Assembly: GCF_001269385.1 (NCBI RefSeq)
Contig: NZ_CXOO01000031.1
Span: 1 to 64,000, forward strand
Direction of reading: 5' to 3'
DNA length: 64,000 nucleotides
DNA from: Limnohabitans sp. DM1
GTDB lineage: Bacteria > Pseudomonadota > Gammaproteobacteria > Burkholderiales > Burkholderiaceae_C
Positions within the stretch are counted from its first letter, which is position 1. Each line of letters begins with the position of its first letter. Shown piece after piece: positions 1 to 64,000 of this stretch. Under the pieces are notes generated by a model. The model was not told the origin of the DNA, did not search any database, and worked only from the letters and a program-made list of their open reading frames with translations. Both the position numbers and the translations under genes were made by a program.

Positions 1-297
1 GACAGCCACCTTGCCTGCAATCTGCTCGGGGCTCCATTGAATGCCCAGGTAGAAATCCACATCGGACCAGACTTTGGAATCTACACGGCGGGCATTACGG
101 CTTTGCTGTGCCCGCTCAGTCGCCTTGGCGCAGGCTTGTTCGGCGCGATAGCCACGCTGGCCACGACCACGGCTGAGTTCGCGGCTGATGGTGCTGCGGC
201 TCCTGCCCAATGATCGGGCGATCTCGGTGATGGTCTGTTTGGCTTTCAAGAGGCTGTGAATTTGATATCGTTCTTCTCGGCTGAGGTGCTTGTACAT
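1..297 (-). CDS. IS30-family transposase, N-terminal part (cut by window edge)
   Basis: The minus strand reads open from an ATG at 297 to the window edge, giving 99 residues that start MYKHLSREERYQIHSLLKAK. This is the N-terminal helix-turn-helix region of IS30-type transposases: a YKHLS-REER start, a TITEIARSLGRS helix and the STISRELSRG recognition helix. The catalytic DDE domain would lie outside the window, so it cannot be judged intact or broken. A different frame starting at 331 is not the transposase frame. Family assignment is firm; activity is unknown. Confidence 0.85.
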   Translation of the reverse strand, partial: MYKHLSREERYQIHSLLKAKQTITEIARSLGRSRSTISRELSRGRGQRGYRAEQACAKATERAQQSRNARRVDSKVWSDVDFYLGIQWSPEQIAGKVAV

Positions 298-373
298 CTG
301 GCAACTTGGACTTGGCGGTTTGAGTGGCCATGATGCCTTGACATCCTCAGCCACCCATCACCGGGTTCATCTT

Positions 374-399
374 TGTTGCACCTCGTACTTGAATCCGCC
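374..399. repeat. Putative outer inverted repeat of the IS30 element
   Basis: Read inward on the minus strand, this stretch holds GATTCAAGTACGAGGTGCAACA. It follows the GATTCAA...GCAACA pattern typical of IS30-family ends and sits about 75 bases upstream of the transposase start, where the left end is expected. The opposite end is outside the window, so the exact boundary and any target duplication cannot be confirmed. Between here and 625 I see no convincing gene. Confidence 0.5.
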
Positions 400-625
400 G
401 ATACTCCTTGAAGCTAGCGGTAAAAAAACTGTTACATGGGTTCCGTGATCCAAACATGCAACTGCCCCCAAAAAAGACGGCTGACCTCTACGTCACTGGG
501 AAAGTGTAAACAGCAATACCCTAATTGAATGTGCGGCGTAGCACATATGGACAGCATTTTTATCTGTCTTGCATCACTGAGAAAAATGTCCACCGCCAAC
601 ATCACCAGATGCACTGAGCGGCGCA

Positions 626-868
626 TCAGGACCGTGCATTTTTTTCGCAAATGGTGAGCACCTCTTTCAGGTGTTCGTGTGCATCAAAAGTATGTTGTTT
701 GGAAAGCCTGGCGTGATGCAGCGCCGCCTTGAAGGCACCGACCTCATGGTGGCGAGCGGCTTCCTTGTTGCGCTGGTAGGCGTGCAACAAATTTTCCGAA
801 GCCTTGCGGTAATGATTGCAGACTAGATCAATGGAGACGTTGCACAGCAACTTTTTTTCTTCACTCAT
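626..868 (-). CDS. Small His-rich protein, 80 residues, unknown function
   Basis: The ATG at 868 follows a good ribosome site (CAGGAG, 5 bases before the ATG); a longer open frame to 1036 lacks this and overlaps the next gene. The protein is charged, probably all-helical and rich in histidine (NHYRKASE, ARHHEVG, ALHHARL, DAHEHLKE), with no signal peptide or membrane segment. It lies 64 bases downstream of the NarL-type regulator on the same strand and may be co-transcribed with it. I do not recognise the family. The histidines could bind a metal, but no defined motif is visible. Confidence 0.6.
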   Translation of the reverse strand: MSEEKKLLCNVSIDLVCNHYRKASENLLHAYQRNKEAARHHEVGAFKAALHHARLSKQHTFDAHEHLKEVLTICEKNARS

Positions 869-932
869 ATCAACTCCTGATTGAAGTGACAGGAAGTTCC
901 GGCAACAAGCCATTGAACTCCGAGAGACAGTT

Positions 933-1568
933 TCAAGCCAATCCTTGCTCTTGCATATAACGCTGCAATGACATGCGCCCTGGGCAGTTGAGCTTTTGAT
1001 AGATATGGTGCAGATGCAACTTGGCAGTACCTTCACTGATGAACAACTTGGTGGCGATTTTTTTATTCGGCCAGCCTTCCGTCACCATCCGTGCCACCAT
1101 CATTTCACGGGGCGTGAGCAGTTGAGATGCCTGAGCATTTTTCTTTTGCTGTTCGAGCAAAAGGGACATGGTTTTCACAGTCAAATCCCTGTCCAGCCAC
1201 TTCTCACCTTCGTGCACAGACTTGATGCAACGCGTCAGGACTTGACTGGACTTTTCCTTAGAAACCAGACCAGGAATGTCCAAGTCGATGGCGCGCATCA
1301 CCTCGCCTACCGAAGCGCCCGTGAACACAATGGGACGAGTCTGCAATTTTTGGGCTTTCATCTCCTCCAGCAAGGCCAACCCACTGCGCTGCGTCAAAGA
1401 CAAATCCATCACCAAAATATGCGGTGCATGCTGGCGCACTGCATGCAACGCATCTTCGCCATTCCTGACGCAGGACTTGACCGAAAAATCGGGCGAAGCA
1501 CCAAACACATGAGACAAGCCGTCCAGCATGACTGGATAGGGGTCGGCCAGTACGAGATCAATACACAT
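933..1568 (-). CDS. NarL/LuxR-family response regulator
   Basis: This 211-residue cytoplasmic two-component regulator has a receiver domain (about 1-120) with acidic pocket residue D9, phosphoacceptor D55 (LVMDLS), T83 and K104, then a LuxR-type helix-turn-helix from about 145 (LTPREMMVARMVTEG, SEGTAKLHLHHIYQKL). The start at 1568 was chosen because the receiver fold begins there (MCIDLVLADPYP) and AAGGA precedes it; the 59 residues encoded upstream are not receiver-like. No histidine kinase gene is adjacent, so the partner is unknown. The nearest signalling genes are the CheBR/PAS proteins beyond the LonB-like gene. Confidence 0.9.
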   Translation of the reverse strand: MCIDLVLADPYPVMLDGLSHVFGASPDFSVKSCVRNGEDALHAVRQHAPHILVMDLSLTQRSGLALLEEMKAQKLQTRPIVFTGASVGEVMRAIDLDIPGLVSKEKSSQVLTRCIKSVHEGEKWLDRDLTVKTMSLLLEQQKKNAQASQLLTPREMMVARMVTEGWPNKKIATKLFISEGTAKLHLHHIYQKLNCPGRMSLQRYMQEQGLA

Positions 1569-1774
1569 AGGCGCAATCCTTATCAATGAGCCATTCAACC
1601 GCCGTTCTGTATCTTGAAAAAGATGACGACTGTCGAATCTCTTTAACAGAATAAAGTCAAATCCCAGAGATGAACATCCTCGGAATTGGTGAAGTGCCAT
1701 ACTGCAAAACCAGTAAAGCCTCTGAATACTGGCACCCGCAAACACCTAAAAATGCAGGGTCTGCATGCGGCTCT

Positions 1775-4249
1775 TTACAGGCCTGACCTGCGCTGATGCG
1801 CCACAGCCACATGCGCGGCATGTGGACGACGGGCAGCAAGTCCCTCGCATGCACGCCGGTACCGCAGCAAGGTTTTTTGGGCTCGACCCAATACCGTGTC
1901 CGCACCATAACCGCCCACTCTCCCATCACCGAAGGGCCAACCCGTCAACAAACTCATACCTTCAGCGACACGATCAGCGGTGTAAATGTGAAATCGCCCT
2001 TCAGCGACCGCAGACACCACACGCCTGTCCAACATCAAATGCCGCACGTTGCGACGAGGCATCAAGATGCCCTGCTGACCATCGAGACCCAAGCATTCAC
2101 AACTTCGGAAATAACCTTCAATTTTTTCGTTGATGCCCCCGACCGGTAACACTTGCCCATGCTGGTTGATGGCCCCCGTGACGGCTATGCCCTGGCGAAG
2201 GGGCAATGCCGACAAACTCGAGAGCAGGGCATAGAACTCGGCGCAAGAGGCAGAGTCGCCCTCCACACCGATGTACTCCTGCTCAAACACCACGGAGGCA
2301 TTCATGGCCAAGGGCGCGATGTGGGCGAACAAGGCCGATAAATAACTGTGCAAAATCAAAACGCCCTTGTCATGTATGGGGCCAGACAATTCGACTTCCC
2401 GCTCCAGATTGAGCAAGCCCTCCTCACCTGCACAAGTGCGCGCCGTCACACGAACCGGAAAACCAAAACGGTAATCCCCCAAATCCACCACCGTGAGGCC
2501 ATTGATCTGCGCCACCTGTTCGCCTGTGACTTGCAGCAAGCGTTCGCCATCGGCAATCGTTTCCTGCAAGCGCTGCTCGGGGTAATTGAGGCGGTGGGTG
2601 CGCGCTTGCATGGCAGCCCACACATCGCAGGCCTGCACCGAAGTGCTCGCACGCGCGCGCGCCAATGCGCTGCTTTCCAAGACCAAGGCCTCTGACAACG
2701 CAAAGATGGCGCTTTGGCGCGCCTGATCATCGGCCTCACGATGGGTTTGCTCAATCAGCACCGCCACCGCCTCGGCGGAAAAATGCAACAACTCCAAGCG
2801 ACGACAGGTGTGCGCCACAAACACAGCTGTGGCATGTGCCGACTCCGGTGTAGCCAGAAAACTTTCAGCAAAATCAACCTTGCAACGAAAGCGCCGGGCA
2901 AATTCCGGGTCGCCTTCTTGCACGGCATAGTACTCTTCGACCGAAGCGATCAGGATGATTTTCACAGCCACATCCACCATCTCAGGCTCCAGCGACACCG
3001 CAGCTACAGGCGCATACATCATGCCCGGCTCTTCAATCTGCAAACGACCGCTGCGCATGAAGCGGCGCAATTTTTCCCAAACAGGAGGGTCGGCCAGCAA
3101 GTCACGCAAATGCAACATGAGAAACCCCCCATGCGCCTTAAGCAGACTGCCCGCTCGGATGCGTGAAAAATCCGTCATCAGATCACCATCGTCTGATTCA
3201 TATTCAATACTGCCAAACAACACCCTGAACACGGGGTTGTCCTCCCGAATCACCGGGGCACCCTGAAGGGCGTGGTTGTCAACCGCCACATTCACACTGA
3301 ACAAGGCCAATACGGCAGCGAGTTCATCGAGCCGAGTGTCTTCATCATCGCCCGCTTCAAAAAGCATCAGATTCTCAAGCACGCAGTGTCGCACCTGATC
3401 CAGAAAGGCGCTCAATTTCACGCTGTCCACAGAAGATGGCGTCATGGCAGCAGTGATGGATTGCAGTTCCTGCTCCAGCAATGGCTGAACGGTTTGTCGA
3501 CGCAAAGCCATCAGGCTGTCGTTCATCACACGCTCCATGTCGCGTACCTTATCCAGATGGCGAGTGATTTCACTGCGCAATGCATCCTCGTCTGCATCAA
3601 TTTGCGCACGCTCGTCGCGACTGAGCGCCAGTGCTTTGCCTGCAGTCACAGGCTCGCCCTGGGCATCCTTCAAGGTGAACACCATATGCCCTTCATCGCG
3701 CATCAGGGCAAACCGGTGTGCTTCTGCATAGGCACTCAGTTCAAGATAACTCTGATCTTCCTGCGCCTTGGAGGCACGGGTGATGCGTTGACTTTGCGTC
3801 TTGAAATCGTCTTGTGCTGTGCGTTTGGGAATATCGCTTTGCAAACGCTTGGCCAGTTGCACCATCATCTGGCGCAACACACGCCCCTGGCCTGCAGGCA
3901 AGCGCAATGCACGGGGGTGTTCGGGTTCATCAAAATTGTGCAAAAAACACAAATCTGACGGGACAGGGTGCTGAGCGGCCTCAGACTGCATCATCTGTGC
4001 GAGCAAGGTGGTTCGGCCACTGCCCACCTCGCCCAATACAAACAAGTTGTAGTCAGGCTGGTTCATCTGCATGCCAAATTGGGCCGCTTGCTTGGCGCGC
4101 TCCTGCCCGATCCACGGCAAGGGCAAATGCATCAACTCCGACGTATCCGCGAAGCCCAGAGCAATTGGATCAATCGTGCGACGCAATTCAGACGCAGACA
4201 GAGGACGGACCATCATGACCCGCAAGAAGCGAAAACTGGGCATTCCCAT
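1775..4249 (-). CDS. LonB/YcbZ-like ATP-dependent protease
   Basis: This 824-residue protein has an N-terminal AAA+ ATPase part with a P-loop (GEVGSGRTT, near residue 60), a long helical insertion and a C-terminal Lon-type protease domain. The predicted Ser-Lys catalytic pair is S666 (GDSAS) and K709 (GGINEKIEGY). Their 43-residue separation equals that between S679 and K722 of E. coli Lon. The classical Lon N-terminal substrate domain is absent, as in the LonB/YcbZ group. The start is uncertain: ATGs at 4249, 4216 and 4213 are all in frame and none has a strong ribosome site. Likely a cytoplasmic quality-control protease; substrates are unknown. Confidence 0.88.
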   Translation of the reverse strand: MGMPSFRFLRVMMVRPLSASELRRTIDPIALGFADTSELMHLPLPWIGQERAKQAAQFGMQMNQPDYNLFVLGEVGSGRTTLLAQMMQSEAAQHPVPSDLCFLHNFDEPEHPRALRLPAGQGRVLRQMMVQLAKRLQSDIPKRTAQDDFKTQSQRITRASKAQEDQSYLELSAYAEAHRFALMRDEGHMVFTLKDAQGEPVTAGKALALSRDERAQIDADEDALRSEITRHLDKVRDMERVMNDSLMALRRQTVQPLLEQELQSITAAMTPSSVDSVKLSAFLDQVRHCVLENLMLFEAGDDEDTRLDELAAVLALFSVNVAVDNHALQGAPVIREDNPVFRVLFGSIEYESDDGDLMTDFSRIRAGSLLKAHGGFLMLHLRDLLADPPVWEKLRRFMRSGRLQIEEPGMMYAPVAAVSLEPEMVDVAVKIILIASVEEYYAVQEGDPEFARRFRCKVDFAESFLATPESAHATAVFVAHTCRRLELLHFSAEAVAVLIEQTHREADDQARQSAIFALSEALVLESSALARARASTSVQACDVWAAMQARTHRLNYPEQRLQETIADGERLLQVTGEQVAQINGLTVVDLGDYRFGFPVRVTARTCAGEEGLLNLEREVELSGPIHDKGVLILHSYLSALFAHIAPLAMNASVVFEQEYIGVEGDSASCAEFYALLSSLSALPLRQGIAVTGAINQHGQVLPVGGINEKIEGYFRSCECLGLDGQQGILMPRRNVRHLMLDRRVVSAVAEGRFHIYTADRVAEGMSLLTGWPFGDGRVGGYGADTVLGRAQKTLLRYRRACEGLAARRPHAAHVAVAHQRRSGL

Positions 4250-4529
4250 AACTTCTCACTTCTTTGATGTTGAGCAAAAAGGTGGGACTTCAAGGGCAGC
4301 CCCAAACAGGACCCATCAGGAATAGAAAAGTCTGCTGAAAACAAGAAGTAACCTTTCCGACAAGCACTGACAAATGCGCCTTCATACAGCCATTGCCCGC
4401 AAGCGTCATGCACGCTCACAAAGGAGAAGTTACCTTACGCCATTCAATCGGCCAGCACTGTGCCGCATCGCACAAACTGCGTTCACCGATCTGCACAGCA
4501 TGCCGGGGTTTTCGAGCGCCCCAAAAAAT

Positions 4530-5129
4530 TCAACACGCAGGCCATGGCAACCAAGCGAGTACATGACCGTTTCCCTCTGGGTGAGGGCGAAGCGATGCAC
4601 AGACCTGATAAGCATTGTTCCCCTGTATTTTCAAGATCAAAAAAAACGAAGACATGCGGTCCGCTTGTTGCATGGCCTTGACCTGAGACTGCAGTTGAAG
4701 AACACTTTCGGCTGTCAAACAAGCATCCATTCTTTGCCCCATCAGTCGCTTGCAAGCTTTAGCATCCAAACCCAGGTCATGCGATGCGGTTTCATTCATG
4801 TCAACCAATCTTCCTTGGGTATCGATCAGCAGCTGGGCACAAGGGGATGCATCGAAGAGTTGTCGCTGACGAGCCACCATCGACTCCAGTTGCAGCAGAG
4901 ACTGACTCATCTCCTCGGTCTGCAAATCCAGCTCTACCTGATGAACCTGCAGTTCGTGCAAGAGCGCCAGGGCATCGGATGCAGTGTCTGCGTTGGCGGC
5001 CAAATCAAACAACACACGCAAGGCCTGCGTGGCGTCGATCCATGCGCCTGTGGAATTCCCTTTCAACTGGGCTTGGGCACGCGCACGCAAAGCGGTGGAA
5101 GAAGAAGTGATTTTTTTGGACGAAGTCAT
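4530..5129 (-). CDS. PAS-domain sensor protein
   Basis: This 199-residue protein has a helical, probably coiled-coil N-terminal half (LHELQVHQVELDLQTEEMSQ) followed by a PAS-like domain from about residue 90 (LFDASPCAQLLIDTQGRLVDMN). No kinase, cyclase or other output domain is present. Its ATG overlaps the stop of the CheB/CheR gene by 4 bases (ATGA), so the two are translationally coupled and probably work together. The first half resembles the linker found before PAS domains in CheBR-associated proteins. Confidence 0.8.
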   Translation of the reverse strand: MTSSKKITSSSTALRARAQAQLKGNSTGAWIDATQALRVLFDLAANADTASDALALLHELQVHQVELDLQTEEMSQSLLQLESMVARQRQLFDASPCAQLLIDTQGRLVDMNETASHDLGLDAKACKRLMGQRMDACLTAESVLQLQSQVKAMQQADRMSSFFLILKIQGNNAYQVCASLRPHPEGNGHVLAWLPWPAC

Positions 5130-7711
5130 GGCAATGGCATCTGGTTAGGGGTACTGGCTTGGGTTTGACGCAATTGCAGCTCAAGGGCTTTTGACTGCGT
5201 GATGTCGACAAAGGTCATCACAGCGCCCTGAATAGTGTTTGACAAGGTTCGATAAGGCATGATCCGAACCGAGAACCATCGCCCATCGGTCGAGACAATC
5301 GACTTGGTGCATGGTGTCAATGTCCTCAAGGTCTCCATCAAGTCAAGCTTCAGGTCGGGGTAGTCCAATGTATTGGCCAGATCACTCAATGGCCGTCCCA
5401 CATCACCCTCCCGAAAATGAAAGATGCCCGCAGCTTTCTCGGTGTAGCGCCTGACATTCAGATCATTGTCCAAAAACAGCGTGGCAATGTCTGTGCTGTT
5501 GAGCAGGTTTTGCATGTCGCTTTGAGCCAATGCCAACTCATCGAGTCGACTTTGCAATTCACCATTGAGTGTCTGCAACTCCTCATTCATTGACTGGCCT
5601 TCTTCCTTGGAAGTGGTCAACTCCTCATTGGCCGATTGCAACTCTTCATTCATGGATTGCAAGGATTCATTGGATGCTTGCAAAGTTTCCTTGAAAGTTT
5701 TCATCTCATGGCGCAATGTCAAGATTTCTTCGCGCGCATTGTGCAACTCTTGCACGAGAGAGTCATTCGGCGCCGGCATGGCCTGCACGCTACTGATGCC
5801 CACTGGTATGTCCAACTCTTTGAAAATCACCAACGCCATGCCAGCCAAAGTCTGGGGCTCTTTCAGCGCCTGGACAGTCAGCAGCAGACTGCAAGGCATT
5901 TCGTCCTCTAGGTGGAGAACCTGAACAGACACCAATTGTTGCGTTTTAAGGGCCTGGCGAAGGGCTATGGCCAAAGAGGCTCGCAAACACGGGATGGCCA
6001 TCACATGGACATTCCAGTTGGCCTTACCCGCAGCAGGCTCCAGATATCGGCCTGTGCGTCCATGGATGTACAAAATATCACCCGCTTCATTGACCAGCAC
6101 TGCAGGTGGGGTGAAGGTTTGGAGCAGGAGCTTCTCAACCAGCGTTTGCAAGTTGGGAAAACTGGGACTGGGCACGGTCATCTCTGGTACAGGCATAGAC
6201 ATCAGGATTTGGCGTTGAACGGGAAAGTCGACCGAGCCAGGCAACAAAGGCAAATCATTGCGCCGGAAAATACGCGATTTGGACACCAAAGGGGTGAACA
6301 ATGCCTGCGATCGCCCCACACTCTCTGCGCCTCCCAAAATCAACACGCCGCCCGAACGCAGGCTGTAGTGAAACAGTGGCAACAGTCGATGCTGCAAAGT
6401 CGCATTGAAGTAGATCAGAACATTGCGACAGGACAACACATCGAGTTGCGTGAACGGTGGATCGAGGATCACGTCATGCCTTGCAAAAAGGACCATGCCG
6501 CGTATGAACGGACGGATCGAAAACCCACCCAAGTGAGGGGTGAAAAACCGCTCCAGCCGCTGCTGCCCCATGCCTTGCAGGGCCTTGGCGCAATACCAGG
6601 CTTTGCGGGCGACTGCAATGGCATGGGCATTCAAGTCGGTGGCAAATATTTGCATGCGCAATCCCTGTAGACCAGGTTGACTGTCTTTCAGTTCCTGAAA
6701 AACCATGGCCAAGGTGTAGGCTTCTTCACCGCTTGAGCAACCCACAATCCAGGCGCGCAAAGTCCCCCCATGAATAGGCGATCGAATCAGGTCTGGCAAC
6801 ACCTGATTTTTCAAATCAAGCCACACCTCGGGATCTCTGAAAAACGAGGTCACACCGATCAGCATTTCCGCGAACAAAAAATCCAGCTCTTGTGCATTGC
6901 CCCGCAGTAACTTGATGTAATCATCCATGGTCGTCAGGCTATGCGCCGACATGCGCCGCTTGATGCGACGCATCAAGGTGCTTGTCTTGTAAAGCGACAA
7001 GTCGCTCTTGCTGTGTTCATGCACCAAACTCAAAATTAAGGCCAAGGCCTGGCCCTGTGCCGTTTCGGAAACCACGGTGCCACTGCTTTGTTCACGCACC
7101 ATCTGTATGATCAGCTCAGGCATATCTTCGGGGGCTGCGACCACTTGAACGCACCCTGCAGCAATGGCACTTTGTGGCATGGATGAGAAGCCCGCTGTTT
7201 CGGGCTGCTGGGCAAGGGTCAGGCCACCTTGAGCATGAATGGCCTGCAGGCCTGCGACACCATCTTGCCCCATACCAGACAACACCACCCCGATTGCATG
7301 ACGCCCTTGCTCTTGGGCCAAGGTCTTGAAAAAACCATCAATCGGATAATGCGTCATTTGCGCAGATGTGGACGCCAGAAAGTGCAAGCAACCATGCGCC
7401 AGTTTCAATTCCCCACCTGATGGCATGACATACACCGTATTGGCTTGCACCACCATCAACTCTCGCACTTCATGCATTGACAGACTGGTCACCCGGGACA
7501 GCAAATGGGACAAAGTAGTTTTGTGATCAGGCCCCATGTGCTGCAGCACGACATACGCCAATCCTGAATCCAATGGCACATGGGAAAAGAAGGATTTGAG
7601 GGCTTGCAATCCACCGGCAGAAGCCCCCAAGCCCACTACGCGGATCATCCCTCTGGACGCATCAAGCGACACCTTTTTGGACTGAGCGATCGTTTGCGCA
7701 CTCGACATCAT
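5126..7711 (-). CDS. CheB-CheR fusion protein with coiled coil and PAS domain
   Basis: This 861-residue protein joins a CheB-type methylesterase (about 20-200; triad S31 in GASAGG, H58 in LQHMGPDH, D150 in GMGQDG), a CheR-type SAM methyltransferase (about 215-480; SAM loop WIVGCSSGEEAYT), a long coiled coil of repeated NEELQ-type units (about 650-730) and a C-terminal PAS domain. No receiver or kinase domain is present. The start at 7711 was chosen because ATGA there overlaps the stop of the upstream Crp/Fnr gene; an in-frame ATG at 7720 is also possible. No chemoreceptor or che gene is in the window, so a role outside classical chemotaxis is likely. Confidence 0.93.
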   Translation of the reverse strand: MMSSAQTIAQSKKVSLDASRGMIRVVGLGASAGGLQALKSFFSHVPLDSGLAYVVLQHMGPDHKTTLSHLLSRVTSLSMHEVRELMVVQANTVYVMPSGGELKLAHGCLHFLASTSAQMTHYPIDGFFKTLAQEQGRHAIGVVLSGMGQDGVAGLQAIHAQGGLTLAQQPETAGFSSMPQSAIAAGCVQVVAAPEDMPELIIQMVREQSSGTVVSETAQGQALALILSLVHEHSKSDLSLYKTSTLMRRIKRRMSAHSLTTMDDYIKLLRGNAQELDFLFAEMLIGVTSFFRDPEVWLDLKNQVLPDLIRSPIHGGTLRAWIVGCSSGEEAYTLAMVFQELKDSQPGLQGLRMQIFATDLNAHAIAVARKAWYCAKALQGMGQQRLERFFTPHLGGFSIRPFIRGMVLFARHDVILDPPFTQLDVLSCRNVLIYFNATLQHRLLPLFHYSLRSGGVLILGGAESVGRSQALFTPLVSKSRIFRRNDLPLLPGSVDFPVQRQILMSMPVPEMTVPSPSFPNLQTLVEKLLLQTFTPPAVLVNEAGDILYIHGRTGRYLEPAAGKANWNVHVMAIPCLRASLAIALRQALKTQQLVSVQVLHLEDEMPCSLLLTVQALKEPQTLAGMALVIFKELDIPVGISSVQAMPAPNDSLVQELHNAREEILTLRHEMKTFKETLQASNESLQSMNEELQSANEELTTSKEEGQSMNEELQTLNGELQSRLDELALAQSDMQNLLNSTDIATLFLDNDLNVRRYTEKAAGIFHFREGDVGRPLSDLANTLDYPDLKLDLMETLRTLTPCTKSIVSTDGRWFSVRIMPYRTLSNTIQGAVMTFVDITQSKALELQLRQTQASTPNQMPLP

Positions 7712-8496
7712 GGTGCCCAATTTGGAGGTAAAAGTCGTTCATATTCTTTTTTAATTGCCGCGTAGCACTCACAGCTCACATGCTGCAAAGCGCTGCGATC
7801 AGGCACCACAATGCGACCGCGGGAATAGTGGATCAAGCCCCTGCGTTGCAATCGGACAGCGGCCTCACTGACCCTCTCCCTGCGCAGCCCCAGAATCTGT
7901 GCGATCCAGCCTTGCGTCAAGCTCAGCTCGCTCGACTGCACACAATCCAGCCCCAAGAGCAGCAAACGGCTCATGGCCTGGTCGACTGAATGGTATTGAT
8001 TGCACAGCGCGGTCTGGGCCATTTGAGAAATGAGTGCTTGCGTGTAACGCAACATCAAATACATCACCGCATTGGAGCTTTCAAATTCATGCCGCAATGC
8101 CAAAGCCCCCATTCGCAGGGCAGGTCCTGACGACAAAACAACTGCATCGTTGGTGCTGGAGCCTCCGCCCAGAAAACTGACGATTCCAACCAGCCCTTCT
8201 CTTCCGACCAAGGCCAATTCAGACATCAAGCCACTTTGGCTCATGCCATGCAAGGCCACGATGGACCCCATTGGAAAGTACACATAATTCAAGGCCTGCC
8301 CCGATACATAAAGTGATTGGCCTTGCTTCAATTCCACGTGTTTCAGCAAGGGCAGCCATCGTGCCTTATCAGCTGCAGGCAACAAAGCCAACAATTGATT
8401 GTTCAATGGGTCCTCAGGAAGCGCCAATGGGTTTATCCATTGTGGAAATGGACTACTCCCGTTAAGAACCAGCGTACATGCATGATGTTCAAACAC
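7708..8496 (-). CDS. Crp/Fnr-family transcriptional regulator
   Basis: This 262-residue protein has a cyclic-nucleotide-binding-like beta-roll (about 50-150; FPMGSIVALHGMS) and a C-terminal winged helix (about 195-250; LTQGWIAQILGLRRERVSEA). There is no N-terminal cysteine cluster of the Fnr type, and the cAMP-contact pattern of E. coli Crp is not obvious, so the ligand is unknown. It is the first gene of the Crp-CheBR-PAS operon. The 160-base gap to the divergent VF530 gene should contain the promoter. Confidence 0.88.
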   Translation of the reverse strand: MFEHHACTLVLNGSSPFPQWINPLALPEDPLNNQLLALLPAADKARWLPLLKHVELKQGQSLYVSGQALNYVYFPMGSIVALHGMSQSGLMSELALVGREGLVGIVSFLGGGSSTNDAVVLSSGPALRMGALALRHEFESSNAVMYLMLRYTQALISQMAQTALCNQYHSVDQAMSRLLLLGLDCVQSSELSLTQGWIAQILGLRRERVSEAAVRLQRRGLIHYSRGRIVVPDRSALQHVSCECYAAIKKEYERLLPPNWAP

Positions 8497-8710
8497 CTAT
8501 TCATCGTAGTGACAAGCGCAAATCATTGAAGACACACTTGGTAGTGAATCGCGGATATCTTTGTCAATGCGGCGGGTAAAGACTCTCAAGATCCAGCGCC
8601 ATTTTTGATAAAACACTTTCACCTGTCTGTGCGCTAACGCACCCAGATACCCAAAGGTGCGCAGCCCCCCCAGATCCGTTCATTCGGTGTGCATTGCAAA
8701 TCAGAAGACA

Positions 8711-8989
8711 ATGGCGGTCATGGACTCAATACATGCCCCATCCACACAAACGCGAAACCCTCTGCATGGCCTGACACTGGAAGCCATCGTCATTCAACTG
8801 GCCGACCATTACGGCTGGGCCGATCTGGGCAGCCGCATCCCGATTCGATGCTTCACCCACGAGCCCTCAGTGGGCTCCAGCTTGAAATTTTTACGCAAAA
8901 CCCCTTGGGCGCGTGACAAGGTCGAAAGTCTTTACCTGTTCATGTTGCGGGAACAAAAACGCTACAACGCTCAACTTGGTCATCGCTGA
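8711..8989 (+). CDS. VF530-family (DUF2132) DNA-binding protein
   Basis: The body of the protein ([20 protein letters not shown], then [17 protein letters not shown]) is diagnostic of the VF530/DUF2132 family, small proteins with a DNA-binding fold. The ATG at 8711 gives 92 residues and fits family length; an upstream in-frame ATG at 8657 would add a non-conserved extension. Its last 10 bases overlap the 3' end of the convergent magnesium ATPase gene. Confidence 0.88.
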
Positions 8990-11577
8990 TGGGGCACCCA
9001 CGCCAAACCGAAGTGTTGATAGAAGATTTTTTTGCACACCTCGACCGCCACCACATAAGTCAAGGTCAAACCGACCAAGCCCCCCATCAGTGAGATCGGC
9101 AACGGCACAAAACCCAACATGGCGCTCCAAGGCCAATACGGCATGCTCAGCGCCACACACAGCACCACTGCACTGCTCACCCACAAGCCCGTGCCGGGTC
9201 GGCTGCGGTAGAACGGCCTTCGCGTTCTGACCACCATGGCGATGACCAATTGCGTCATCAGGGACACCACGAACCAGCCGGTTCTGAATACTTCTGGGGT
9301 TGCCTGAAACACCCACAGCAACACCCCAAACGCCATGAAGTCGAAGGCCGAACTCAGCAATCCGAACACCAGCATGTAGTTGCGAATGAACAGGGTGTCC
9401 CAATGGCGCGGCTGGGCCACCGACTCCGGGTCCACCCGATCCCCGGCAATGGTCGTGGCCGGTATGTCGGCCAGAAAACTGTTGAGCAAAATTTGCGAGG
9501 CCAGCAGCGGCAAGAAGGGCAAGAAAACCGAGGCCACAGCCATGCTGACCATGTTGCCAAAATTGGCACTGATCGTGGTCAGGATGTATTTCAGCGTGTT
9601 GGCAAAGGTCATGCGCCCTTCGTCAATGCCTTCGCACAAGATGTCCAGGTCTTTGCGAAGCAGCACAAAGTCAGCCGCATCCTTGGCCACATCCACGGCC
9701 GTGTCCACCGAAATGCCCACATCGGCTGCATGCAAGGCCAGCGCATCGTTGATGCCATCGCCCATGTAGCCCACCACATGCCCTGTTTTTTGCAACGCCA
9801 AAATGATGCGTTCTTTTTGGTTCGGGTCCACCTCGGCAAACACCGTGGCCTGCCAGGCAATGTGCATCAAGGCTTCATCGCCCACATCGTGCAACTCACG
9901 GCCCGTGACCACCTGAGTCACTGGCAAACCCACCGCCTGCGCCACATGCCGGGCCACCTTGTGGTTGTCACCCGTGATGATCTTGAGCTGCACGCCCCGC
10001 TGCGTCAGATCCCGCAAGGTCTGCTGCACATCTAACTTGGGCGGGTCCATGAACAGCAAAAAACCTTCAAAGTTCAAACCGCTTTCATCGTCCCGTGTGT
10101 AGGGCACGCTTCGCGCATCGATCACCCGCGATGCCACCCCCAAGACCCGAAAGCCCAGCTCACTCCAGCTTTCAAACTGCGCGTCGATGCGCTGCGCCCA
10201 AGCCTCGTCCAACAGCAGCCCTGCGCCCACACTGACGCAACGCCCCAGCACCTTGTCAAGAGCGCCCTTGGTGATCAACGTGCTCACACCGGCCTCATCC
10301 ACCACCACCGACAAACACTTGCGCACGAAGTCGTACGGAATTTCATCGCGCTTATGCACCTGCGCCACATCCAGCTGCGCTTTTTGCAAGGCCGCTGTCA
10401 CTGCCTCATCCAGCGGATTGGCCAGCCCCGACTGAAACTGTGCATTGATCCCTGCCAGCCTGAGCACACGCGCCGAGGCCTGGCCCTGCACATCGAAAGC
10501 GCCGTCCAGCGCGACCACACCTGCCGTCAGGGTGCCGGTCTTGTCCGTGCACAACACGTCCATGGCGCCCAGGTTTTCAATCGAATTGAGACGCCGAACA
10601 ATCACGCCCAGCCGGGCCATGCGCTTGGCCCCATGCGACAAGGTGATGCTGACGATGGCCGGCAAGAGTTCAGGCGTCAGGCCCACTGCAAGCGCCAAAG
10701 CGAACAGCAAAGAATCAATGGGTGGTTTGGCCATGAATACATTGATCGCCAAAACAATCACCACCATCACCACCATGATGCGCGTGAGCAAATAACCAAA
10801 GCGGTGGATGCCCCGCTCGAATTCGGTCATAGGCGGACGCAGCGCCAGCTTGCTCGCGATCTGACCGAACACTGTGGATTTGCCCGTTTGCACCACCAGC
10901 ATGCGCGCGGTGCCACTGCTCACACTGGTGCCCATGAACACCGCATTGCTGCGCTCACTCAAACTGGCTGCCACGTTGACCACCCCGGGCTTTTTTTCCA
11001 CCGGAAAGGTCTCGCCCGTGAGCACCGCCTGGTTGATGAAAAAGTCTTTGGCCTCCAGCACCACCCCGTCTGCGGGAATCAGGCTGCCTGCCGACAGCAA
11101 GACCACGTCGCCTGGAACCACCCTGTCGGAGGGCTGGTTGCGGGCCTGGCCATCGCGCAACACCAGCGAATGAATCTTGACCTGAGTGCGCAGTTTTTCA
11201 ATCGCATTGCCCGCCATGAACTCCTGCCCGAAACCCAGCAAAGTACTGCCCAGCACAATGGCCAGCACCACTGCGGCGTCGATCCACTCGGCGGCAAACA
11301 TCGAGATGACCGATGCCACGATCAAGATCAGGACCAGGGGACTTTTGAATTGACTGAGCAGGAAACCCCAACCTGATGTGCTCGTGGAAGCGGCTAAAGC
11401 ATTGGGGCCTAAGCGATTGAGCGTGGTTTCTGCCTGGCTCTGCTTGAGGCCATTGGACGATGACGACAGCTCTTGCAACAACTTGTCAGTGGGGCAGCTC
11501 CAATATTCGCCATCCACCACGGTCCGGCCGGACAGTGAATCTGTGGGACGCGGGCGAAATCTGTCCAACAACGACAT
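8980..11577 (-). CDS. mgtA: P-type magnesium-translocating ATPase (MgtA/MgtB family)
   Basis: This 865-residue P-type ATPase has the phosphorylation motif DKTGTLT (D345), the TGE loop ([11 protein letters not shown]), the nucleotide-domain motif KGALD and the hinge [11 protein letters not shown]. About ten membrane helices are arranged as in P3B magnesium importers. The N-terminal sequence and C-terminal helices ([17 protein letters not shown]) match MgtA/MgtB rather than calcium or potassium pumps. Expected role: inner-membrane Mg2+ uptake at low magnesium. Upstream are a perfect palindrome (11661-11674) and a mobile repeat (11772-11944). Confidence 0.92.
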
Positions 11578-11660
11578 CCATGGACTTTCGGGGCATTGCG
11601 AAGGTGCACCCTAAAGAATGACAGTAATTGAGCTACTGGCCCGCACTGAATTCACCTTTT

Positions 11661-11674
11661 TTGACCCTGGTCAA
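11661..11674. promoter_or_regulatory. Perfect palindrome upstream of mgtA, operator candidate
   Basis: TTGACCCTGGTCAA is an exact inverted repeat (6-base arms, 2-base centre) about 85 bases before the mgtA start. On the minus strand its TTGACC could also act as a -35 element. No matching regulator is encoded next to it, so its function is inferred from position and symmetry only. Confidence 0.35.
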
Positions 11675-11771
11675 CCCCTTCCCATAAGTCCCCAAGGAAG
11701 CTGGTTTTACGGATCTTGGGGCTTGGGTTCAAATGACATGACTTTTTCTTGCGAACAACAGCGTATTTCCT

Positions 11772-11944
11772 TATAGATTCGGCCCGATGAAGTCTGAGCC
11801 GTGTTGCCAGTTGGGAGGAGTTTGTGGGAGCTTCCAGCCAAGCGAAAAGCCAGTGGTCCACAAGCGTCTGATCGCCAGCAGGGCCAGCTCCCACAAGGTG
11901 CAAGATTGAAGTCACCCTGCACACTTCACAGGGCCGGATCAATA
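11772..11944 (+). mobile_element. MITE-like element, copy 1 (TA-flanked, inverted-repeat ends)
   Basis: A 169-bp core (11774-11942) is bounded by TA on both sides. The ends are imperfect inverted repeats: the left reads TAGATTCGGCCCGATGAAGT, and the reverse complement of the right end matches it at 16 of 20 positions. Inside is a perfect 11-bp inverted repeat (TTGTGGGAGCT at 11822-11832, AGCTCCCACAA at 11886-11896). A close copy lies at 38496-38672 in the same orientation. No transposase is encoded, so it is non-autonomous. It sits between the 3' end of aspS and the promoter region of mgtA. Short open frames across it are not credible proteins. Confidence 0.8.
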
Positions 11945-12026
11945 GATGCCTGGGTCACGGGCCCACATGACCGTTTGCGTGCTCACTGTGTGCGCGTATG
12001 GACTCATCGTCTTGATTATTCAATTG

Positions 12027-12055
12027 AAAAAAGCGCTGAATTCAGCGCTTTTTTT
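12027..12055. terminator. Bidirectional rho-independent terminator after aspS
   Basis: A perfect palindrome (AGCGCTGAATTCAGCGCT) is flanked by A-runs and T-runs, so it forms a stem followed by uridines on both strands. It lies 22 bases past the aspS stop. Confidence 0.85.
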
Positions 12056-12076
12056 GTGGGTGATCCTCCGCGGGAA

Positions 12077-13891
12077 TCAAGCCGCCTTGACAGCGTCAGG
12101 GTTGCGCAAACGGATGTGCAATTCGCGCAACTGCTTTTCGTCCACCACGCTGGGCGCCTGGGTGAGCAAGCACTGGGCACGTTGGGTTTTGGGGAAGGCG
12201 ATCACGTCGCGGATCGACTCGGCGCCGGTCATGAGCGTGACGATGCGGTCCAGGCCGAAGGCCAGGCCGCCGTGCGGTGGCGCGCCATATTGCAGCGCGT
12301 CGAGCAGGAAGCCAAACTTGAGCTGGGCTTCTTCGGGCGTGATTTTGAGCGCGTCAAACACTTTTTGCTGCACGTCGGCGCGGTGGATACGCACCGAACC
12401 ACCGCCCATTTCCCAGCCGTTGAGCACCATGTCGTAACCCTTGGAGATGCACTTCTCGGGCGCGGTGACCATCCAGTCTTCGTGGCCGTCTTTGGGCGCG
12501 GTGAAGGGGTGGTGCACGGCGGTGTAACGCTGGCTTTCGTCGTCGAACTCGAACATGGGAAAGTCGACCACCCACATGGGGGCCCAACGGTCTTCGAACA
12601 AACCGTTCTTTTTGCCGAACTCGCTGTGGCCAATCTTGATGCGCAAGGCACCGATAGCATCGTTGACGATCTTGGCTTTGTCGGCACCGAAGAAAATCAG
12701 GTCGCCGTTTTGTGCACCCGAACGCTCAAGCACAGCCGTCAAGGCCGCGTCATGGATGTTTTTGACGATGGGCGACTGCAGTCCATCACGGCCTTTGGAC
12801 AGGTCGTTGACGCGGATGTAGGCCAGGCCCTTGGCACCGTAGATCTTGACGAACTCGGTATAGGCATCGATCTCGCCACGGCTGATGCCGCCGCCCTCGA
12901 CCGAGCCACCCGGCACGCGCAGGGCCACCACGCGGCCGCCCTTCATGTTGGCCGCACCGGAGAACACTTTGAAGTCCACATCGCCCATGACATCGGTCAC
13001 TTCGGTGAACTGCAGTTTCACGCGCAGATCGGGCTTGTCCGAGCCGTAGAGGTGCATCGCGTCCTGGTAGGTCATGACCGGGAAATCGCCCAGGTCCACG
13101 CCAATGGTTTTCTGGAACACGCGTTTGATCATGCCCTGGAACATGTCGCGAATTTCTTCTTCGGTCAGGAACGATGTTTCGATATCGATCTGGGTGAATT
13201 CGGGCTGGCGGTCAGCGCGAAGGTCTTCGTCGCGGAAGCACTTGGTGATCTGGTAGTAACGGTCATAACCCGCCACCATCAAGAGCTGCTTGAACAGCTG
13301 GGGCGACTGAGGCAAGGCAAAAAACTGACCATCGTGCACTCGGCTGGGCACCAGGTAGTCGCGCGCGCCTTCGGGCGTGCTCTTGGTGAGCATCGGGGTT
13401 TCAATGTCCACAAAACCGTTTTCGTCGAGGTACTTGCGCACTTCCATGGCCACTTTATAGCGCAGCATCAGGTTGTTTTGCATGTAAGGGCGGCGCAGGT
13501 CCAGCACGCGGTGGGTCAGGCGGGTCGTCTCCGACAGGTTGTCTTCGTCGATCTGAAAAGGAGGCGTGACGGATGCATTGAGCACAATCAGCTCGTGGCA
13601 CAGCACTTCGATCTTGCCGCTTTTGAGGTTGTCGTTGGTGGTGCCGTCTGGACGGGCACGGACCACGCCTTTGATCTGCACGCAAAATTCGTTGCGCACG
13701 TCTTCGGCCACTTTGAACATCTCTGGACGGTCGGGGTCGCACACCACTTGCACATAGCCTTCACGGTCGCGCAGGTCGATGAAGATCACGCCGCCGTGGT
13801 CACGGCGACGGTTGACCCAGCCGCACAGGCTCACGGATTGGCCAGTCAGGGCTTCGGTCACCAGACCGCAATAGTGGGAACGCATGGACAT
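12077..13891 (-). CDS. aspS: Aspartyl-tRNA synthetase
   Basis: This 604-residue class II synthetase charges tRNA-Asp. It has the N-terminal OB-fold anticodon-binding part ([18 protein letters not shown]), motif 2 ([18 protein letters not shown]), a bacterial GAD insertion in the middle and motif 3 ([10 protein letters not shown]) near the C-terminus. The start at 13891 (MSMRSHYCG) matches usual family length; the 19 residues upstream are not conserved. It is the last gene of an apparent fmdB-DUF502-aspS operon, and a strong terminator follows. Sequence alone does not show whether it also charges tRNA-Asn. Confidence 0.97.
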
Positions 13892-13951
13892 GTTGTTGGT
13901 CTTTCTAAATTCGGAAATTGACGGGCGAGTGATTCGCACGGCACACAAGGT

Positions 13952-14629
13952 TTATTGAGGGGTTGCGGGTGCGGCCAGTGGCAGTTGTTCGGGACCACCG
14001 GGCACCACCACCCCCATGGAGATGATGTATTTCAAGGCGTCATCGACCGTCATGTCGAGCTCGATCACGTCGGCTTTGGGCATCATCAAAAAGAAGCCTG
14101 AGGTCGGGTTGGGTGTGGTGGGCACATACACGCTGACCAAGGGCTGGTCGAAATGCCGGGCCACGACACCACCGGGCGTGCCTGTCAAAAAGGCAATGGT
14201 CCATGAACCTTCGCGTGGATACTGCACCAGCAGGGCTTTGGAAAACGCATGACCACTGCCCGAAAACAAAGTGTCGGCCACCTGTTTGACGCTGGTGTAG
14301 ATGCTGCGCACCACAGGGATGCGGTTCATCAAATTGTCCCACTGACGAAACAACCACTGACCAAACATATTGGCCACAAAGACACCGGTGGAAAAAATGA
14401 CCAGGGCCACCAGGATCACACCCAGACCGGGCACACCCCGCAGGTAATCGGCCAGCGCATGCATGCCAGGGATGAGCGTGTCGGCTGCATGCAAGACCGC
14501 CAGAAAAATACTGTCCAGCAAGCCCACCAGCCAGGTCAGCACCCAGACGGTGATACCCATGGGCAACCACACCAGCAGGCCGGTGATGAAGTACTGTTTG
14601 AAGCTGCGTTGTTTCATGGGGTGGGGCAA
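13952..14629 (-). CDS. DUF502 membrane protein
   Basis: This 225-residue protein has two N-terminal membrane segments (about 15-38 and 70-92) and a soluble C-terminal domain with the DUF502 signature (NRIPVVRSIYTSVKQVADTL; VYVPTTPNPTSGFFLM). Biochemical function is not established. It lies between fmdB and aspS, a common order in Burkholderiales. The start could be residue 1 or 5. Confidence 0.88.
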   Translation of the reverse strand: MPHPMKQRSFKQYFITGLLVWLPMGITVWVLTWLVGLLDSIFLAVLHAADTLIPGMHALADYLRGVPGLGVILVALVIFSTGVFVANMFGQWLFRQWDNLMNRIPVVRSIYTSVKQVADTLFSGSGHAFSKALLVQYPREGSWTIAFLTGTPGGVVARHFDQPLVSVYVPTTPNPTSGFFLMMPKADVIELDMTVDDALKYIISMGVVVPGGPEQLPLAAPATPQ

Positions 14630-14654
14630 TCGGTGAAGTCAGCGTTCAGAATAA

Positions 14655-14978
14655 TCAATGGCAGGCGCACGAAGCGGCGCAGCCTGCGGCGCTGGCCGTT
14701 GCGGCAGGCGCTGCAGTGTCGCTGGCTGGAGCTGGTGACGGTGCGGCGACAGCATCTGCTGCGGTGCCCGCTGCGGCAGGCACTGCGGCTGCTCCGCCGC
14801 CCTTGAAGTCAGTGGCATACCAGCCTGTGCCCTTGAGCTGGAAACCCGGGGCGGTGAGCTGTTTGTTGAATTTGGGAGCGCCGCAAGCGGGGCAATCGGT
14901 CAATGGATCGTCGCTCATTTTTTGCAGAACATCCTTGGCATGGCCGCAGGCGTCGCATTTGTAGGCGTAAATGGGCAT
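14655..14978 (-). CDS. FmdB-family zinc-ribbon protein
   Basis: The protein (107 residues) starts MPIYAYKCDACG and carries two CxxC knuckles (CDAC and CPAC) of the FmdB zinc ribbon, followed by a low-complexity Ala/Pro tail ending in a Cys-rich CAASCACH. The ATG at 14978 has AAAGG about 8 bases upstream; the longer frame to 15041 lacks family similarity. The family is often linked to regulation, but no role is proven. It is first in the operon with DUF502 and aspS. Confidence 0.88.
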   Translation of the reverse strand: MPIYAYKCDACGHAKDVLQKMSDDPLTDCPACGAPKFNKQLTAPGFQLKGTGWYATDFKGGGAAAVPAAAGTAADAVAAPSPAPASDTAAPAATASAAGCAASCACH

Positions 14979-15015
14979 GTGAAGAGCCTTTGAAGGTGAT
15001 GCAAGAAAACCTTCA

Positions 15016-15021
15016 ATTATA
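15016..15021 (-). promoter_or_regulatory. -10 box (TATAAT) for fmdB-DUF502-aspS
   Basis: The minus strand shows an exact TATAAT about 38 bases before the fmdB start. The matching -35 is weak (GGCTTG at 17-base spacing). Position and consensus fit the operon promoter. Confidence 0.5.
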
Positions 15022-15167
15022 GGCTTGGCATCGCCCTTCAAGCCCCAAGACCCAAGGCAACACCCCAGCGCTGGCCCGGCCTCACGGCTTGGGTTGTGGC
15101 CAAGGGGCCTTGTCGGCCGATGGCCAAAATGTCCGCGCTGGCCACAGAGGCCACTGCGGCCGCGGCT

Positions 15168-16649
15168 TCAGCGGCTGGAGGTGTCCCGGGCGGCGTGGTC
15201 CAAGGCGCTGGCCATGGACTGACCCCGGTTGGTGATCACGCTCGGTGCCAAAGAGCCCAGCAGCATGCCCACGATGGACGCCATCAGGCCGAGCAAGTTG
15301 GCCGGCACCAGGGTTTCGGGAGCCAGGAAGTTGAACACCAGCCAGGTGCCCACGCCCAACACCACCGAAAACAAGGCCCCCTGGGTGTTGGCCCGCCGCC
15401 AGAAGGCTCCGGCCACCAGCGGCACAAAGGCTCCGGTCAAGGTGACGTTGTAGGCGTTTTGCACCATCTCGTACATGGTGCTGGTGCTGTTGAGGGCAAA
15501 CAACAGGGCAAACGAGGTGAAAGTGACCAAAATGACGCGCAGCAGCAGCAAGAACTGGCGGTCGCTCATGTGGGGCACAAAAGGCTTGAGCACGTTCTCG
15601 GTAAAGGTAGCGGTGGGGGCCAACAAGGCACCGCTGGCGGTCGACAAAATGGCCGACAACAAAGCACCAAAGAACAAAATCTGCGCCCACATGGGCATCT
15701 TGCCCAGCACCAGATCGGGCAGGATGCGCTGGATGGTCCGGGCGTCTTCCGACTCGAACAAGGCTTTGAGCTCGGGATGGGCGATCAGGGCCGCATAAGC
15801 GATGTACAGCGGAATGAAAGCGATCACAAAGTACATCAAGGCCCCAATGACGGTGCCGCGCACGGCAGTTTTTTCGTCCTTGGCGCTGGTCATGCGCTGA
15901 AACACGTCCTGCTGCGGAATGGAGCCAAAGGCAAAGGCGAAGAAAGCACCCGCCATGGCCCACCAGGCGGCGGCGTCCATATCAACCGGGAACATGTCGA
16001 ACTTGCCGTCGGCCGCCGCTTGCGCCACCACCTTCTCAAAGCCGCCCGCATTGCCGCCCACCAAGGTGGCCACGAGGACCAGGCCCACCACGATCACCAC
16101 GGTCTGGAACAAATCGGTGAAAGCGACCGACCACATGCCGCCAAACACGGTGTAGACCAGCACCACGGCGGCGCCCATCATGATGGCGTAGTTCAGATCA
16201 ATCGCCCCGGACGAGAGCACATGAATGACCAAGCCCAGCGCCGTCAATTGCGCAGAGGTCCAGCCCAGGTAAGACAACACAATCGCCACACTGGTCAGCA
16301 CCTCCACCGACTTGCCGTAGCGCACCTTGTAGAAGTCGCCAATGGTGAGCAGGTTCAGGCGGTAAAACAGCTTGGCAAACAGCAAAGCCGCCAGCACCAG
16401 GCAAACCGTGGCACCAAAGGGGTCACCGGGGATGCCATTGAGGCCATCCTTGGCAAAGGTGGCCGACACCGACAGGACCGTCTCGGCCCCGAACCATGTG
16501 GCAAAGACGGTGGCCACGTTCATGTACAGCGGCAAACTTCGGCCCGCCACCAGATAGTCCTTGGCCCCATGGACCCGGCGTGCAGCCAACAAACCAATGC
16601 TGATGGTCACGGCCAAGTAAGCGATCACAAAAGTCAACAGCACCTTCAT
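15168..16649 (-). CDS. Sodium:solute symporter (SSS family)
   Basis: This 493-residue integral membrane protein has about 13 predicted helices and the SSS family pattern: an N-terminal GAKDYLVAGRSLPL segment after the first helix, ATWFGAETVLSVSA, and GGMWSVAFTDLFQTVVIVVG in the middle. It resembles the PanF/PutP-type branch, but the solute cannot be assigned from sequence. It starts 18 bases after the ubiB stop and may be transcribed with ubiJ-ubiB. Confidence 0.88.
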   Translation of the reverse strand: MKVLLTFVIAYLAVTISIGLLAARRVHGAKDYLVAGRSLPLYMNVATVFATWFGAETVLSVSATFAKDGLNGIPGDPFGATVCLVLAALLFAKLFYRLNLLTIGDFYKVRYGKSVEVLTSVAIVLSYLGWTSAQLTALGLVIHVLSSGAIDLNYAIMMGAAVVLVYTVFGGMWSVAFTDLFQTVVIVVGLVLVATLVGGNAGGFEKVVAQAAADGKFDMFPVDMDAAAWWAMAGAFFAFAFGSIPQQDVFQRMTSAKDEKTAVRGTVIGALMYFVIAFIPLYIAYAALIAHPELKALFESEDARTIQRILPDLVLGKMPMWAQILFFGALLSAILSTASGALLAPTATFTENVLKPFVPHMSDRQFLLLLRVILVTFTSFALLFALNSTSTMYEMVQNAYNVTLTGAFVPLVAGAFWRRANTQGALFSVVLGVGTWLVFNFLAPETLVPANLLGLMASIVGMLLGSLAPSVITNRGQSMASALDHAARDTSSR

Positions 16650-16667
16650 ACCCTCCAGAATTCAGGC

Positions 16668-18236
16668 TTAGTAAATCAGTTGCAGGTGCATGCCCACCTG
16701 CAAAACGAGCAAGGAAACTACAAAGCCCAGTCCGGCGTAAATCAGGGTTTGCAGCAATCTGTTGGTGCGCCTCTGCTCTGCCAACAACTGATCAAGCTGT
16801 TTTGCATCACCTTGACGTGGCTGCTTGAGGTAGTCGTGCAACAAGCGCGGCAATTGTGGCAGCAATTTGGCGTAATGCGGCGCTTGCGCCTTGAGCTCTT
16901 CCCACAGCTTTTTGGGGCCGATCTGGTCAAGCATCCATTTTTCAAGGAATGGCTTGGCGGTGCTCCACAGGTCGAGTTCCGGGTCGAGCTGCCGGCCCAG
17001 TCCTTCAATGTTGAGCAAGGTCTTTTGTAAGAGCACCAGCTGCGGCTGAATCTCGACCTGGAAACGGCGCGAGGTCTGAAACAGCCTCATGAGCACCATG
17101 CCCAGAGAGATTTCTTTCAAGGGCCGGTCGAAGTAAGGCTCGCAGACAGCGCGAATGGCCGACTCCAGCTCATCCACCCGCGTGTCGGGCGGCACCCAGC
17201 CGGACTCGATGTGCAGCTCGGCCACGCGCTTGTAGTCGCGGCGAAAAAAGGCCGTGAAGTTTTGCGCCAGATATTCTTTGTCGTACTCGGTCAAAGTACC
17301 GACGATGCCAAAGTCCAGCGAGATGTAGCGACCAAAACTCTCTGGGTCAAGGCTGACCTGGATGTTGCCCGGGTGCATGTCCGCATGGAAAAAACCATCA
17401 CGAAAGACTTGCGTGAAAAACAGGGTCACACCGTCTCGCGCCAACTTGGGGATGTCCACCCCGGCTTCGCGCAGGCGATCCACATGGCTGATGGGCACGC
17501 CATGCATGCGCTCCATCACCAGCACTTCGTTGTGGCAGTAATCCCAGATCATCTCGGGAATCAGCACCAGATCGAGGCCTTCCATATTGCGGCGCAGTTG
17601 CGCAGCATTCGACGCTTCGCGCACCAGGTCCAGCTCATCGTTGAGGTACTTGTCAAACTCGGCCACGACCTCGCGGGGCTTAAGGCGCTTGCCATCTGCG
17701 CTCAGGTTCTCGACCCAGCCGGCCATCATGCGCATGAGGCTCAGGTCTTTCTGGATGACGGGAAGCATGCCCGGACGCAAAACCTTGACCGCCACTTCAC
17801 GCAGTTCGCCCGTTTTGCTGCGCAAGGTCGCAAAGTGCACCTGCGCAATGGAGGCGCTGGCCACTGGCTGGCGCTCAAACGACTCGAAGATGGTGTCCAC
17901 CGGTTTGTGAAAGGCCCGCTCTATCGTGTCTACCGCGATGTCCGAGCTGAATGGCGGCACCCTGTCTTGCAGCTTGGCCAGCTCTTCGGCGATGTCCAAT
18001 GGAAGCAGGTCGCGGCGGGTAGACAGCACCTGTCCGAACTTGACAAAGATGGGACCCAAGCGCTCGAGTGCTTCGCGCAAGCGGACAGCACGGGGTGACC
18101 TCAGATCGCGCCCCACCGACAAGATGCGGGCCAGCAGGCGAATCCAAGGCTTTTGAAAACTGGAAAGCACCAACTCGTCCAAGCCATAACGCAGAACGAT
18201 GAAGACGATGAATGCACCGCGACCCAAGCGGCTCAT
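16668..18236 (-). CDS. ubiB: UbiB, ubiquinone biosynthesis atypical kinase/ATPase
   Basis: This 522-residue member of the UbiB/ADCK family has the KxGQ motif ([16 protein letters not shown]), the Ala-rich loop (ASASIAQVH), the VAVKVLRPG lysine strand, the catalytic HADMHPGN and the LDFGIVG metal motif, then a C-terminal membrane hairpin (about 495-518). It supports late ubiquinone biosynthesis at the inner membrane. It overlaps ubiJ by 4 bases. Confidence 0.95.
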
Positions 18237-18829
18237 GTTGCGCTACCAAAGGTGTTTGCAAGCTGACCCGAAAAGGCCTTGCCATCAGCGCCTGAACCCT
18301 CTGAACGCGATGCGACGAAACCGCGTAAACCTTCAAAAGCTTTGCGTGCAGCCTCTGCCAAGGTGTGGGCTGCAGCATCACCCACCAGACGTGCCAAATC
18401 TTCCTCGGCGTCCCAGCGCACATGGTCAATCAGCCAATTGATTTCGGCAGCCAATTGCACATCGCCTTCGATGCGGACCTTGGGTTTGTTGCCTTGTGCC
18501 AGGGCGGAAGCCAAAGAAAAAGGCGAGGTTTCGACCACAGTCAGTCTCAGGTCAAACCCCTCGAATCGGCCTCGTTCCAGCAAACCCGCAGGCGTTGGAG
18601 TCAACAGCAGCAGCAAGCGGTCCCAAACAAACTCGATGCGTTGGCTTTTTTGACGGGCCAAGCGTGCCATGGCTTCCGGTTCACTTTGCAGAACATGGTT
18701 CAAAAACAAAACGAGACGGTTGACCGTCTCATCGACGGCCCAAGCTGGTGGCTGAAAATGAGCGGCCAAGTCGTTGGCCAGTTGAGGCAGCGCCTGAGCG
18801 GCCCAAGAAAAAGGGGACTGTTTTGACAT
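18233..18829 (-). CDS. ubiJ: UbiJ-like ubiquinone biosynthesis accessory protein
   Basis: This 198-residue protein has an N-terminal SCP2-like lipid-binding part ([52 protein letters not shown]) and a helical C-terminus, as in UbiJ. UbiJ binds ubiquinone precursors and belongs to the soluble Ubi complex. Coupling to ubiB and proximity to ubiE support the call. Confidence 0.88.
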
Positions 18830-18876
18830 AGTCCCCGATTATTCCCGAAAGAAGGAGCCCACCAAGGGCCACGTCT

Positions 18877-19857
18877 TTATTGAAGCGCTTGCACGCCCGC
18901 CACCAGCCAACCACCGCCCTGTTTAGACTTGGTCATATTCCAGACTTCGCGGAATGGGCTTGGGCCTGCCGATGCATCTTCACGGATCATGCCGTTGAAC
19001 TCGACACTGGCCAGGTAAGCTTCGGCTTGCTCTTCAATACCCAGCAACTGAGCATCCAACATGACCACTTCAGTCTTGTTGGGCTGACCTGGGAACTGGG
19101 CTTCGCGTTCAGCCAACTGACTTCGAATTTCAACCACCATGGCGTCTGTCATCATGGCGCGCAGTGCGCCAATGTCAGATCGGTCCCAAGCGTCTTGCAA
19201 AGTCACAAAGTTGCGTTTGGCAGCAGTGACAAAGCCCTCGACATCAAAACCAGCGGGAATGCCCCAAGTCTGCGAACCGCCCAATGCGGCACCAATCATG
19301 GAACCGCTGGTTTGCGTGGCAGCCGAACTGTCAAAACGGGTGTTTTGACCCTCCCAAGGCCGAGCAGATGCATCGTTACCCACATTTTGAGGGCTGTATT
19401 GCTTGAGTGAAGCGGGGTTATCAGCGGAAGCGCCTGCACCCTGATAGGCCAGACCACCCGTCTGGGCAGCACCACCACGTCGGGCACGCATGATCATGCC
19501 GATCACAGCCAACACGGCCACACCAATCAACAAGGCCATCAAGATATTGCCAAAGGCTGCACCCAAGCCTAAAGAACTGGCCAGCCAGGCCAGGCCCAGG
19601 CCAGCAGCCAAACCACCCAACATGGCACCCCATGGTTTCTTGGGGGCAGCAGCTGGTGCTGCTGCAGGCTTGGCAGCATTGGTGGGCGCAGCACTTTGAG
19701 CCGGTGCACTGGGAGTTTGTGGCGCAGCCTCACGTTTGGTGACCTGGCTCGATTGCTGACCAACAGATTTACCGCCACCCATGCGGCGAGCCGCTTCGGC
19801 ATTGAGACTACCCAAGGCCAAAACGCCCGCGAGCATCAGTGTCATCAACTTATTCAT
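18877..19857 (-). CDS. Tim44-like domain protein
   Basis: This 326-residue protein has an N-terminal signal or anchor (MNKLMTLMLAGVLALGSLNA), a Pro/Ala-rich linker (about 45-75), two membrane segments (about 78-125) and a C-terminal Tim44-like domain (about 210-326; FVTAAKRNFVTLQDAWDRSD). Such proteins sit beside ubi genes in many Burkholderiales; whether this one acts in ubiquinone synthesis is not shown. It lies between ubiE and ubiJ on the same strand. Confidence 0.85.
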   Translation of the reverse strand: MNKLMTLMLAGVLALGSLNAEAARRMGGGKSVGQQSSQVTKREAAPQTPSAPAQSAAPTNAAKPAAAPAAAPKKPWGAMLGGLAAGLGLAWLASSLGLGAAFGNILMALLIGVAVLAVIGMIMRARRGGAAQTGGLAYQGAGASADNPASLKQYSPQNVGNDASARPWEGQNTRFDSSAATQTSGSMIGAALGGSQTWGIPAGFDVEGFVTAAKRNFVTLQDAWDRSDIGALRAMMTDAMVVEIRSQLAEREAQFPGQPNKTEVVMLDAQLLGIEEQAEAYLASVEFNGMIREDASAGPSPFREVWNMTKSKQGGGWLVAGVQALQ

Positions 19858-19895
19858 GGAGTCTCCAACTCAAATCAAAACTCAGTTTTCAGGCA

Positions 19896-20630
19896 TCAAC
19901 ACTTGATACCTGCGTGCAAGGCTACCACCCCGGCCGACAAGTTATGAAAGTCCACATGGGCAAAACCGCTATTTTTCATAAGGGTTTTCAATTCCTCTTG
20001 ACCGGGGTGCATGCGGATGGATTCAGCCAGGTATCGGTAACTGTCAGCATCACCCGCGACCAGTTGCCCCATGTGGGGCAGGACCTTGAAGCTGTACCAG
20101 TCATATATTTTCTCGAGGGGCTTGGCCACTTTGGAAAACTCCAAAACCAATAATTTCCCCCCTGGCTTGAGTACGCGGCACATTTCCTTGAGGGCAATAT
20201 CCTTGTGCGTCATGTTTCTCAGACCAAAGGCAACACTGACCACATTGAAATGCTGGTCCGGAAACGGCAACTTTTCAGCATCACAAACCAGTGTGGGGAG
20301 CACCAAACCGTGATTGATCAGGCGGTCGCGCCCGGTGGACAACATGGCTTCATTGATGTCGGTGTGCACCACGCGACCCGAGGCACCTACTTTTTTGGCA
20401 AAGGCCATCGACAAATCGCCCGTGCCCCCTGCGATGTCCAGGACTTGATCGCCCTCCTTCAGATTGGCCACCTGCACGGTGTAAGCCTTCCACACGCGGT
20501 GCAAACCCATGGACATCAGGTCGTTCATCACGTCGTATTTGGACGCAACCGAATCAAACACACCACGGACGTGTTTGGCTTTTTCTTTTTCGTCGACGGT
20601 CTTGAAACCGAAATGGGTGGTATTGGTCAT
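19896..20630 (-). CDS. ubiE: Ubiquinone/menaquinone C-methyltransferase UbiE
   Basis: This class I SAM methyltransferase has the UbiE signatures [17 protein letters not shown] and [14 protein letters not shown] (SAM motif I), [20 protein letters not shown] and a C-terminal [20 protein letters not shown]. It methylates the quinone ring in ubiquinone synthesis. The start at 20630 (MTNTTHFGF) gives 244 residues and matches homologues; ATGs at 20639 and 20702 are in frame, and none has a clear ribosome site. Confidence 0.94.
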
Positions 20631-20743
20631 AGCCGGCATTGTAGAAGGCTGCCTTGAAAACCCTTCATGTTGCTGTTCGGGATGCACTCGTGTTTCATTC
20701 ACGCTTGCATTTCAGGAATGCGCAAGTTGGATTTCGACAGCTC

Positions 20744-21190
20744 TCAAAGGTGTGAACGCGCCCACTGCGCAATGTCAGCAGCCGAGCGAAAAGCGCCAGC
20801 CTGACCGGCAACCTCTTTGCCGTTCACAAACAAGGCGAGCGTGGGGATGCTGCGGATATTGAAACGAGCAGCAAGGGCCTGCGCTTCTTCGGTGTTGAGC
20901 TTGGCGAGCCGGACATGGGGCTCCAAAAGACCCGCCGCTTGCTCGAACGCCGGGGCCATCATGCGACACGGCCCACACCATGGCGCCCAGAAATCCACCA
21001 GCACGGGAATCTGGTTGCGGCCAATGTGGCGGTCAAAACTGGTGGCGTCCAGCGCCAGCGGCTGCCCGCTAAAAAGTGCTTGGTGACATTGCCCACATTC
21101 GGGTGATTTGTCCTGATCAGCCACACGCACCCGGTTGGTGGTGTGGCAATGAGGACAAACAATGTGCAAACTCTCGGCAGAAGTGGTCAT
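20744..21190 (-). CDS. trxC: Thioredoxin 2 (TrxC type)
   Basis: This 148-residue protein has an N-terminal zinc-binding region with two CxxC pairs (CPHC and CGQC) and a thioredoxin fold with the active site WAPWCGPCRM. The extra zinc domain separates TrxC from TrxA. It is a cytoplasmic disulfide reductase, often tied to oxidative stress. No OxyR-type site was identified. Confidence 0.93.
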   Translation of the reverse strand: MTTSAESLHIVCPHCHTTNRVRVADQDKSPECGQCHQALFSGQPLALDATSFDRHIGRNQIPVLVDFWAPWCGPCRMMAPAFEQAAGLLEPHVRLAKLNTEEAQALAARFNIRSIPTLALFVNGKEVAGQAGAFRSAADIAQWARSHL

Positions 21191-21325
21191 GTCATTCCTT
21201 CATGGGTATGAAGAAACACGTGGGGGTCATCTTCAGCGCTTCAAGGGCCAGTAGTCAGGGCCATCACCGCCCAAGAATGACATGGCTCGGGCCAGCGACA
21301 CAGCAAGCGCCGCAGATTCAATCAA

Positions 21326-21580
21326 TCAACGGGGGTTGCGTGGCGCCATCGGGGGGCGGCCAGCCAGGTGACGGAAGCTGATGCGACCCTTGCTCAGGTC
21401 ATAGGGCGACAACTCCAGCGTCACGCGGTCACCCGCCAAAATGCGGATGTGGTTCTTGCGCATCTTGCCTGCGGAATAAGCAATCAATTGGTGGCCGTTG
21501 TCCAAGGTCACGCGAAAACGGGTGTCGGGCAACACCTCGTTGACCACGCCCATCAGTTCAATCAGTTCTTCTTTAGCCAT
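21326..21580 (-). CDS. infA: Translation initiation factor IF-1
   Basis: This 84-residue S1/OB-fold protein has the IF-1 core [20 protein letters not shown] and [15 protein letters not shown], with a basic Pro/Arg C-terminal tail. Burkholderiales often carry two IF-1 genes, one in the ribosomal protein operon and a separate copy. The position here, next to trxC and far from ribosomal proteins, together with the extended tail, suggests the second type. Confidence 0.92.
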
Positions 21581-21594
21581 TTAACACGTCTTTC

Positions 21595-21846
21595 TCAAAA
21601 CAGAATCGGTTTGGTTGTCTGGCGCTCCACCCAAAGCACGCCTTCATCGAGGGCGTACTGGCTGGCAGCGGCAGGTGTTGCAAATTCGGGCACAAACCGC
21701 ATCACGCGGTCGGTGCTGGCGCTGCCGTGGCCACTGGCCACCGACACTTGCGCGCCATAAGCGCCATTGGGCAAAGCCCGGGAGCAAGGTTCAATACGGT
21801 ACTTGCCCATCGAAATGGGCTTGTGAAAACAATGGTGAATCGACAT
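21595..21846 (-). CDS. Small conserved-looking protein upstream of infA, unknown function
   Basis: This 83-residue protein ends 14 bases before infA on the same strand, so the two are probably co-transcribed. It has a compact mixed fold (YRIEPCSRALPNGAYGAQVS; DRVMRFVPEFATPAAASQYA) and no signal peptide. I do not recognise a named family, though the pattern looks like a real small domain. An internal ATG at 21810 (MGKYRIEP) is an alternative start. Confidence 0.6.
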   Translation of the reverse strand: MSIHHCFHKPISMGKYRIEPCSRALPNGAYGAQVSVASGHGSASTDRVMRFVPEFATPAAASQYALDEGVLWVERQTTKPILF

Positions 21847-22186
21847 GGATTTTAACTAATGGAGTTCTTGCCGTTTTTACTGCCTCTTTGGGGGCGGCTT
21901 GGCGGCTCGGTTTTGGCATGTCCCGGTGCCAAAAAACGCCTCCATATGAACGCCAAGACAGGCGGATCACACAACGTCACCGTGCAGAGGTGAGCGAAAA
22001 GGAAGCAAAAAATCGTCTGAGCCCAGCTCTTGAAAAGCATGGCGGGCGATGAGCACAGTGGAGGACAAGACTGGCACCCCTCTGCCGGGATGCGCTATCG
22101 GCTCAGCAAGAGCAAGATGGGCATAAGTCGCCAATGGCGTGATGCACTGTAACACAGTTCGCAATTTTGATACTTTCACCCAAGAC
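21847..22186. other. Intergenic region without a supported gene; contains a palindrome
   Basis: These 340 bases separate the DUF2905 gene from the infA-side small gene. Short open frames exist but none has a ribosome site plus recognisable sequence. A palindrome at 21911-21934 (TTTTGGCA and TGCCAAAA around an 8-base centre) is the clearest structure. It lies about 65 bases upstream of the small gene at 21846 and could be an operator; it lacks the T-run of a terminator. Confidence 0.5.
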
Positions 22187-22381
22187 TCACAGCCACTTGG
22201 CCACCAAGCTGGCCAGCATGCTCAAAAGCAAGGTACTGGTGATGGGCAAAAACCATTCACGACGAAACAGCCTGAACCGGAAGTCGCCGGGCAATCGCCC
22301 AAAACCCAACTTTTGCAGCCACGGCTGCAGACCGCTGAACACAATCAAAATCAGAAACACCACAATCAGCCAACGCAACAT
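22187..22381 (-). CDS. DUF2905 small membrane protein
   Basis: This 64-residue protein starts MLRWLIVVFLILIVFSGLQP and matches DUF2905: one N-terminal helix, a central LGFGRLPGDFRFR segment and a second C-terminal helix. The ATG at 22381 has AAGGA 6 bases upstream. It lies 19 bases after the midA-like gene on the same strand. Function unknown. Confidence 0.85.
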   Translation of the reverse strand: MLRWLIVVFLILIVFSGLQPWLQKLGFGRLPGDFRFRLFRREWFLPITSTLLLSMLASLVAKWL

Positions 22382-22400
22382 ACCGTTCCTTCCAAAGTGT

Positions 22401-23504
22401 TCAGAGACGGTGCGATCGGTCACCCCGGGCAAAGCCCAAGGCCGATCCATCGGCCGATGTGGAAAACCCGATCACCTTGAACAGCTCGCCCATTTCATGC
22501 TCGTTGATCAGGCGCTGGGCTTGGCTGCGCTCGGCCAAGCTGGCGGCAGCCATGCGCTCTGCCAGACCCAGATTCAGCAAAAACCAGGCTTGGCTGGTGT
22601 AGCCCAGCACATTCAAACCGGCGTTTTGACCAGCCAAGGCCACCCCGGTGAAGTTGACATGTGCGGTGATGTCTTTTTGGCCCACTGCCACCAAGGGGTT
22701 GTCGTCGGCCTGGTGCAATTGGTGGCACATGACGGTGCCCATGTGGCGCTGCGGGTGAAAGTATTCAGCCTCAGGAAAACCGTAATCCAAAAAGAAGGCC
22801 GCCCCGCCCCGCCCGGCCAGCAGCCGCTCAGCCAGGCTGGCCACAAAGGCCTCGGCCTGGGGGTGGATTTCGGTCAGGTAATCGTGCTCGCCGTCGATCT
22901 CGACGGGCGGGCGCAAGTCGGTGACCCGGTCTTGCCAAGCGAATTCTTCACCAGTGCTGACCACCCCGCGCTCGTGCCAGATGCCCTGCGTGCGCTGCAG
23001 CAGCTGCACCGGCATGGCGTCCAGCACCTCGTTGCCCACCACCACGCCCTCGATGGCGTCGGGCCAGGCGTCCAGCCAACGCACTTTGTCGGCATGTTTG
23101 AGCAAAGTGTCAGCCTGACGGGCGCGCAAAGTGCCCGACAAATCGATGATGGTGTAACGCTTCACGGCGTCGCCCAGACTGTCCAGTAATTGCAAGGCCA
23201 GGACTCCGGTGCCCGCACCAAACTCCCAGACTTCATCCGTGCCTGTGGCCGCCAGTGCCTCTTTCACCTGCACCGCCAGGGTCTGGCCAAACAGGGGCGA
23301 CATGCCCGGCGCGGTCACGAAATCGCTGCCTGAAGCGGGCATGGCGCCGAACTTTTGCAGGGCGTTGGTGTAGTACCCAAAGCCCGGCTCGTACAAGGCC
23401 ATGGCCATGAAACGGTCAAAACCGATCCAGCCCCCCGCCTGGGCGATGGCCTGGTGGATAAGTGGGGTCAGCTCGAAAGGGGGATGGGGATTTGGCTTGG
23501 ACAC
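22401..23504 (-). CDS. MidA/NDUFAF7-like SAM-dependent methyltransferase
   Basis: This COG1565-type arginine methyltransferase-like protein is about 367 residues from a GTG at 23504. It has the family motifs GWIGFDRFMAMALYEPGFGYY, the SAM loop VWEFGAGTGVLALQLL, VVGNEVLDAMPV and FFLDYGFPEAEYFHP. Eukaryotic NDUFAF7 methylates a complex I subunit; the bacterial role is less clear. The start is uncertain: an in-frame ATG at 23618 would add 38 non-conserved residues and leave only 17 bases to the divergent folM-like gene. Confidence 0.87.
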   Translation of the reverse strand: MSKPNPHPPFELTPLIHQAIAQAGGWIGFDRFMAMALYEPGFGYYTNALQKFGAMPASGSDFVTAPGMSPLFGQTLAVQVKEALAATGTDEVWEFGAGTGVLALQLLDSLGDAVKRYTIIDLSGTLRARQADTLLKHADKVRWLDAWPDAIEGVVVGNEVLDAMPVQLLQRTQGIWHERGVVSTGEEFAWQDRVTDLRPPVEIDGEHDYLTEIHPQAEAFVASLAERLLAGRGGAAFFLDYGFPEAEYFHPQRHMGTVMCHQLHQADDNPLVAVGQKDITAHVNFTGVALAGQNAGLNVLGYTSQAWFLLNLGLAERMAAASLAERSQAQRLINEHEMGELFKVIGFSTSADGSALGFARGDRSHRL

Positions 23505-23635
23505 TCGGCGATTGTCGCCGAAGGCGTACGGGGGTTTGCCGGGGTGCCGGGGGCCCAATCCATGGCTTGCCCGATAATTCAGCCCTTTGTCAACTTGGAT
23601 GTTCCTGCGCAGCCCCATCTGCCCAGCCCCCCTTC

Positions 23636-24409
23636 ATGAAACAAGTTCTGGTCACCGGAGGCGCTCACCGCCTGGGCGCAGAGATCGTTCGCCAATTCGC
23701 AGCGGCGGGCTGGCGCGTGTGGTGCCATTACCAACGCTCCGCAGCTGCGGCGCAGGCCTTGCAGGCCGAGCTGCAGTCGCAGGGCGCCAATGTCGAACTG
23801 GTGCAGGCCGATCTGGCGCAAAGTGCCGAGGTTGAACGCATGGTGGCCCACATCGCGCAAGCCACAGGGCCGCTGGACTGCCTGGTGAACAACGCCTCGC
23901 TGTTCGAGCCGGACGAGGGGACCGACATGGATTTACCCGGCGCGCGCTTGCAACTCGAAGTGAATTTGATCGCGCCCATGCTCTTGGCCTCGCTGATGGC
24001 CCAGCAGGCCGCGCCCAAGGCCACGCCCGGCCAGCGCAGCGTGGTCCACATCCTGGACCAGAAGGTGTTCAACCTGAACCCGGACTATTTTTCTTACACC
24101 GTGTCCAAACTGGCGCTGGAGCGCGCCGTGGCCTTGCAGGCCCAAGCTCTGGCCCCCTTGCGCGTGTGCGGCGTGGCGCCAGGCCTGATGTTTTTGAGCG
24201 GCCCGCAAACCCAAGAGAACTTTGACCGCAACAGCCGCGTGAACCTGCTGAGCGAGCCGATCGACCCGGCGCAGGTGGCGGCCACCTGCCTGTTTTTGGC
24301 ACAAAACCCCTGTATCACGGGCACCACGGTGTGTGTGGACAACGGCCAGCACCTGGTGCCTTTGGCGCGCGACGTGATGTTTTTGGGTGAACCGAAAGAC
24401 CCTGCATGA
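23636..24409 (+). CDS. FolM-like pteridine reductase (SDR family)
   Basis: This 257-residue short-chain dehydrogenase has the nucleotide motif TGGAHRLGAE, the NNAS motif, catalytic YTVSK and a Pro-Gly exit motif (VAPGLM). The TGGAHRLG start and the two folB genes that directly follow point to a dihydromonapterin/dihydrofolate reductase of the FolM/PTR1 type. It overlaps the first folB by 4 bases. Confidence 0.82.
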   Translation: MKQVLVTGGAHRLGAEIVRQFAAAGWRVWCHYQRSAAAAQALQAELQSQGANVELVQADLAQSAEVERMVAHIAQATGPLDCLVNNASLFEPDEGTDMDLPGARLQLEVNLIAPMLLASLMAQQAAPKATPGQRSVVHILDQKVFNLNPDYFSYTVSKLALERAVALQAQALAPLRVCGVAPGLMFLSGPQTQENFDRNSRVNLLSEPIDPAQVAATCLFLAQNPCITGTTVCVDNGQHLVPLARDVMFLGEPKDPA

Positions 24410-24801
24410 GCGAGCTGATGACCGATTTGGCGCTGAACTGCCGACGCCTGTTTTTGCGCAACCACACGGTGGATGTTCGCATTGGTGCGCACGACTTTGA
24501 AAAGCTAGGCCCCCAGCGCATCGTGTTCAATGTGGAACTGTTCGTGCCCTACAGCGCGTCCACCCCCACGCAGGACGACCTGGCCGAGGTGGTGGACTAC
24601 GACTTCATCCGTGAGGTGATTGCGCGCCGGGTAGCCCAAGGCCACATCGTGTTGCAAGAGACTTTGTGCGACGACCTGATGCGCGAGCTGATCGCCCACC
24701 CGCAGGTGCAGGCGGTGCGCCTGTCCAGCTGCAAACCCGATGTGTACCCGGACTGCGAAGCGGTTGGGGTTGAAATTTTCCAGATTAAATCTCCGACATG
24801 A
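24406..24801 (+). CDS. folB: Dihydroneopterin aldolase-like protein, paralogue 1
   Basis: This 131-residue FolB-fold protein has the usual elements: IGAHDFEKLGPQ with the substrate-binding Glu, the VVDYDFIREVI segment with the conserved Tyr and the catalytic-Lys region (SSCKPDVYPDCEAVGVEI). FolB converts dihydroneopterin to 6-hydroxymethyl-dihydropterin and glycolaldehyde. It is coupled by 4-base overlaps to folM before it and to a second folB-like gene after it. Confidence 0.85.
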   Translation: MSELMTDLALNCRRLFLRNHTVDVRIGAHDFEKLGPQRIVFNVELFVPYSASTPTQDDLAEVVDYDFIREVIARRVAQGHIVLQETLCDDLMRELIAHPQVQAVRLSSCKPDVYPDCEAVGVEIFQIKSPT

Positions 24802-25169
24802 AAACCCCAGCCGGACACCAAACCCTGGAGCTGACCGGTTTGCGCTTTGACGCGAACCTGGGCATCCTGGAACATGAAAAAATCGACCCCCAGCCGATCC
24901 AGGTCGATGCCGAGCTGAACCTGGGTACGCAGCCCCTGCTGCCCAGCGACGACGACATCCACCATGTGCTGGACTACCGCAAGGTGCGCAAGATCATCAT
25001 CGATGAGTGCACCGCCGAGCACATCAACCTGCTCGAAACCATGATCGGCAAACTCTCGAACCGCCTGATGCAACTGCCCGGCGTGTTGGGCGTGCGCGTC
25101 AAGATTGCCAAACTTGAAATTTTTGAAGACTGCGAAGTGGCCATTCGCATGGAAACCGGACAGTGGTGA
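24798..25169 (+). CDS. folB: Dihydroneopterin aldolase-like protein, paralogue 2
   Basis: This second, clearly diverged FolB-fold protein (123 residues) has [48 protein letters not shown] and [18 protein letters not shown] with the expected Lys. A tandem pair suggests either a specialised epimerase/aldolase split, as for FolX and FolB in E. coli, or subunits of one enzyme. Sequence alone does not say which is the main aldolase. Confidence 0.83.
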
Positions 25170-25174
25170 ACCTT

Positions 25175-26113
25175 ATGAACACAGACACAGAAGCCGACAA
25201 CGCCTGGGTACAAGCACAAGCCGAATCAGAGGCTGCCAAAGCCATCAAGATCGAACGCGAAACCCACAAGCTTGAAAAACGCCTGTGCCGCCAAATGGGC
25301 CAAGCCATCAGCGACTTCAACCTGATCGAAGCGGGCGACCGCATCATGGTCTGCATGTCGGGCGGCAAAGACAGCTACGGCATGCTCGACATCTTGCTCA
25401 AGATGAAGGCCCGCGCCCCGGTGGACTTTGAACTGGTGGCGGTCAACCTGGACCAAAAGCAGCCGGGTTTCCCGGACCACATCCTGCCCGCTTACCTCAA
25501 AGAGCTGGGCGTGGAGTTCCACATCGAGACGCAAGACACGTATTCGATCGTGAAGGACAAGATTCCCGAAGGCAAGACCATGTGCAGCCTGTGCTCGCGC
25601 CTGCGCCGGGGCATTTTGTACCGCGTGGCACGGGAGCTCAAGTGCAACAAGCTCGCGCTCGGCCACCACCGCGACGACATGCTGCAGACCTTCTTTTTGA
25701 ACATGTTTTTTGGCGGCAAGCTCAAGGGCATGCCCCCGAAGCTGGTCAGCGACAACGGCGAGTTCATGGTGATCCGCCCGCTGGCCTATGTGGCCGAAAC
25801 CGACCTCATCCGTTGGGCAGAGCACCGACAGTTCCCCATCATCCCGTGCACCCTGTGTGGCAGCCAGGAAAACCTGCAACGCCTGCAGGTGGGCAACATG
25901 CTGCGCGAGTGGCAAAAGAAGCACCCTGGCCGGATTGAAAACATGTTCTCGGCTTTGCAAAATGTGGTGCCCTCGCATTTGATGGACGCCAAGCTGCACG
26001 GCTTCAAGGACCTGAAAATCACAGGCATCGAGTCAGACGACGGCGACAAAGCCTTTGACGAGGAAGAGTTCAAGGAGCCCTCTTTGCCAGGCATCCAGGT
26101 CATCTCGATGTAA
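25175..26113 (+). CDS. ttcA: tRNA 2-thiocytidine synthetase TtcA
   Basis: This 312-residue protein thiolates cytidine 32 of tRNAs. It has the PP-loop ATP motif ([11 protein letters not shown]) and the two CxxC pairs that hold the Fe-S cluster ([11 protein letters not shown] and [13 protein letters not shown]). The ATG at 25175 was preferred to a GTG at 25163 that lies inside the upstream gene. Confidence 0.95.
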
Positions 26114-26130
26114 ACCCAAGGAGACCCAGC

Positions 26131-26772
26131 ATGCGCCAAGTCACACCGCAATTCACGCGACGGATTTCATGGACCCTGGCCGCATTGGCCCTGACGCTTT
26201 TGACAGGCTGCGCCTCGATGCGCCTGATCGACAGCGATGTGGTCTCTGTAGCCGCCGTGCCGCCCGGCATGAGTTTGCAGGGGGCCAAATACCGCTTTGA
26301 GCGCCTGCCCTCGCAAGTGCACAACCCTGAAGCCGGTTTGGCAGAGCAACAAGCACAGGCCGCCATGGCGGCTGTGGGTTTGGTGCGTGATGACGCCGCC
26401 GCCAGCCTTAGCGTGATGGTGGGCTTCAGCGGCACGCAGTACCTGGCAGACCCTTGGGGCCGCCCATTGGGTCCGGGCTGGACGCCTTACGGCAGCATCG
26501 CCATCGGATCAGGCTTTGGCGGGGGCTTTGGTTCGCACATCGGTCTGGGCATGGGCATGCGCTTTCCGCCGCCCACGCATTACCGCCGTGAAGTCAGCGT
26601 CGTCATGCGCGACCTGAAATCAGGCCAGGTGGTCTATGAAACCCGCGCCAGCCACGCCGGCCCCTGGAGCGACAGCGTGCCGATTTTTGCCACCTTGTTT
26701 CAGGCTGCACTGGCCAACTTTCCCTACCCGCCCGCAGGCCCACGCCGGGTCAACATCGAACTGCCGCGCTGA
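26131..26772 (+). CDS. DUF4136 lipoprotein
   Basis: This 213-residue protein has a lipoprotein signal (ALALTLLTGCAS, lipidated Cys 27) and a DUF4136-type periplasmic domain (YRFERLPS, RREVSVVMRDLKSGQVVYET). The Gly-rich central loop (GSIAIGSGFGGGFGSHIGLG) is typical. A good ribosome site (AAGGAG) precedes the ATG. Function unknown; probably outer-membrane anchored. Confidence 0.85.
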   Translation: MRQVTPQFTRRISWTLAALALTLLTGCASMRLIDSDVVSVAAVPPGMSLQGAKYRFERLPSQVHNPEAGLAEQQAQAAMAAVGLVRDDAAASLSVMVGFSGTQYLADPWGRPLGPGWTPYGSIAIGSGFGGGFGSHIGLGMGMRFPPPTHYRREVSVVMRDLKSGQVVYETRASHAGPWSDSVPIFATLFQAALANFPYPPAGPRRVNIELPR

Positions 26773-26796
26773 AGCGCTGCCCTCCCCCAAGAATTC

Positions 26797-27441
26797 ATGG
26801 AACCCACCCGCATTCTGGCGATTCGCCACGGCGAAACCACCTGGAACGTCGACACCCGCCTGCAAGGCCATCTGGACATCCCGCTCAACGAAGTGGGCAT
26901 GCGCCAAGCGCAGCATCTGGCCCAAGCACTGGTGCAGCAAGACGCCATTGATGCGATTTATGCCAGCGACCTGTCGCGCGCCCACACCACCGCCCACGCC
27001 ATAGCACAGGCCTTAGGTCATAGCGTGAACACGCACCCTGGTTTGCGCGAACGCCACTTTGGTGCATTTCAGGGCCGCACCTTTGCCGAGATCGAAGCTG
27101 AGCTGCCCGAGCAGGCCTGGCACTGGCGCAAACGCACCCCCGACTGGACGCCCCCCGAAGGTGGCGAATCATTGCAGATGCTGCGCGAACGCATCGTCAA
27201 CACCGTGAACGAACTGGCCGCACGCCACCCCGGCGAGCAAATCGTGATGGTGGCGCACGGCGGGGTTCTGGACATCCTGTACCGCGCCGCCACCCGGCTG
27301 GAATTGCAAGCGCCGCGCACCTGGCAACTGACCAACACCGCCGTCAACCGGCTGTTGTGGACGCCGCAAGGCTTGTCGATGGTGGGCTGGGGCGATACCT
27401 CCCACCTGGATGCCCTGGGCAAGGAAGAAACCATCACCTGA
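26797..27441 (+). CDS. Histidine phosphatase family protein (GpmB-like)
   Basis: This 214-residue protein has the phosphohistidine motif RHGETTWN near the N-terminus, ASDLSRAHTTA, LRERHFGAFQGR and the second catalytic region MVAHGGVLDIL. It is either a cofactor-independent-style sugar phosphatase or a phosphoglycerate mutase-like enzyme; the branch cannot be fixed by eye. It starts 24 bases after the DUF4136 gene. Confidence 0.88.
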   Translation: MEPTRILAIRHGETTWNVDTRLQGHLDIPLNEVGMRQAQHLAQALVQQDAIDAIYASDLSRAHTTAHAIAQALGHSVNTHPGLRERHFGAFQGRTFAEIEAELPEQAWHWRKRTPDWTPPEGGESLQMLRERIVNTVNELAARHPGEQIVMVAHGGVLDILYRAATRLELQAPRTWQLTNTAVNRLLWTPQGLSMVGWGDTSHLDALGKEETIT

Positions 27442-27525
27442 GGGCTTCGTGTTGCGCAGCGCTCAACACCTTCTTGCCATCCAGTTCCCCAGCTTGTCAC
27501 GGCAAGGGGAGCCTTCCTCAACCGT

Positions 27526-28566
27526 TCATGGGCCGGACAGGTCAGCCATTGGGTCGACTGCTGGCGGTGCCCAACGGTTGATCAGCGCCACCAGCGACAG
27601 CATGACTGGCACCTCGACGAGCACACCGACCACGGTAGCCAGGGCTGCGCCCGAGTGCAGGCCAAACAGCGAGATGGCCACCGCCACCGCCAGTTCAAAA
27701 AAATTCGACGTGCCGATCAAGCAAGCGGGCCCCGCCACGCTGTGTGGCAGTTTGAGCCAACGAGCGCCCCACCAGGCGATGAAGAAAATGCCATAGGTCT
27801 GCAGCACCAGAGGCAGGGCAATCATCACGATAACGAGCGGCTTGTCCACGATGGTGGGTGCCTGAAAGCCAAACAACAAGACCACGGTGGCGATCAAGCC
27901 CGTGACCGACCACGGCTTGAGCTGGGCCATGCGCTGCTGCAAGTGTTCAGCCCCGCGAGAGAGCCATAGGCGGCGGCACAGCATGCCTGCGGCCAGCGGC
28001 AAAACCACATACAAAACGGTGGAGAGCACCAGGGTTTCCCAGGGCACGGTCACATCGGTCACCCCCAGCAAAAAAGCCGCAATGGGCGCAAAGGCCACCA
28101 CCATGACCAAGTCGTTCACCGAGACCTGCACCAAGGTGTAGCTGGCATCACCCTTGACCAGCTGGCTCCACACAAACACCATGGCGGTGCAAGGCGCCAC
28201 GCCCAGCAAGATCATGCCAGCGATGTATTCTTGGGCCGATTGCGGATCGACCCAGGGCGCAAAGAAGTATTGAAAAAACAGCACACCCAAAGCGGCCATG
28301 GTGAAAGGCTTGATGAGCCAGTTGACCACCAGCGTGAGCAGCAGGCCTTGCGGCTTTTGGCTCACCTCTTTCACGGCGTTCCAGTCGATCTGCACCATCA
28401 TCGGGAAAATCATCACCCAGATGAGCACCGCCACCACCAAGTTGACGTGTGCAAATTCCAAGAGGGCCACCGCTTGAAACAAGCCAGGCACCAGCAGACC
28501 CAAACCCGCCCCGGCAGCTATGCCCAAAGCCACCCAAATCGACAAGAAGCGTTCAAATATTCCCAT
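27526..28566 (-). CDS. acr3: ACR3-family arsenite efflux transporter
   Basis: This 346-residue inner-membrane protein has about ten helices and the ACR3 features: the conserved Cys in [15 protein letters not shown] (helix 4), [12 protein letters not shown] and the [13 protein letters not shown] region with the conserved Glu. It exports As(III), possibly also Sb(III). It is the last gene of the GAPDH-arsJ-arsR-acr3 operon, 72 bases after arsR. Confidence 0.95.
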
Positions 28567-28638
28567 GTCCTGTTTGTACCCTATCCCTGCGCCGTCCTTT
28601 GGAATGGATGAGCTGCATGGGCGTGTCGATGGGCAGGC

Positions 28639-28998
28639 TCAGCAGCGACCGGGCTCGCAAGCCAGATTGAGCACATCACCGCAGGGCACGCCCTGGCAGC
28701 AATGCGCCATTAAAAAGTCCATCAGGCTTTGCATGGCACCCAGGTCGGCGCGGTAGCGCAAAAAACGGCCCTCGCGCTGCACGCTGACCAAGGCCGCGTG
28801 GTGCAGTTCTTTGAGGTGAAACGACAGCGTGTTGGCTGGAATGTCGAGCGCTGCAGACAGCTGCCCGGGTTGAATGCCCTCTGGCCCCGTGCCCACGATG
28901 GCGCGAAACACCTTCAGGCGCGAGCTTTGCGCCAAAGCCGCCAAGGCCTTGACGGCCACGTCCTCGTCCATGACGCTGAACAAAGAAACGGGGTTCAT
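28639..28998 (-). CDS. arsR: ArsR-family arsenic-responsive repressor
   Basis: This 119-residue winged-helix repressor has the ArsR DNA-binding region (about 40-75; LSAALDIPANTLSFHLKEL) and five C-terminal cysteines: C100, C101, C106, C114 and C119 (HCCQGVPCG plus a tail). It lacks the classic ELCVCDL helix-3 metal site of E. coli ArsR, so As(III) is probably sensed by the C-terminal thiols, as in the Acidithiobacillus type. Its ATG overlaps the arsJ stop by 4 bases; the longer frame to 29118 is rejected for that reason. Confidence 0.93.
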   Translation of the reverse strand: MNPVSLFSVMDEDVAVKALAALAQSSRLKVFRAIVGTGPEGIQPGQLSAALDIPANTLSFHLKELHHAALVSVQREGRFLRYRADLGAMQSLMDFLMAHCCQGVPCGDVLNLACEPGRC

Positions 28999-30245
28999 GG
29001 CGTGGCCTTTTCTGCAGGGTTGGGGGTGAGCAAGCCCATGGGCAAACGCAGTGTGGCCAGCCAGCACAAGAGCAGCATCAAAGCCGAGCCCAAGAGTGCG
29101 TACATCAACCCGCCCCATTGGTAGAGCAGGCCCGACAGCAGCGTGCCCATGAAGCGGCCCAGCGCATTGGCCGCGTAATAAAAGCCCACGTCTTCGGCCG
29201 CTTTTTCAGAACCCGCATAGGCCAGCACCAAGTAGCTGTGCACCGACGAATTGATGGCAAAAGCAAAGCCGAACAAACTCAGGCCCACCACCACCCACCA
29301 CTGCAGCTGCGGCGCCTGCAGCCACATGGCCGCGGCAATGCCCAGCGGAATGAGCATGAGCACCGCCGACCACCAGCGCGCAGCGGGCACCTCGCGGCTC
29401 AGGCCATCGGCGCTGCGGCGCACGATCTGTGGCGCCAGCGCTTGCACCAGGCCATAGCCAATGGTCCACGCGGCCAAAAAGCCGCCCACCATGGTGAAGG
29501 TCCAACCCACCGAGTAGAGGAACACCGGCACGCCCACCACAAACCACACATCACGCGCCCCAAACAAAGCCACGCGTGCGGCCGCCAGCGCGTTGATGCC
29601 GGCGTTTTTGGCGAACAACTCTTTGGCCGAGCCCGAAGGCTTGCTCTTGCCCATCATGGGCGGCAAACTGGTCACCACACCCAGCAGCACCAAAGCGAGC
29701 AGGCCCGCCATGGCCCAGAGCGAGCCCTGAAAACCCAGCGTCTCGAGCAGCAAACCCCCCAGAAAAAAGCCAAAGCCCTTCATGGCATTTTTGCTGCCGG
29801 TGAACCAGGCCACCCACTTGAACAGCTGGCCGTTGCCTTGGTCTTTGGCTTGCGCCTGCGTGATCTTGATGGCCGATTTGCTGGCGGTTTTGGTCAGGTC
29901 TTTGGCCACGCCACACACGCCTTGCGCCAGCACCACCCAGGCCACCGACATGGCCGCTGTCCATTCAGGCTGCAAGGCCGAGAGCAAGCCAAAGCCGATG
30001 ATCTGCGTGACCAGGCCCACGGTGAGCATGCGGGCAATTCCAAAACGCGTGGCCAGCCAGCCGCCGATCAGGTTGGCCAAGACGCCCGCGCCTTCGTACA
30101 GCAAGAACAAAAAGGCCAGCGTGAATGGCGAGTAACCCAGCTTGTAAAAGTGCAGCAGCACCAACATGCGCAAAGCGCCGTCGGTCAGGGTGAAGCCCCA
30201 ATAGGCGGCAGTGACGATGCCGTAGTGGCGTTCAGCAGCATTCAT
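28995..30245 (-). CDS. arsJ: ArsJ, organoarsenical (1-arseno-3-phosphoglycerate) efflux MFS transporter
   Basis: This 416-residue MFS protein has about 12 helices and ArsJ features near the N-terminus (GIVTAAYWGFTLTDGALRMLV) and the KITQAQAKDQGNGQLFKWVA loop. It exports 1-arseno-3-phosphoglycerate made by the partner GAPDH, which starts the operon one base upstream. Pairing with that GAPDH makes the call strong. Confidence 0.94.
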   Translation of the reverse strand: MNAAERHYGIVTAAYWGFTLTDGALRMLVLLHFYKLGYSPFTLAFLFLLYEGAGVLANLIGGWLATRFGIARMLTVGLVTQIIGFGLLSALQPEWTAAMSVAWVVLAQGVCGVAKDLTKTASKSAIKITQAQAKDQGNGQLFKWVAWFTGSKNAMKGFGFFLGGLLLETLGFQGSLWAMAGLLALVLLGVVTSLPPMMGKSKPSGSAKELFAKNAGINALAAARVALFGARDVWFVVGVPVFLYSVGWTFTMVGGFLAAWTIGYGLVQALAPQIVRRSADGLSREVPAARWWSAVLMLIPLGIAAAMWLQAPQLQWWVVVGLSLFGFAFAINSSVHSYLVLAYAGSEKAAEDVGFYYAANALGRFMGTLLSGLLYQWGGLMYALLGSALMLLLCWLATLRLPMGLLTPNPAEKATP

Positions 30246-30246
30246 C

Positions 30247-31290
30247 TCAGATGCCCACCTCGTTCATGTGGCAGGCCAAATCGACCATGCGGCAGGCGTA
30301 GCCCATCTCGTTGTCGTACCAGGCGTAGATTTTGAGCAGCGTGCCGTCGGTCACCAGGGTGGACAGCGCGTCCACAATGGCGCTGCGTGTGTCGCGGGCG
30401 TAATCCACGCTGACCAAGGGCCGCTCTTCGTAACCCAAAATGCCCGCCAGCGGGCCTTCGGCCGCAGCGGCAAACAGGGCGTTGACTTCCTCGGCGCTGG
30501 TTTCGCGCTTCATCTCGAACACGCAGTCGGTCAGCGATGCATTGAGCACCGGGGCACGCACGGCGTGGCCGTTGAGCTTGCCCTTGAGTTCGGGGTAAAT
30601 CAAAGCAATGGCTGTGGCACTGCCGGTGGTGGTGGGGGCCAGGCTGACCATGGCGCTGCGGGCGCGGCGCAGGTCTTTGTGCGGGGCATCGACCACCAAG
30701 TTGGTGTTGGTCGGGTCGTGGATGGTGGTGATCTGACCGTGCCGGATGCCAATGGCTTCGTGCACGACTTTGACCACCGGTGCCAGGCAGTTGGTGGTGC
30801 ACGATGCGGCCGTGACGATGCGGTCTTTGGCCGGGTTGTACAGCGTGTGGTTGACGCCCACCACGATGTTCAGCACATCGCCCACCTTGACGGGCGCGGC
30901 CACGATCACGCGCTTGGCGCCCCTGTCCAGGTGGCCTTGGATGGTTTCGGGTGTCAAAAATTTGCCCGTGCATTCCAGCACCAGGTCCACACCCAGGTCG
31001 CCCCATGGGATGTCGGCTGGGTGGGCGTGCGATGAAAAGCCCAGGGTGCGGTCACCGATGCGAATCTGGCTATCGCCTTCAGCCGCAATGCGCTCACGCC
31101 ACTTGCCCTGCACGCTGTCAAAGGCCAGCAAATGCGCGGTGGCCGCTGCGCCGCCTTTGAGTTCGTTCAGGTGCACCACCTCCAGGCGGTTGCCTGCGCG
31201 GGGGTCGTCTTGCTGGCGCTCGGCAGCGCCCATGGCCGCACGCAGGGCCAAACGGCCGATGCGGCCCATGCCGTTGATACCGACTTTCAT
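30247..31290 (-). CDS. ArsJ-associated glyceraldehyde-3-phosphate dehydrogenase
   Basis: This 347-residue GAPDH has an NAD-binding start ([18 protein letters not shown]), the catalytic Cys in [13 protein letters not shown] and the C-terminal [15 protein letters not shown]. Position next to arsJ identifies it as the arsenate-using type: it forms 1-arseno-3-phosphoglycerate, which ArsJ exports, giving arsenate resistance without reduction. A ribosome site (AAGGA) precedes the ATG. A Pho-box-like site lies 55-75 bases upstream. Confidence 0.94.
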
Positions 31291-31344
31291 GGTCTATCCT
31301 TCGATGGTTCTGGAAATGTCAATGACCGAACTTTGCCACGTTTG

Positions 31345-31363
31345 TGTGACGCAACCATGACAA
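31345..31363 (-). promoter_or_regulatory. Pho-box-like site upstream of the arsenic operon
   Basis: On the minus strand: TTGTCATGGTTGCGTCACA, two GTCA-type half sites 11 bases apart as in PhoB boxes (CTGTCAT-n4-CTGTCAC). Its first 11 bases are identical to the site upstream of ugpB. It points toward the GAPDH gene. No strong -10 follows at the usual distance. Confidence 0.45.
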
Positions 31364-31455
31364 GATTTAGCCGCCCTTGCGAAACACTTGGACTCGCCGC
31401 AATGAGTTTCTGGCTCATCCACTGTGTGAGCGGTGCACTCGCCGCGAAGGCTGGT

Positions 31456-31473
31456 TTGACATCAAACGGTCAC
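31456..31473 (+). promoter_or_regulatory. Pho-box-like site upstream of phoX
   Basis: TTGACATCAAACGGTCAC matches the PhoB consensus at 5 of 7 and 6 of 7 positions of the two half sites. A -10-like TCCAAT begins 10 bases later (31484-31489), the spacing expected of PhoB-activated promoters. It lies 39 bases before the phoX start. Confidence 0.5.
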
Positions 31474-31512
31474 AGAAACACTCTCCAATCGGTGTTTTCA
31501 AATGGAGTTTTC

Positions 31513-33738
31513 ATGTCGCACCACGATCACGACCCCGTCTTCAACACCTCTGGCAACCCCCACTTTCAAGATGTTTTGGCGCAATCCCTGCAAAACCCGT
31601 CACGCCGTGGTTTGCTGCGCGGTGGTTTGGGTTTGGCTGGCTTGGCCATGCTGCCCGGTTGCGCCAGCCTGACTTCGGGCAGGGCCGCTGCGCCATCTGC
31701 TTTGGGATTTGCCGCCGTTGAGAAAAGCCTGCTCGACCAGGTGATGCTGCCGCCAGGCTACCAATACAGCGTGTTGCACGCCACGGGCGATGCGCTTGAT
31801 TCGGCCTTGGCCGCCTACTCCAACAAAGGCACAGAAACGGACGACTGGTCGCGCCGTGTGGGCGATCACCACGACGGCATGGACATTTATTACATCGACG
31901 CCCATGGCCGTTACTCCGAAAAGGAAACCGGTCGTGCCGTGCTGTGCGTGAACCACGAAAGCTCGGCCGACTCGCATTTCTTGCACCCCAATGGCCAGAC
32001 CTCCAAGCAAGTCAGTGGCAAAAAATTCACCCAATTTGGCGACTGGGATTTGGGCACGCGTCCTGAGCTGGAAGTGCTCAAAGAGATCAACTTGCATGGT
32101 GTGAGCGTGGTGGAGATCGTGAAAACCCCACAAGGCTGGCGCATTCGTCAAGACTCGCCGCTGAACCGCCGCATCACGCCGCAAACGCCGGTACGCATCA
32201 GCGGGCCTCGCGCGCACATTGAGCAAATTCGCGGCTTCATGAGCACCCGCTGGGACACGGCCGGGGCCATGTCCCGTGGCACGCTGAACAACTGCGGCCA
32301 CGGCAAAACGCCTTGGGGCACCTATCTGGGCTGCGAAGAAAACTGGGCTTACTACTTCCACACCACGGCGGGTGGCGCAGCCTTTTCGGCCAAAGAAGCG
32401 GCCTCGCTCAAGCGCTATGGCCTGGCGGGTGTGGCCCCGGCAGCCGGTGCAAGCAAAGCGCAAGGTCAAGGCTGGCACACCGTATCGGCCACCGACGACC
32501 GTTTTGCCCGCTGGAACCTGGCCGCCACAGGCGCCAATGCCGAGAAAGATTTCCGCAATGAAGCCAACACCTTTGGCTTCAACGTCGAAATCGACCCACT
32601 GGCCCCCAATTCCACGCCCGCCAAGCGGGTGGCCATGGGTCGCTTTGCCCACGAAGCGGCGGTGTGCGGTGTGCCCAAGGCGGGCGAGCCCTTGGCGTTT
32701 TACATGGGCTGCGATTCGCGCAACGAATACATCTACAAGTTCGTGAGCACTGCTGTGTGGGACCCCCGCGATGTGGGCGGTGGCTTGGTCGCCGGTGACA
32801 AATACCTGAGCGAAGGCAAGCTGTATGCCGCCCGCTTTGACGCCACGGGCCAAGGCGAGTGGCTCGAACTCAGCTTCACCGACCCGCGTATCGCCCAGCA
32901 CAGCGCCTACACATTTGCCAACCAGGCCGATGTTTACGTCAACGCCCGCTTTGCGGCCGATGCCGTGGGTGCAACCAAGATGGACCGGCCGGAGTGGGGT
33001 GCGGTCAACCACCGCAACGGCGAAATCTATTTCGCCCTCACCAACAACAGCGCAGCCAACCGCACACCGAGCAAAGTGGATGCAGCCAACCCCCGTGCTT
33101 ACATGGACATGGATGGTGTCAAAAGCATGGGCAACCCCAATGGCCACATCATCCGATTCAAAGAGGCCGATGCCAAATCCACCGCCAAAGCCTTTGCCTG
33201 GGACATTTTTGTCTTCGGTGCCGAAGAAGATTCGGGCGATGCCAACTTGTCGGGCTTGACCTCCAGGAACGCGTTTTCTTCGCCTGACGGCCTGTGGTTC
33301 AGCCAAGCCACAGGCATTTGCTGGATCCAGACCGACGACGGCGCTTTCACCGACGAGACCAACTGCATGATGCTGGCGGCGATTCCGGGCCAAGTGGGTG
33401 ACGGGGGCAAAGTCACCGTCAAAAACAAGATGCTGGTGGGCGGTGCAGAGCAAACCGGCACGCAAGAAACCTTTTTGGGCGCAGCTTTGGGCGAAGCCAA
33501 ACTGCGCCGCTTTTTGGTGGCGCCCAAAGGTGCTGAAGTGACGGGTATCACCGAAACCGCCGACGGCCGCACCTTGTTTGTCAACATCCAGCACCCCGGC
33601 GAATTGTCCAAGCCACTGGCATCGGGCTCTGCACCTCAAAGCATGTGGCCAGGCAACGCCGGTTACGGCCCGCAAGGCCGTCCACGTTCAGCCACCATCG
33701 TGATCACGCGCCAAAATGGCGGTGTGATCGGGCTCTAA
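31513..33738 (+). CDS. phoX: PhoX-family alkaline phosphatase (DUF839)
   Basis: This 741-residue protein has a twin-arginine-type signal (SRRGLLRGGLGLAGLAMLPG, about 31-50), so it is exported folded to the periplasm. Family motifs include CVNHESSADSHFL, RGTLNNCGHGKTPWGTYLGC, GCDSRNEYIYKFVS and FSSPDGLWF. PhoX enzymes are calcium/iron phosphomonoesterases induced by phosphate starvation. The ATG at 31513 is preceded by TGGAG and keeps the signal at the N-terminus; the open frame upstream is not coding. A terminator follows. Confidence 0.93.
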   Translation: MSHHDHDPVFNTSGNPHFQDVLAQSLQNPSRRGLLRGGLGLAGLAMLPGCASLTSGRAAAPSALGFAAVEKSLLDQVMLPPGYQYSVLHATGDALDSALAAYSNKGTETDDWSRRVGDHHDGMDIYYIDAHGRYSEKETGRAVLCVNHESSADSHFLHPNGQTSKQVSGKKFTQFGDWDLGTRPELEVLKEINLHGVSVVEIVKTPQGWRIRQDSPLNRRITPQTPVRISGPRAHIEQIRGFMSTRWDTAGAMSRGTLNNCGHGKTPWGTYLGCEENWAYYFHTTAGGAAFSAKEAASLKRYGLAGVAPAAGASKAQGQGWHTVSATDDRFARWNLAATGANAEKDFRNEANTFGFNVEIDPLAPNSTPAKRVAMGRFAHEAAVCGVPKAGEPLAFYMGCDSRNEYIYKFVSTAVWDPRDVGGGLVAGDKYLSEGKLYAARFDATGQGEWLELSFTDPRIAQHSAYTFANQADVYVNARFAADAVGATKMDRPEWGAVNHRNGEIYFALTNNSAANRTPSKVDAANPRAYMDMDGVKSMGNPNGHIIRFKEADAKSTAKAFAWDIFVFGAEEDSGDANLSGLTSRNAFSSPDGLWFSQATGICWIQTDDGAFTDETNCMMLAAIPGQVGDGGKVTVKNKMLVGGAEQTGTQETFLGAALGEAKLRRFLVAPKGAEVTGITETADGRTLFVNIQHPGELSKPLASGSAPQSMWPGNAGYGPQGRPRSATIVITRQNGGVIGL

Positions 33739-33783
33739 GGCGCAAGAAGCACGCGCCTCGGTGAGGCTGTGTGCGGTACTCAA

Positions 33784-33812
33784 AGTGCCCCCATTCACAG
33801 GGGCATTTTTTG
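33784..33812 (+). terminator. Rho-independent terminator after phoX
   Basis: A GTGCCCC stem pairs with GGGGCA(T) across an 8-base loop and is followed by six T. It lies 45 bases past the phoX stop. Confidence 0.75.
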
Positions 33813-33945
33813 TCGCTGGCTGTTTGTTGCTGGCTGTGGGTCTGATCGGTTCAATGTTGGTAGCGCAGCTCAGACCTCAACCATGGGGCGAGCTGTTGCC
33901 CCACCACATCCAGACACATTGTGGTTTTTCGAGGCACCCAGCGCG

Positions 33946-34992
33946 TCACTGCCCAAACGACTTGGGCGGCGTGACGCCCAAATGCTTGAAGGCCGCCAGC
34001 GTGGCGATGCGCCCACGCGGGGTGCGCTGCAAATAGCCTTGCTGAATCAAATACGGCTCGATCACGTCTTCGATGGTGTCGCGCTCTTCGCCGATGCTGG
34101 CGGCGATGTTGTCCAAGCCCACAGGCCCGCCGTCAAAACGGTGGATCACCGCTTCCAGCAGCTTGCGGTCCATCAGGTCAAAGCCTTCCGGGTCCACGTC
34201 CAGCATGACCAGGGCCTTTTGCGAGATGGCCTTGTGGATGGTGCCGTCGCCCTTCACATCCGCATAGTCACGCACCCGGCGCAGCAATCGGTTGGCGATG
34301 CGCGGCGTGCCGCGTGAGCGGCGGGCGATCTCGAACGAGCCTTCGGGGTCAATCGGTGCTTTGAGCAGACCGGCACTGCGGGTCACGATGCGGGTCAGCT
34401 CCTCAGGCGTGTAAAACTCCAGCCGCGACACGATGCCAAAGCGGTCGCGCAAGGGGTTGGTGAGCATGCCCGCCCGCGTGGTCGCACCCACCAGCGTGAA
34501 AGGCTGCAGGTCCAACTTGATGGACCGCGCTGCTGGCCCTTCGCCGATCATGATGTCGATCTGATAGTCCTCGAGCGCGGGGTACAAAATCTCTTCGACC
34601 ACAGGCGAGAGGCGGTGGATCTCGTCGATGAAGAGCACATCGTTGCGCTCCAAGTTGGTGAGCAGCGCCGCCAAATCCTTGGGTTTTTCGAGCACCGGAC
34701 CGCTGGTCTGACGCAGGTTCACACCCAACTCAGCAGCAATGATGTGACTCAGCGTGGTCTTGCCCAGACCGGGCGGGCCAAACAGCAGCACATGGTCCAG
34801 CGGTTCCTCGCGCATCTTGGCCGCGCTGATGAAAATCTCCAGCTGCTCACGCACCTTGACCTGGCCCACATATTCATCGAGCAGCTTGGGGCGCAAGGCG
34901 CGCTCAATGGCCTCTTCTTGATGGGACACGGGGGCCGCAGAAATGACCCGGGGTTCGGGCTGGGGGGCGAAGTCGTCGGTGCGGATGCTCAT
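33946..34992 (-). CDS. ruvB: Holliday junction branch-migration helicase RuvB
   Basis: This 348-residue AAA+ motor has Walker A (GPPGLGKTT), Walker B (DEIH), the sensor ATTRAG, the arginine finger region (NPLRDRFG) and a C-terminal winged helix ([10 protein letters not shown]). It partners with RuvA, encoded 13 bases upstream. Confidence 0.97.
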
Positions 34993-35005
34993 GGCTCAGA
35001 TCGCT

Positions 35006-35581
35006 TTATTTGTTCAAGGCCTTGAGCGCCAGCTTGATGCCCTCGCTCACTCCTACATCCACAGGCAGGCTCTTGAGTGCGGCAGCGGCTTCCTTGTCGC
35101 TGTAGCCCAGCGCCAGCAAGGCTTGCTGGATGTCGCTTTGTGCGTCGCTGGTGTTGACGGCAAACAAGCCGCCGATGTCGCCGCCCAGTTTGCCTTTGAG
35201 TTCAAGCAGCAAACGCTCGGCGGTTTTTTTGCCGATGCCGGGCACCTTGACCAAGCGCCCGACTTCTTGCGTGGTGATGGCCTGCGCCAAATCGGTCACG
35301 CTCATGCCCGACAACACGCTCAGGGCCGTGCGGGGGCCCACACCAGAAATCTTGATCAGCTGGCGAAAGGCCTCGCGCTCGCTAAAAGTAGCAAAGCCGT
35401 AGAGAATTTGTGCGTCTTCGCGCACCACAAAGTGCGTGACCAGACTGACTTTTTCGCCCGTGGCGGGCAAGTTGTAGAAAGTGCTCATCGGCACATTCAC
35501 CTCGTAGCCCACGCCGTGGCAGTCCACCACCACCTCGGGGGGGTTCTTGTCGCTCAGGATGCCGGTGAGTTTGCCAATCAT
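35006..35581 (-). CDS. ruvA: Holliday junction DNA helicase RuvA
   Basis: This 191-residue protein starts [20 protein letters not shown] and has the OB fold (1-65), two helix-hairpin-helix motifs ([15 protein letters not shown] and [16 protein letters not shown]) and the C-terminal RuvB-binding domain after an acidic linker. The 35581 ATG fits all homologues. ruvC is not in the window. Confidence 0.96.
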
Positions 35582-35674
35582 GGGGGGTGACGCCTTAAAT
35601 GCCTGCGATGGGAGAAAATGCGCATTCGCCCGGTCGATCCGGGCTACAAACCGCGCACAGCTAGGATTATCAAC

Positions 35675-36655
35675 TTGATCGTCAGACACACCTTCACGCC
35701 GCACAACAACACCCGCCTGTCGCACCTGTGCGGCCCCATGGATGCGCACCTGCGCACCATCGAGGCGGGCTTGCAGGTGAGCATCGCGCACCGCCATGAG
35801 CAGTTCAAGGTGGATGGCCCCAAGGCTGTGGCGCTGCGGGCGATGGAGATTTTGCAGGCGATCTACGAACGCGCCGACCGCCCGATTTCGCCCGACATGG
35901 TGCAACTCATGCTGGTGGGTGACAGCGGGGGCGAAGAAGCCAACCTGCCCGCCCTGCAAACCCGCCGCGCCGACCTGAAGGCGCGCACCCCGGTGCAGGC
36001 CGCCTATCTGGAGAGCATTGCCTCACACGACATCACCTTCGGCATTGGCCCGGCCGGTACGGGCAAGACCTACCTGGCCGTGGCTTGCGCGGTGGATGCG
36101 CTGGAGCGCGCCAGCGTGCAGCGCATTGTGTTGACCCGCCCAGCGGTGGAAGCGGGCGAGCGACTGGGCTTTTTGCCGGGTGACCTGTCGCAAAAGGTGG
36201 ACCCGTATTTGCGCCCGCTGTACGACGCGCTGTATGACCTGATGGGCTACGACAAGGTGCAAAAGGCCTTTGAGCGCAACGCCATCGAGATCGCGCCGCT
36301 GGCCTTCATGCGCGGGCGCACGCTGAACAACGCGTTTGTGATCCTGGACGAGGCGCAAAACACCAGCACCGAACAGATGAAGATGTTCCTGACCCGCATT
36401 GGCTTTGGCGCCAAAGCCGTGGTCACGGGCGATGTGAGCCAGATTGACTTGCCCAAAGGCCAGCTCAGCGGGCTGATCGACGCCGAGCGGGTCTTGAAGC
36501 GCGTCAAGGGCATTGCCTTCACACGCTTTTCGAGTGCCGACGTGGTGCGCCACCCGCTGGTGGCCCGCATCGTGGACGCCTACGACGCGCAAGGCAGCGC
36601 CGCCATGCGGGCGGGCGTCACGACCCGCCGCAAGCCTTTGCCCACCGACGATTGA
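35675..36655 (+). CDS. PhoH-like ATPase (YbeZ type)
   Basis: This protein (326 residues from a TTG at 35675) has Walker A ([11 protein letters not shown]), the PhoH segment [17 protein letters not shown] and Walker B (VILDEAQN). A TTG start was chosen because AGGAT sits 7 bases before it and the protein then begins [12 protein letters not shown] as homologues do; an in-frame ATG at 35618 is the alternative. It is followed directly by ybeY, its usual partner in rRNA and ribosome maintenance. Despite the name, family members are often not phosphate regulated. Confidence 0.9.
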
Positions 36656-36675
36656 ACTCCGAATCCAGCACACCC

Positions 36676-37131
36676 ATGGCCCTCCAAAAACTCCAGCTGT
36701 CCCTGCAATTTGGCGACATTCCCTATGCAGCCCGCCACCGCGCCGCCCTGCCCCGCCATGCGGTCATCCGCGCCATTCGCCATGCCTTGGCCGATGACGC
36801 CGAAATCACGGTGCGCATCGTGGGCGAAGAAGAAGGCCGCGAGCTGAACAAGAGTTACCGCAAAAAAGACTACGCCACCAATGTGCTGACCTTTGATTAC
36901 GAGCAGGAAACGGTGGTGATGGCCGATTTGGTGCTGTGCGCCCCGGTGGTGGCGCGTGAGGCCAAGGAGCAAGGCAAGACGCTGGCGGCGCATTACGCGC
37001 ATTTGCTGGTGCACGGTACGCTGCACGCGCAAGGCTGGGACCATGAGACCAGCGCCGCCGACGCCGAAGAGATGGAGGCCTATGAGGTGGCCATTTTGGC
37101 GGGGTTGGGCTTGAAAAACCCTTACCGCTGA
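36676..37131 (+). CDS. ybeY: Endoribonuclease YbeY
   Basis: This 151-residue metalloprotein has the zinc-binding motif HGTLHAQGWDH and the RELNKSYRKKDYATNVLTF segment. It acts in 16S rRNA 3' maturation and ribosome quality control. The ATG at 36676 was preferred over an upstream TTG at 36652 overlapping phoH; neither has a clear ribosome site. Confidence 0.93.
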   Translation: MALQKLQLSLQFGDIPYAARHRAALPRHAVIRAIRHALADDAEITVRIVGEEEGRELNKSYRKKDYATNVLTFDYEQETVVMADLVLCAPVVAREAKEQGKTLAAHYAHLLVHGTLHAQGWDHETSAADAEEMEAYEVAILAGLGLKNPYR

Positions 37132-37205
37132 TTAAGCGGTGTCTTCGGGCGCGTGTACTGCGCTCAACCGGGGGCGCGCGTCTCGAGTGAGCTATTGCGC
37201 TCGCA

Positions 37206-38003
37206 TCATGGGCGCTTTACCCATTGCGTCGTGTCCGCCACATGGCTGGGACCCATCAAGCGGATGTCTCCGTACCAGGCCCGAACACTGCTGCGCGTGT
37301 TGTCGCTGTCGGTCATGATGGCCAGATTGAGGAGTGCGCCAGGCGCTTCGCCAAAGGCTTTTTCAAAGTCGGCACGAATGTCGCGCTCATACAGCAACCA
37401 TTGCTTGAGCCGGTTGCCACCTGACTCGACCACCAGTTTGCGGATGCGGTCGCTGCGTGGGTTGTTGATCACCGACTCCACAGGGCGCTGGTTGCACCAG
37501 ACGTACATCAGCGTTGCATAAGGCAGCGGTTCGCCCGTCAAGGCTTGGGTCAATTCGCTGAGCATGGCGTTTTTGGCAGAAAACCGACTGCGGTCACCGT
37601 CAAATGTCAGAATCAAACGTACCGGGGAATCTTCTGCTTCGCGCTGCGCCATGTCAGCGCCCGCTATCAGGTTCTCCACTTGCCACTGAAACTGTAAACG
37701 CCCCAATTGATCAGGCGGCAGATTCAGGCGCTGCCTCAACAGGCTGGCAGACGATTCAGCTTGCGCCTGCACCGCAGGCCGATTTTGATGTCTCTCCAGC
37801 CTGAATGCCGTGCGCAGTTTGCCGGGCAGCTGCACCCTTTCCCACTGGACACTGGCATCGGGCGTGAAGTGCAAGATGCCATGGGTGGGCTGAGGACCTG
37901 TGTCGGCCCTTCTGGCGGGCGCATCTACCGTGCTGCAGCCCAAAAGGACGAACAGCAGGCTCCCCCATAAAACCAAACGCCCCCAAAACCATCTTGATGC
38001 CAT
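37206..38003 (-). CDS. DUF3047 lipoprotein
   Basis: This 265-residue protein has a lipoprotein signal (LVLWGSLLFVLLGCS) and a DUF3047 domain (LQFQWQVENLIAGADMAQRE; LILTFDGDRSRFS; LMYVWCNQRPVESVI). The ATG at 38003 follows GGAA at 6 bases and places the lipobox correctly; a longer frame to 38063 would push it inside. Function unknown. It points away from the neighbouring pseudogene. Confidence 0.82.
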   Translation of the reverse strand: MASRWFWGRLVLWGSLLFVLLGCSTVDAPARRADTGPQPTHGILHFTPDASVQWERVQLPGKLRTAFRLERHQNRPAVQAQAESSASLLRQRLNLPPDQLGRLQFQWQVENLIAGADMAQREAEDSPVRLILTFDGDRSRFSAKNAMLSELTQALTGEPLPYATLMYVWCNQRPVESVINNPRSDRIRKLVVESGGNRLKQWLLYERDIRADFEKAFGEAPGALLNLAIMTDSDNTRSSVRAWYGDIRLMGPSHVADTTQWVKRP

Positions 38004-38100
38004 GAAAGTTCCGTCAATTGTGTGTATGCAAACCACGCTTTTGTCTGTCTTGCATTCTGACATGCATGTATGATTTTTTCAATTTTGAAGGATTTTCAAT

Positions 38101-38790
38101 GTGTCAGCGTCGCCTTTGGTGACCCCACAAAAACCTGGGGAAATTGGTCAACTTTGTTCAGCCGCCCCGGCAAGCCGAAAATTGGATCGATCAACCAGGG
38201 CAGCACCCAGCACTTGGCGGCTCAATTGCCACCTTGGGCAATCTGCTGGTGCAAGTGTTTCCTTACAACGGCACACATGCAGTCATGAACGCATTGCGCG
38301 GGGGTCAAATTGACGCTTCGGTTGCAGTTTTAGGCCTGCCGAAACCACACATCAGTGCCAAGTCCGTGCGGCTGCTTGGCGTGATGGGCCAGCGTCGTCC
38401 CCAAGACATGCCGCAAGTGCCCACTGTGCGCGATTTGCTCGGACTGAGCCAGCTCAACGTGTCCTCGTGGAACGCCTTAGAGCCCCTGAAAACCCCTATA
38501 GATTCGGCCCGATGAAGTCTGAGCCGTGTGTTGCCCGTTGGGAGGATTTTGTGGGAGATTGCCAGCCAAGCGAAAAGCCTGTGGTCCACAAGCGTCTGAT
38601 CGCCAGCAGGGCTAGCTCCCACAAGGTGCAAGAATGAAGTCACCGTGCAAACTTCACAGGGCCGGATCAATAAGGTCATCGTGAATCGCCCGAACCAGGA
38701 ACTGGTCAACGTGCTTGCTCAGCCCGAGTTGGTCCAGCGCATGGCCTACTTCATCGTCCAAGCCAAATTTAAGCAACCATGGTGCTCAGA
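38101..38790 (+). pseudogene. Decayed Bug/TctC-family solute-binding protein gene
   Basis: Scattered in-frame pieces match Bug-type periplasmic binding proteins: a PGKPKIGSINQGSTQHLAAQ piece, then YNGTHAVMNALRGGQIDASV and SVRLLGVMGQRRPQDMPQVP in another frame, then NQELVNVLAQPELVQRM after the inserted repeat at 38496-38672. At least two frameshifts separate the pieces, and about 120 N-terminal residues including the signal peptide are missing. The gene is dead. Removing the inserted element plus one TA joins LKTP to KVIVNRPNQE in frame, so the insertion hit a gene that still had this frame locally. Confidence 0.85.
38496..38672 (+). mobile_element. MITE-like element, copy 2, inserted in the Bug pseudogene
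   Basis: A 173-bp core (38498-38670) lies between two TA dinucleotides. It matches copy 1 (11772-11944) closely along its whole length, with a few substitutions and small indels. Terminal inverted repeats and the internal stem (TTGTGGGAG at 38549-38557, CTCCCACAA at 38616-38624) are conserved. Without the element and one TA the host sequence reads AAAACCCCTAAGGTC, restoring the reading frame of the pseudogene. This supports a TA target duplication as made by Tc1/mariner-IS630 transposases. Confidence 0.85.
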
Positions 38791-38801
38791 AGCGATGGAG
38801 A

Positions 38802-40406
38802 TCAATCCACCCGAACCAGATGCCAGTCGATGCGGTTGTCAGGCCTGAAAACGACGCTGATGTTTTTGGTCATCGCCCATGAAATGAGCTGATTGTGCAG
38901 GGGGATCATGGCCACGTCGTCGCTTTGCAATTGCAAAGCGGTCGTCAACAAGCGCGAACGGGTGACGGGGTCAGACTCGGTTTTGGCGCGATCAATGAAG
39001 TTATCCAAAGCCGGGTTGCTGTATCGGCCCAGGTTGTAGGCGCCGTCACCACCTTTGCCGGTTGTTCGAACGAGCGATTGCAAGGTGTACAAAGCATCAA
39101 ACGTGGGCACGCCCCAGCCAATCAAATAAATGCTGGCCTCATAACGCTGCATCATGGGCAGGTAAAGGGGCGCATTGATGATCCGCAAACGGGCTTTGAT
39201 GCCCACCTTGGCCCACATGCCTGAGATGGCCTGGCAAATTTCACTGTCGTTGACATAGCGTCCGCTGGGACAAGCAAAGTCCACCGTGAGACCCTCTGCA
39301 TAACCTGCCTGAGTCAACAGTTTTTTGGCGATCTCCGGGGAATATGGCTGGCGAGCATGCAGCTTCTCGGTCCAGCCATTGACTTGGGGTGACACCAAAG
39401 CTCCGGTATTTTGGGATTGCTTGCGCATGATGATCTCGTGCAGGGAAGTCATGTCAATAGCTTGGTATAGCGCACGCCTGACCCGCAAGTCCTTCAGCGG
39501 GTTCTTGCCCTTGACACTGGAGCCAATCAATTCCGTTCTGAACTGGTCCATGCCCAGCATGATGGTTCGAAATTCCGGACCCGTGAGCACTTTCAGATCA
39601 TCATTTTTTTGCAACCTGTAAAGATCTTGCGGATTCGGGTCTTGCACCACATCCACGGTTTGATCTTGCAAAGCGTTGATGCGGGCGGTGTCCGAGCGAA
39701 TGGGGGTGTACACAATCTCAGTGACATTGCCTCCCATCTTGCCCCACCACTTGGGGTTTTTCACCAGGATGAATTGTTGACGTGGCACCCATTTCTTCAG
39801 GATGTAAGGTCCCGTTCCGTTGGTTTGACGGTGTGACGCCGTGTCCTGGTTGTTATTGATGTCTTTAGGCTCAACGGAGTCATTGGCCTGGGCCCAGGCT
39901 TTGCTCATGATCCGCAATTCAGTGAGCTGGGCCAGCAACACGGGGTCAGGCGCTTGCGTGAAGACATCCACTGTGAAATTGTCTACCTTCTCCACTTTTG
40001 CGATGCTGCCCATTTGCGCTATGAAGGTGGATGTCATGGCCGTAGCACGTCTCAATGAATACACCACGTCATCCGCAGTGAAATCGGAGCCATCATGAAA
40101 TTTGACACCCTGGCGCAGGGTGAAGCGCCATTGCAAAGGCGTCACCATTTTCCAGCTGGTGGCCAGCATGGGTTCCGGCTTGAAGTTACGAGAATTGAAA
40201 TACACCAAGGACTCATAGACCGCAGCGTGCACGCCATTTTGAAAGCCATTGATTTGGGAATGGATGTCCCAAGTCGTAACGTCACTGGCGCCCGTCCATC
40301 GCACCGTTTTTGACCACGCTGGAAGTGTTGTGCAACAGATTGCCAATCCCACCAGCCCCGCGTGCACGGTATGTCCAATCAAACTCAACTTGCGTAAATG
40401 TTGCAT
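38802..40406 (-). CDS. Peptide-type ABC transporter substrate-binding protein, paralogue C
   Basis: This family-5 (DppA/OppA-like) periplasmic binding protein is about 534 residues with a signal peptide (LVGLAICCTTLPAWS). Features: DVTTWDIHSQINGFQNGVHA, GVKFHDGSDFTADDVVYSLR and YEASIYLIGWGVPTFDALYT. It closely resembles paralogue A at 47234-48841, far more than paralogue B. The ATG at 40406 (MQHLRKLS) matches the start of paralogue A; an upstream in-frame start at 40436 exists. It follows the dppF-like gene after an AT-rich 80-base gap, so it may be a recent duplicate with its own expression. Confidence 0.9.
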   Translation of the reverse strand: MQHLRKLSLIGHTVHAGLVGLAICCTTLPAWSKTVRWTGASDVTTWDIHSQINGFQNGVHAAVYESLVYFNSRNFKPEPMLATSWKMVTPLQWRFTLRQGVKFHDGSDFTADDVVYSLRRATAMTSTFIAQMGSIAKVEKVDNFTVDVFTQAPDPVLLAQLTELRIMSKAWAQANDSVEPKDINNNQDTASHRQTNGTGPYILKKWVPRQQFILVKNPKWWGKMGGNVTEIVYTPIRSDTARINALQDQTVDVVQDPNPQDLYRLQKNDDLKVLTGPEFRTIMLGMDQFRTELIGSSVKGKNPLKDLRVRRALYQAIDMTSLHEIIMRKQSQNTGALVSPQVNGWTEKLHARQPYSPEIAKKLLTQAGYAEGLTVDFACPSGRYVNDSEICQAISGMWAKVGIKARLRIINAPLYLPMMQRYEASIYLIGWGVPTFDALYTLQSLVRTTGKGGDGAYNLGRYSNPALDNFIDRAKTESDPVTRSRLLTTALQLQSDDVAMIPLHNQLISWAMTKNISVVFRPDNRIDWHLVRVD

Positions 40407-40486
40407 ATGCACCTCGAATGGGTGCATTTTGGGCAATTTGGATGAATTGAAATATTAAATAATCAAAATTCAACTAAAAAACTACT

Positions 40487-41494
40487 TTAATTTACAGCAT
40501 GACATGCGATTTTGATCCCTCTGAGTTCGCGCAAGGGCGGACGCTCTGATCTGCAGATATCGGTGGCCTGAGGGCAGCGCGGGTGGAAAGTGCAGCCGCT
40601 CGGTGGGTTGAGCGGGTTGGGCACCTCGCCTTGCACCGGGGTGCGGGCTCGGCCGGTGTCGTGCATCTTCGGAATCGCGTCCAGCAGCATCTTGGTGTAG
40701 GGGTGCTGCGGGTTGCCAAACAGGGTGTGTTTGTCGGCCAGCTCCACCAGTCGGCCCAAATACATCACGCCCACCTGGTCACTCACATGGCGCACCACAG
40801 CCAGGTTGTGGCTGATGAACAGATACGTCAAGCCGCGCTCGCGCTGCAGGTCCTTCATGATGTTGAGCACCTGCGCCTGCACGCTCACGTCGAGCGCTGA
40901 GGTTGGCTCGTCACACACCAAAAATTCCGGCGCGGTGGCCAAAGCGCGGGCGATCGAGATGCGCTGGCGCTGACCACCCGAGAACTGGTGCGGGTACTTG
41001 ACCATGTCGAGCGGCGACAAGCCCACCGACTTGAGCAACTCGGCCACACGGGCTTTGAGCTCTTCGGCATCGCTGATCAAGCCGTGCTCTTTGAGCGGCT
41101 CGCCAATGATGTTGTCCACCGTCCAGCGCGGATTCAGGCTGGCATAGGGGTCCTGGAAAATCATCTGGATGCGCTGGCGCATGGCCTTGGCATCGTTCGA
41201 TTTGAAAGCGGCGTGCGCGTCTTGGCCATCGAAGGTCAGGCCGCCGCGTGTGGGCTCGTAAAGGCCCACCAGCAAGCGGGCCACGGTGCTTTTGCCACAA
41301 CCGGACTCGCCCACCAAGGCGAGTGTTTTGCCGCGCTCGATCTCGAAGCTCACGCCGTCCACGGCGTTGAGCATCTGGCGCGGCTTGCGCTCGATCACAC
41401 GGTTGAGCCACGGGGCCGACACGTCAAAGGTTTTGGCCAGGTCGTGTGCCACGACCAGAGGTTGCGTCTTGGCGTTGGTCATGTTGTCGCTCAT
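40487..41494 (-). CDS. Peptide-type ABC transporter ATP-binding protein (DppF/OppF-like)
   Basis: This 335-residue ATPase has Walker A (GESGCGKST), Q-loop (MIFQDPYASLNP), signature (FSGGQRQRISIARAL), Walker B (FLVCDEPTSALD) and the C-terminal Cys-rich oligopeptide-transporter region (SGCTFHPRCPQATDIC). The ATG at 41494 overlaps the preceding ATPase stop by 4 bases. It pairs with the DppD-like subunit to drive uptake. Confidence 0.93.
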   Translation of the reverse strand: MSDNMTNAKTQPLVVAHDLAKTFDVSAPWLNRVIERKPRQMLNAVDGVSFEIERGKTLALVGESGCGKSTVARLLVGLYEPTRGGLTFDGQDAHAAFKSNDAKAMRQRIQMIFQDPYASLNPRWTVDNIIGEPLKEHGLISDAEELKARVAELLKSVGLSPLDMVKYPHQFSGGQRQRISIARALATAPEFLVCDEPTSALDVSVQAQVLNIMKDLQRERGLTYLFISHNLAVVRHVSDQVGVMYLGRLVELADKHTLFGNPQHPYTKMLLDAIPKMHDTGRARTPVQGEVPNPLNPPSGCTFHPRCPQATDICRSERPPLRELRGIKIACHAVN

Positions 41495-42459
41495 GCCGCG
41501 CTCCCGTCGTGCAACCAGCAAGCGGCCTGGGTCACACCAGCCTGGACCAAATTGGGTCGGTCCTGGCGGCAGCGGTCAAAGGCTTTGGGGCAGCGCGGGT
41601 TGAAGGCGCAGCCTTGCGGGATGGCGTTCAGGCGCGGCATCGCGCCGTCAATTTGGTTCAGGCGTTCGCGGTCACTGTCCATGTCGGGGATCGAGGCCAT
41701 CAGGCCTGCGGTGTAAGGGTGGGCCGGGTGGTTGATGACCTGGTGCACCGGGCCGATTTCGGCCACGCGCCCGGCGTACAACACGGCCACGCGGTCACAG
41801 GTCTCAGCGATCACACCCATGTCGTGCGTGATCAGCATGACGGCAGCGCCCCGGTCCTTGCAGACCTTTTTGAGCAAGCTGATGATCTGCGCCTGGATCG
41901 ACACATCGAGCGCCGTGGTCGGCTCGTCGGCCACAATCAGTTGCGGCTCGGCCGCCAGGGCCAAAGCAATCACCACGCGCTGGCGCATGCCGCCCGAAAA
42001 CTGGTGCGGGTAATGGTCGATGCGCTCTTCGGCAGCCGAAATGCCGGTGTCCTTGAGCAGTTGGATGGCGCGTTGCCGCGCCTCTTGGGGCGTCACGGGC
42101 AGGTGGGCCAAAATGGTTTCGGTCAGTTGCCTGCCGATGCTGTACAGCGGGTTGAGCGAGGTCAACGGGTCCTGAAAAATCGCACCGATCTTGCGGCCCC
42201 GGATGTGACGCATCTCGTCGTTGTTCAGGTGGTCGATGCGCTGGCCCTCGAGCAAGATTTGCCCCCCGGCCACACGGCCCGGCGGCTCCAGCAGGCCAAT
42301 GATGGCCGCGCCCGTGAGCGACTTACCTGCGCCCGATTCGCCCACCACCCCCAGAATTTCACCGGGGGCGATGTCGAAAGAAATATCGTCCAGCGCACGC
42401 AGTGTGCCGTGGCGACTGGGGAATTCCACCACCAGGTTTTTGACTTGTAAAAGACTCAT
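41491..42459 (-). CDS. Peptide-type ABC transporter ATP-binding protein (DppD/OppD-like)
   Basis: This 322-residue ATPase has Walker A (GESGAGKSLTGA), Q-loop (IFQDPLTSLNPLYSIG), signature (FSGGMRQRVVIALAL), Walker B (LIVADEPTTALD) and a C-terminal CAFNPRCPKAFDRC motif. It overlaps both neighbours by 4 bases, so translation of the permease-ATPase-ATPase set is coupled. Confidence 0.93.
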   Translation of the reverse strand: MSLLQVKNLVVEFPSRHGTLRALDDISFDIAPGEILGVVGESGAGKSLTGAAIIGLLEPPGRVAGGQILLEGQRIDHLNNDEMRHIRGRKIGAIFQDPLTSLNPLYSIGRQLTETILAHLPVTPQEARQRAIQLLKDTGISAAEERIDHYPHQFSGGMRQRVVIALALAAEPQLIVADEPTTALDVSIQAQIISLLKKVCKDRGAAVMLITHDMGVIAETCDRVAVLYAGRVAEIGPVHQVINHPAHPYTAGLMASIPDMDSDRERLNQIDGAMPRLNAIPQGCAFNPRCPKAFDRCRQDRPNLVQAGVTQAACWLHDGSAA

Positions 42460-43367
42460 CGCAATCTCGGATTCAGCGCGTCGCGCAACCAGTCACCCAG
42501 CAAGTTGACCGACAAGGCGATCAGCACCAGCATCAGGCCCGGGAAAATCGTGATCCACCACTCACCCGAGAACAAATAATCGTTGCCCACGCGAATGAGC
42601 GTGCCCAGCGATGGCGAGGTGGGCGGTGCGCCCACCCCCAGAAACGACAGCGTCGCCTCGGTGATGATGGCGGTCGCCACCTGGATGGTGGCCAGCACCA
42701 TGACCGGGCCCATCACGTTGGGCAGCACATGCTTGACCATGATGCGCAGCGAGGGCACGCCCGTCACACGCGCGGCTTGCACGTATTCCTTGTTGCGTTC
42801 CACCAACGTGGTGCCACGCACCGTGCGGGCGTATTGCACCCAACCCGTGAGCGAGATCGAGATGATCAGCACGCCGAAGGCCAGGGACTCGTGCGCATTG
42901 GGAAACAGCGCACGACCCACACCCGCGATCAAAAGGGCCACCAAAATGGCGGGGAAAGACAGCATCACATCGCACAGGCGCATGAGCAAGGCGTCGATCC
43001 AGCCCCCCCGAAAACCCGCCAGCAAACCCAGACCCACGCCCACCACCACCGACAAAATGACGGAAGCCAGGCCCACCACCAAGGAGATGCGCGAGCCGTA
43101 GATGATGGCCGACAAAATGTCCCGGCCCTGGTCATCGGTGCCCAGCAAGAACTTGGTGCTGCCACCCTCCATCCAGGCCGGGGGCAAGCGGGCGTCGCTC
43201 AGCTCCAGCGTGGCCAGATCAAACGGGTTGGTGGGTGACACCCAGCCGGCGAACACGGCCGCGAACAGGCACACAAAGGCAATCGCTGCCGCCACCATGG
43301 CGGTGGGCGACTGGCGGAAGCTGTAGCCCACATCGCTGTGGAGCCAACGGGTCAAGGCATTGCTCAT
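42456..43367 (-). CDS. Peptide-type ABC transporter permease (DppC/OppC-like)
   Basis: This protein of about 303 residues has an N-terminal helix, the LGTDDQGRDILSAIIYGSRI segment of OppC-type permeases, about six helices and the EAA-like loop (EYVQAARVTGVPSLRIMVKH). The ATG at 43367 lies just after the stop of the binding-protein gene; a GTG at 43373 is also possible. Confidence 0.92.
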   Translation of the reverse strand: MSNALTRWLHSDVGYSFRQSPTAMVAAAIAFVCLFAAVFAGWVSPTNPFDLATLELSDARLPPAWMEGGSTKFLLGTDDQGRDILSAIIYGSRISLVVGLASVILSVVVGVGLGLLAGFRGGWIDALLMRLCDVMLSFPAILVALLIAGVGRALFPNAHESLAFGVLIISISLTGWVQYARTVRGTTLVERNKEYVQAARVTGVPSLRIMVKHVLPNVMGPVMVLATIQVATAIITEATLSFLGVGAPPTSPSLGTLIRVGNDYLFSGEWWITIFPGLMLVLIALSVNLLGDWLRDALNPRLR

Positions 43368-43369
43368 GG

Positions 43370-44959
43370 TCACTTCACAGAGATGGACTTGAAGGGCATG
43401 TAGTTGTCACCACGCTGGACCAGGGTGACCTTTTTGCTGGTGCCCCAGGCCAAGGCCTGTTGGTGCAAAGGCAGGTGACCGATGTCGGCGCTGTGCAGCT
43501 CAAAGGACTCGCGGATCATGGCGTTGCGCTTGGCTTGGTCGGTCTCGCTTTGCACCTTGATCATCAACTCGTCGACCTTGGGGTTGCAGTAAGAGCCCAG
43601 GTTGAACTGGCCTGCACCCTTGTCGTCGGGGCAACGCATCAGCGCGTTCAGGGCGTTGTGCGCGTCATAGGTGCTGGGGGTCCAGCCCAACAAATAGAAG
43701 CTGGTGTCGCGGCGCAGGATTTTGGGGAAATACGTGCCCTTGGTTTCGGCCTTGAGGTTGACCTTGATGTTCACGCGTGCCAGGTTGGCCGCCACGGCTT
43801 CGCAGATCTGGCCGTCGTTCACATAGCGGTCGTTCGGGCAGTTCATGTCGATGGTGAAGCCTGTGGGGTAACCGGCTTCGGCCAGCAGCTTTTTGGAGGC
43901 CTCGGGGTCGAAGGGCAGGCGCTTGTTCAGATCGGGGTTGAAGCCGTTGATGCCCGGGCCCACCATCAGGGCGCTGGGGTTGGAGGCACCGCGCATCACC
44001 ACACGCTTGATGCCTTCGATGTCGATGGCTTGGTAGAAGGCCTGGCGCACGCGCTTGTCCTTGAAGGGGTTCTTGCCCTTCACGCTGGAATACAGCAACT
44101 CGTCACGTTTTTGGTCCATGCCCAAAAAGATGGTGCGCAGCTCGGGAGCCACCAGGGCGCGGGCATTGGGGCTGGCGTTGATGCGGGGCACGTCCTGCAC
44201 AGGCACGGGCTCCATCACGTCGATCTCACCGGACAACAGGGCCGCGACGCGGGTGGGGTCGTTGGCAATGACCGAGAAGATGACTTCGTCCACATTGCCT
44301 TCGATCTTGCCCCAGTAGTTGCCGTTGCGAACAAAAGTGGTGCGCACATTGGGCTGGCGCTCGCGCAGGCGGTAGGGGCCTGTGCCGTTGGCGCGGAAGG
44401 AAGCGGCGTTTTCAATGCCTTTGCGGCGGTCTACCGGGCGCGTGGCCTGGTTGTCCTCGCACCACTTCTTGCTCATGATGTACACGGTCGACAACACGTT
44501 GGGCAAGATCGGGAACGGGGCTTTGGTCTCGATCTCGATGGTGTGGCTGTTGATCTTGCGCACTTCCTTGATGTCGTTGGTGTTGCTGCGCATGTCCGAG
44601 CCTTCACCTGCAGCGCGGTTGAGCGAGAACACCACGTCGTCGGCGGTGAAAGGCGTATCGTCATGGAAGCGCACGTTCTTGCGCAGTTCAAAGCGCCACA
44701 CGGTGGGTGAGGTCTGCTTCCACGAAGTGGCCAGGCCGGCCTCGAACTTCAGGTCTTTGCTGACACCGACCAGCGATTCGTAGATGTTGTTGGTCACGCT
44801 CAATTGCAGCGACTCGTTGAGCGAATGCGGGTCCATGGACAAGGCATCGCCCTGGTTGGCCACGCGCAGTGTGGCCGCGTGGGCACCGCCCGCAGCCAAG
44901 GCCAAGGCAGACACCACGGCCAAAGCGGTCAATGTGCGGTTAAAGGAATGCATGCGCAT
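43370..44959 (-). CDS. Peptide-type ABC transporter substrate-binding protein, paralogue B
   Basis: This 529-residue family-5 binding protein has a clear signal peptide (LTALAVVSALALAAGGAHAA) and the motifs NVRFHDDTPFTADDVVFSLN and YLLGWTPSTYDAHNALNALM. A strong ribosome site (CAGGAG) precedes the ATG at 44959. It is clearly diverged from paralogues A and C, so it probably recognises other ligands. It lies inside the operon between the amidohydrolase and the DppC-like permease. Confidence 0.92.
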   Translation of the reverse strand: MRMHSFNRTLTALAVVSALALAAGGAHAATLRVANQGDALSMDPHSLNESLQLSVTNNIYESLVGVSKDLKFEAGLATSWKQTSPTVWRFELRKNVRFHDDTPFTADDVVFSLNRAAGEGSDMRSNTNDIKEVRKINSHTIEIETKAPFPILPNVLSTVYIMSKKWCEDNQATRPVDRRKGIENAASFRANGTGPYRLRERQPNVRTTFVRNGNYWGKIEGNVDEVIFSVIANDPTRVAALLSGEIDVMEPVPVQDVPRINASPNARALVAPELRTIFLGMDQKRDELLYSSVKGKNPFKDKRVRQAFYQAIDIEGIKRVVMRGASNPSALMVGPGINGFNPDLNKRLPFDPEASKKLLAEAGYPTGFTIDMNCPNDRYVNDGQICEAVAANLARVNIKVNLKAETKGTYFPKILRRDTSFYLLGWTPSTYDAHNALNALMRCPDDKGAGQFNLGSYCNPKVDELMIKVQSETDQAKRNAMIRESFELHSADIGHLPLHQQALAWGTSKKVTLVQRGDNYMPFKSISVK

Positions 44960-45000
44960 GAAAAACTCCTGATAGTGGTCAGTGAAAGAGGTTGAAAAAA

Positions 45001-46251
45001 TCATGAACTGCTCAAGGCAGAACTCAATGGCAAAGCCTGCTCGATCAAGCTGGCATGTAAAGCTGCACCCAAGGGCAGGATGTCGTCGTTGAAGTCGTAG
45101 CGGCTGTTGTGCAGCGGATGCGGGCCAGGGCCATGCGGCAGGCCTTGGCCAATGCGGATGTATGCGCCGGGCTTGGCCTGGAGCATGAACGAGAAATCTT
45201 CGCCGCCCATGCTGGGCAGCATGTCGCGCCAGACCTTGTCTTCGCCCACCAAAGCGGCTGCCACGTCGCAGGCAAACTGCGCTTCGGGCACGGTGTTCAC
45301 GGTGGCGGGGTAGACGCGCTCGTAAGTCAGTTCGGCCGAGGCCCCAAAGCCTTGGGCCACACCGTTGCACAAGGCGCGCAGGCGGTCTTCGATCTGGTCT
45401 TGCACGCGCTCGCTGTAAGTGCGCACCGTGCCCACCAAGGTGGCCTCGCCCGGGATCACGCTCATGGCGCCGGGGTGGCCGGCCTGCATCGAGCAGATGC
45501 TGATGACCGCTTGGTCGAAAGCCGACAGGTTGCGCGAGACCACGCTTTGCGCGGCCGTGATGATGTGGCCGGCCACCAGCACCGGGTCCACCCCCTGGTG
45601 TGGACGTGCGCCATGTCCGCCTTTGCCGATGATGCGGATCTCGATGCGGTCTACCGCCGCCTGCATGGGGCCGGGGGTGATGCCGATCACGCCCAAGGGC
45701 GTCTCGGGGGAGTTGTGCTGGGCATAGACCTGCTCGCAGGGAAAGCGCTCAAACAGGCCGTCTTGCATCATGGCGCGGGCACCCGCATAGCCCTCTTCTC
45801 CGGGCTGAAAAATCAGCACGGCCGTGCCATCAAAACGACGGGTTTCAGCCAGATAACGCGCCGCACCCATCAGCATGGCGGTGTGGCCGTCGTGGCCACA
45901 GCCGTGCATCAGGCCGGGCGTGCCCGATTTCCAGGTGCATTCGTTGTGCTCGGTCAACGGCAGCGCGTCCATATCGGCACGCAGGCCGATCATGCGGCCC
46001 GGGTTGCTCGCCGAACGGCCCTGGCCATGCACCAAAGCCACCACGCCGGTTTTGCCGATGCCGGTGTGGATGCTGTCCACGCAACAGACCTTGAGCATCT
46101 CGGCCACGCGGCCCGAGGTGTACACCTCTTCAAAGCCCAGCTCGGGGTGGGCGTGCAGGTCGCGCCGAAAAGCCGTGAGTTCGGGGTGGAACTGGGCAAT
46201 TCGGACAAAAGCAGCGCCCCGCCCCAACACCGATTGCAAAGAAGCGCCCAT
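45001..46251 (-). CDS. M20-family amidohydrolase (hippurate hydrolase/IAA-amino-acid hydrolase type)
   Basis: This 416-residue metallopeptidase has the M20D motifs DLHAHPELGFEE, LRADMDALPL, GCGHDGHTAML, FQPGEEGYAGA and MGGEDFSFML, which hold the two metals and the catalytic Glu. It likely cleaves N-acyl or N-aroyl amino acids. The ATG at 46251 starts 2 bases after the permease stop; the longer open frame upstream lies inside the permease gene. Its place within the transporter operon suggests it hydrolyses the imported compound in the cytoplasm, as it has no signal peptide. Confidence 0.92.
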   Translation of the reverse strand: MGASLQSVLGRGAAFVRIAQFHPELTAFRRDLHAHPELGFEEVYTSGRVAEMLKVCCVDSIHTGIGKTGVVALVHGQGRSASNPGRMIGLRADMDALPLTEHNECTWKSGTPGLMHGCGHDGHTAMLMGAARYLAETRRFDGTAVLIFQPGEEGYAGARAMMQDGLFERFPCEQVYAQHNSPETPLGVIGITPGPMQAAVDRIEIRIIGKGGHGARPHQGVDPVLVAGHIITAAQSVVSRNLSAFDQAVISICSMQAGHPGAMSVIPGEATLVGTVRTYSERVQDQIEDRLRALCNGVAQGFGASAELTYERVYPATVNTVPEAQFACDVAAALVGEDKVWRDMLPSMGGEDFSFMLQAKPGAYIRIGQGLPHGPGPHPLHNSRYDFNDDILPLGAALHASLIEQALPLSSALSSS

Positions 46252-46253
46252 GC

Positions 46254-47234
46254 TCAATGCCCCCCGGGCTTGCCCACGCGCAGACGTGGGTCGACCACAA
46301 AATAAAGCAAATCCACCACCAAATTGATGACGACAAAAATCAGCGCAATCAGGCACAAATAAGCCGCCATGACTGGAATGTCGGCAAAGGTCACTGCCTG
46401 AATGAACAGCAAGCCCATGCCGGGCCACTGAAACACCGTCTCGGTGATGATGGCGAACGCGATCAAACCGCCCAACTGCAAACCGGTGATGGTGAGCACG
46501 GGCACCAAGGTGTTCTTGAGCGCATGGCCAAAGTGGATGGCGCGGTTGGACAGGCCGCGAGCCCGGGCGAACTTGATGTAGTCGGTGCGCAGCACCTCCA
46601 GCATCTCGGCGCGCACCAGGCGCATGATGAGCGTGAGCTGAAAAATGGCCAGTGTGACGGCGGGCAGCACGATGTGGTGCCACCCCTTGGCCGTCATCAA
46701 ACCGCTGGACCACCAGCCCATCTGCACCACTTCACCCCGACCAAAACTGGGAAACCAGCCCAGCATCACGGCAAACACCAAAATCAACAAGATGCCGATC
46801 AGGAAAGTAGGCAGTGACACCCCCAAGAGCGACACCGTCATGATGAGCTGGCTGGCCCAGGTGCCCCGGCGCAAGGCCGCGTACACCCCCATCGGGATGC
46901 CAATGAGCAGCGCCAGCGTGGCCGCCACCAGCGCCAACTCCAGCGTGGCCGGCAAGCGCTCGGCAATCAGGCGCGAGACCTTGGCGCCTTGGCGCAGGCT
47001 CAGGCCAAACTCGCCTTGCACCGCGTTGGACAGGAAGTGCCAGAACTGCACAAAAAACGGTTGGTCCAGGCCCAGGCCTTGGCGCAGCTCCTTGATTTGA
47101 TCGGGCGTGGCGTCTTGGCCCAACAAAAACACCACCGGATCACCCACATACTGGAACAGCAAAAACGCAATGAACGCGACTGTCACCATGACCACCACGG
47201 CCTGAATCAGCCGCTGCAAAATAAAAGCGAGCAT
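46254..47234 (-). CDS. Peptide-type ABC transporter permease (DppB/OppB-like)
   Basis: This 326-residue permease has the OppB-type start (MLAFILQRLIQAVVVMVTVA), GEFGLSLRQGAKVSRLIAER, about six helices and the EAA-like loop (DYIKFARARGLSNRAIHFGH). It overlaps the upstream binding-protein gene by one base. Its partner permease is four kilobases downstream, an unusual separation. Confidence 0.92.
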   Translation of the reverse strand: MLAFILQRLIQAVVVMVTVAFIAFLLFQYVGDPVVFLLGQDATPDQIKELRQGLGLDQPFFVQFWHFLSNAVQGEFGLSLRQGAKVSRLIAERLPATLELALVAATLALLIGIPMGVYAALRRGTWASQLIMTVSLLGVSLPTFLIGILLILVFAVMLGWFPSFGRGEVVQMGWWSSGLMTAKGWHHIVLPAVTLAIFQLTLIMRLVRAEMLEVLRTDYIKFARARGLSNRAIHFGHALKNTLVPVLTITGLQLGGLIAFAIITETVFQWPGMGLLFIQAVTFADIPVMAAYLCLIALIFVVINLVVDLLYFVVDPRLRVGKPGGH

Positions 47235-48841
47235 CAGTTGACCTTGATCAGTGTCCAGTCGAGGCGGTTATCAGGACGGTGCACCACTTCGACATTTTTC
47301 TTCATCGCCCAAGGAATCACCTGGTTGTGCAGCGGGATGTGCGACACCGTGTCGTTGGACAACTGCAAACCTTCGGTCAGCAAGCGGTTGCGCACCGGCA
47401 AGTCGGTCTCGGTCTTCACGCGGTCCACGATGTAGTCCATGCGCGGATTGCTGTAGCGGCCCACGTTGTAATTGCCGTCGCCACCGGCGCCCACCGAGCG
47501 GGTGAGCGACTGCAGGCTGTACAGCGCGTCAAAGGTCGGCACGCCCCAGCCCAGCATGTAGATGCTGGCTTCGTAGCGCTGGATCATGGGGAAGTAAGTC
47601 ACCAAAGGCATGGTGCGCAGCTTGGCCTTGATGCCCGCTTTGGCCCACATGGCCGTAATGGCCTGGCATATTTCTTCGTCGTTGATGTAGCGGTTGTTGG
47701 GGCAGGCAAAGTCCACCTCAAAGCCATTGGGATAACCAGCTTCGGCCAGCAGCTTTTTGGAAGCGTCGAGCGAAAAAGGGAAACGGGTGTCCACAGCTTT
47801 GGTCCAGCCATTGACCTGCGGGGCCACCAAGGCGCCCGTGTTTTGCGACAGGCCGCGCATGGCCACGCGGTGGATGGTGTCCATGTCGATGGCCTGGTAC
47901 AGGGCCTTGCGCACCTTCACGTCCTTGAGGGGGTTCTTGCCCTTGACGCTGGAGCCGGGCAACTCATCGCGGTGCTGGTCCATGCCCAAAAAGATGGTGC
48001 GGTTTTCAATGCCGTCCACCACTTTCAGGTTGGCGTTGTTGCGCATGCGGCCCAGGTCTTGCGGGCTGGGGTCGAGCACCAAGTCGATCTCGCCCGAGAG
48101 CAAGGCGGCTGCGCGCGTGGCTTCGTTCTTGATGGGGGTGTAGATGATTTCAGTCACGTTGGTGGCGGCATCTGACCAGCCCCACCAGTTGGGGTTTTTC
48201 ACCAGCGTCAACTTTTGGTCAGGCTGCCAGTCTTTGACCATGTAAGGGCCGCTGCCCATGGCGTTGCGGTGGGCAAAGTTTTCATCCTTGGTCTTGATGT
48301 CCTTGGGCTCCACCGACTTGTTCTTTTCAGCCCAGACTTTGCTCATGATGCGCAGCTCGGTCAGCTGGTTGAGCAGCACCGGGTTGGGCCCGCTCAAAAT
48401 GATGTCTACCGTGTTGGCATCGACCTTGACGATGCGGCTAAAACCTTGAGTAAACACGTTGAAGTTGGAGGTTTTTGCGCGGGCGCGATCTAGCGAGAAC
48501 ACCACATCGTCGGCTGTCAGAGGCGTGCCATCGCTGAACTTCACGCCTTTGCGCAAATTGAATCGGTACTGGCTGTCCGACATTTCTTTCCAAGCGGTGG
48601 CCAACTTGGGTTCGATCTTGAAGGTTTTGCTGTTGTAGTAAACCAGCGAGTCAAAAATGGCGGCGTGCACGCCGTTGCCCAAGGCGTTGTTTTGCGAATG
48701 GATATCGAGCGTTGGGATGTCGCTGGCGCTGGACCATTTGAAAGGCTTGGCCTGCACAGCCGTGGTACCGCAAAGGCCCACCAATACCAAAGATGCCACC
48801 AAGGCCGTCGTGCGAGCTGTCAAACCAGAGAAATGTTGCAT
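47234..48841 (-). CDS. Peptide-type ABC transporter substrate-binding protein, paralogue A (first gene of operon)
   Basis: This 535-residue family-5 binding protein has a signal peptide (LVASLVLVGLCGTTAVQA), DIPTLDIHSQNNALGNGVHA, GVKFSDGTPLTADDVVFSLD and YEASIYMLGWGVPTFDALYS. The ATG at 48841 has AGGTG 6 bases upstream; a GTG at 48850 overlaps that ribosome site. It begins the operon, which runs to about 40487 or 38802. Ligand unknown. Confidence 0.92.
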   Translation of the reverse strand: MQHFSGLTARTTALVASLVLVGLCGTTAVQAKPFKWSSASDIPTLDIHSQNNALGNGVHAAIFDSLVYYNSKTFKIEPKLATAWKEMSDSQYRFNLRKGVKFSDGTPLTADDVVFSLDRARAKTSNFNVFTQGFSRIVKVDANTVDIILSGPNPVLLNQLTELRIMSKVWAEKNKSVEPKDIKTKDENFAHRNAMGSGPYMVKDWQPDQKLTLVKNPNWWGWSDAATNVTEIIYTPIKNEATRAAALLSGEIDLVLDPSPQDLGRMRNNANLKVVDGIENRTIFLGMDQHRDELPGSSVKGKNPLKDVKVRKALYQAIDMDTIHRVAMRGLSQNTGALVAPQVNGWTKAVDTRFPFSLDASKKLLAEAGYPNGFEVDFACPNNRYINDEEICQAITAMWAKAGIKAKLRTMPLVTYFPMIQRYEASIYMLGWGVPTFDALYSLQSLTRSVGAGGDGNYNVGRYSNPRMDYIVDRVKTETDLPVRNRLLTEGLQLSNDTVSHIPLHNQVIPWAMKKNVEVVHRPDNRLDWTLIKVN

Positions 48842-49026
48842 TTGGTACACCTGTATCGATCAATGGAAAGAATGATCCCCTGACTATGCAACATTCAGAC
48901 CCGAGTGAGGGAGAGGGAATTCCCCCAAATGGCCTGTCACGCACAAGACTGGTGCGTCGGCGCACAAACTTTTTGGAGCACACCCAGAGGTCGCTAACAT
49001 GTGGCTATTGAATCACGGGAAAAACA

Positions 49027-49710
49027 ATGCTCAAGCTTTACATTGCCAACAAAAATTATTCATCCTGGTCCATGCGCCCCTGGGTGCTGCTGCGTCAGGC
49101 GGGCATCGCCTTTGACGAGGTCTTTGTCCGCTTTGACAGCTTCGCGCCCGACTCGCAGTTCAAGGCTGCGCTCAAGGACGTCAACCCGGTGGGCAAGGTG
49201 CCTGTGCTGGTGCACGATGGCTTGGCCGTGTGGGACACCCTGGCGATTGCGGAATATGTGGCCGAGCAATTCCCTGAAAAGCAGCTTTGGCCTGCGGACC
49301 GCGCTGCCCGTGCACGCGCCCGCAGCATCTGCGCCGAGATGCACAGCGGCTTTGTGGGCCTGCGCAGCGCCTGCCCCATGAACATCGAAGCGCATCTGCC
49401 TGATGTCGGCGCGCTCGCCCTGCGGGACAAGCCCGCCGTGCGCGCCGATCTGGCGCGCATCTGCAGCCTGTGGAGCGGCCTGATCAGAGAACACGGCGGC
49501 CCCATGCTGTTTGGCCACTTCACCGTGGCCGACGCCTACTTTGCCCCGGTGGTCATGCGCCTGAAAACTTATGCCCTGCCCGTGCCAGCCGATGTGGCCG
49601 CCTACATGGACCGTGTGTGCGCCTTGCCCGGCGTGAAGGCCTGGATGGACGACGCACTGGACGAGCAGGACTTCATCGACTTCGAAGAGCCCTTCCGGGT
49701 GTCTCGCTGA
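49027..49710 (+). CDS. Glutathione S-transferase
   Basis: This 227-residue GST has an N-terminal thioredoxin-like domain with the catalytic-Ser region (NYSSWSMRPW), the cis-Pro loop (VGKVPVLVHDG), the LAIAEYVAEQ helix and an all-helical C-terminal domain (FGHFTVADAYFAPVVMRL). It resembles the maleylacetoacetate isomerase/zeta-like GST group. Substrate unknown. It starts 14 bases before the cca gene. Confidence 0.88.
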   Translation: MLKLYIANKNYSSWSMRPWVLLRQAGIAFDEVFVRFDSFAPDSQFKAALKDVNPVGKVPVLVHDGLAVWDTLAIAEYVAEQFPEKQLWPADRAARARARSICAEMHSGFVGLRSACPMNIEAHLPDVGALALRDKPAVRADLARICSLWSGLIREHGGPMLFGHFTVADAYFAPVVMRLKTYALPVPADVAAYMDRVCALPGVKAWMDDALDEQDFIDFEEPFRVSR

Positions 49711-49724
49711 AGGCAGCTGCGGTC

Positions 49725-51047
49725 ATGCAGGTTTTTGTCGTCGGCGGTGCAGTGCGCGATGCCTTGATGGGCCGAAGCGTCAACGACCGCGACTGGGTGG
49801 TGGTGGGCAGCACGCCCGAGGCCATGACCGCACAAGGCTATGTGCCGGTGGGCAAGGACTTTCCGGTGTTTTTGCACCCGCAGACCCGCGAGGAATACGC
49901 CCTGGCCCGCACCGAGCGCAAGACAGCGCGAGGCTACAAAGGCTTTGCGGTGCAGGCATCCCCCGAAGTCACGCTCGAAGAGGACCTGGCGCGGCGCGAC
50001 CTGAGCATCAACGCCATGGCCTTGCCTGAAGCAATGGCTTCTGCCTTGAATGCCGTCGCCCCGCCTGAATCCGGAAAAACCACTGCACATGCCCAGGCAC
50101 ACACGACGCCCGCCTGGCTTGGCGAAGTCATCGACCCCTGGGGTGGCCTGGCCGACTTGCGCGCCAAGCGACTGCACCACATCACCCCTGCCTTTGCCGA
50201 AGACCCGGTGCGCATCTTGCGCGTGGCACGTTTTGCGGCCCGCTTCACCGACTTCGAAGTTGCCCCCGACACCTTGGCGCTGATGCGCCAGATGGTCGAA
50301 GACGGCGAGGTCGACCACCTGGTGCCCGAGCGCGTCTGGCAAGAACTGGCACGCGGGCTGATGAGCGAAAAACCCTCGCGCATGTTGGAGGTGCTGCGCG
50401 ACTGCGGAGCCCTGAAGGTGCTGCTGCCCGAACTGGACCGCCTGTGGGGCGTGCCGCAGCGCCCTGAATACCACCCCGAAATCGACACGGGCGTGCACAT
50501 GATGCTGGTGATGGACATGAGCGCTCGCCTGAACATGCCGCTGCCAGTGCGTGTGGCCTGCCTGATGCACGACCTGGGCAAAGGCAACACGCCTGCCGAC
50601 GTGCTGCCCAGGCACATCGGTCACGAAGGGCGCAGCGTCAAGTTGCTGCAAAAGGTGTGCGAGCGCCTGCGCGTGCCCACCGATTGCAAAGAGCTGGCCG
50701 AGGTGGTGGCGCGTGAGCACGGCAACATCCACCGCAGCGCCGAGCTGAATGCCCAAGCCGTGATGCGCCTGCTGGAGCGCTGCGATGCCATTCGCCAAGC
50801 CGAGCGATTTGCGCTGGTGCTTCAAGCCTGTGAGTGCGACGCGCGCGGACGACTGGGGTTTGCCGATGCGGCTTACCCGCAAGCTGAACGCTTGTGGAAA
50901 GCCCAACAGGCAGCGCTCTCGGTCGAGACCGCGCCGATTGCCCAGGCAGCGGCTGCGCAAGGCCTCAAAGGCCCACAAATTGGCGAGCAGATCGCCAAAG
51001 CCCGCGTCCAGGCGATGGCACAAACCCTGTCACAGGTCTCCGGCTGA
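49725..51047 (+). CDS. cca: CCA tRNA nucleotidyltransferase with HD domain
   Basis: This 440-residue enzyme adds or repairs the 3' CCA of tRNAs. It has the class II head motif GGAVRDALMGR, the acidic pair in NDRDWVVVG, RRDLSINAMA, EDPVRILRVARFAARF and a C-terminal HD phosphohydrolase domain (CLMHDLGKG), as in E. coli Cca. The ATG at 49725 gives the correct N-terminus. Confidence 0.95.
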   Translation: MQVFVVGGAVRDALMGRSVNDRDWVVVGSTPEAMTAQGYVPVGKDFPVFLHPQTREEYALARTERKTARGYKGFAVQASPEVTLEEDLARRDLSINAMALPEAMASALNAVAPPESGKTTAHAQAHTTPAWLGEVIDPWGGLADLRAKRLHHITPAFAEDPVRILRVARFAARFTDFEVAPDTLALMRQMVEDGEVDHLVPERVWQELARGLMSEKPSRMLEVLRDCGALKVLLPELDRLWGVPQRPEYHPEIDTGVHMMLVMDMSARLNMPLPVRVACLMHDLGKGNTPADVLPRHIGHEGRSVKLLQKVCERLRVPTDCKELAEVVAREHGNIHRSAELNAQAVMRLLERCDAIRQAERFALVLQACECDARGRLGFADAAYPQAERLWKAQQAALSVETAPIAQAAAAQGLKGPQIGEQIAKARVQAMAQTLSQVSG

Positions 51048-51127
51048 CGAACAAACGATCACGACGGTCAAAACGTCAAACCACCACCGGCCGGGGTCGA
51101 GCAAGCCGATCTCAGACGCCGGACAGT

Positions 51128-51547
51128 TCAGTGCTTGTGACCGCAGCTGCCACCCGCGGAGGCTTCGACCATGGGCGCGTCGCGGCTCATGCCCGCTGCT
51201 TGCAAGCGATCTTCGTACTGCTTCCAGAGAGCCGCTTCCTGGTCGCCCAGAAAGTACAGGTACTCCCAAGTGAACAGGCCCGACTCGTGCCCGTCAGAAA
51301 AAGTGGGCTTGACCGCGTAGTTGCCCACAGGCTCGATCTCGACAATGCCGACCTCGCGCTTGCCGGTTTGCAGCACTTCCTGGCCAGGGCCGTGGCCTTG
51401 CACCTCGGCCGAGGGCGAGTACACGCGCATCAGCTCAAACGGGATGCGGAACTGCGCCCCATCAGAAAACCCGATCTCCAGCACCCGGGTCTGACCGTGC
51501 AGGGTCAGTGACTCGGGGTGGGGCATGTCTTTTTTCAATCCGGCCAT
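51128..51547 (-). CDS. DUF971 protein (gamma-butyrobetaine hydroxylase-like N-terminal domain)
   Basis: This 139-residue protein carries the DUF971 domain (LEIGFSDGAQFRIPFELMRV, VGNYAVKPTFSDGHESGLFTW) and a Gly/His/Cys tail (GGSCGHKH) that could bind metal. In many Burkholderiales a DUF971 gene lies just upstream of ubiE; here it instead follows the large FAD/Fe-S oxidoreductase by 41 bases. Function unknown. Confidence 0.87.
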   Translation of the reverse strand: MAGLKKDMPHPESLTLHGQTRVLEIGFSDGAQFRIPFELMRVYSPSAEVQGHGPGQEVLQTGKREVGIVEIEPVGNYAVKPTFSDGHESGLFTWEYLYFLGDQEAALWKQYEDRLQAAGMSRDAPMVEASAGGSCGHKH

Positions 51548-51588
51548 CTTTTGCTTTCGAAATCTTGCTGTCGGGTTGCGTGCTGGCC

Positions 51589-54500
51589 TTACACCAGCAC
51601 GCGCTCAATGCCGCCCGCATTGGCGGCACTCACGTATTCGGGCATCCAGTTTTCGCCCAGGATGTGCTTGGCCATCTCGACCACGATGTAGTCGGCTTCG
51701 AGCAGGCCGTTTTGCAGGTCGTCCTGGTAACGGTTCAAACCCATCAAACAGCTCGGGCAAGACGTGAGAATTTTGACGTTTTCATTGGCCTTAACCGCAC
51801 CTGATTGACGCAAAGCAAGCTCACCTTTGCGAATTTCCTCTTCTTTTCGGAAGCGAATTTGAGTCGAGATGTCGGGCCGCGAAGAAGCTAAACCACCACT
51901 CTCGCCGCAGCAACGGTCCGACTTGAGCACTTGATCACCCAACAAGCCCTTGACGGTCTTCATGGGTTCTTGCTGCTTCATCGGGCTGTGGCAGGGGTCG
52001 TGGTACAGATAAGCGCCCTGTGCCTCGAGCTTGATGCCTTTTTCGAGCAGGTATTCGTGGATGTCCACGATGCGGCAGCCCGGAAAAATCTTGTCGAACT
52101 CGTAGCCCTGCAACTGGTCGTAGCAGGTGCCGCAGCTGACTACCACGGTCTTGATGTCGAGGTAATTGAGCGTGTTGGCCACGCGGTGGAACAGCACCCG
52201 GTTATCCGTGATGATCTTCTCGGCCTTGTCGAACTGGCCAGAACCCTTTTGTGGATAACCGCAGCACAAATAACCCGGCGGCAGCACGGTCTGCACACCC
52301 GCGTGCCAAAGCATGGCCTGCGTCGCCAAGCCCACTTGGCTGAACAGGCGCTCCGAACCACAGCCGGGGAAATAAAACACCGCTTCGGTCTCAGCATTCG
52401 TGGTTTTAGGGTCCCGGATGATGGGGACGTAATCTTTGTCTTCAATGTCCAACAAAGCGCGGGCACCCTTTTTAGGCAGGCCTCCGGGCATTTTTTTGTT
52501 GATGAAATGAATCACCTGTTCCTTGATGGGCGGAAGGCCCACCGTTGCAGGAGGTGTCTTGGTTTGTTGACGGGCAAATACATTCAACACACGGTTGCCC
52601 AGGCGTTGCGCCTTGAAACTGATTTTGGTCAAAGCCTGACCCAATGCAATCGCATTCGGACTGGCTGTGCCGATGAACCAGGACTGAAACTCAGCCGCAG
52701 GCCTGAAACTCTTTTGCCCCATTTTGCGCAGCAGATTGCGCATGTTCATGGACACATCGCCAAAGTCGATGTTCACCGGGCAAGGCGTCAGGCACTTGTG
52801 GCAGACGGTGCAATGGTCGGCCACGTCTTCAAACTCTTGCCAATGCTTGATCGAGATGCCCCTGCGCGTCTGCTCCTCATAAAGGAAAGCCTCGACCAGC
52901 AAAGAGGTCGCCAAAATCTTGTTGCGCGGGCTGTAGAGCAAATTGGCACGCGGCACATGCGTGGCGCACACGGGCTTGCACTTGCCGCAGCGCAGGCAGT
53001 CCTTCACGCTGGCGGCGATCTCGCCAATGTCCGACTGCTGCATGATCAGCGATTCGTGGCCCATCAAACCAAAGCTGGGGGTGTAGGCGTGTGTCAGGTC
53101 AGCCGCGTGCACATCGTCGCCCAAGCCCGTCAGGGCCGCGCCACGCAGCAGCTTGCCTTTGTTGAAGCGCCCTTCGGGGTCCACTTTGGCTTTGTAGGCG
53201 GTGAAGTTGGCCAATTCGGCGTCGGTCAAAAACTCCAGCTTGGTGATGCCAATGCCGTGTTCGCCCGAGATCACACCGTCCAGGCTGCGGGCCAGCACCA
53301 TGATGCGGGCCACCGCCTCGTGCGCGGTCTGCAGCATCTCGTAGTTGTCGGAGTTGACCGGGATGTTGGTGTGCACATTGCCGTCACCGGCGTGCATGTG
53401 CAGCGCCACCCACACGCGGCCTTTGAGCACGCGCTGGTGAATGGCGTTGACCTCATTCAGGATCGGCAGGAAAGCCGAGCCGGAGAAGATGTTCTGGAAA
53501 GCCGGGCGAATTTGTGTCTTCCAGCTGGCCCGCAGGCTGTGCTCTTGCAGCTGCGGAAACAGCGTGTCGACATCGGTCAACCAGCCTTGCCACTGCGCAC
53601 GCACCTCCCGCACCACCGCCAGGGCTTGCGCCACGCGGTCTTCCAGCAACTCGGCAGAAGGGATGTCGCTGGCGTCGTCTTGCTTGCCCAGCGGCAGGTT
53701 GCCCCGCTCCAAAAAGGCTTCGATTTCGCGGCAAAGTTTGAGCTTGTTGCGCAGGCTCAGCTCGATGTTGATGCGCTCGATGCCGTCGGTGTACTCGGCC
53801 ATGCGCGGCAGCGGAATGACCACGTCTTCGTTGACCTTGAAGGCGTTGGTGTGGCGCGAAATGGCGGCGGTTTTTTTGCGGTCCAGCCAGAACTTTTTGC
53901 GCGCCTCGGGGCTGATGGCGATGAAGCCTTCGCCGCTGCGCGAATTGGCGATGCGCACGATCTCGGACGTGGCTTTGGCCACGTCGTCGGCGTTGTCACC
54001 GGCGATGTCGCCGATCAAAACCATTTTGGGAAAGCCGCCGCGCTTGCTCTTGGTGGAGTAACCCACTGCGCGCAAATAGCGGTCGTCCAAGTGCTCCAGG
54101 CCCGCCATCACGGTGCCGGTGCGCTTTTGCTCGGCAAACATGAAGTCTTTGATCTCGACGATGCTGGGCACCGCCTCGCGGGCGTGGCCAAAGAACTCCA
54201 TGCATACGGTGCGGGTGTGGGTGGGCATGCGGTGCACGACCCAGCGGGCGCTGGTGATCAGGCCGTCGCAGCCTTCTTTTTGCACACCGGGCAAGCCGCT
54301 CAGGAACTTGTCGGTCACGTCCTTGCCCAGGCCTTCCTTGCGGAAAGTCTTGCCCGGGATCACCAGGGTTTCGGTGCGGATCGGGGTTTTGCCATCGGCC
54401 TTGAAGTAACGCAACTCAAAGGTGGCGACCTCGGCGTCGTGGATCTTGCCCATGTTGTGGTCCATGCGGACCACGTCCAGCCATTCGGCGTCAGGGGTGA

Positions 54501-55464
54501 CCATGCGCCAGCTGGCCAGATTGTCGAGCGCCGTGCCCCACAAAACCGCTTTTTTGCCACCCGCGTTCATGGCGATGTTGCCGCCAATGCAGCTGGCTTC
54601 GGCCGATGTCGGGTCCACCGCAAAGACAAAACCACCGCGCTCGGCCGCATCGGCCACGCGCTGGGTCACCACTCCGGCTTCGGAGTAAATGGTGGGAATC
54701 TTGTGCGCAATACCGGGCAGGTCGACCATCTCGACCTCGGTCATGGCTTCGAGCTTTTCGGTGTTGATGACCGCGCTCTTCCAGGTCAAGGGAATAGCGC
54801 CGCCCGTGTAACCCGTGCCGCCGCCCCGAGGGACGATGGTCAGGCCCAAATCGATACAGCCTTTGACCAGCCCCACCATTTCGACTTCAGAGTCAGGGGT
54901 CAGCACCACAAAGGGGTATTCCACGCGCCAGTCGGTGGCGTCGGTCACATGGCTCACACGCGAGAGGCCGTCGAACTTGATGTTGTCCTTGGCCGTGAGG
55001 CGGCCCAAGGTCTTTTGCACCTGGCTGCGCAGCTTGGCCATGCGGGTGAAACGCTCGCTGAACTGCGTCACGGCCTGGGTGGCCATGGCCAGCAGTTGGC
55101 CCACCAAAGCATCGCGGGCCGTGTCGACCTCAGGGGTGCGGCGCTTTTGCACCTCGCCCAAGCGGTGGTGCAAGGCCTCGACCAGCAATTTACGGCGGCC
55201 CGGGTTGTCCAGCAGGTCGTCCTGCAAATAGGGGTTGCGCTCGACCACCCAAATGTCGCCCAACACTTCGTACAGCATGCGGGCAGAGCGGCCCGTGCGG
55301 CGTTCTCCGCGCAGTTCATTGAGCAGATCCCAAGCCGACTCGCCCAGCAAGCGCAGCACGATTTCGCGGTCCGAGAAGCTGGTGTAGTTGTAAGGAATCT
55401 CGCGCAGGCGCGGCGCATCGGCATCGGCTTGCATCAAAAGTTGGAGCGTGGTGGGTGCATTCAT
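51589..55464 (-). CDS. FAD/Fe-S oxidoreductase, D-lactate/glycolate dehydrogenase type with DUF3683
   Basis: This 1291-residue fusion has a DUF3683 N-terminus (about 1-150), an FAD-binding PCMH domain (about 180-400; [14 protein letters not shown]), a C-terminal FAD-oxidase cap with the [15 protein letters not shown] motif, two 4Fe-4S clusters ([16 protein letters not shown] and [13 protein letters not shown]) and paired CCG domains ([33 protein letters not shown]). It thus merges GlcD-, GlcF- and LldE-like functions in one chain. Probable role: membrane-linked oxidation of D-lactate or a related 2-hydroxyacid to feed the quinone pool. Substrate is inferred from family only. Confidence 0.92.
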
Positions 55465-55624
55465 GGGGGCTAGGCTCAGTCATACGCGTCGCTGAAGACG
55501 CTGTCAGCCAGACCCGAAACAAGTATCAAACCGGCTGAGGCTGAATGTTACCGCAGTGCAACAAACACACGCCAAGGAGAGGGACACCTGTCGCCCAAGG
55601 GTCTGGACTCATGGAAAGTCCGGG

Positions 55625-55643
55625 TTGTCATGGTTTTTTCACA
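55625..55643 (+). promoter_or_regulatory. Pho-box-like site upstream of ugpB
   Basis: TTGTCATGGTTTTTTCACA has two half sites 11 bases apart, and its first 11 bases equal the site before the arsenic operon. It lies 113 bases before ugpB. The ugp operon is a classic Pho-regulon member, which supports the call. A TATAAG at 55680-55685 is a possible -10, but the distance is longer than usual. Confidence 0.5.
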
Positions 55644-55755
55644 TGGTTTTAATCCCAACGACATGTGAATCGGCCCCAATATAAGGCGATGGCCTTCAGG
55701 CTTGGACACCCCAAGCGGTCGATTCTTTCTTGTTTTACCCCTTTCAGGAGCCCGC

Positions 55756-57060
55756 ATGAAACTCAAACTCTCCCTCACCGCCCTCGCCTTGGGTCTGGCC
55801 AGCGTGTCAGCCCAGGCCCAGGTTGAAATTCAATGGTGGCACTCCATGGGCGGCGCTCTTGGCGAATGGGTCAACGACCATGCCAAAGACTTCAATGCCA
55901 GCCAGACACAGTACAAAATTGTGCCCACGTTCAAGGGCAGCTACGACGAGTCCATGACCGCGGCCATCGCCGCCTTCCGTGCGGGCAATGCGCCGCACAT
56001 TTTGCAGGTGTTTGAAGTGGGCACCGCCACCATGATGGCCAGCAAAGGCGCCATCGTGCCCGTTGGCAAAATCATGTCGGATGCTGGCGTCAAGTTTGAC
56101 CCCAAAAACTACGTGCCTGCCGTGGCTGGCTACTACACAGCCCCCAGCGGCCAGATGCTGAGTTTTCCCTTCAACAGCTCAACCACTGTTTTCCACTACA
56201 ACAAAGATGCCTTCAAGGCCGCCGGCCTGGACCCAGAAAAGCCACCCACAACTTGGCCAGAAGTGGCGTTGGCCGCTGGAAAACTGAAAGCCAGTGGCCA
56301 CAGGTGCCCTTTCACCACCAGCTGGGTGAGCTGGACTCAACTGGAGAGCTTCTCGGCCTGGCACAACACCGAATTCGCCACCAAGGGCAACGGCATGCGT
56401 GGCATCGACGCACGCCTGACTTACAACACGCCACTGCATGTGCGCCACATCGATAACTTGGCCAACATGGCCAAAACCGGTTTGTTCGTCTACAAAGGTC
56501 GCGGCAATGCTGCCGATGCCGTGTTTGTATCTGGCGAGTGCGCCATGATGACGGGCTCTTCAGCGCTTTACGGCAACATCAAGCGCAATGCCAAGTTCGC
56601 CAGCGGCATCAGCACATTACCTTATTACCCGGATGTGGCCGGTTCGCCACAGAACACCGTCATCGGTGGCGCCAGCCTGTGGGTGATGTCGGGCAAAAAA
56701 GCCGACGAATACAAGGGCGTGGCCCAGTTCTTTGCCCACCTGTCCAAGCCCGAAGTGGACGCGCGCAGCCACCAGCGCACGGGTTACCTGCCTTTGACAC
56801 CCGCTTCGTTCGAAATGACCGACAAAAGCGGCTTTTACAAGCAAAATCCAGGCACTGACGTTTCTGTCAACCAGATGATCCGCAAAACAACCGACAAGTC
56901 GCGCGGTATCCGTTTGGGCAATTTTGTGCAAATCCGCACCATCAACGACGAAGAACTCGAACAGGTTTGGTCGGGTAAAAAATCCCCCCAAGAGGCCTTG
57001 GATACAGCGGTCAAACGCGGTAACGAGCAATTGGAACGCTTTGAAAAAGCCAACAAGTAA
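55756..57060 (+). CDS. ugpB: Glycerol-3-phosphate ABC transporter substrate-binding protein UgpB
   Basis: This 434-residue periplasmic binding protein has a signal peptide (LSLTALALGLASVSAQA) and UgpB motifs: VEIQWWHSMGGALGEWVNDH, PTFKGSYDESMTAAIAAFRA and PFNSSTTVFHYNKDAFKAAG. It binds sn-glycerol-3-phosphate or glycerophosphodiesters. A strong ribosome site (CAGGAG) precedes the ATG. A hairpin terminator lies between it and ugpA, as often seen for highly expressed binding proteins. Confidence 0.95.
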   Translation: MKLKLSLTALALGLASVSAQAQVEIQWWHSMGGALGEWVNDHAKDFNASQTQYKIVPTFKGSYDESMTAAIAAFRAGNAPHILQVFEVGTATMMASKGAIVPVGKIMSDAGVKFDPKNYVPAVAGYYTAPSGQMLSFPFNSSTTVFHYNKDAFKAAGLDPEKPPTTWPEVALAAGKLKASGHRCPFTTSWVSWTQLESFSAWHNTEFATKGNGMRGIDARLTYNTPLHVRHIDNLANMAKTGLFVYKGRGNAADAVFVSGECAMMTGSSALYGNIKRNAKFASGISTLPYYPDVAGSPQNTVIGGASLWVMSGKKADEYKGVAQFFAHLSKPEVDARSHQRTGYLPLTPASFEMTDKSGFYKQNPGTDVSVNQMIRKTTDKSRGIRLGNFVQIRTINDEELEQVWSGKKSPQEALDTAVKRGNEQLERFEKANK

Positions 57061-57100
57061 CAACCTCCTCGGGCCGCTTAATGCCCGGGTCTTGACTTGA

Positions 57101-57128
57101 AAGCAGGGGCCACGCGCCCCTGCTTTTT
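57101..57128 (+). terminator. Intra-operon terminator/attenuator between ugpB and ugpA
   Basis: A GCAGGGGC stem pairs with GCCCCTGC and is followed by five T, about 33 bases before the ugpA ATG. It should let most transcripts end after ugpB. Confidence 0.75.
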
Positions 57129-57160
57129 GAGCTTTTGTGGCTCGCCTAAACTCTGCCCCT

Positions 57161-58042
57161 ATGGAAAAACGCGTTCGATTTCAATCCCGCTGGTTGCCTT
57201 GGCTTTTGATCGCGCCACAAATGGCCATCGTGCTGGTGTTCTTTTTTTGGCCAGCCGGGCAGGCGCTTTACCAGAGCGTGCTGTCGCAAGATGCTTTTGG
57301 CACCAGCACCGAATTTGTCGGCCTGGAAAATTTTGAGCGCCTGTTTGCCGACAGCACTTACCTCGAATCCTTCAAGACCACGGCGGTTTTTTCTCTGCTG
57401 GTGGCTTTTTCCGGCCTGAGCATTTCGCTGCTGCTGGCCGTGATGGCCGACCGCGTGCTCAAGGGCGCTGCCATCTACAAAACCCTGCTGATCTGGCCTT
57501 ATGCCGTGGCCCCGGTGGTGGCGGGCGTGCTGTGGCTGTTCATGTTCGCCTCGCCCATGGGCGTGATCGCTTTTTACCTGCGCTCGGTGGGCATCGAGTG
57601 GAACCACCTGCTCGATTCGGGCCACGCCATGACGCTGATCGTGGTGGCCGCCGTGTGGAAGCAAATCTCCTACAACTTCCTGTTTTTCCTGGCGGGGCTG
57701 CAGTCCATCCCCAAATCCCTGCTGGAGGCGGCGGCCATCGACGGGGCCAGCCCCTGGCACCGCTTTTGGACCATCGTGTTCCCGCTCTTGTCGCCCACCA
57801 CGTTTTTCCTTTTGGTGATCAACGTGGTCTACGCCTTTTTTGACACCTTCGGCATCATCGACGCCACCACCCAGGGCGGTCCCGGCAAAGACACGGCCAT
57901 TTTGGTCTACAAGGTTTATTACGACGGCTTCAAGGCGCTGGACATGGGCGGCTCGGCCGCTCAGTCGGTCATCCTGATGCTGATCGTGGTGGCGCTGACG
58001 GTGGTGCAGTTCCGTTTTGTCGAGAAAAAAGTCCAGTACTGA
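57161..58042 (+). CDS. ugpA: Glycerol-3-phosphate ABC transporter permease UgpA
   Basis: This 293-residue permease has six helices, [20 protein letters not shown], the EAA loop ([20 protein letters not shown]) and a C-terminal [10 protein letters not shown] typical of UgpA. It starts after the attenuator and is followed by ugpE after 9 bases. Confidence 0.94.
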
Positions 58043-58051
58043 GCCCGCCCC

Positions 58052-58906
58052 ATGATTGAAAAACGCCCCGGCCTCACGGTCCTGTCCCACCTGGTGCTGA
58101 TCCTGGGGGTGGTGATCGTGGCCTTCCCGCTGTACCTGACTTTCATCGCCTCGACCCAAAGCGCCACCGAGATCGCCCAATCGGTACCCATGTCCATGTG
58201 GCCCGGCAGTCACGCCCTGGAAACTTACAAAACCGCCCTGTTTGGCGGCGAAACCAGCGCAGGCAGCCGCATCCCGGCGGCAGCCCCCATGATGTGGGTC
58301 AGCCTGGTCAGTGCACTGGTCATTGCCATTGGCAAGATCGCCATCTCTTTGCTCTCGGCCTTTGCCATCGTGTATTTCCGCTTTCCGCTGCGCAACCTGG
58401 TGTTCTGGATGATTTTTGTCACCCTGATGCTGCCGGTCGAAGTGAGGATCGGCCCCACCTACGAAGTGGTGGCCAACCTGGGCATGCTCAACAGCTATGC
58501 GGGCCTGACGGTGCCGCTGATCGCCTCGGCCACGGCCACGTTTTTGTTCCGGCAGTTTTTCCTGACGGTGCCCGACGAGCTGGTGGAAGCCGCCCGCATG
58601 GACGGCGCGGGGCCGATGCGGTTTTTCATCGACATCCTGCTGCCGCTGACACGCACCTCGATTGCGGCGCTGTTTGTGATCCAGTTCATCTACGGCTGGA
58701 ACCAATACCTGTGGCCACTCTTGGTGACCACCAACGAAGACATGTACCCGGTGGTCATGGGCATCAAACGCCTGATCGCTGGCGAGGCCTACACCGAATG
58801 GAACGTGGTCATGGCCACCGCGATTTTGGCCATGCTGCCCCCGGCGCTGGTCGTGATCCTGATGCAAAAATGGTTCGTCAAGGGCCTGGTTGATACCGAA
58901 AAATAA
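58052..58906 (+). CDS. ugpE: Glycerol-3-phosphate ABC transporter permease UgpE
   Basis: This 284-residue permease has six helices and the EAA loop ([20 protein letters not shown]), with the UgpE-type [20 protein letters not shown] segment. It forms the membrane channel with UgpA. A strong hairpin separates it from ugpC. Confidence 0.94.
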
Positions 58907-58913
58907 TGGACCC

Positions 58914-58948
58914 GGGGACAGACCAATGCGAAGCGTTGCTCTGTCCTC
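58914..58948 (+). repeat. REP-like hairpin between ugpE and ugpC
   Basis: GGACAGA (58916-58922) pairs with TCTGTCC (58940-58946), and inside it CAATGC pairs with GCGTTG around a GAA triloop, with one C-C mismatch. It lacks a T-run, so it is more like a repetitive extragenic palindrome or an mRNA-stabilising hairpin than a terminator. No second copy was seen in the window. Confidence 0.55.
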
Positions 58949-58966
58949 GTCTGATTAAAAAAACAT

Positions 58967-59976
<1,010 letters not shown>

Positions 59977-59980
<4 letters not shown>

Positions 59981-60744
59981 AACCCGAGACATTGGCCACC
60001 GCCGCCCCCCTTCCCGCCTGGCCCTACCCGCTTTGGATCGCGCACCGGGGTGCTGGCAAGCTCGCCCCGGAAAACACCCTGACCGCCTTCCGGCTGGGCG
60101 CGGCGCACGGCTACCGCATGTTTGAATGCGACGCCAAGCTCAGCGCCGACGGCGTGGTCTTCCTGATGCACGACACCACGCTGGAGCGCACCACCAAGGC
60201 CCAAGGCATCGGCGGTGAGCTGCCCTGGCATGCCCTGTCGCAGCTGGACGCGGGCAGTTGGCATTCACGCACCTACGCAGGCGAGGCCCTGCCTACGCTC
60301 GAAGCGCTAGCACGGTTTTGCTTGGCCAACCGTTACCTCCTCAACATCGAAATCAAGCCCACGCCAGGCACCGAAGCCGCCACAGGCGAGGCAGTGGCCC
60401 GCTTGGCCGCTCGACTGTGGGAGGGCGCTGCCGTGCCACCGCTCCTGTCCTCGTTCAAACCCGAGGCCCTGGCCGCCGCCCAGCAAACCGCTCCTGAATT
60501 ACCCCGTGGCCTGCTGGTCGACACGCTGTGGGACGGCTGGTTTGAAAAAGCCCAGGCGCTGGGCTGCGTGGCCGTGGTGGCCAACTATGCGCTGTGGGAC
60601 GCGGCCACCGTGGCCCAAGTCCACGGCGCAGGCATGCGGTGCCTGAGCTACACCGTCAACGACGACTGGGCCGCACAGCACCTGCTGGCTCTGGGCACCG
60701 ACGGCATCATCACCGACCGGGTGGACCTGTTCAGCCCGGTTTGA
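59977..60744 (+). CDS. ugpQ: Cytoplasmic glycerophosphodiester phosphodiesterase UgpQ
   Basis: This 255-residue GDPD enzyme has the motifs [18 protein letters not shown], the [20 protein letters not shown] metal and His motif, [11 protein letters not shown] and the C-terminal [11 protein letters not shown]. It cleaves imported glycerophosphodiesters to glycerol-3-phosphate and alcohols. No signal peptide is seen, so it acts in the cytoplasm after UgpBAEC uptake. Confidence 0.94.
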
Positions 60745-60805
60745 AACCAGGGGCCATCTGAAACCAAGGGGCGTGGGCCCACACAAGATGGTCTGCAGGT
60801 TGGTC

Positions 60806-61081
60806 TTACTTGGCGGCCCAGCCGCGCTGCATCAACCACTCGGCCGTCGCGGCCACCAGCACCAGGGCGATGTAAGTGCTCATCTTGCCGTCCTGGCCGT
60901 GCAGCAACAGCCCACCCACCAGCACCGCCAGCCCGCACAGGGCCTGCACCCCCATGCGGCGGCGCAGGCTGGCCCGGCCTAGCCCGATGACCCAGCGCCC
61001 GGCCCAAGGCATGAACAGCGCCATGGCCAAAGCGGGCAGGGCAAAATTGAACAGGTGCAAAACCAATTGCCAAAACGTCAT
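60806..61081 (-). CDS. Small membrane protein, unknown function
   Basis: A 91-residue protein with three likely membrane segments (about 4-25, 46-60, 68-83) and a basic loop (RASLRRRMG). The ATG at 61081 has GGAG upstream; a much longer open frame on the same strand crosses hemA antisense and is rejected. It converges on ugpQ and diverges from hemA. I do not recognise a family. Confidence 0.65.
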   Translation of the reverse strand: MTFWQLVLHLFNFALPALAMALFMPWAGRWVIGLGRASLRRRMGVQALCGLAVLVGGLLLHGQDGKMSTYIALVLVAATAEWLMQRGWAAK

Positions 61082-61203
61082 GAAGTCTCGCTCCGAGTGG
61101 TCCGAGTTGGCCACAAGTGCCCCCGGAGCCTGAAATTGTGCATGCAAAACCACGTCTACTTTTCTTGCAGTCATTGTGTCAAGCAAAGTTGACAGGTCGT
61201 GCC

Positions 61204-61209
61204 TATAAT
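61204..61209 (+). promoter_or_regulatory. -10 box (TATAAT) directly before hemA; possible leaderless start
   Basis: An exact TATAAT ends 7 bases before the hemA ATG at 61217, so transcription would begin at or next to the A of the start codon. There is no ribosome site. A TTGACA at 61189 is only 9 bases away from the -10 and cannot be its -35. Confidence 0.5.
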
Positions 61210-61216
61210 GGCCCTC

Positions 61217-62488
61217 ATGGCTGTATGGACCCTGGGTTTGAACCACACCACTGCACCGCTGGATCTGCGCGGTCGGTTTGCGTTCGCCGTGGACAAACTG
61301 GTCCCCACCCTGCAAGGCCTGCGCCGTGACCTGTCCCAACGCATTTCGCAAGAGCCCGAAGCGGCTATTTTGTCGACCTGTAACCGCACCGAGATCTATT
61401 GCGCCGCCGACCAGGCCGCCACCAACGACACCCTGCGTTGGCTGGCCCAAACCGGCGGCGTGAGCGCTTCCGAGCTGCACGCCCACACCTATTTGCTCGA
61501 AGGCAACGAAGCCGCTCGCCATGCATTTCGCGTGGCCAGCGGGCTGGACTCCATGGTCTTGGGCGAGGCCCAAATTCTGGGTCAGCTCAAAGATGCCGTG
61601 CGCGCCGCCGAACAGGCCGGCGCTTTGGGCAGCACCCTGAACCAACTTTTCCAGCGCAGCTTTGCCGTGGCCAAGGAGGTGCGCAGCTCCACCGAAATCG
61701 GGGCCCACTCCATCAGCATGGCCGCCGCCTCGGTGCGCCTGGCCAGCCAGTTGTTCGAAAACCTGCAAGACATCCGCATCCTGTTTGTCGGCGCGGGCGA
61801 AATGAACGAGTTGGTGGCCACCCACTTTGCAGCCAAACAACCCAAAGGCATGGTGATCGCCAACCGCAGCCTGGACCGCGCCGAATTGCTGGCCCACCGC
61901 TTTGGGGCCGATGTCATGCCCCTGGCCGACCTGCCCGAGCGCCTGCACGAATTCGACGCCGTCATCAGCTGCACCGCCAGCACCCTGCCCCTGATTGGCC
62001 TGGGCGCGGTCGAGCGGGCCCTGAAAAAACGCAAACACCGCCCCATGTTCATGGTCGATTTGGCGGTGCCGCGTGACATTGAACCCGAAGTCAAGTCGCT
62101 GGAAGACGTCTACCTCTACACCGTGGACGACTTGGCGAGCGTCGTGCAAACCGGCCAGGCCCACCGCCAAGCGGCCGTGGCCGAAGCCGAAGTCATCATC
62201 GATGCCGGCGTGCAAAGCTTCATGCACTGGATGGGCCAACGCGGCACCGTGCCCCTGATCCAGCAACTGCAAAACCAGGCCGACGCCTGGCGCGAAGCCG
62301 AGCTGGCCCGCGCCCGCAAGCTGCTGGCCCGGGGCGATGACCCGATCGCCGTGATGGAAGCCCTGTCCAAGGGCCTGACCCAGAAGATGCTGCACGGCGC
62401 CTTGGCCGAGCTGCGCGGGGCTGAGCCAGAGCACCGCGAGCAGACCATGCAGACGGTTCAGCGCGTTTTCCTGCGCAAAGAGCGTTAG
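61217..62488 (+). CDS. hemA: Glutamyl-tRNA reductase
   Basis: This 423-residue enzyme makes glutamate-1-semialdehyde from Glu-tRNA, the first step of heme synthesis by the C5 route. It has [17 protein letters not shown], the catalytic Cys C55 ([10 protein letters not shown]), [16 protein letters not shown], the NADPH motif ([15 protein letters not shown]) and a helical dimerisation tail. The ATG at 61217 (MAVWTLG) matches homologues; ATGs at 61199 region and 61208 are also in frame. Confidence 0.96.
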
Positions 62489-62607
62489 CGGCTGACTTGG
62501 CAGGTCGGGGCTTGCGCGCCGACACTTTCTCTGTCCCTGCTGCCTGCAGCGTCTGCACCGACTCAGGGCCAGCGCCGCGATCCAAGCTCCCAACCGTTCC
62601 CGCCCGC

Positions 62608-63696
62608 ATGAAACCTTTCCTCATCCAACAACTCGAACGCTACGCCCTGCGCCTGACCGAGCTGGACTTTTTGCTGTCCCGCGAAGACATCATGGCCGAC
62701 ATGACGCAGTTCCTGAAGCTCTCGCGCGAACATGCCGAAGTCAGCGCCGTGGCCTCGCGCTTTGCCCGCTTTCAGCAGCGCAGCGCCGACCTGGCCGCCG
62801 CGCAAGCCATGCTGGATGAGGAAGACATGCGCGAGATGGCCGAAGAAGAAGCGGCCAGCGCCAGCGCCGAACTGCAAAGTCTGGAGGCTGAGCTGCAGCG
62901 CATGCTGCTGCCCAAAGACCCCGACGACGCCCGCCCGGCCTTTCTCGAAATCCGCGCCGGCACCGGGGGCGATGAGTCGGCCCTGTTTGCAGGGGACCTG
63001 CTGCGCATGTACACGCGCTATGCCGAAAGCCAGGGATGGCGGTGCGAGATCGTCTCGGAATCAGTGAGCGAGTTGGGTGGCTACAAGGAAGTCGTGGTCC
63101 GCATCGAGGGCGACCAGGTGTATGGCGCGCTCAAGTTCGAATCCGGTGGCCACCGCGTGCAACGCGTGCCCGCCACCGAAACCCAAGGCCGTATCCACAC
63201 CAGCGCCTGCACCGTGGCGGTGCTGGCCGAGCCGGACGAGGCCGAGGCCATCAAGATCAACCCATCGGACCTGCGCATCGACACCTACCGCGCCAGCGGT
63301 GCGGGCGGGCAACACATCAACAAAACCGACTCGGCGGTGCGCATCACCCACCTGCCCACCGGCATCGTGGCCGAATGCCAAGATGGCCGCAGCCAGCACA
63401 GCAACAAGGCCCAGGCCCTGAAGGTGCTGACGGCCCGCATCCAGGAAAAAGACCGGGCCGAGCGCGCCGCCAAAGACGCGGCCGAACGCAAAAGCCTGAT
63501 CGGCAGCGGCGACCGCTCGGACCGCATCCGCACCTACAACTTCCCGCAAGGGCGCCTCACCGACCACCGCATCAACCTGACTTTGTACAAGCTGCTCACC
63601 ATCATGGAGGGCGATTTGCAGGACGTGGTCCACGCCTTGCAAAGCTACGAAGCCGCCGAACAGCTGGCCGCGCTGGAAATCGGGGCCACAGCCTGA
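62608..63696 (+). CDS. prfA: Peptide chain release factor 1
   Basis: This 362-residue factor ends translation at UAA and UAG. It has the catalytic GGQ loop ([19 protein letters not shown]), the RF-1 segment [18 protein letters not shown] and the C-terminal [19 protein letters not shown]. Its GGQ Gln is the expected target of PrmC, encoded next. Start at 62608 ([12 protein letters not shown]) by homology. Confidence 0.96.
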
Positions 63697-64000
63697 TGCA
63701 AAACACAACGACCGTGGCCGAGTGTCTGCGCCAAGCCCAAGCCAGAGGCTTGGCCCGGGTGGACGCGCAGATCTTGCTGCTGCACAGCCTGCAGCGCCCA
63801 CTGCACGACCGCGCCTGGCTGCTGGCCCACGACAGCGACACCTTGACGCCAGTACAAGTCGCTGCGTGGCAAGACGCGCTCAAGCGCCGCTTGCAGGGTG
63901 AGCCCGTGGCCTACATCACCGGGCGCAAGGATTTTTTTAGCCTGACGCTGGCCGTGGATGCGCGTGTGCTGGACCCGCGCCCCGACACCGAAACCCTGGT
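63696..64000 (+). CDS. prmC: Release factor glutamine methyltransferase PrmC (N-terminal part, cut by window edge)
   Basis: The open frame starts at an ATG overlapping the prfA stop by one base (TGATG) and runs off the window, giving 101 complete codons. It has the HemK/PrmC N-terminal helical domain and the QGEPVAYITGRKDFFSL motif, then the RPDTETLV segment. The SAM and NPPY motifs would lie outside. It methylates the GGQ Gln of release factors. Confidence 0.93.
   Translation, partial: MQNTTTVAECLRQAQARGLARVDAQILLLHSLQRPLHDRAWLLAHDSDTLTPVQVAAWQDALKRRLQGEPVAYITGRKDFFSLTLAVDARVLDPRPDTETL

Follow-up and report, generated by a model that had tools for sequence, protein, structure and literature searches.

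The two short elements in the window, by which we mean the whole 64,000-nucleotide stretch of Limnohabitans DNA analysed here, are best explained as non-autonomous members of the IS1471 group (IS630 family) that enclose a GTAG-type REPIN and were amplified by an IS630 system. We put the probability of this reading at about 0.88. Under it, an IS1471-like DDE transposase would recognise the tips and would insert the unit at YTAR sites, within the TA, which is duplicated in the process. The REPIN belongs to a kind of REP doublet whose mobilisation is ascribed to RAYT (Y1) transposases; it would have entered a frame of IS ends, by RAYT insertion or by recombination, and would then have been amplified as a passenger of the IS630 system. 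Such capture into the tip frame would have involved at least four REPIN types, and the hairpin core may help the element to persist. The element is a new variant built of known kinds: IS1471-type ends and a REPIN filling. The REPIN interior, the presence of several REPIN types in one tip frame and the YTAR target were all missed by an earlier, sequence-only reading of the window.

Copy 2 occupies positions 38497..38672 on the + strand with both TA included (38499-38672 if one TA only is counted), as judged from full-length alignment, the inverted pairs and an empty site in Limnohabitans planktonicus (locus L155). Copy 1 (11772..11944, + strand) is flanked by two - strand genes, aspS and one for a P-type ATPase. 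The sequence-only reading had placed copy 2 from 38496 to 38672; the end is right, but base 38496 is a flanking C. As it had also stated, the two elements align end to end, TA is present at both ends of both copies, and the terminal inverted repeats are imperfect, matching at 16 of 20 positions (20 of 25 for the tips TATAGATTCGGCCCGATGAAGTCTG and TATTGATCCGGCCCTGTGAAGTTTG). The 25-bp left tip of copy 2 (38497..38521, + strand) agrees in 22 of its first 24 bases with the left end of a Limnohabitans IS630 element (L124), and the first 22 bases of the 25-bp right tip (38648..38672, - strand) are those of the IS1471 right end. Inside the tips stands an inverted pair, TTGTGGGAG.../...CTCCCACAA, which is a GTAG-type REP doublet; this pair of REP-A units and its spacer make up the REPIN core, found without assigned strand at 38549..38624 in copy 2 and at 11822..11896 in copy 1, where the inverted pair is 11 bp long and 100% complementary. 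With a length of about 175 bp, inverted tips and no transposase gene, the element is a MITE, as had been proposed.

The family is numerous and dispersed. In its own genome (a 4.9 Mb draft of 93 contigs) there are at least 43 matches among those listed, with at least 40 near-full-length copies, both window copies counted; these are lower bounds, as 40 of 164 candidates were scored. The other listed matches are two truncated tandem units and one 27-bp piece. The exact tip pattern occurs 96 times in this genome, compared to 0 for the reversed control. Across sampled genomes of the bacterial family it was found in 12 of 299 (own genome included), representing 10 of 141 genera, and the control again gave 0. 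With up to one mismatch, tip counts were 169 in L. planktonicus II-D5 (G026), 48 in G362, 18 in G359, 12 in G374 and 6 in G405 (both with intact transposases), and 8 in G398 (with transposase fragments). Among 49 own copies the mean divergence from the consensus is 4.7%, and tips, arms and core differ little in conservation (0.93 to 0.96 by segment). Low and even divergence suggests a fairly young family. The evenness is uninformative on selection on the core and, since core and tips are about equally conserved, gives no sign of continued use of the core by a RAYT.

Insertion of the whole unit is seen most directly at empty sites. The flanks of copy 2, joined with one TA, read AAAACCCCTAAGGTC, which aligns without a gap at the site to AAAACACCGAAGTTC in the orthologous Bug locus of L. 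planktonicus (L155), where the site is empty and the gene intact. The alignment is likewise ungapped at the site against six other members of the genus. The L. planktonicus dinucleotide here is GA, one base off TA. When the joined flanks of 16 other copies were compared with the same genome, four were contiguous at the site, two sites (L010 and L084) were occupied in both genomes, and the remaining ten gave partial, repeat-only or no match. The TA is unmutated in the empty site of L024, and one base of the dinucleotide is changed in those of L021, L027 and L028 (the L028 alignment has a 20-nt gap elsewhere in the flank). At four of the five sites one base of the L. planktonicus dinucleotide departs from TA, so these four support a 2-bp duplication by length and not by letters; read from the alignments, all five sites thus show the duplication by length, and one of them also by letters. 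The expectation that related strains would carry the empty site was borne out at the Bug locus and at these four other sites.

The gene split by copy 2 is a remnant of a Bug/TctC solute-binding protein gene (approximately 38144..38768, + strand), recognised by PF03401 and by its intact ortholog; the upstream piece matches PF03401 (TctC) over residues 39-118. Three stretches present in L. planktonicus are missing from the window gene: about 378 bp close to its start, 3 nt slightly upstream of the insertion site and, downstream of it, about 168 bp. The MITE insertion is one of several lesions in the gene; a single insertion into an otherwise intact frame does not describe it. The sequence-only reading had taken the restored reading frame as proof of the insertion. 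Joining the flanks with one TA does give the expected sequence, but with further breaks in the gene the frame alone proves less than was claimed. It is the orthologous empty site, and not the restored frame, that carries the case for insertion.

The same empty sites bear on whether the family was spread by recombination or segmental duplication, or is kept as a structured RNA, instead of by transposition. The single-strand DNA fold of the element is strong (z = -3.57), contig C26 holds a truncated tandem array, and some copies, the composites described below, share a left flank, all of which would fit such an origin. However, the outer flanks differ among the listed copies, orthologous pairs aside, the empty sites are precise, and a search of Rfam with the element gave no match up to E = 1. 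We consider this origin the least credible of those weighed here. The array itself (G000:C26:11387-11821, L083) is built of truncated A units in tandem, each about 130-137 bp long, and after them comes a unit whose right end is complete.

To define the target, we used 65 near-full copies with flanks, taken from the fetched loci without requiring TA and including a few orthologous pairs from two genomes. TA is present at the 5' end in 58 of the 65 and at the 3' end in 58 of the 65, in keeping with the TA bounds claimed earlier. Six of the 65 copies (L014, L026, L029, L031, L049 and L091, representing five independent sites) have TC then A at the right end instead of TA. A 2-bp TA duplication had been proposed with TA as the target; the duplication stands, but the target is YTAR rather than TA alone. 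Of the 43 own copies bounded by TA on both sides, 36 sit in YTAR, compared to 8.3% of the TA dinucleotides in the window (65 of 781; binomial tail about 2e-32). These 43 are the TA-bounded members of the 49 own copies, with the outer left flank used for 11 composites.

The composites consist of 47 bp of a type-B-like end joined to a whole A element and occur at 11 sites in the own genome and at one in L. planktonicus. Their outer flanks differ, and 10 of the 11 own composites start with TA. Their presence at varied sites suggests that ends of different subfamilies can work together. Furthermore, nine of the 49 own copies (L008, L018, L022, L025, L030, L056, L064, L081 and L088) adjoin a REP-B unit (GGTCGG or CCGACC) at the TA. 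The number expected by chance, from 338 GTAGGTCGG sites and the TA frequency of the window, is 0.28, a value that is too low, as the 8-mer TAGGTCGG was the criterion for adjacency. The sequence at each of the nine joined sites is Y-TA-GGTCGG or CCGACC-TA-R. Among the 72 occurrences of NTAGGTCGG in own fetched loci (overlaps kept), 59 begin with G and none with C or T. We considered REP-B tags as insertion hot spots, but insertion into intact tags is not supported: the base beyond the TA fits YTAR at all nine sites and never the usual GTAG tag.

The tips connect the element to IS630 transposases. Elements of 1,108-1,118 bp that share these tips, are bounded by TA and contain an IS630 transposase frame were found at L094, L095, L102, L103 and L110, in four genomes, answering the earlier call for an IS630-type element with the same ends; the L094 transposase frame has one internal stop. 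Two representative transposases scored 254 and 224 bits against NF033545 (cut-off 100), and the same-tip IS630 elements in other genera also match PF13358. A Tc1/mariner-IS630-type transposase had been named beforehand from the TA targets, and the IS630 assignment is upheld by the 1.1-kb elements of other genera, which carry the same tips, and by those of Limnohabitans, in which the tips are slightly different. Within the genus, a transposase match was obtained in 12 of 90 genomes, with three intact frames in G374 and one in G405. At both ends the G374 copies differ from the window tips by a few bases. L. planktonicus has only a remnant with stops, 39% identical. In G405, G388 and G389, several transposase pieces start at base 1-3 of a contig, which is the trace of a collapsed IS in a draft assembly. 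We had also considered short transposase pieces in G388, G389 and G017 as internal-deletion derivatives; this was dropped, since many of them start at base 1-3 of a contig.

Among named elements, IS1471 of pIJB1 (NC_019378.1) came nearest in the plasmid collection, with 82.3% protein identity to the query. Previously no matching named family was known to the sequence-only reading; IS1471 is a named relative, its right tip being identical to that of the window element at 22 of 22 positions. In one genome (G282), two IS copies, L103 and L110, differ by 1 base and stand at different TA sites, and the L103 transposase is 96% identical to that of IS1471. The pair points to recent IS activity.

A transposase of the IS630 type acting in trans had been suggested. 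Same-ended IS630 elements do exist elsewhere, but none was found in the own genome as it now stands. A PF13358 profile search of that genome gave no match, tblastn with a same-ended transposase against the 93-contig draft gave 0 matches or fragments at E <= 0.001, and no transposase piece was seen at a contig start at the same threshold. Therefore, action in trans would have been in the past or from DNA outside the assembly. That an IS1471-like transposase moved these copies is what we infer from the tips, the target and the related elements.

The interior has a distribution of its own. The REP-A half-site has 126 matches in the own genome, MITE copies included, compared to 0 for the reversed control. 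In 20 regions chosen for REP-A matches outside the known copies (at least two of which turned out to be further tip-bounded elements), 37 of 42 half-sites had no tip within 170 bp, and many were in tandem. The alignment with the core is nearly full-length for four units without tips, drawn from three own loci, and also for a unit in G017 (L033) that keeps an apparent decayed right tip; similar units without visible tips are present in G017 and G035.

Different cores are found in the same tips. Besides REP-A, we identified the GTAGGTCGG type (B), the GTAGGAGCCCACC type (C) and the GTAGGAGCGGCGCC type (D). A strict GTAG/GTGG doublet test on 140 tip pairs of 72-322 bp from the fetched loci was passed by 61 of 68 own pairs and by 40 of 72 pairs outside the own genome. 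Since resemblance to A guided part of the retrieval of own pairs, type A is over-represented among them, and the share of REPIN cores is no unbiased census. Five of the seven own failures are A copies that missed the tag test; the other two are a partial deletion and an 81-bp form without a core. Short forms without all or part of the core lie at L079 1073-1153 (81 bp) and L371 101-210. The L079 form could equally well be an empty ancestor from before REPIN entry or a deletion at a TGC repeat, and the L371 form may likewise be a deletion or a state from before capture.

The tips also enclose other contents outside Limnohabitans. In Pseudomonas sp. 2FG (L259 328-449) they surround a palindrome of the GTAGGGTGGGTTA type, and TTCGACAAGCTCAG-like palindromes stand within them at L209, L203, L097, L101, L256 and L234. 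In G094, which belongs to a different genus, the same tips flank elements of 374-476 bp with another repeat (L113, L116, L118 and L120); at a fifth locus, L122, the repeat is present and a second tip was not found.

Elements of about 92-96 bp with the same tips and no GTAG core occur in other genera, showing that the frame needs no REPIN. This would fit a plain IS630-derived MITE whose inner palindrome is an unrelated hairpin, REP-like by convergence. Against such convergence, units of the own genome that lack tips match the core along almost all of its length, similar tip-less units occur in the genus, tip-less units form tandem arrays (L290-L292), and three further REPIN types in the frame match REPs beside RAYT genes. 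We regard a plain MITE as very unlikely.

The RAYT genes themselves provide the link for those three types. The own genome has four RAYT matches, three of which are over the cut-off, and the REPs beside these three match tip-bounded cores with at most 2 mismatches over 24 nt: those of L286 match type B, those of L288 type C and those of L287 type D, the last found as cores only in other genomes of the genus. The fourth RAYT-like gene (G000:C31:123327-123707, L289) scored 78 bits, under the cut-off of 80, and its 3.4 kb contain no GTAGGTCGG or GTAGGAGC sequences. REP-A was not found in any of the four RAYT loci (about 3.4 kb each), so that among them the window core type has no RAYT partner. 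Together, the YTAR target and the matches between RAYT-associated REPs and cores add support to the reading of a REPIN carried in an IS1471-type frame.

Four RAYT-type matches in the genome, and the abundance of tip-less REP-A units, are also what one would see if this were a REPIN/BIME family moved by RAYT alone, with the outer tips as hitch-hiking flanks. The dispersed unit, however, stops at the tips and TA and not at the REPIN ends, the tips are common to different cores, IS630 elements with such tips exist, and the empty sites fit insertion of the whole unit. Movement by RAYT alone is accordingly less plausible still than convergence in a plain MITE, though slightly less remote than spread without transposition.

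An extension of the preferred reading, an IS630-mobilised frame with a REPIN passenger, is that the unit is doubly mobile. The IS630 DDE transposase would move the unit while a RAYT could still copy the core in or out; REPINs would ride between genomes in IS1471-type frames, and the frames would repeatedly gain new cores. We think this rather unlikely, but its consequences would be broad, as it would give REPIN families a general route beyond their resident RAYTs. The usual view ties REPINs to a resident RAYT. The portion of PMC3116915 consulted is in line with this. The IS-end frame offers a concrete vehicle by which REP types might change or spread; a frame with at least four GTAG REPIN types in one genus makes the vehicle hypothesis testable. 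The family also links a named IS to MITEs and REPs within a single lineage and provides a large natural set of copies with usable empty sites. Here two unrelated selfish DNA systems appear one inside the other, as a single unit dispersed across the genome of a freshwater bacterium.

Among open-access papers, titles and opening lines of abstracts contained nothing on REPINs inside IS630 MITEs or on this element family; the matches for IS1471 were sorghum papers, which from the listing we judged unrelated. The Correia, RUP and Nezha MITEs are not known to have REPIN cores. The window element resembles these in being short, with IS-like inverted tips and no coding capacity; in the sections consulted, Correia and RUP are IS630-derived bacterial MITEs (PMC2817692) and Nezha is a bacterial MITE (PMC3733652). 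Some ISs use REPs as targets (PMC2817692, in part, citing Tobes and Pareja 2006), which recalls the nine of 49 own copies that adjoin a REP-B unit at the TA. Here, however, the REP is also cargo, and the joined sites are not intact REP-B tags.

Closer to the interior are RAYT genes of P. putida and P. fluorescens, described as flanked by GTAG units joined to unrelated stem-loops (PMC3733652). These too are REPs joined to other inverted repeats, with hundreds of copies reported, whereas DDE transposase ends and TA duplication do not figure in the section 'REPs and tyrosine transposases' of that paper. The window core has the inverted, GTAG/GTGG-tagged REP doublet of REPINs, and in the parts of PMC3116915, PMC3733652 and PMC2817692 consulted, as in the own genome, RAYT genes are flanked by REPs. 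The present family differs in that no RAYT was found beside REP-A and the REPIN lies within a DDE-type tip frame, with which it is copied along. IS1471 is the counterpart of that frame: it shares the right tip and is bounded by TA, and there is 88-89% identity between its transposase and those of the Limnohabitans elements. It differs in being about 1,116 bp long and encoding a transposase, while the window element has neither that length nor the gene and holds a REPIN.
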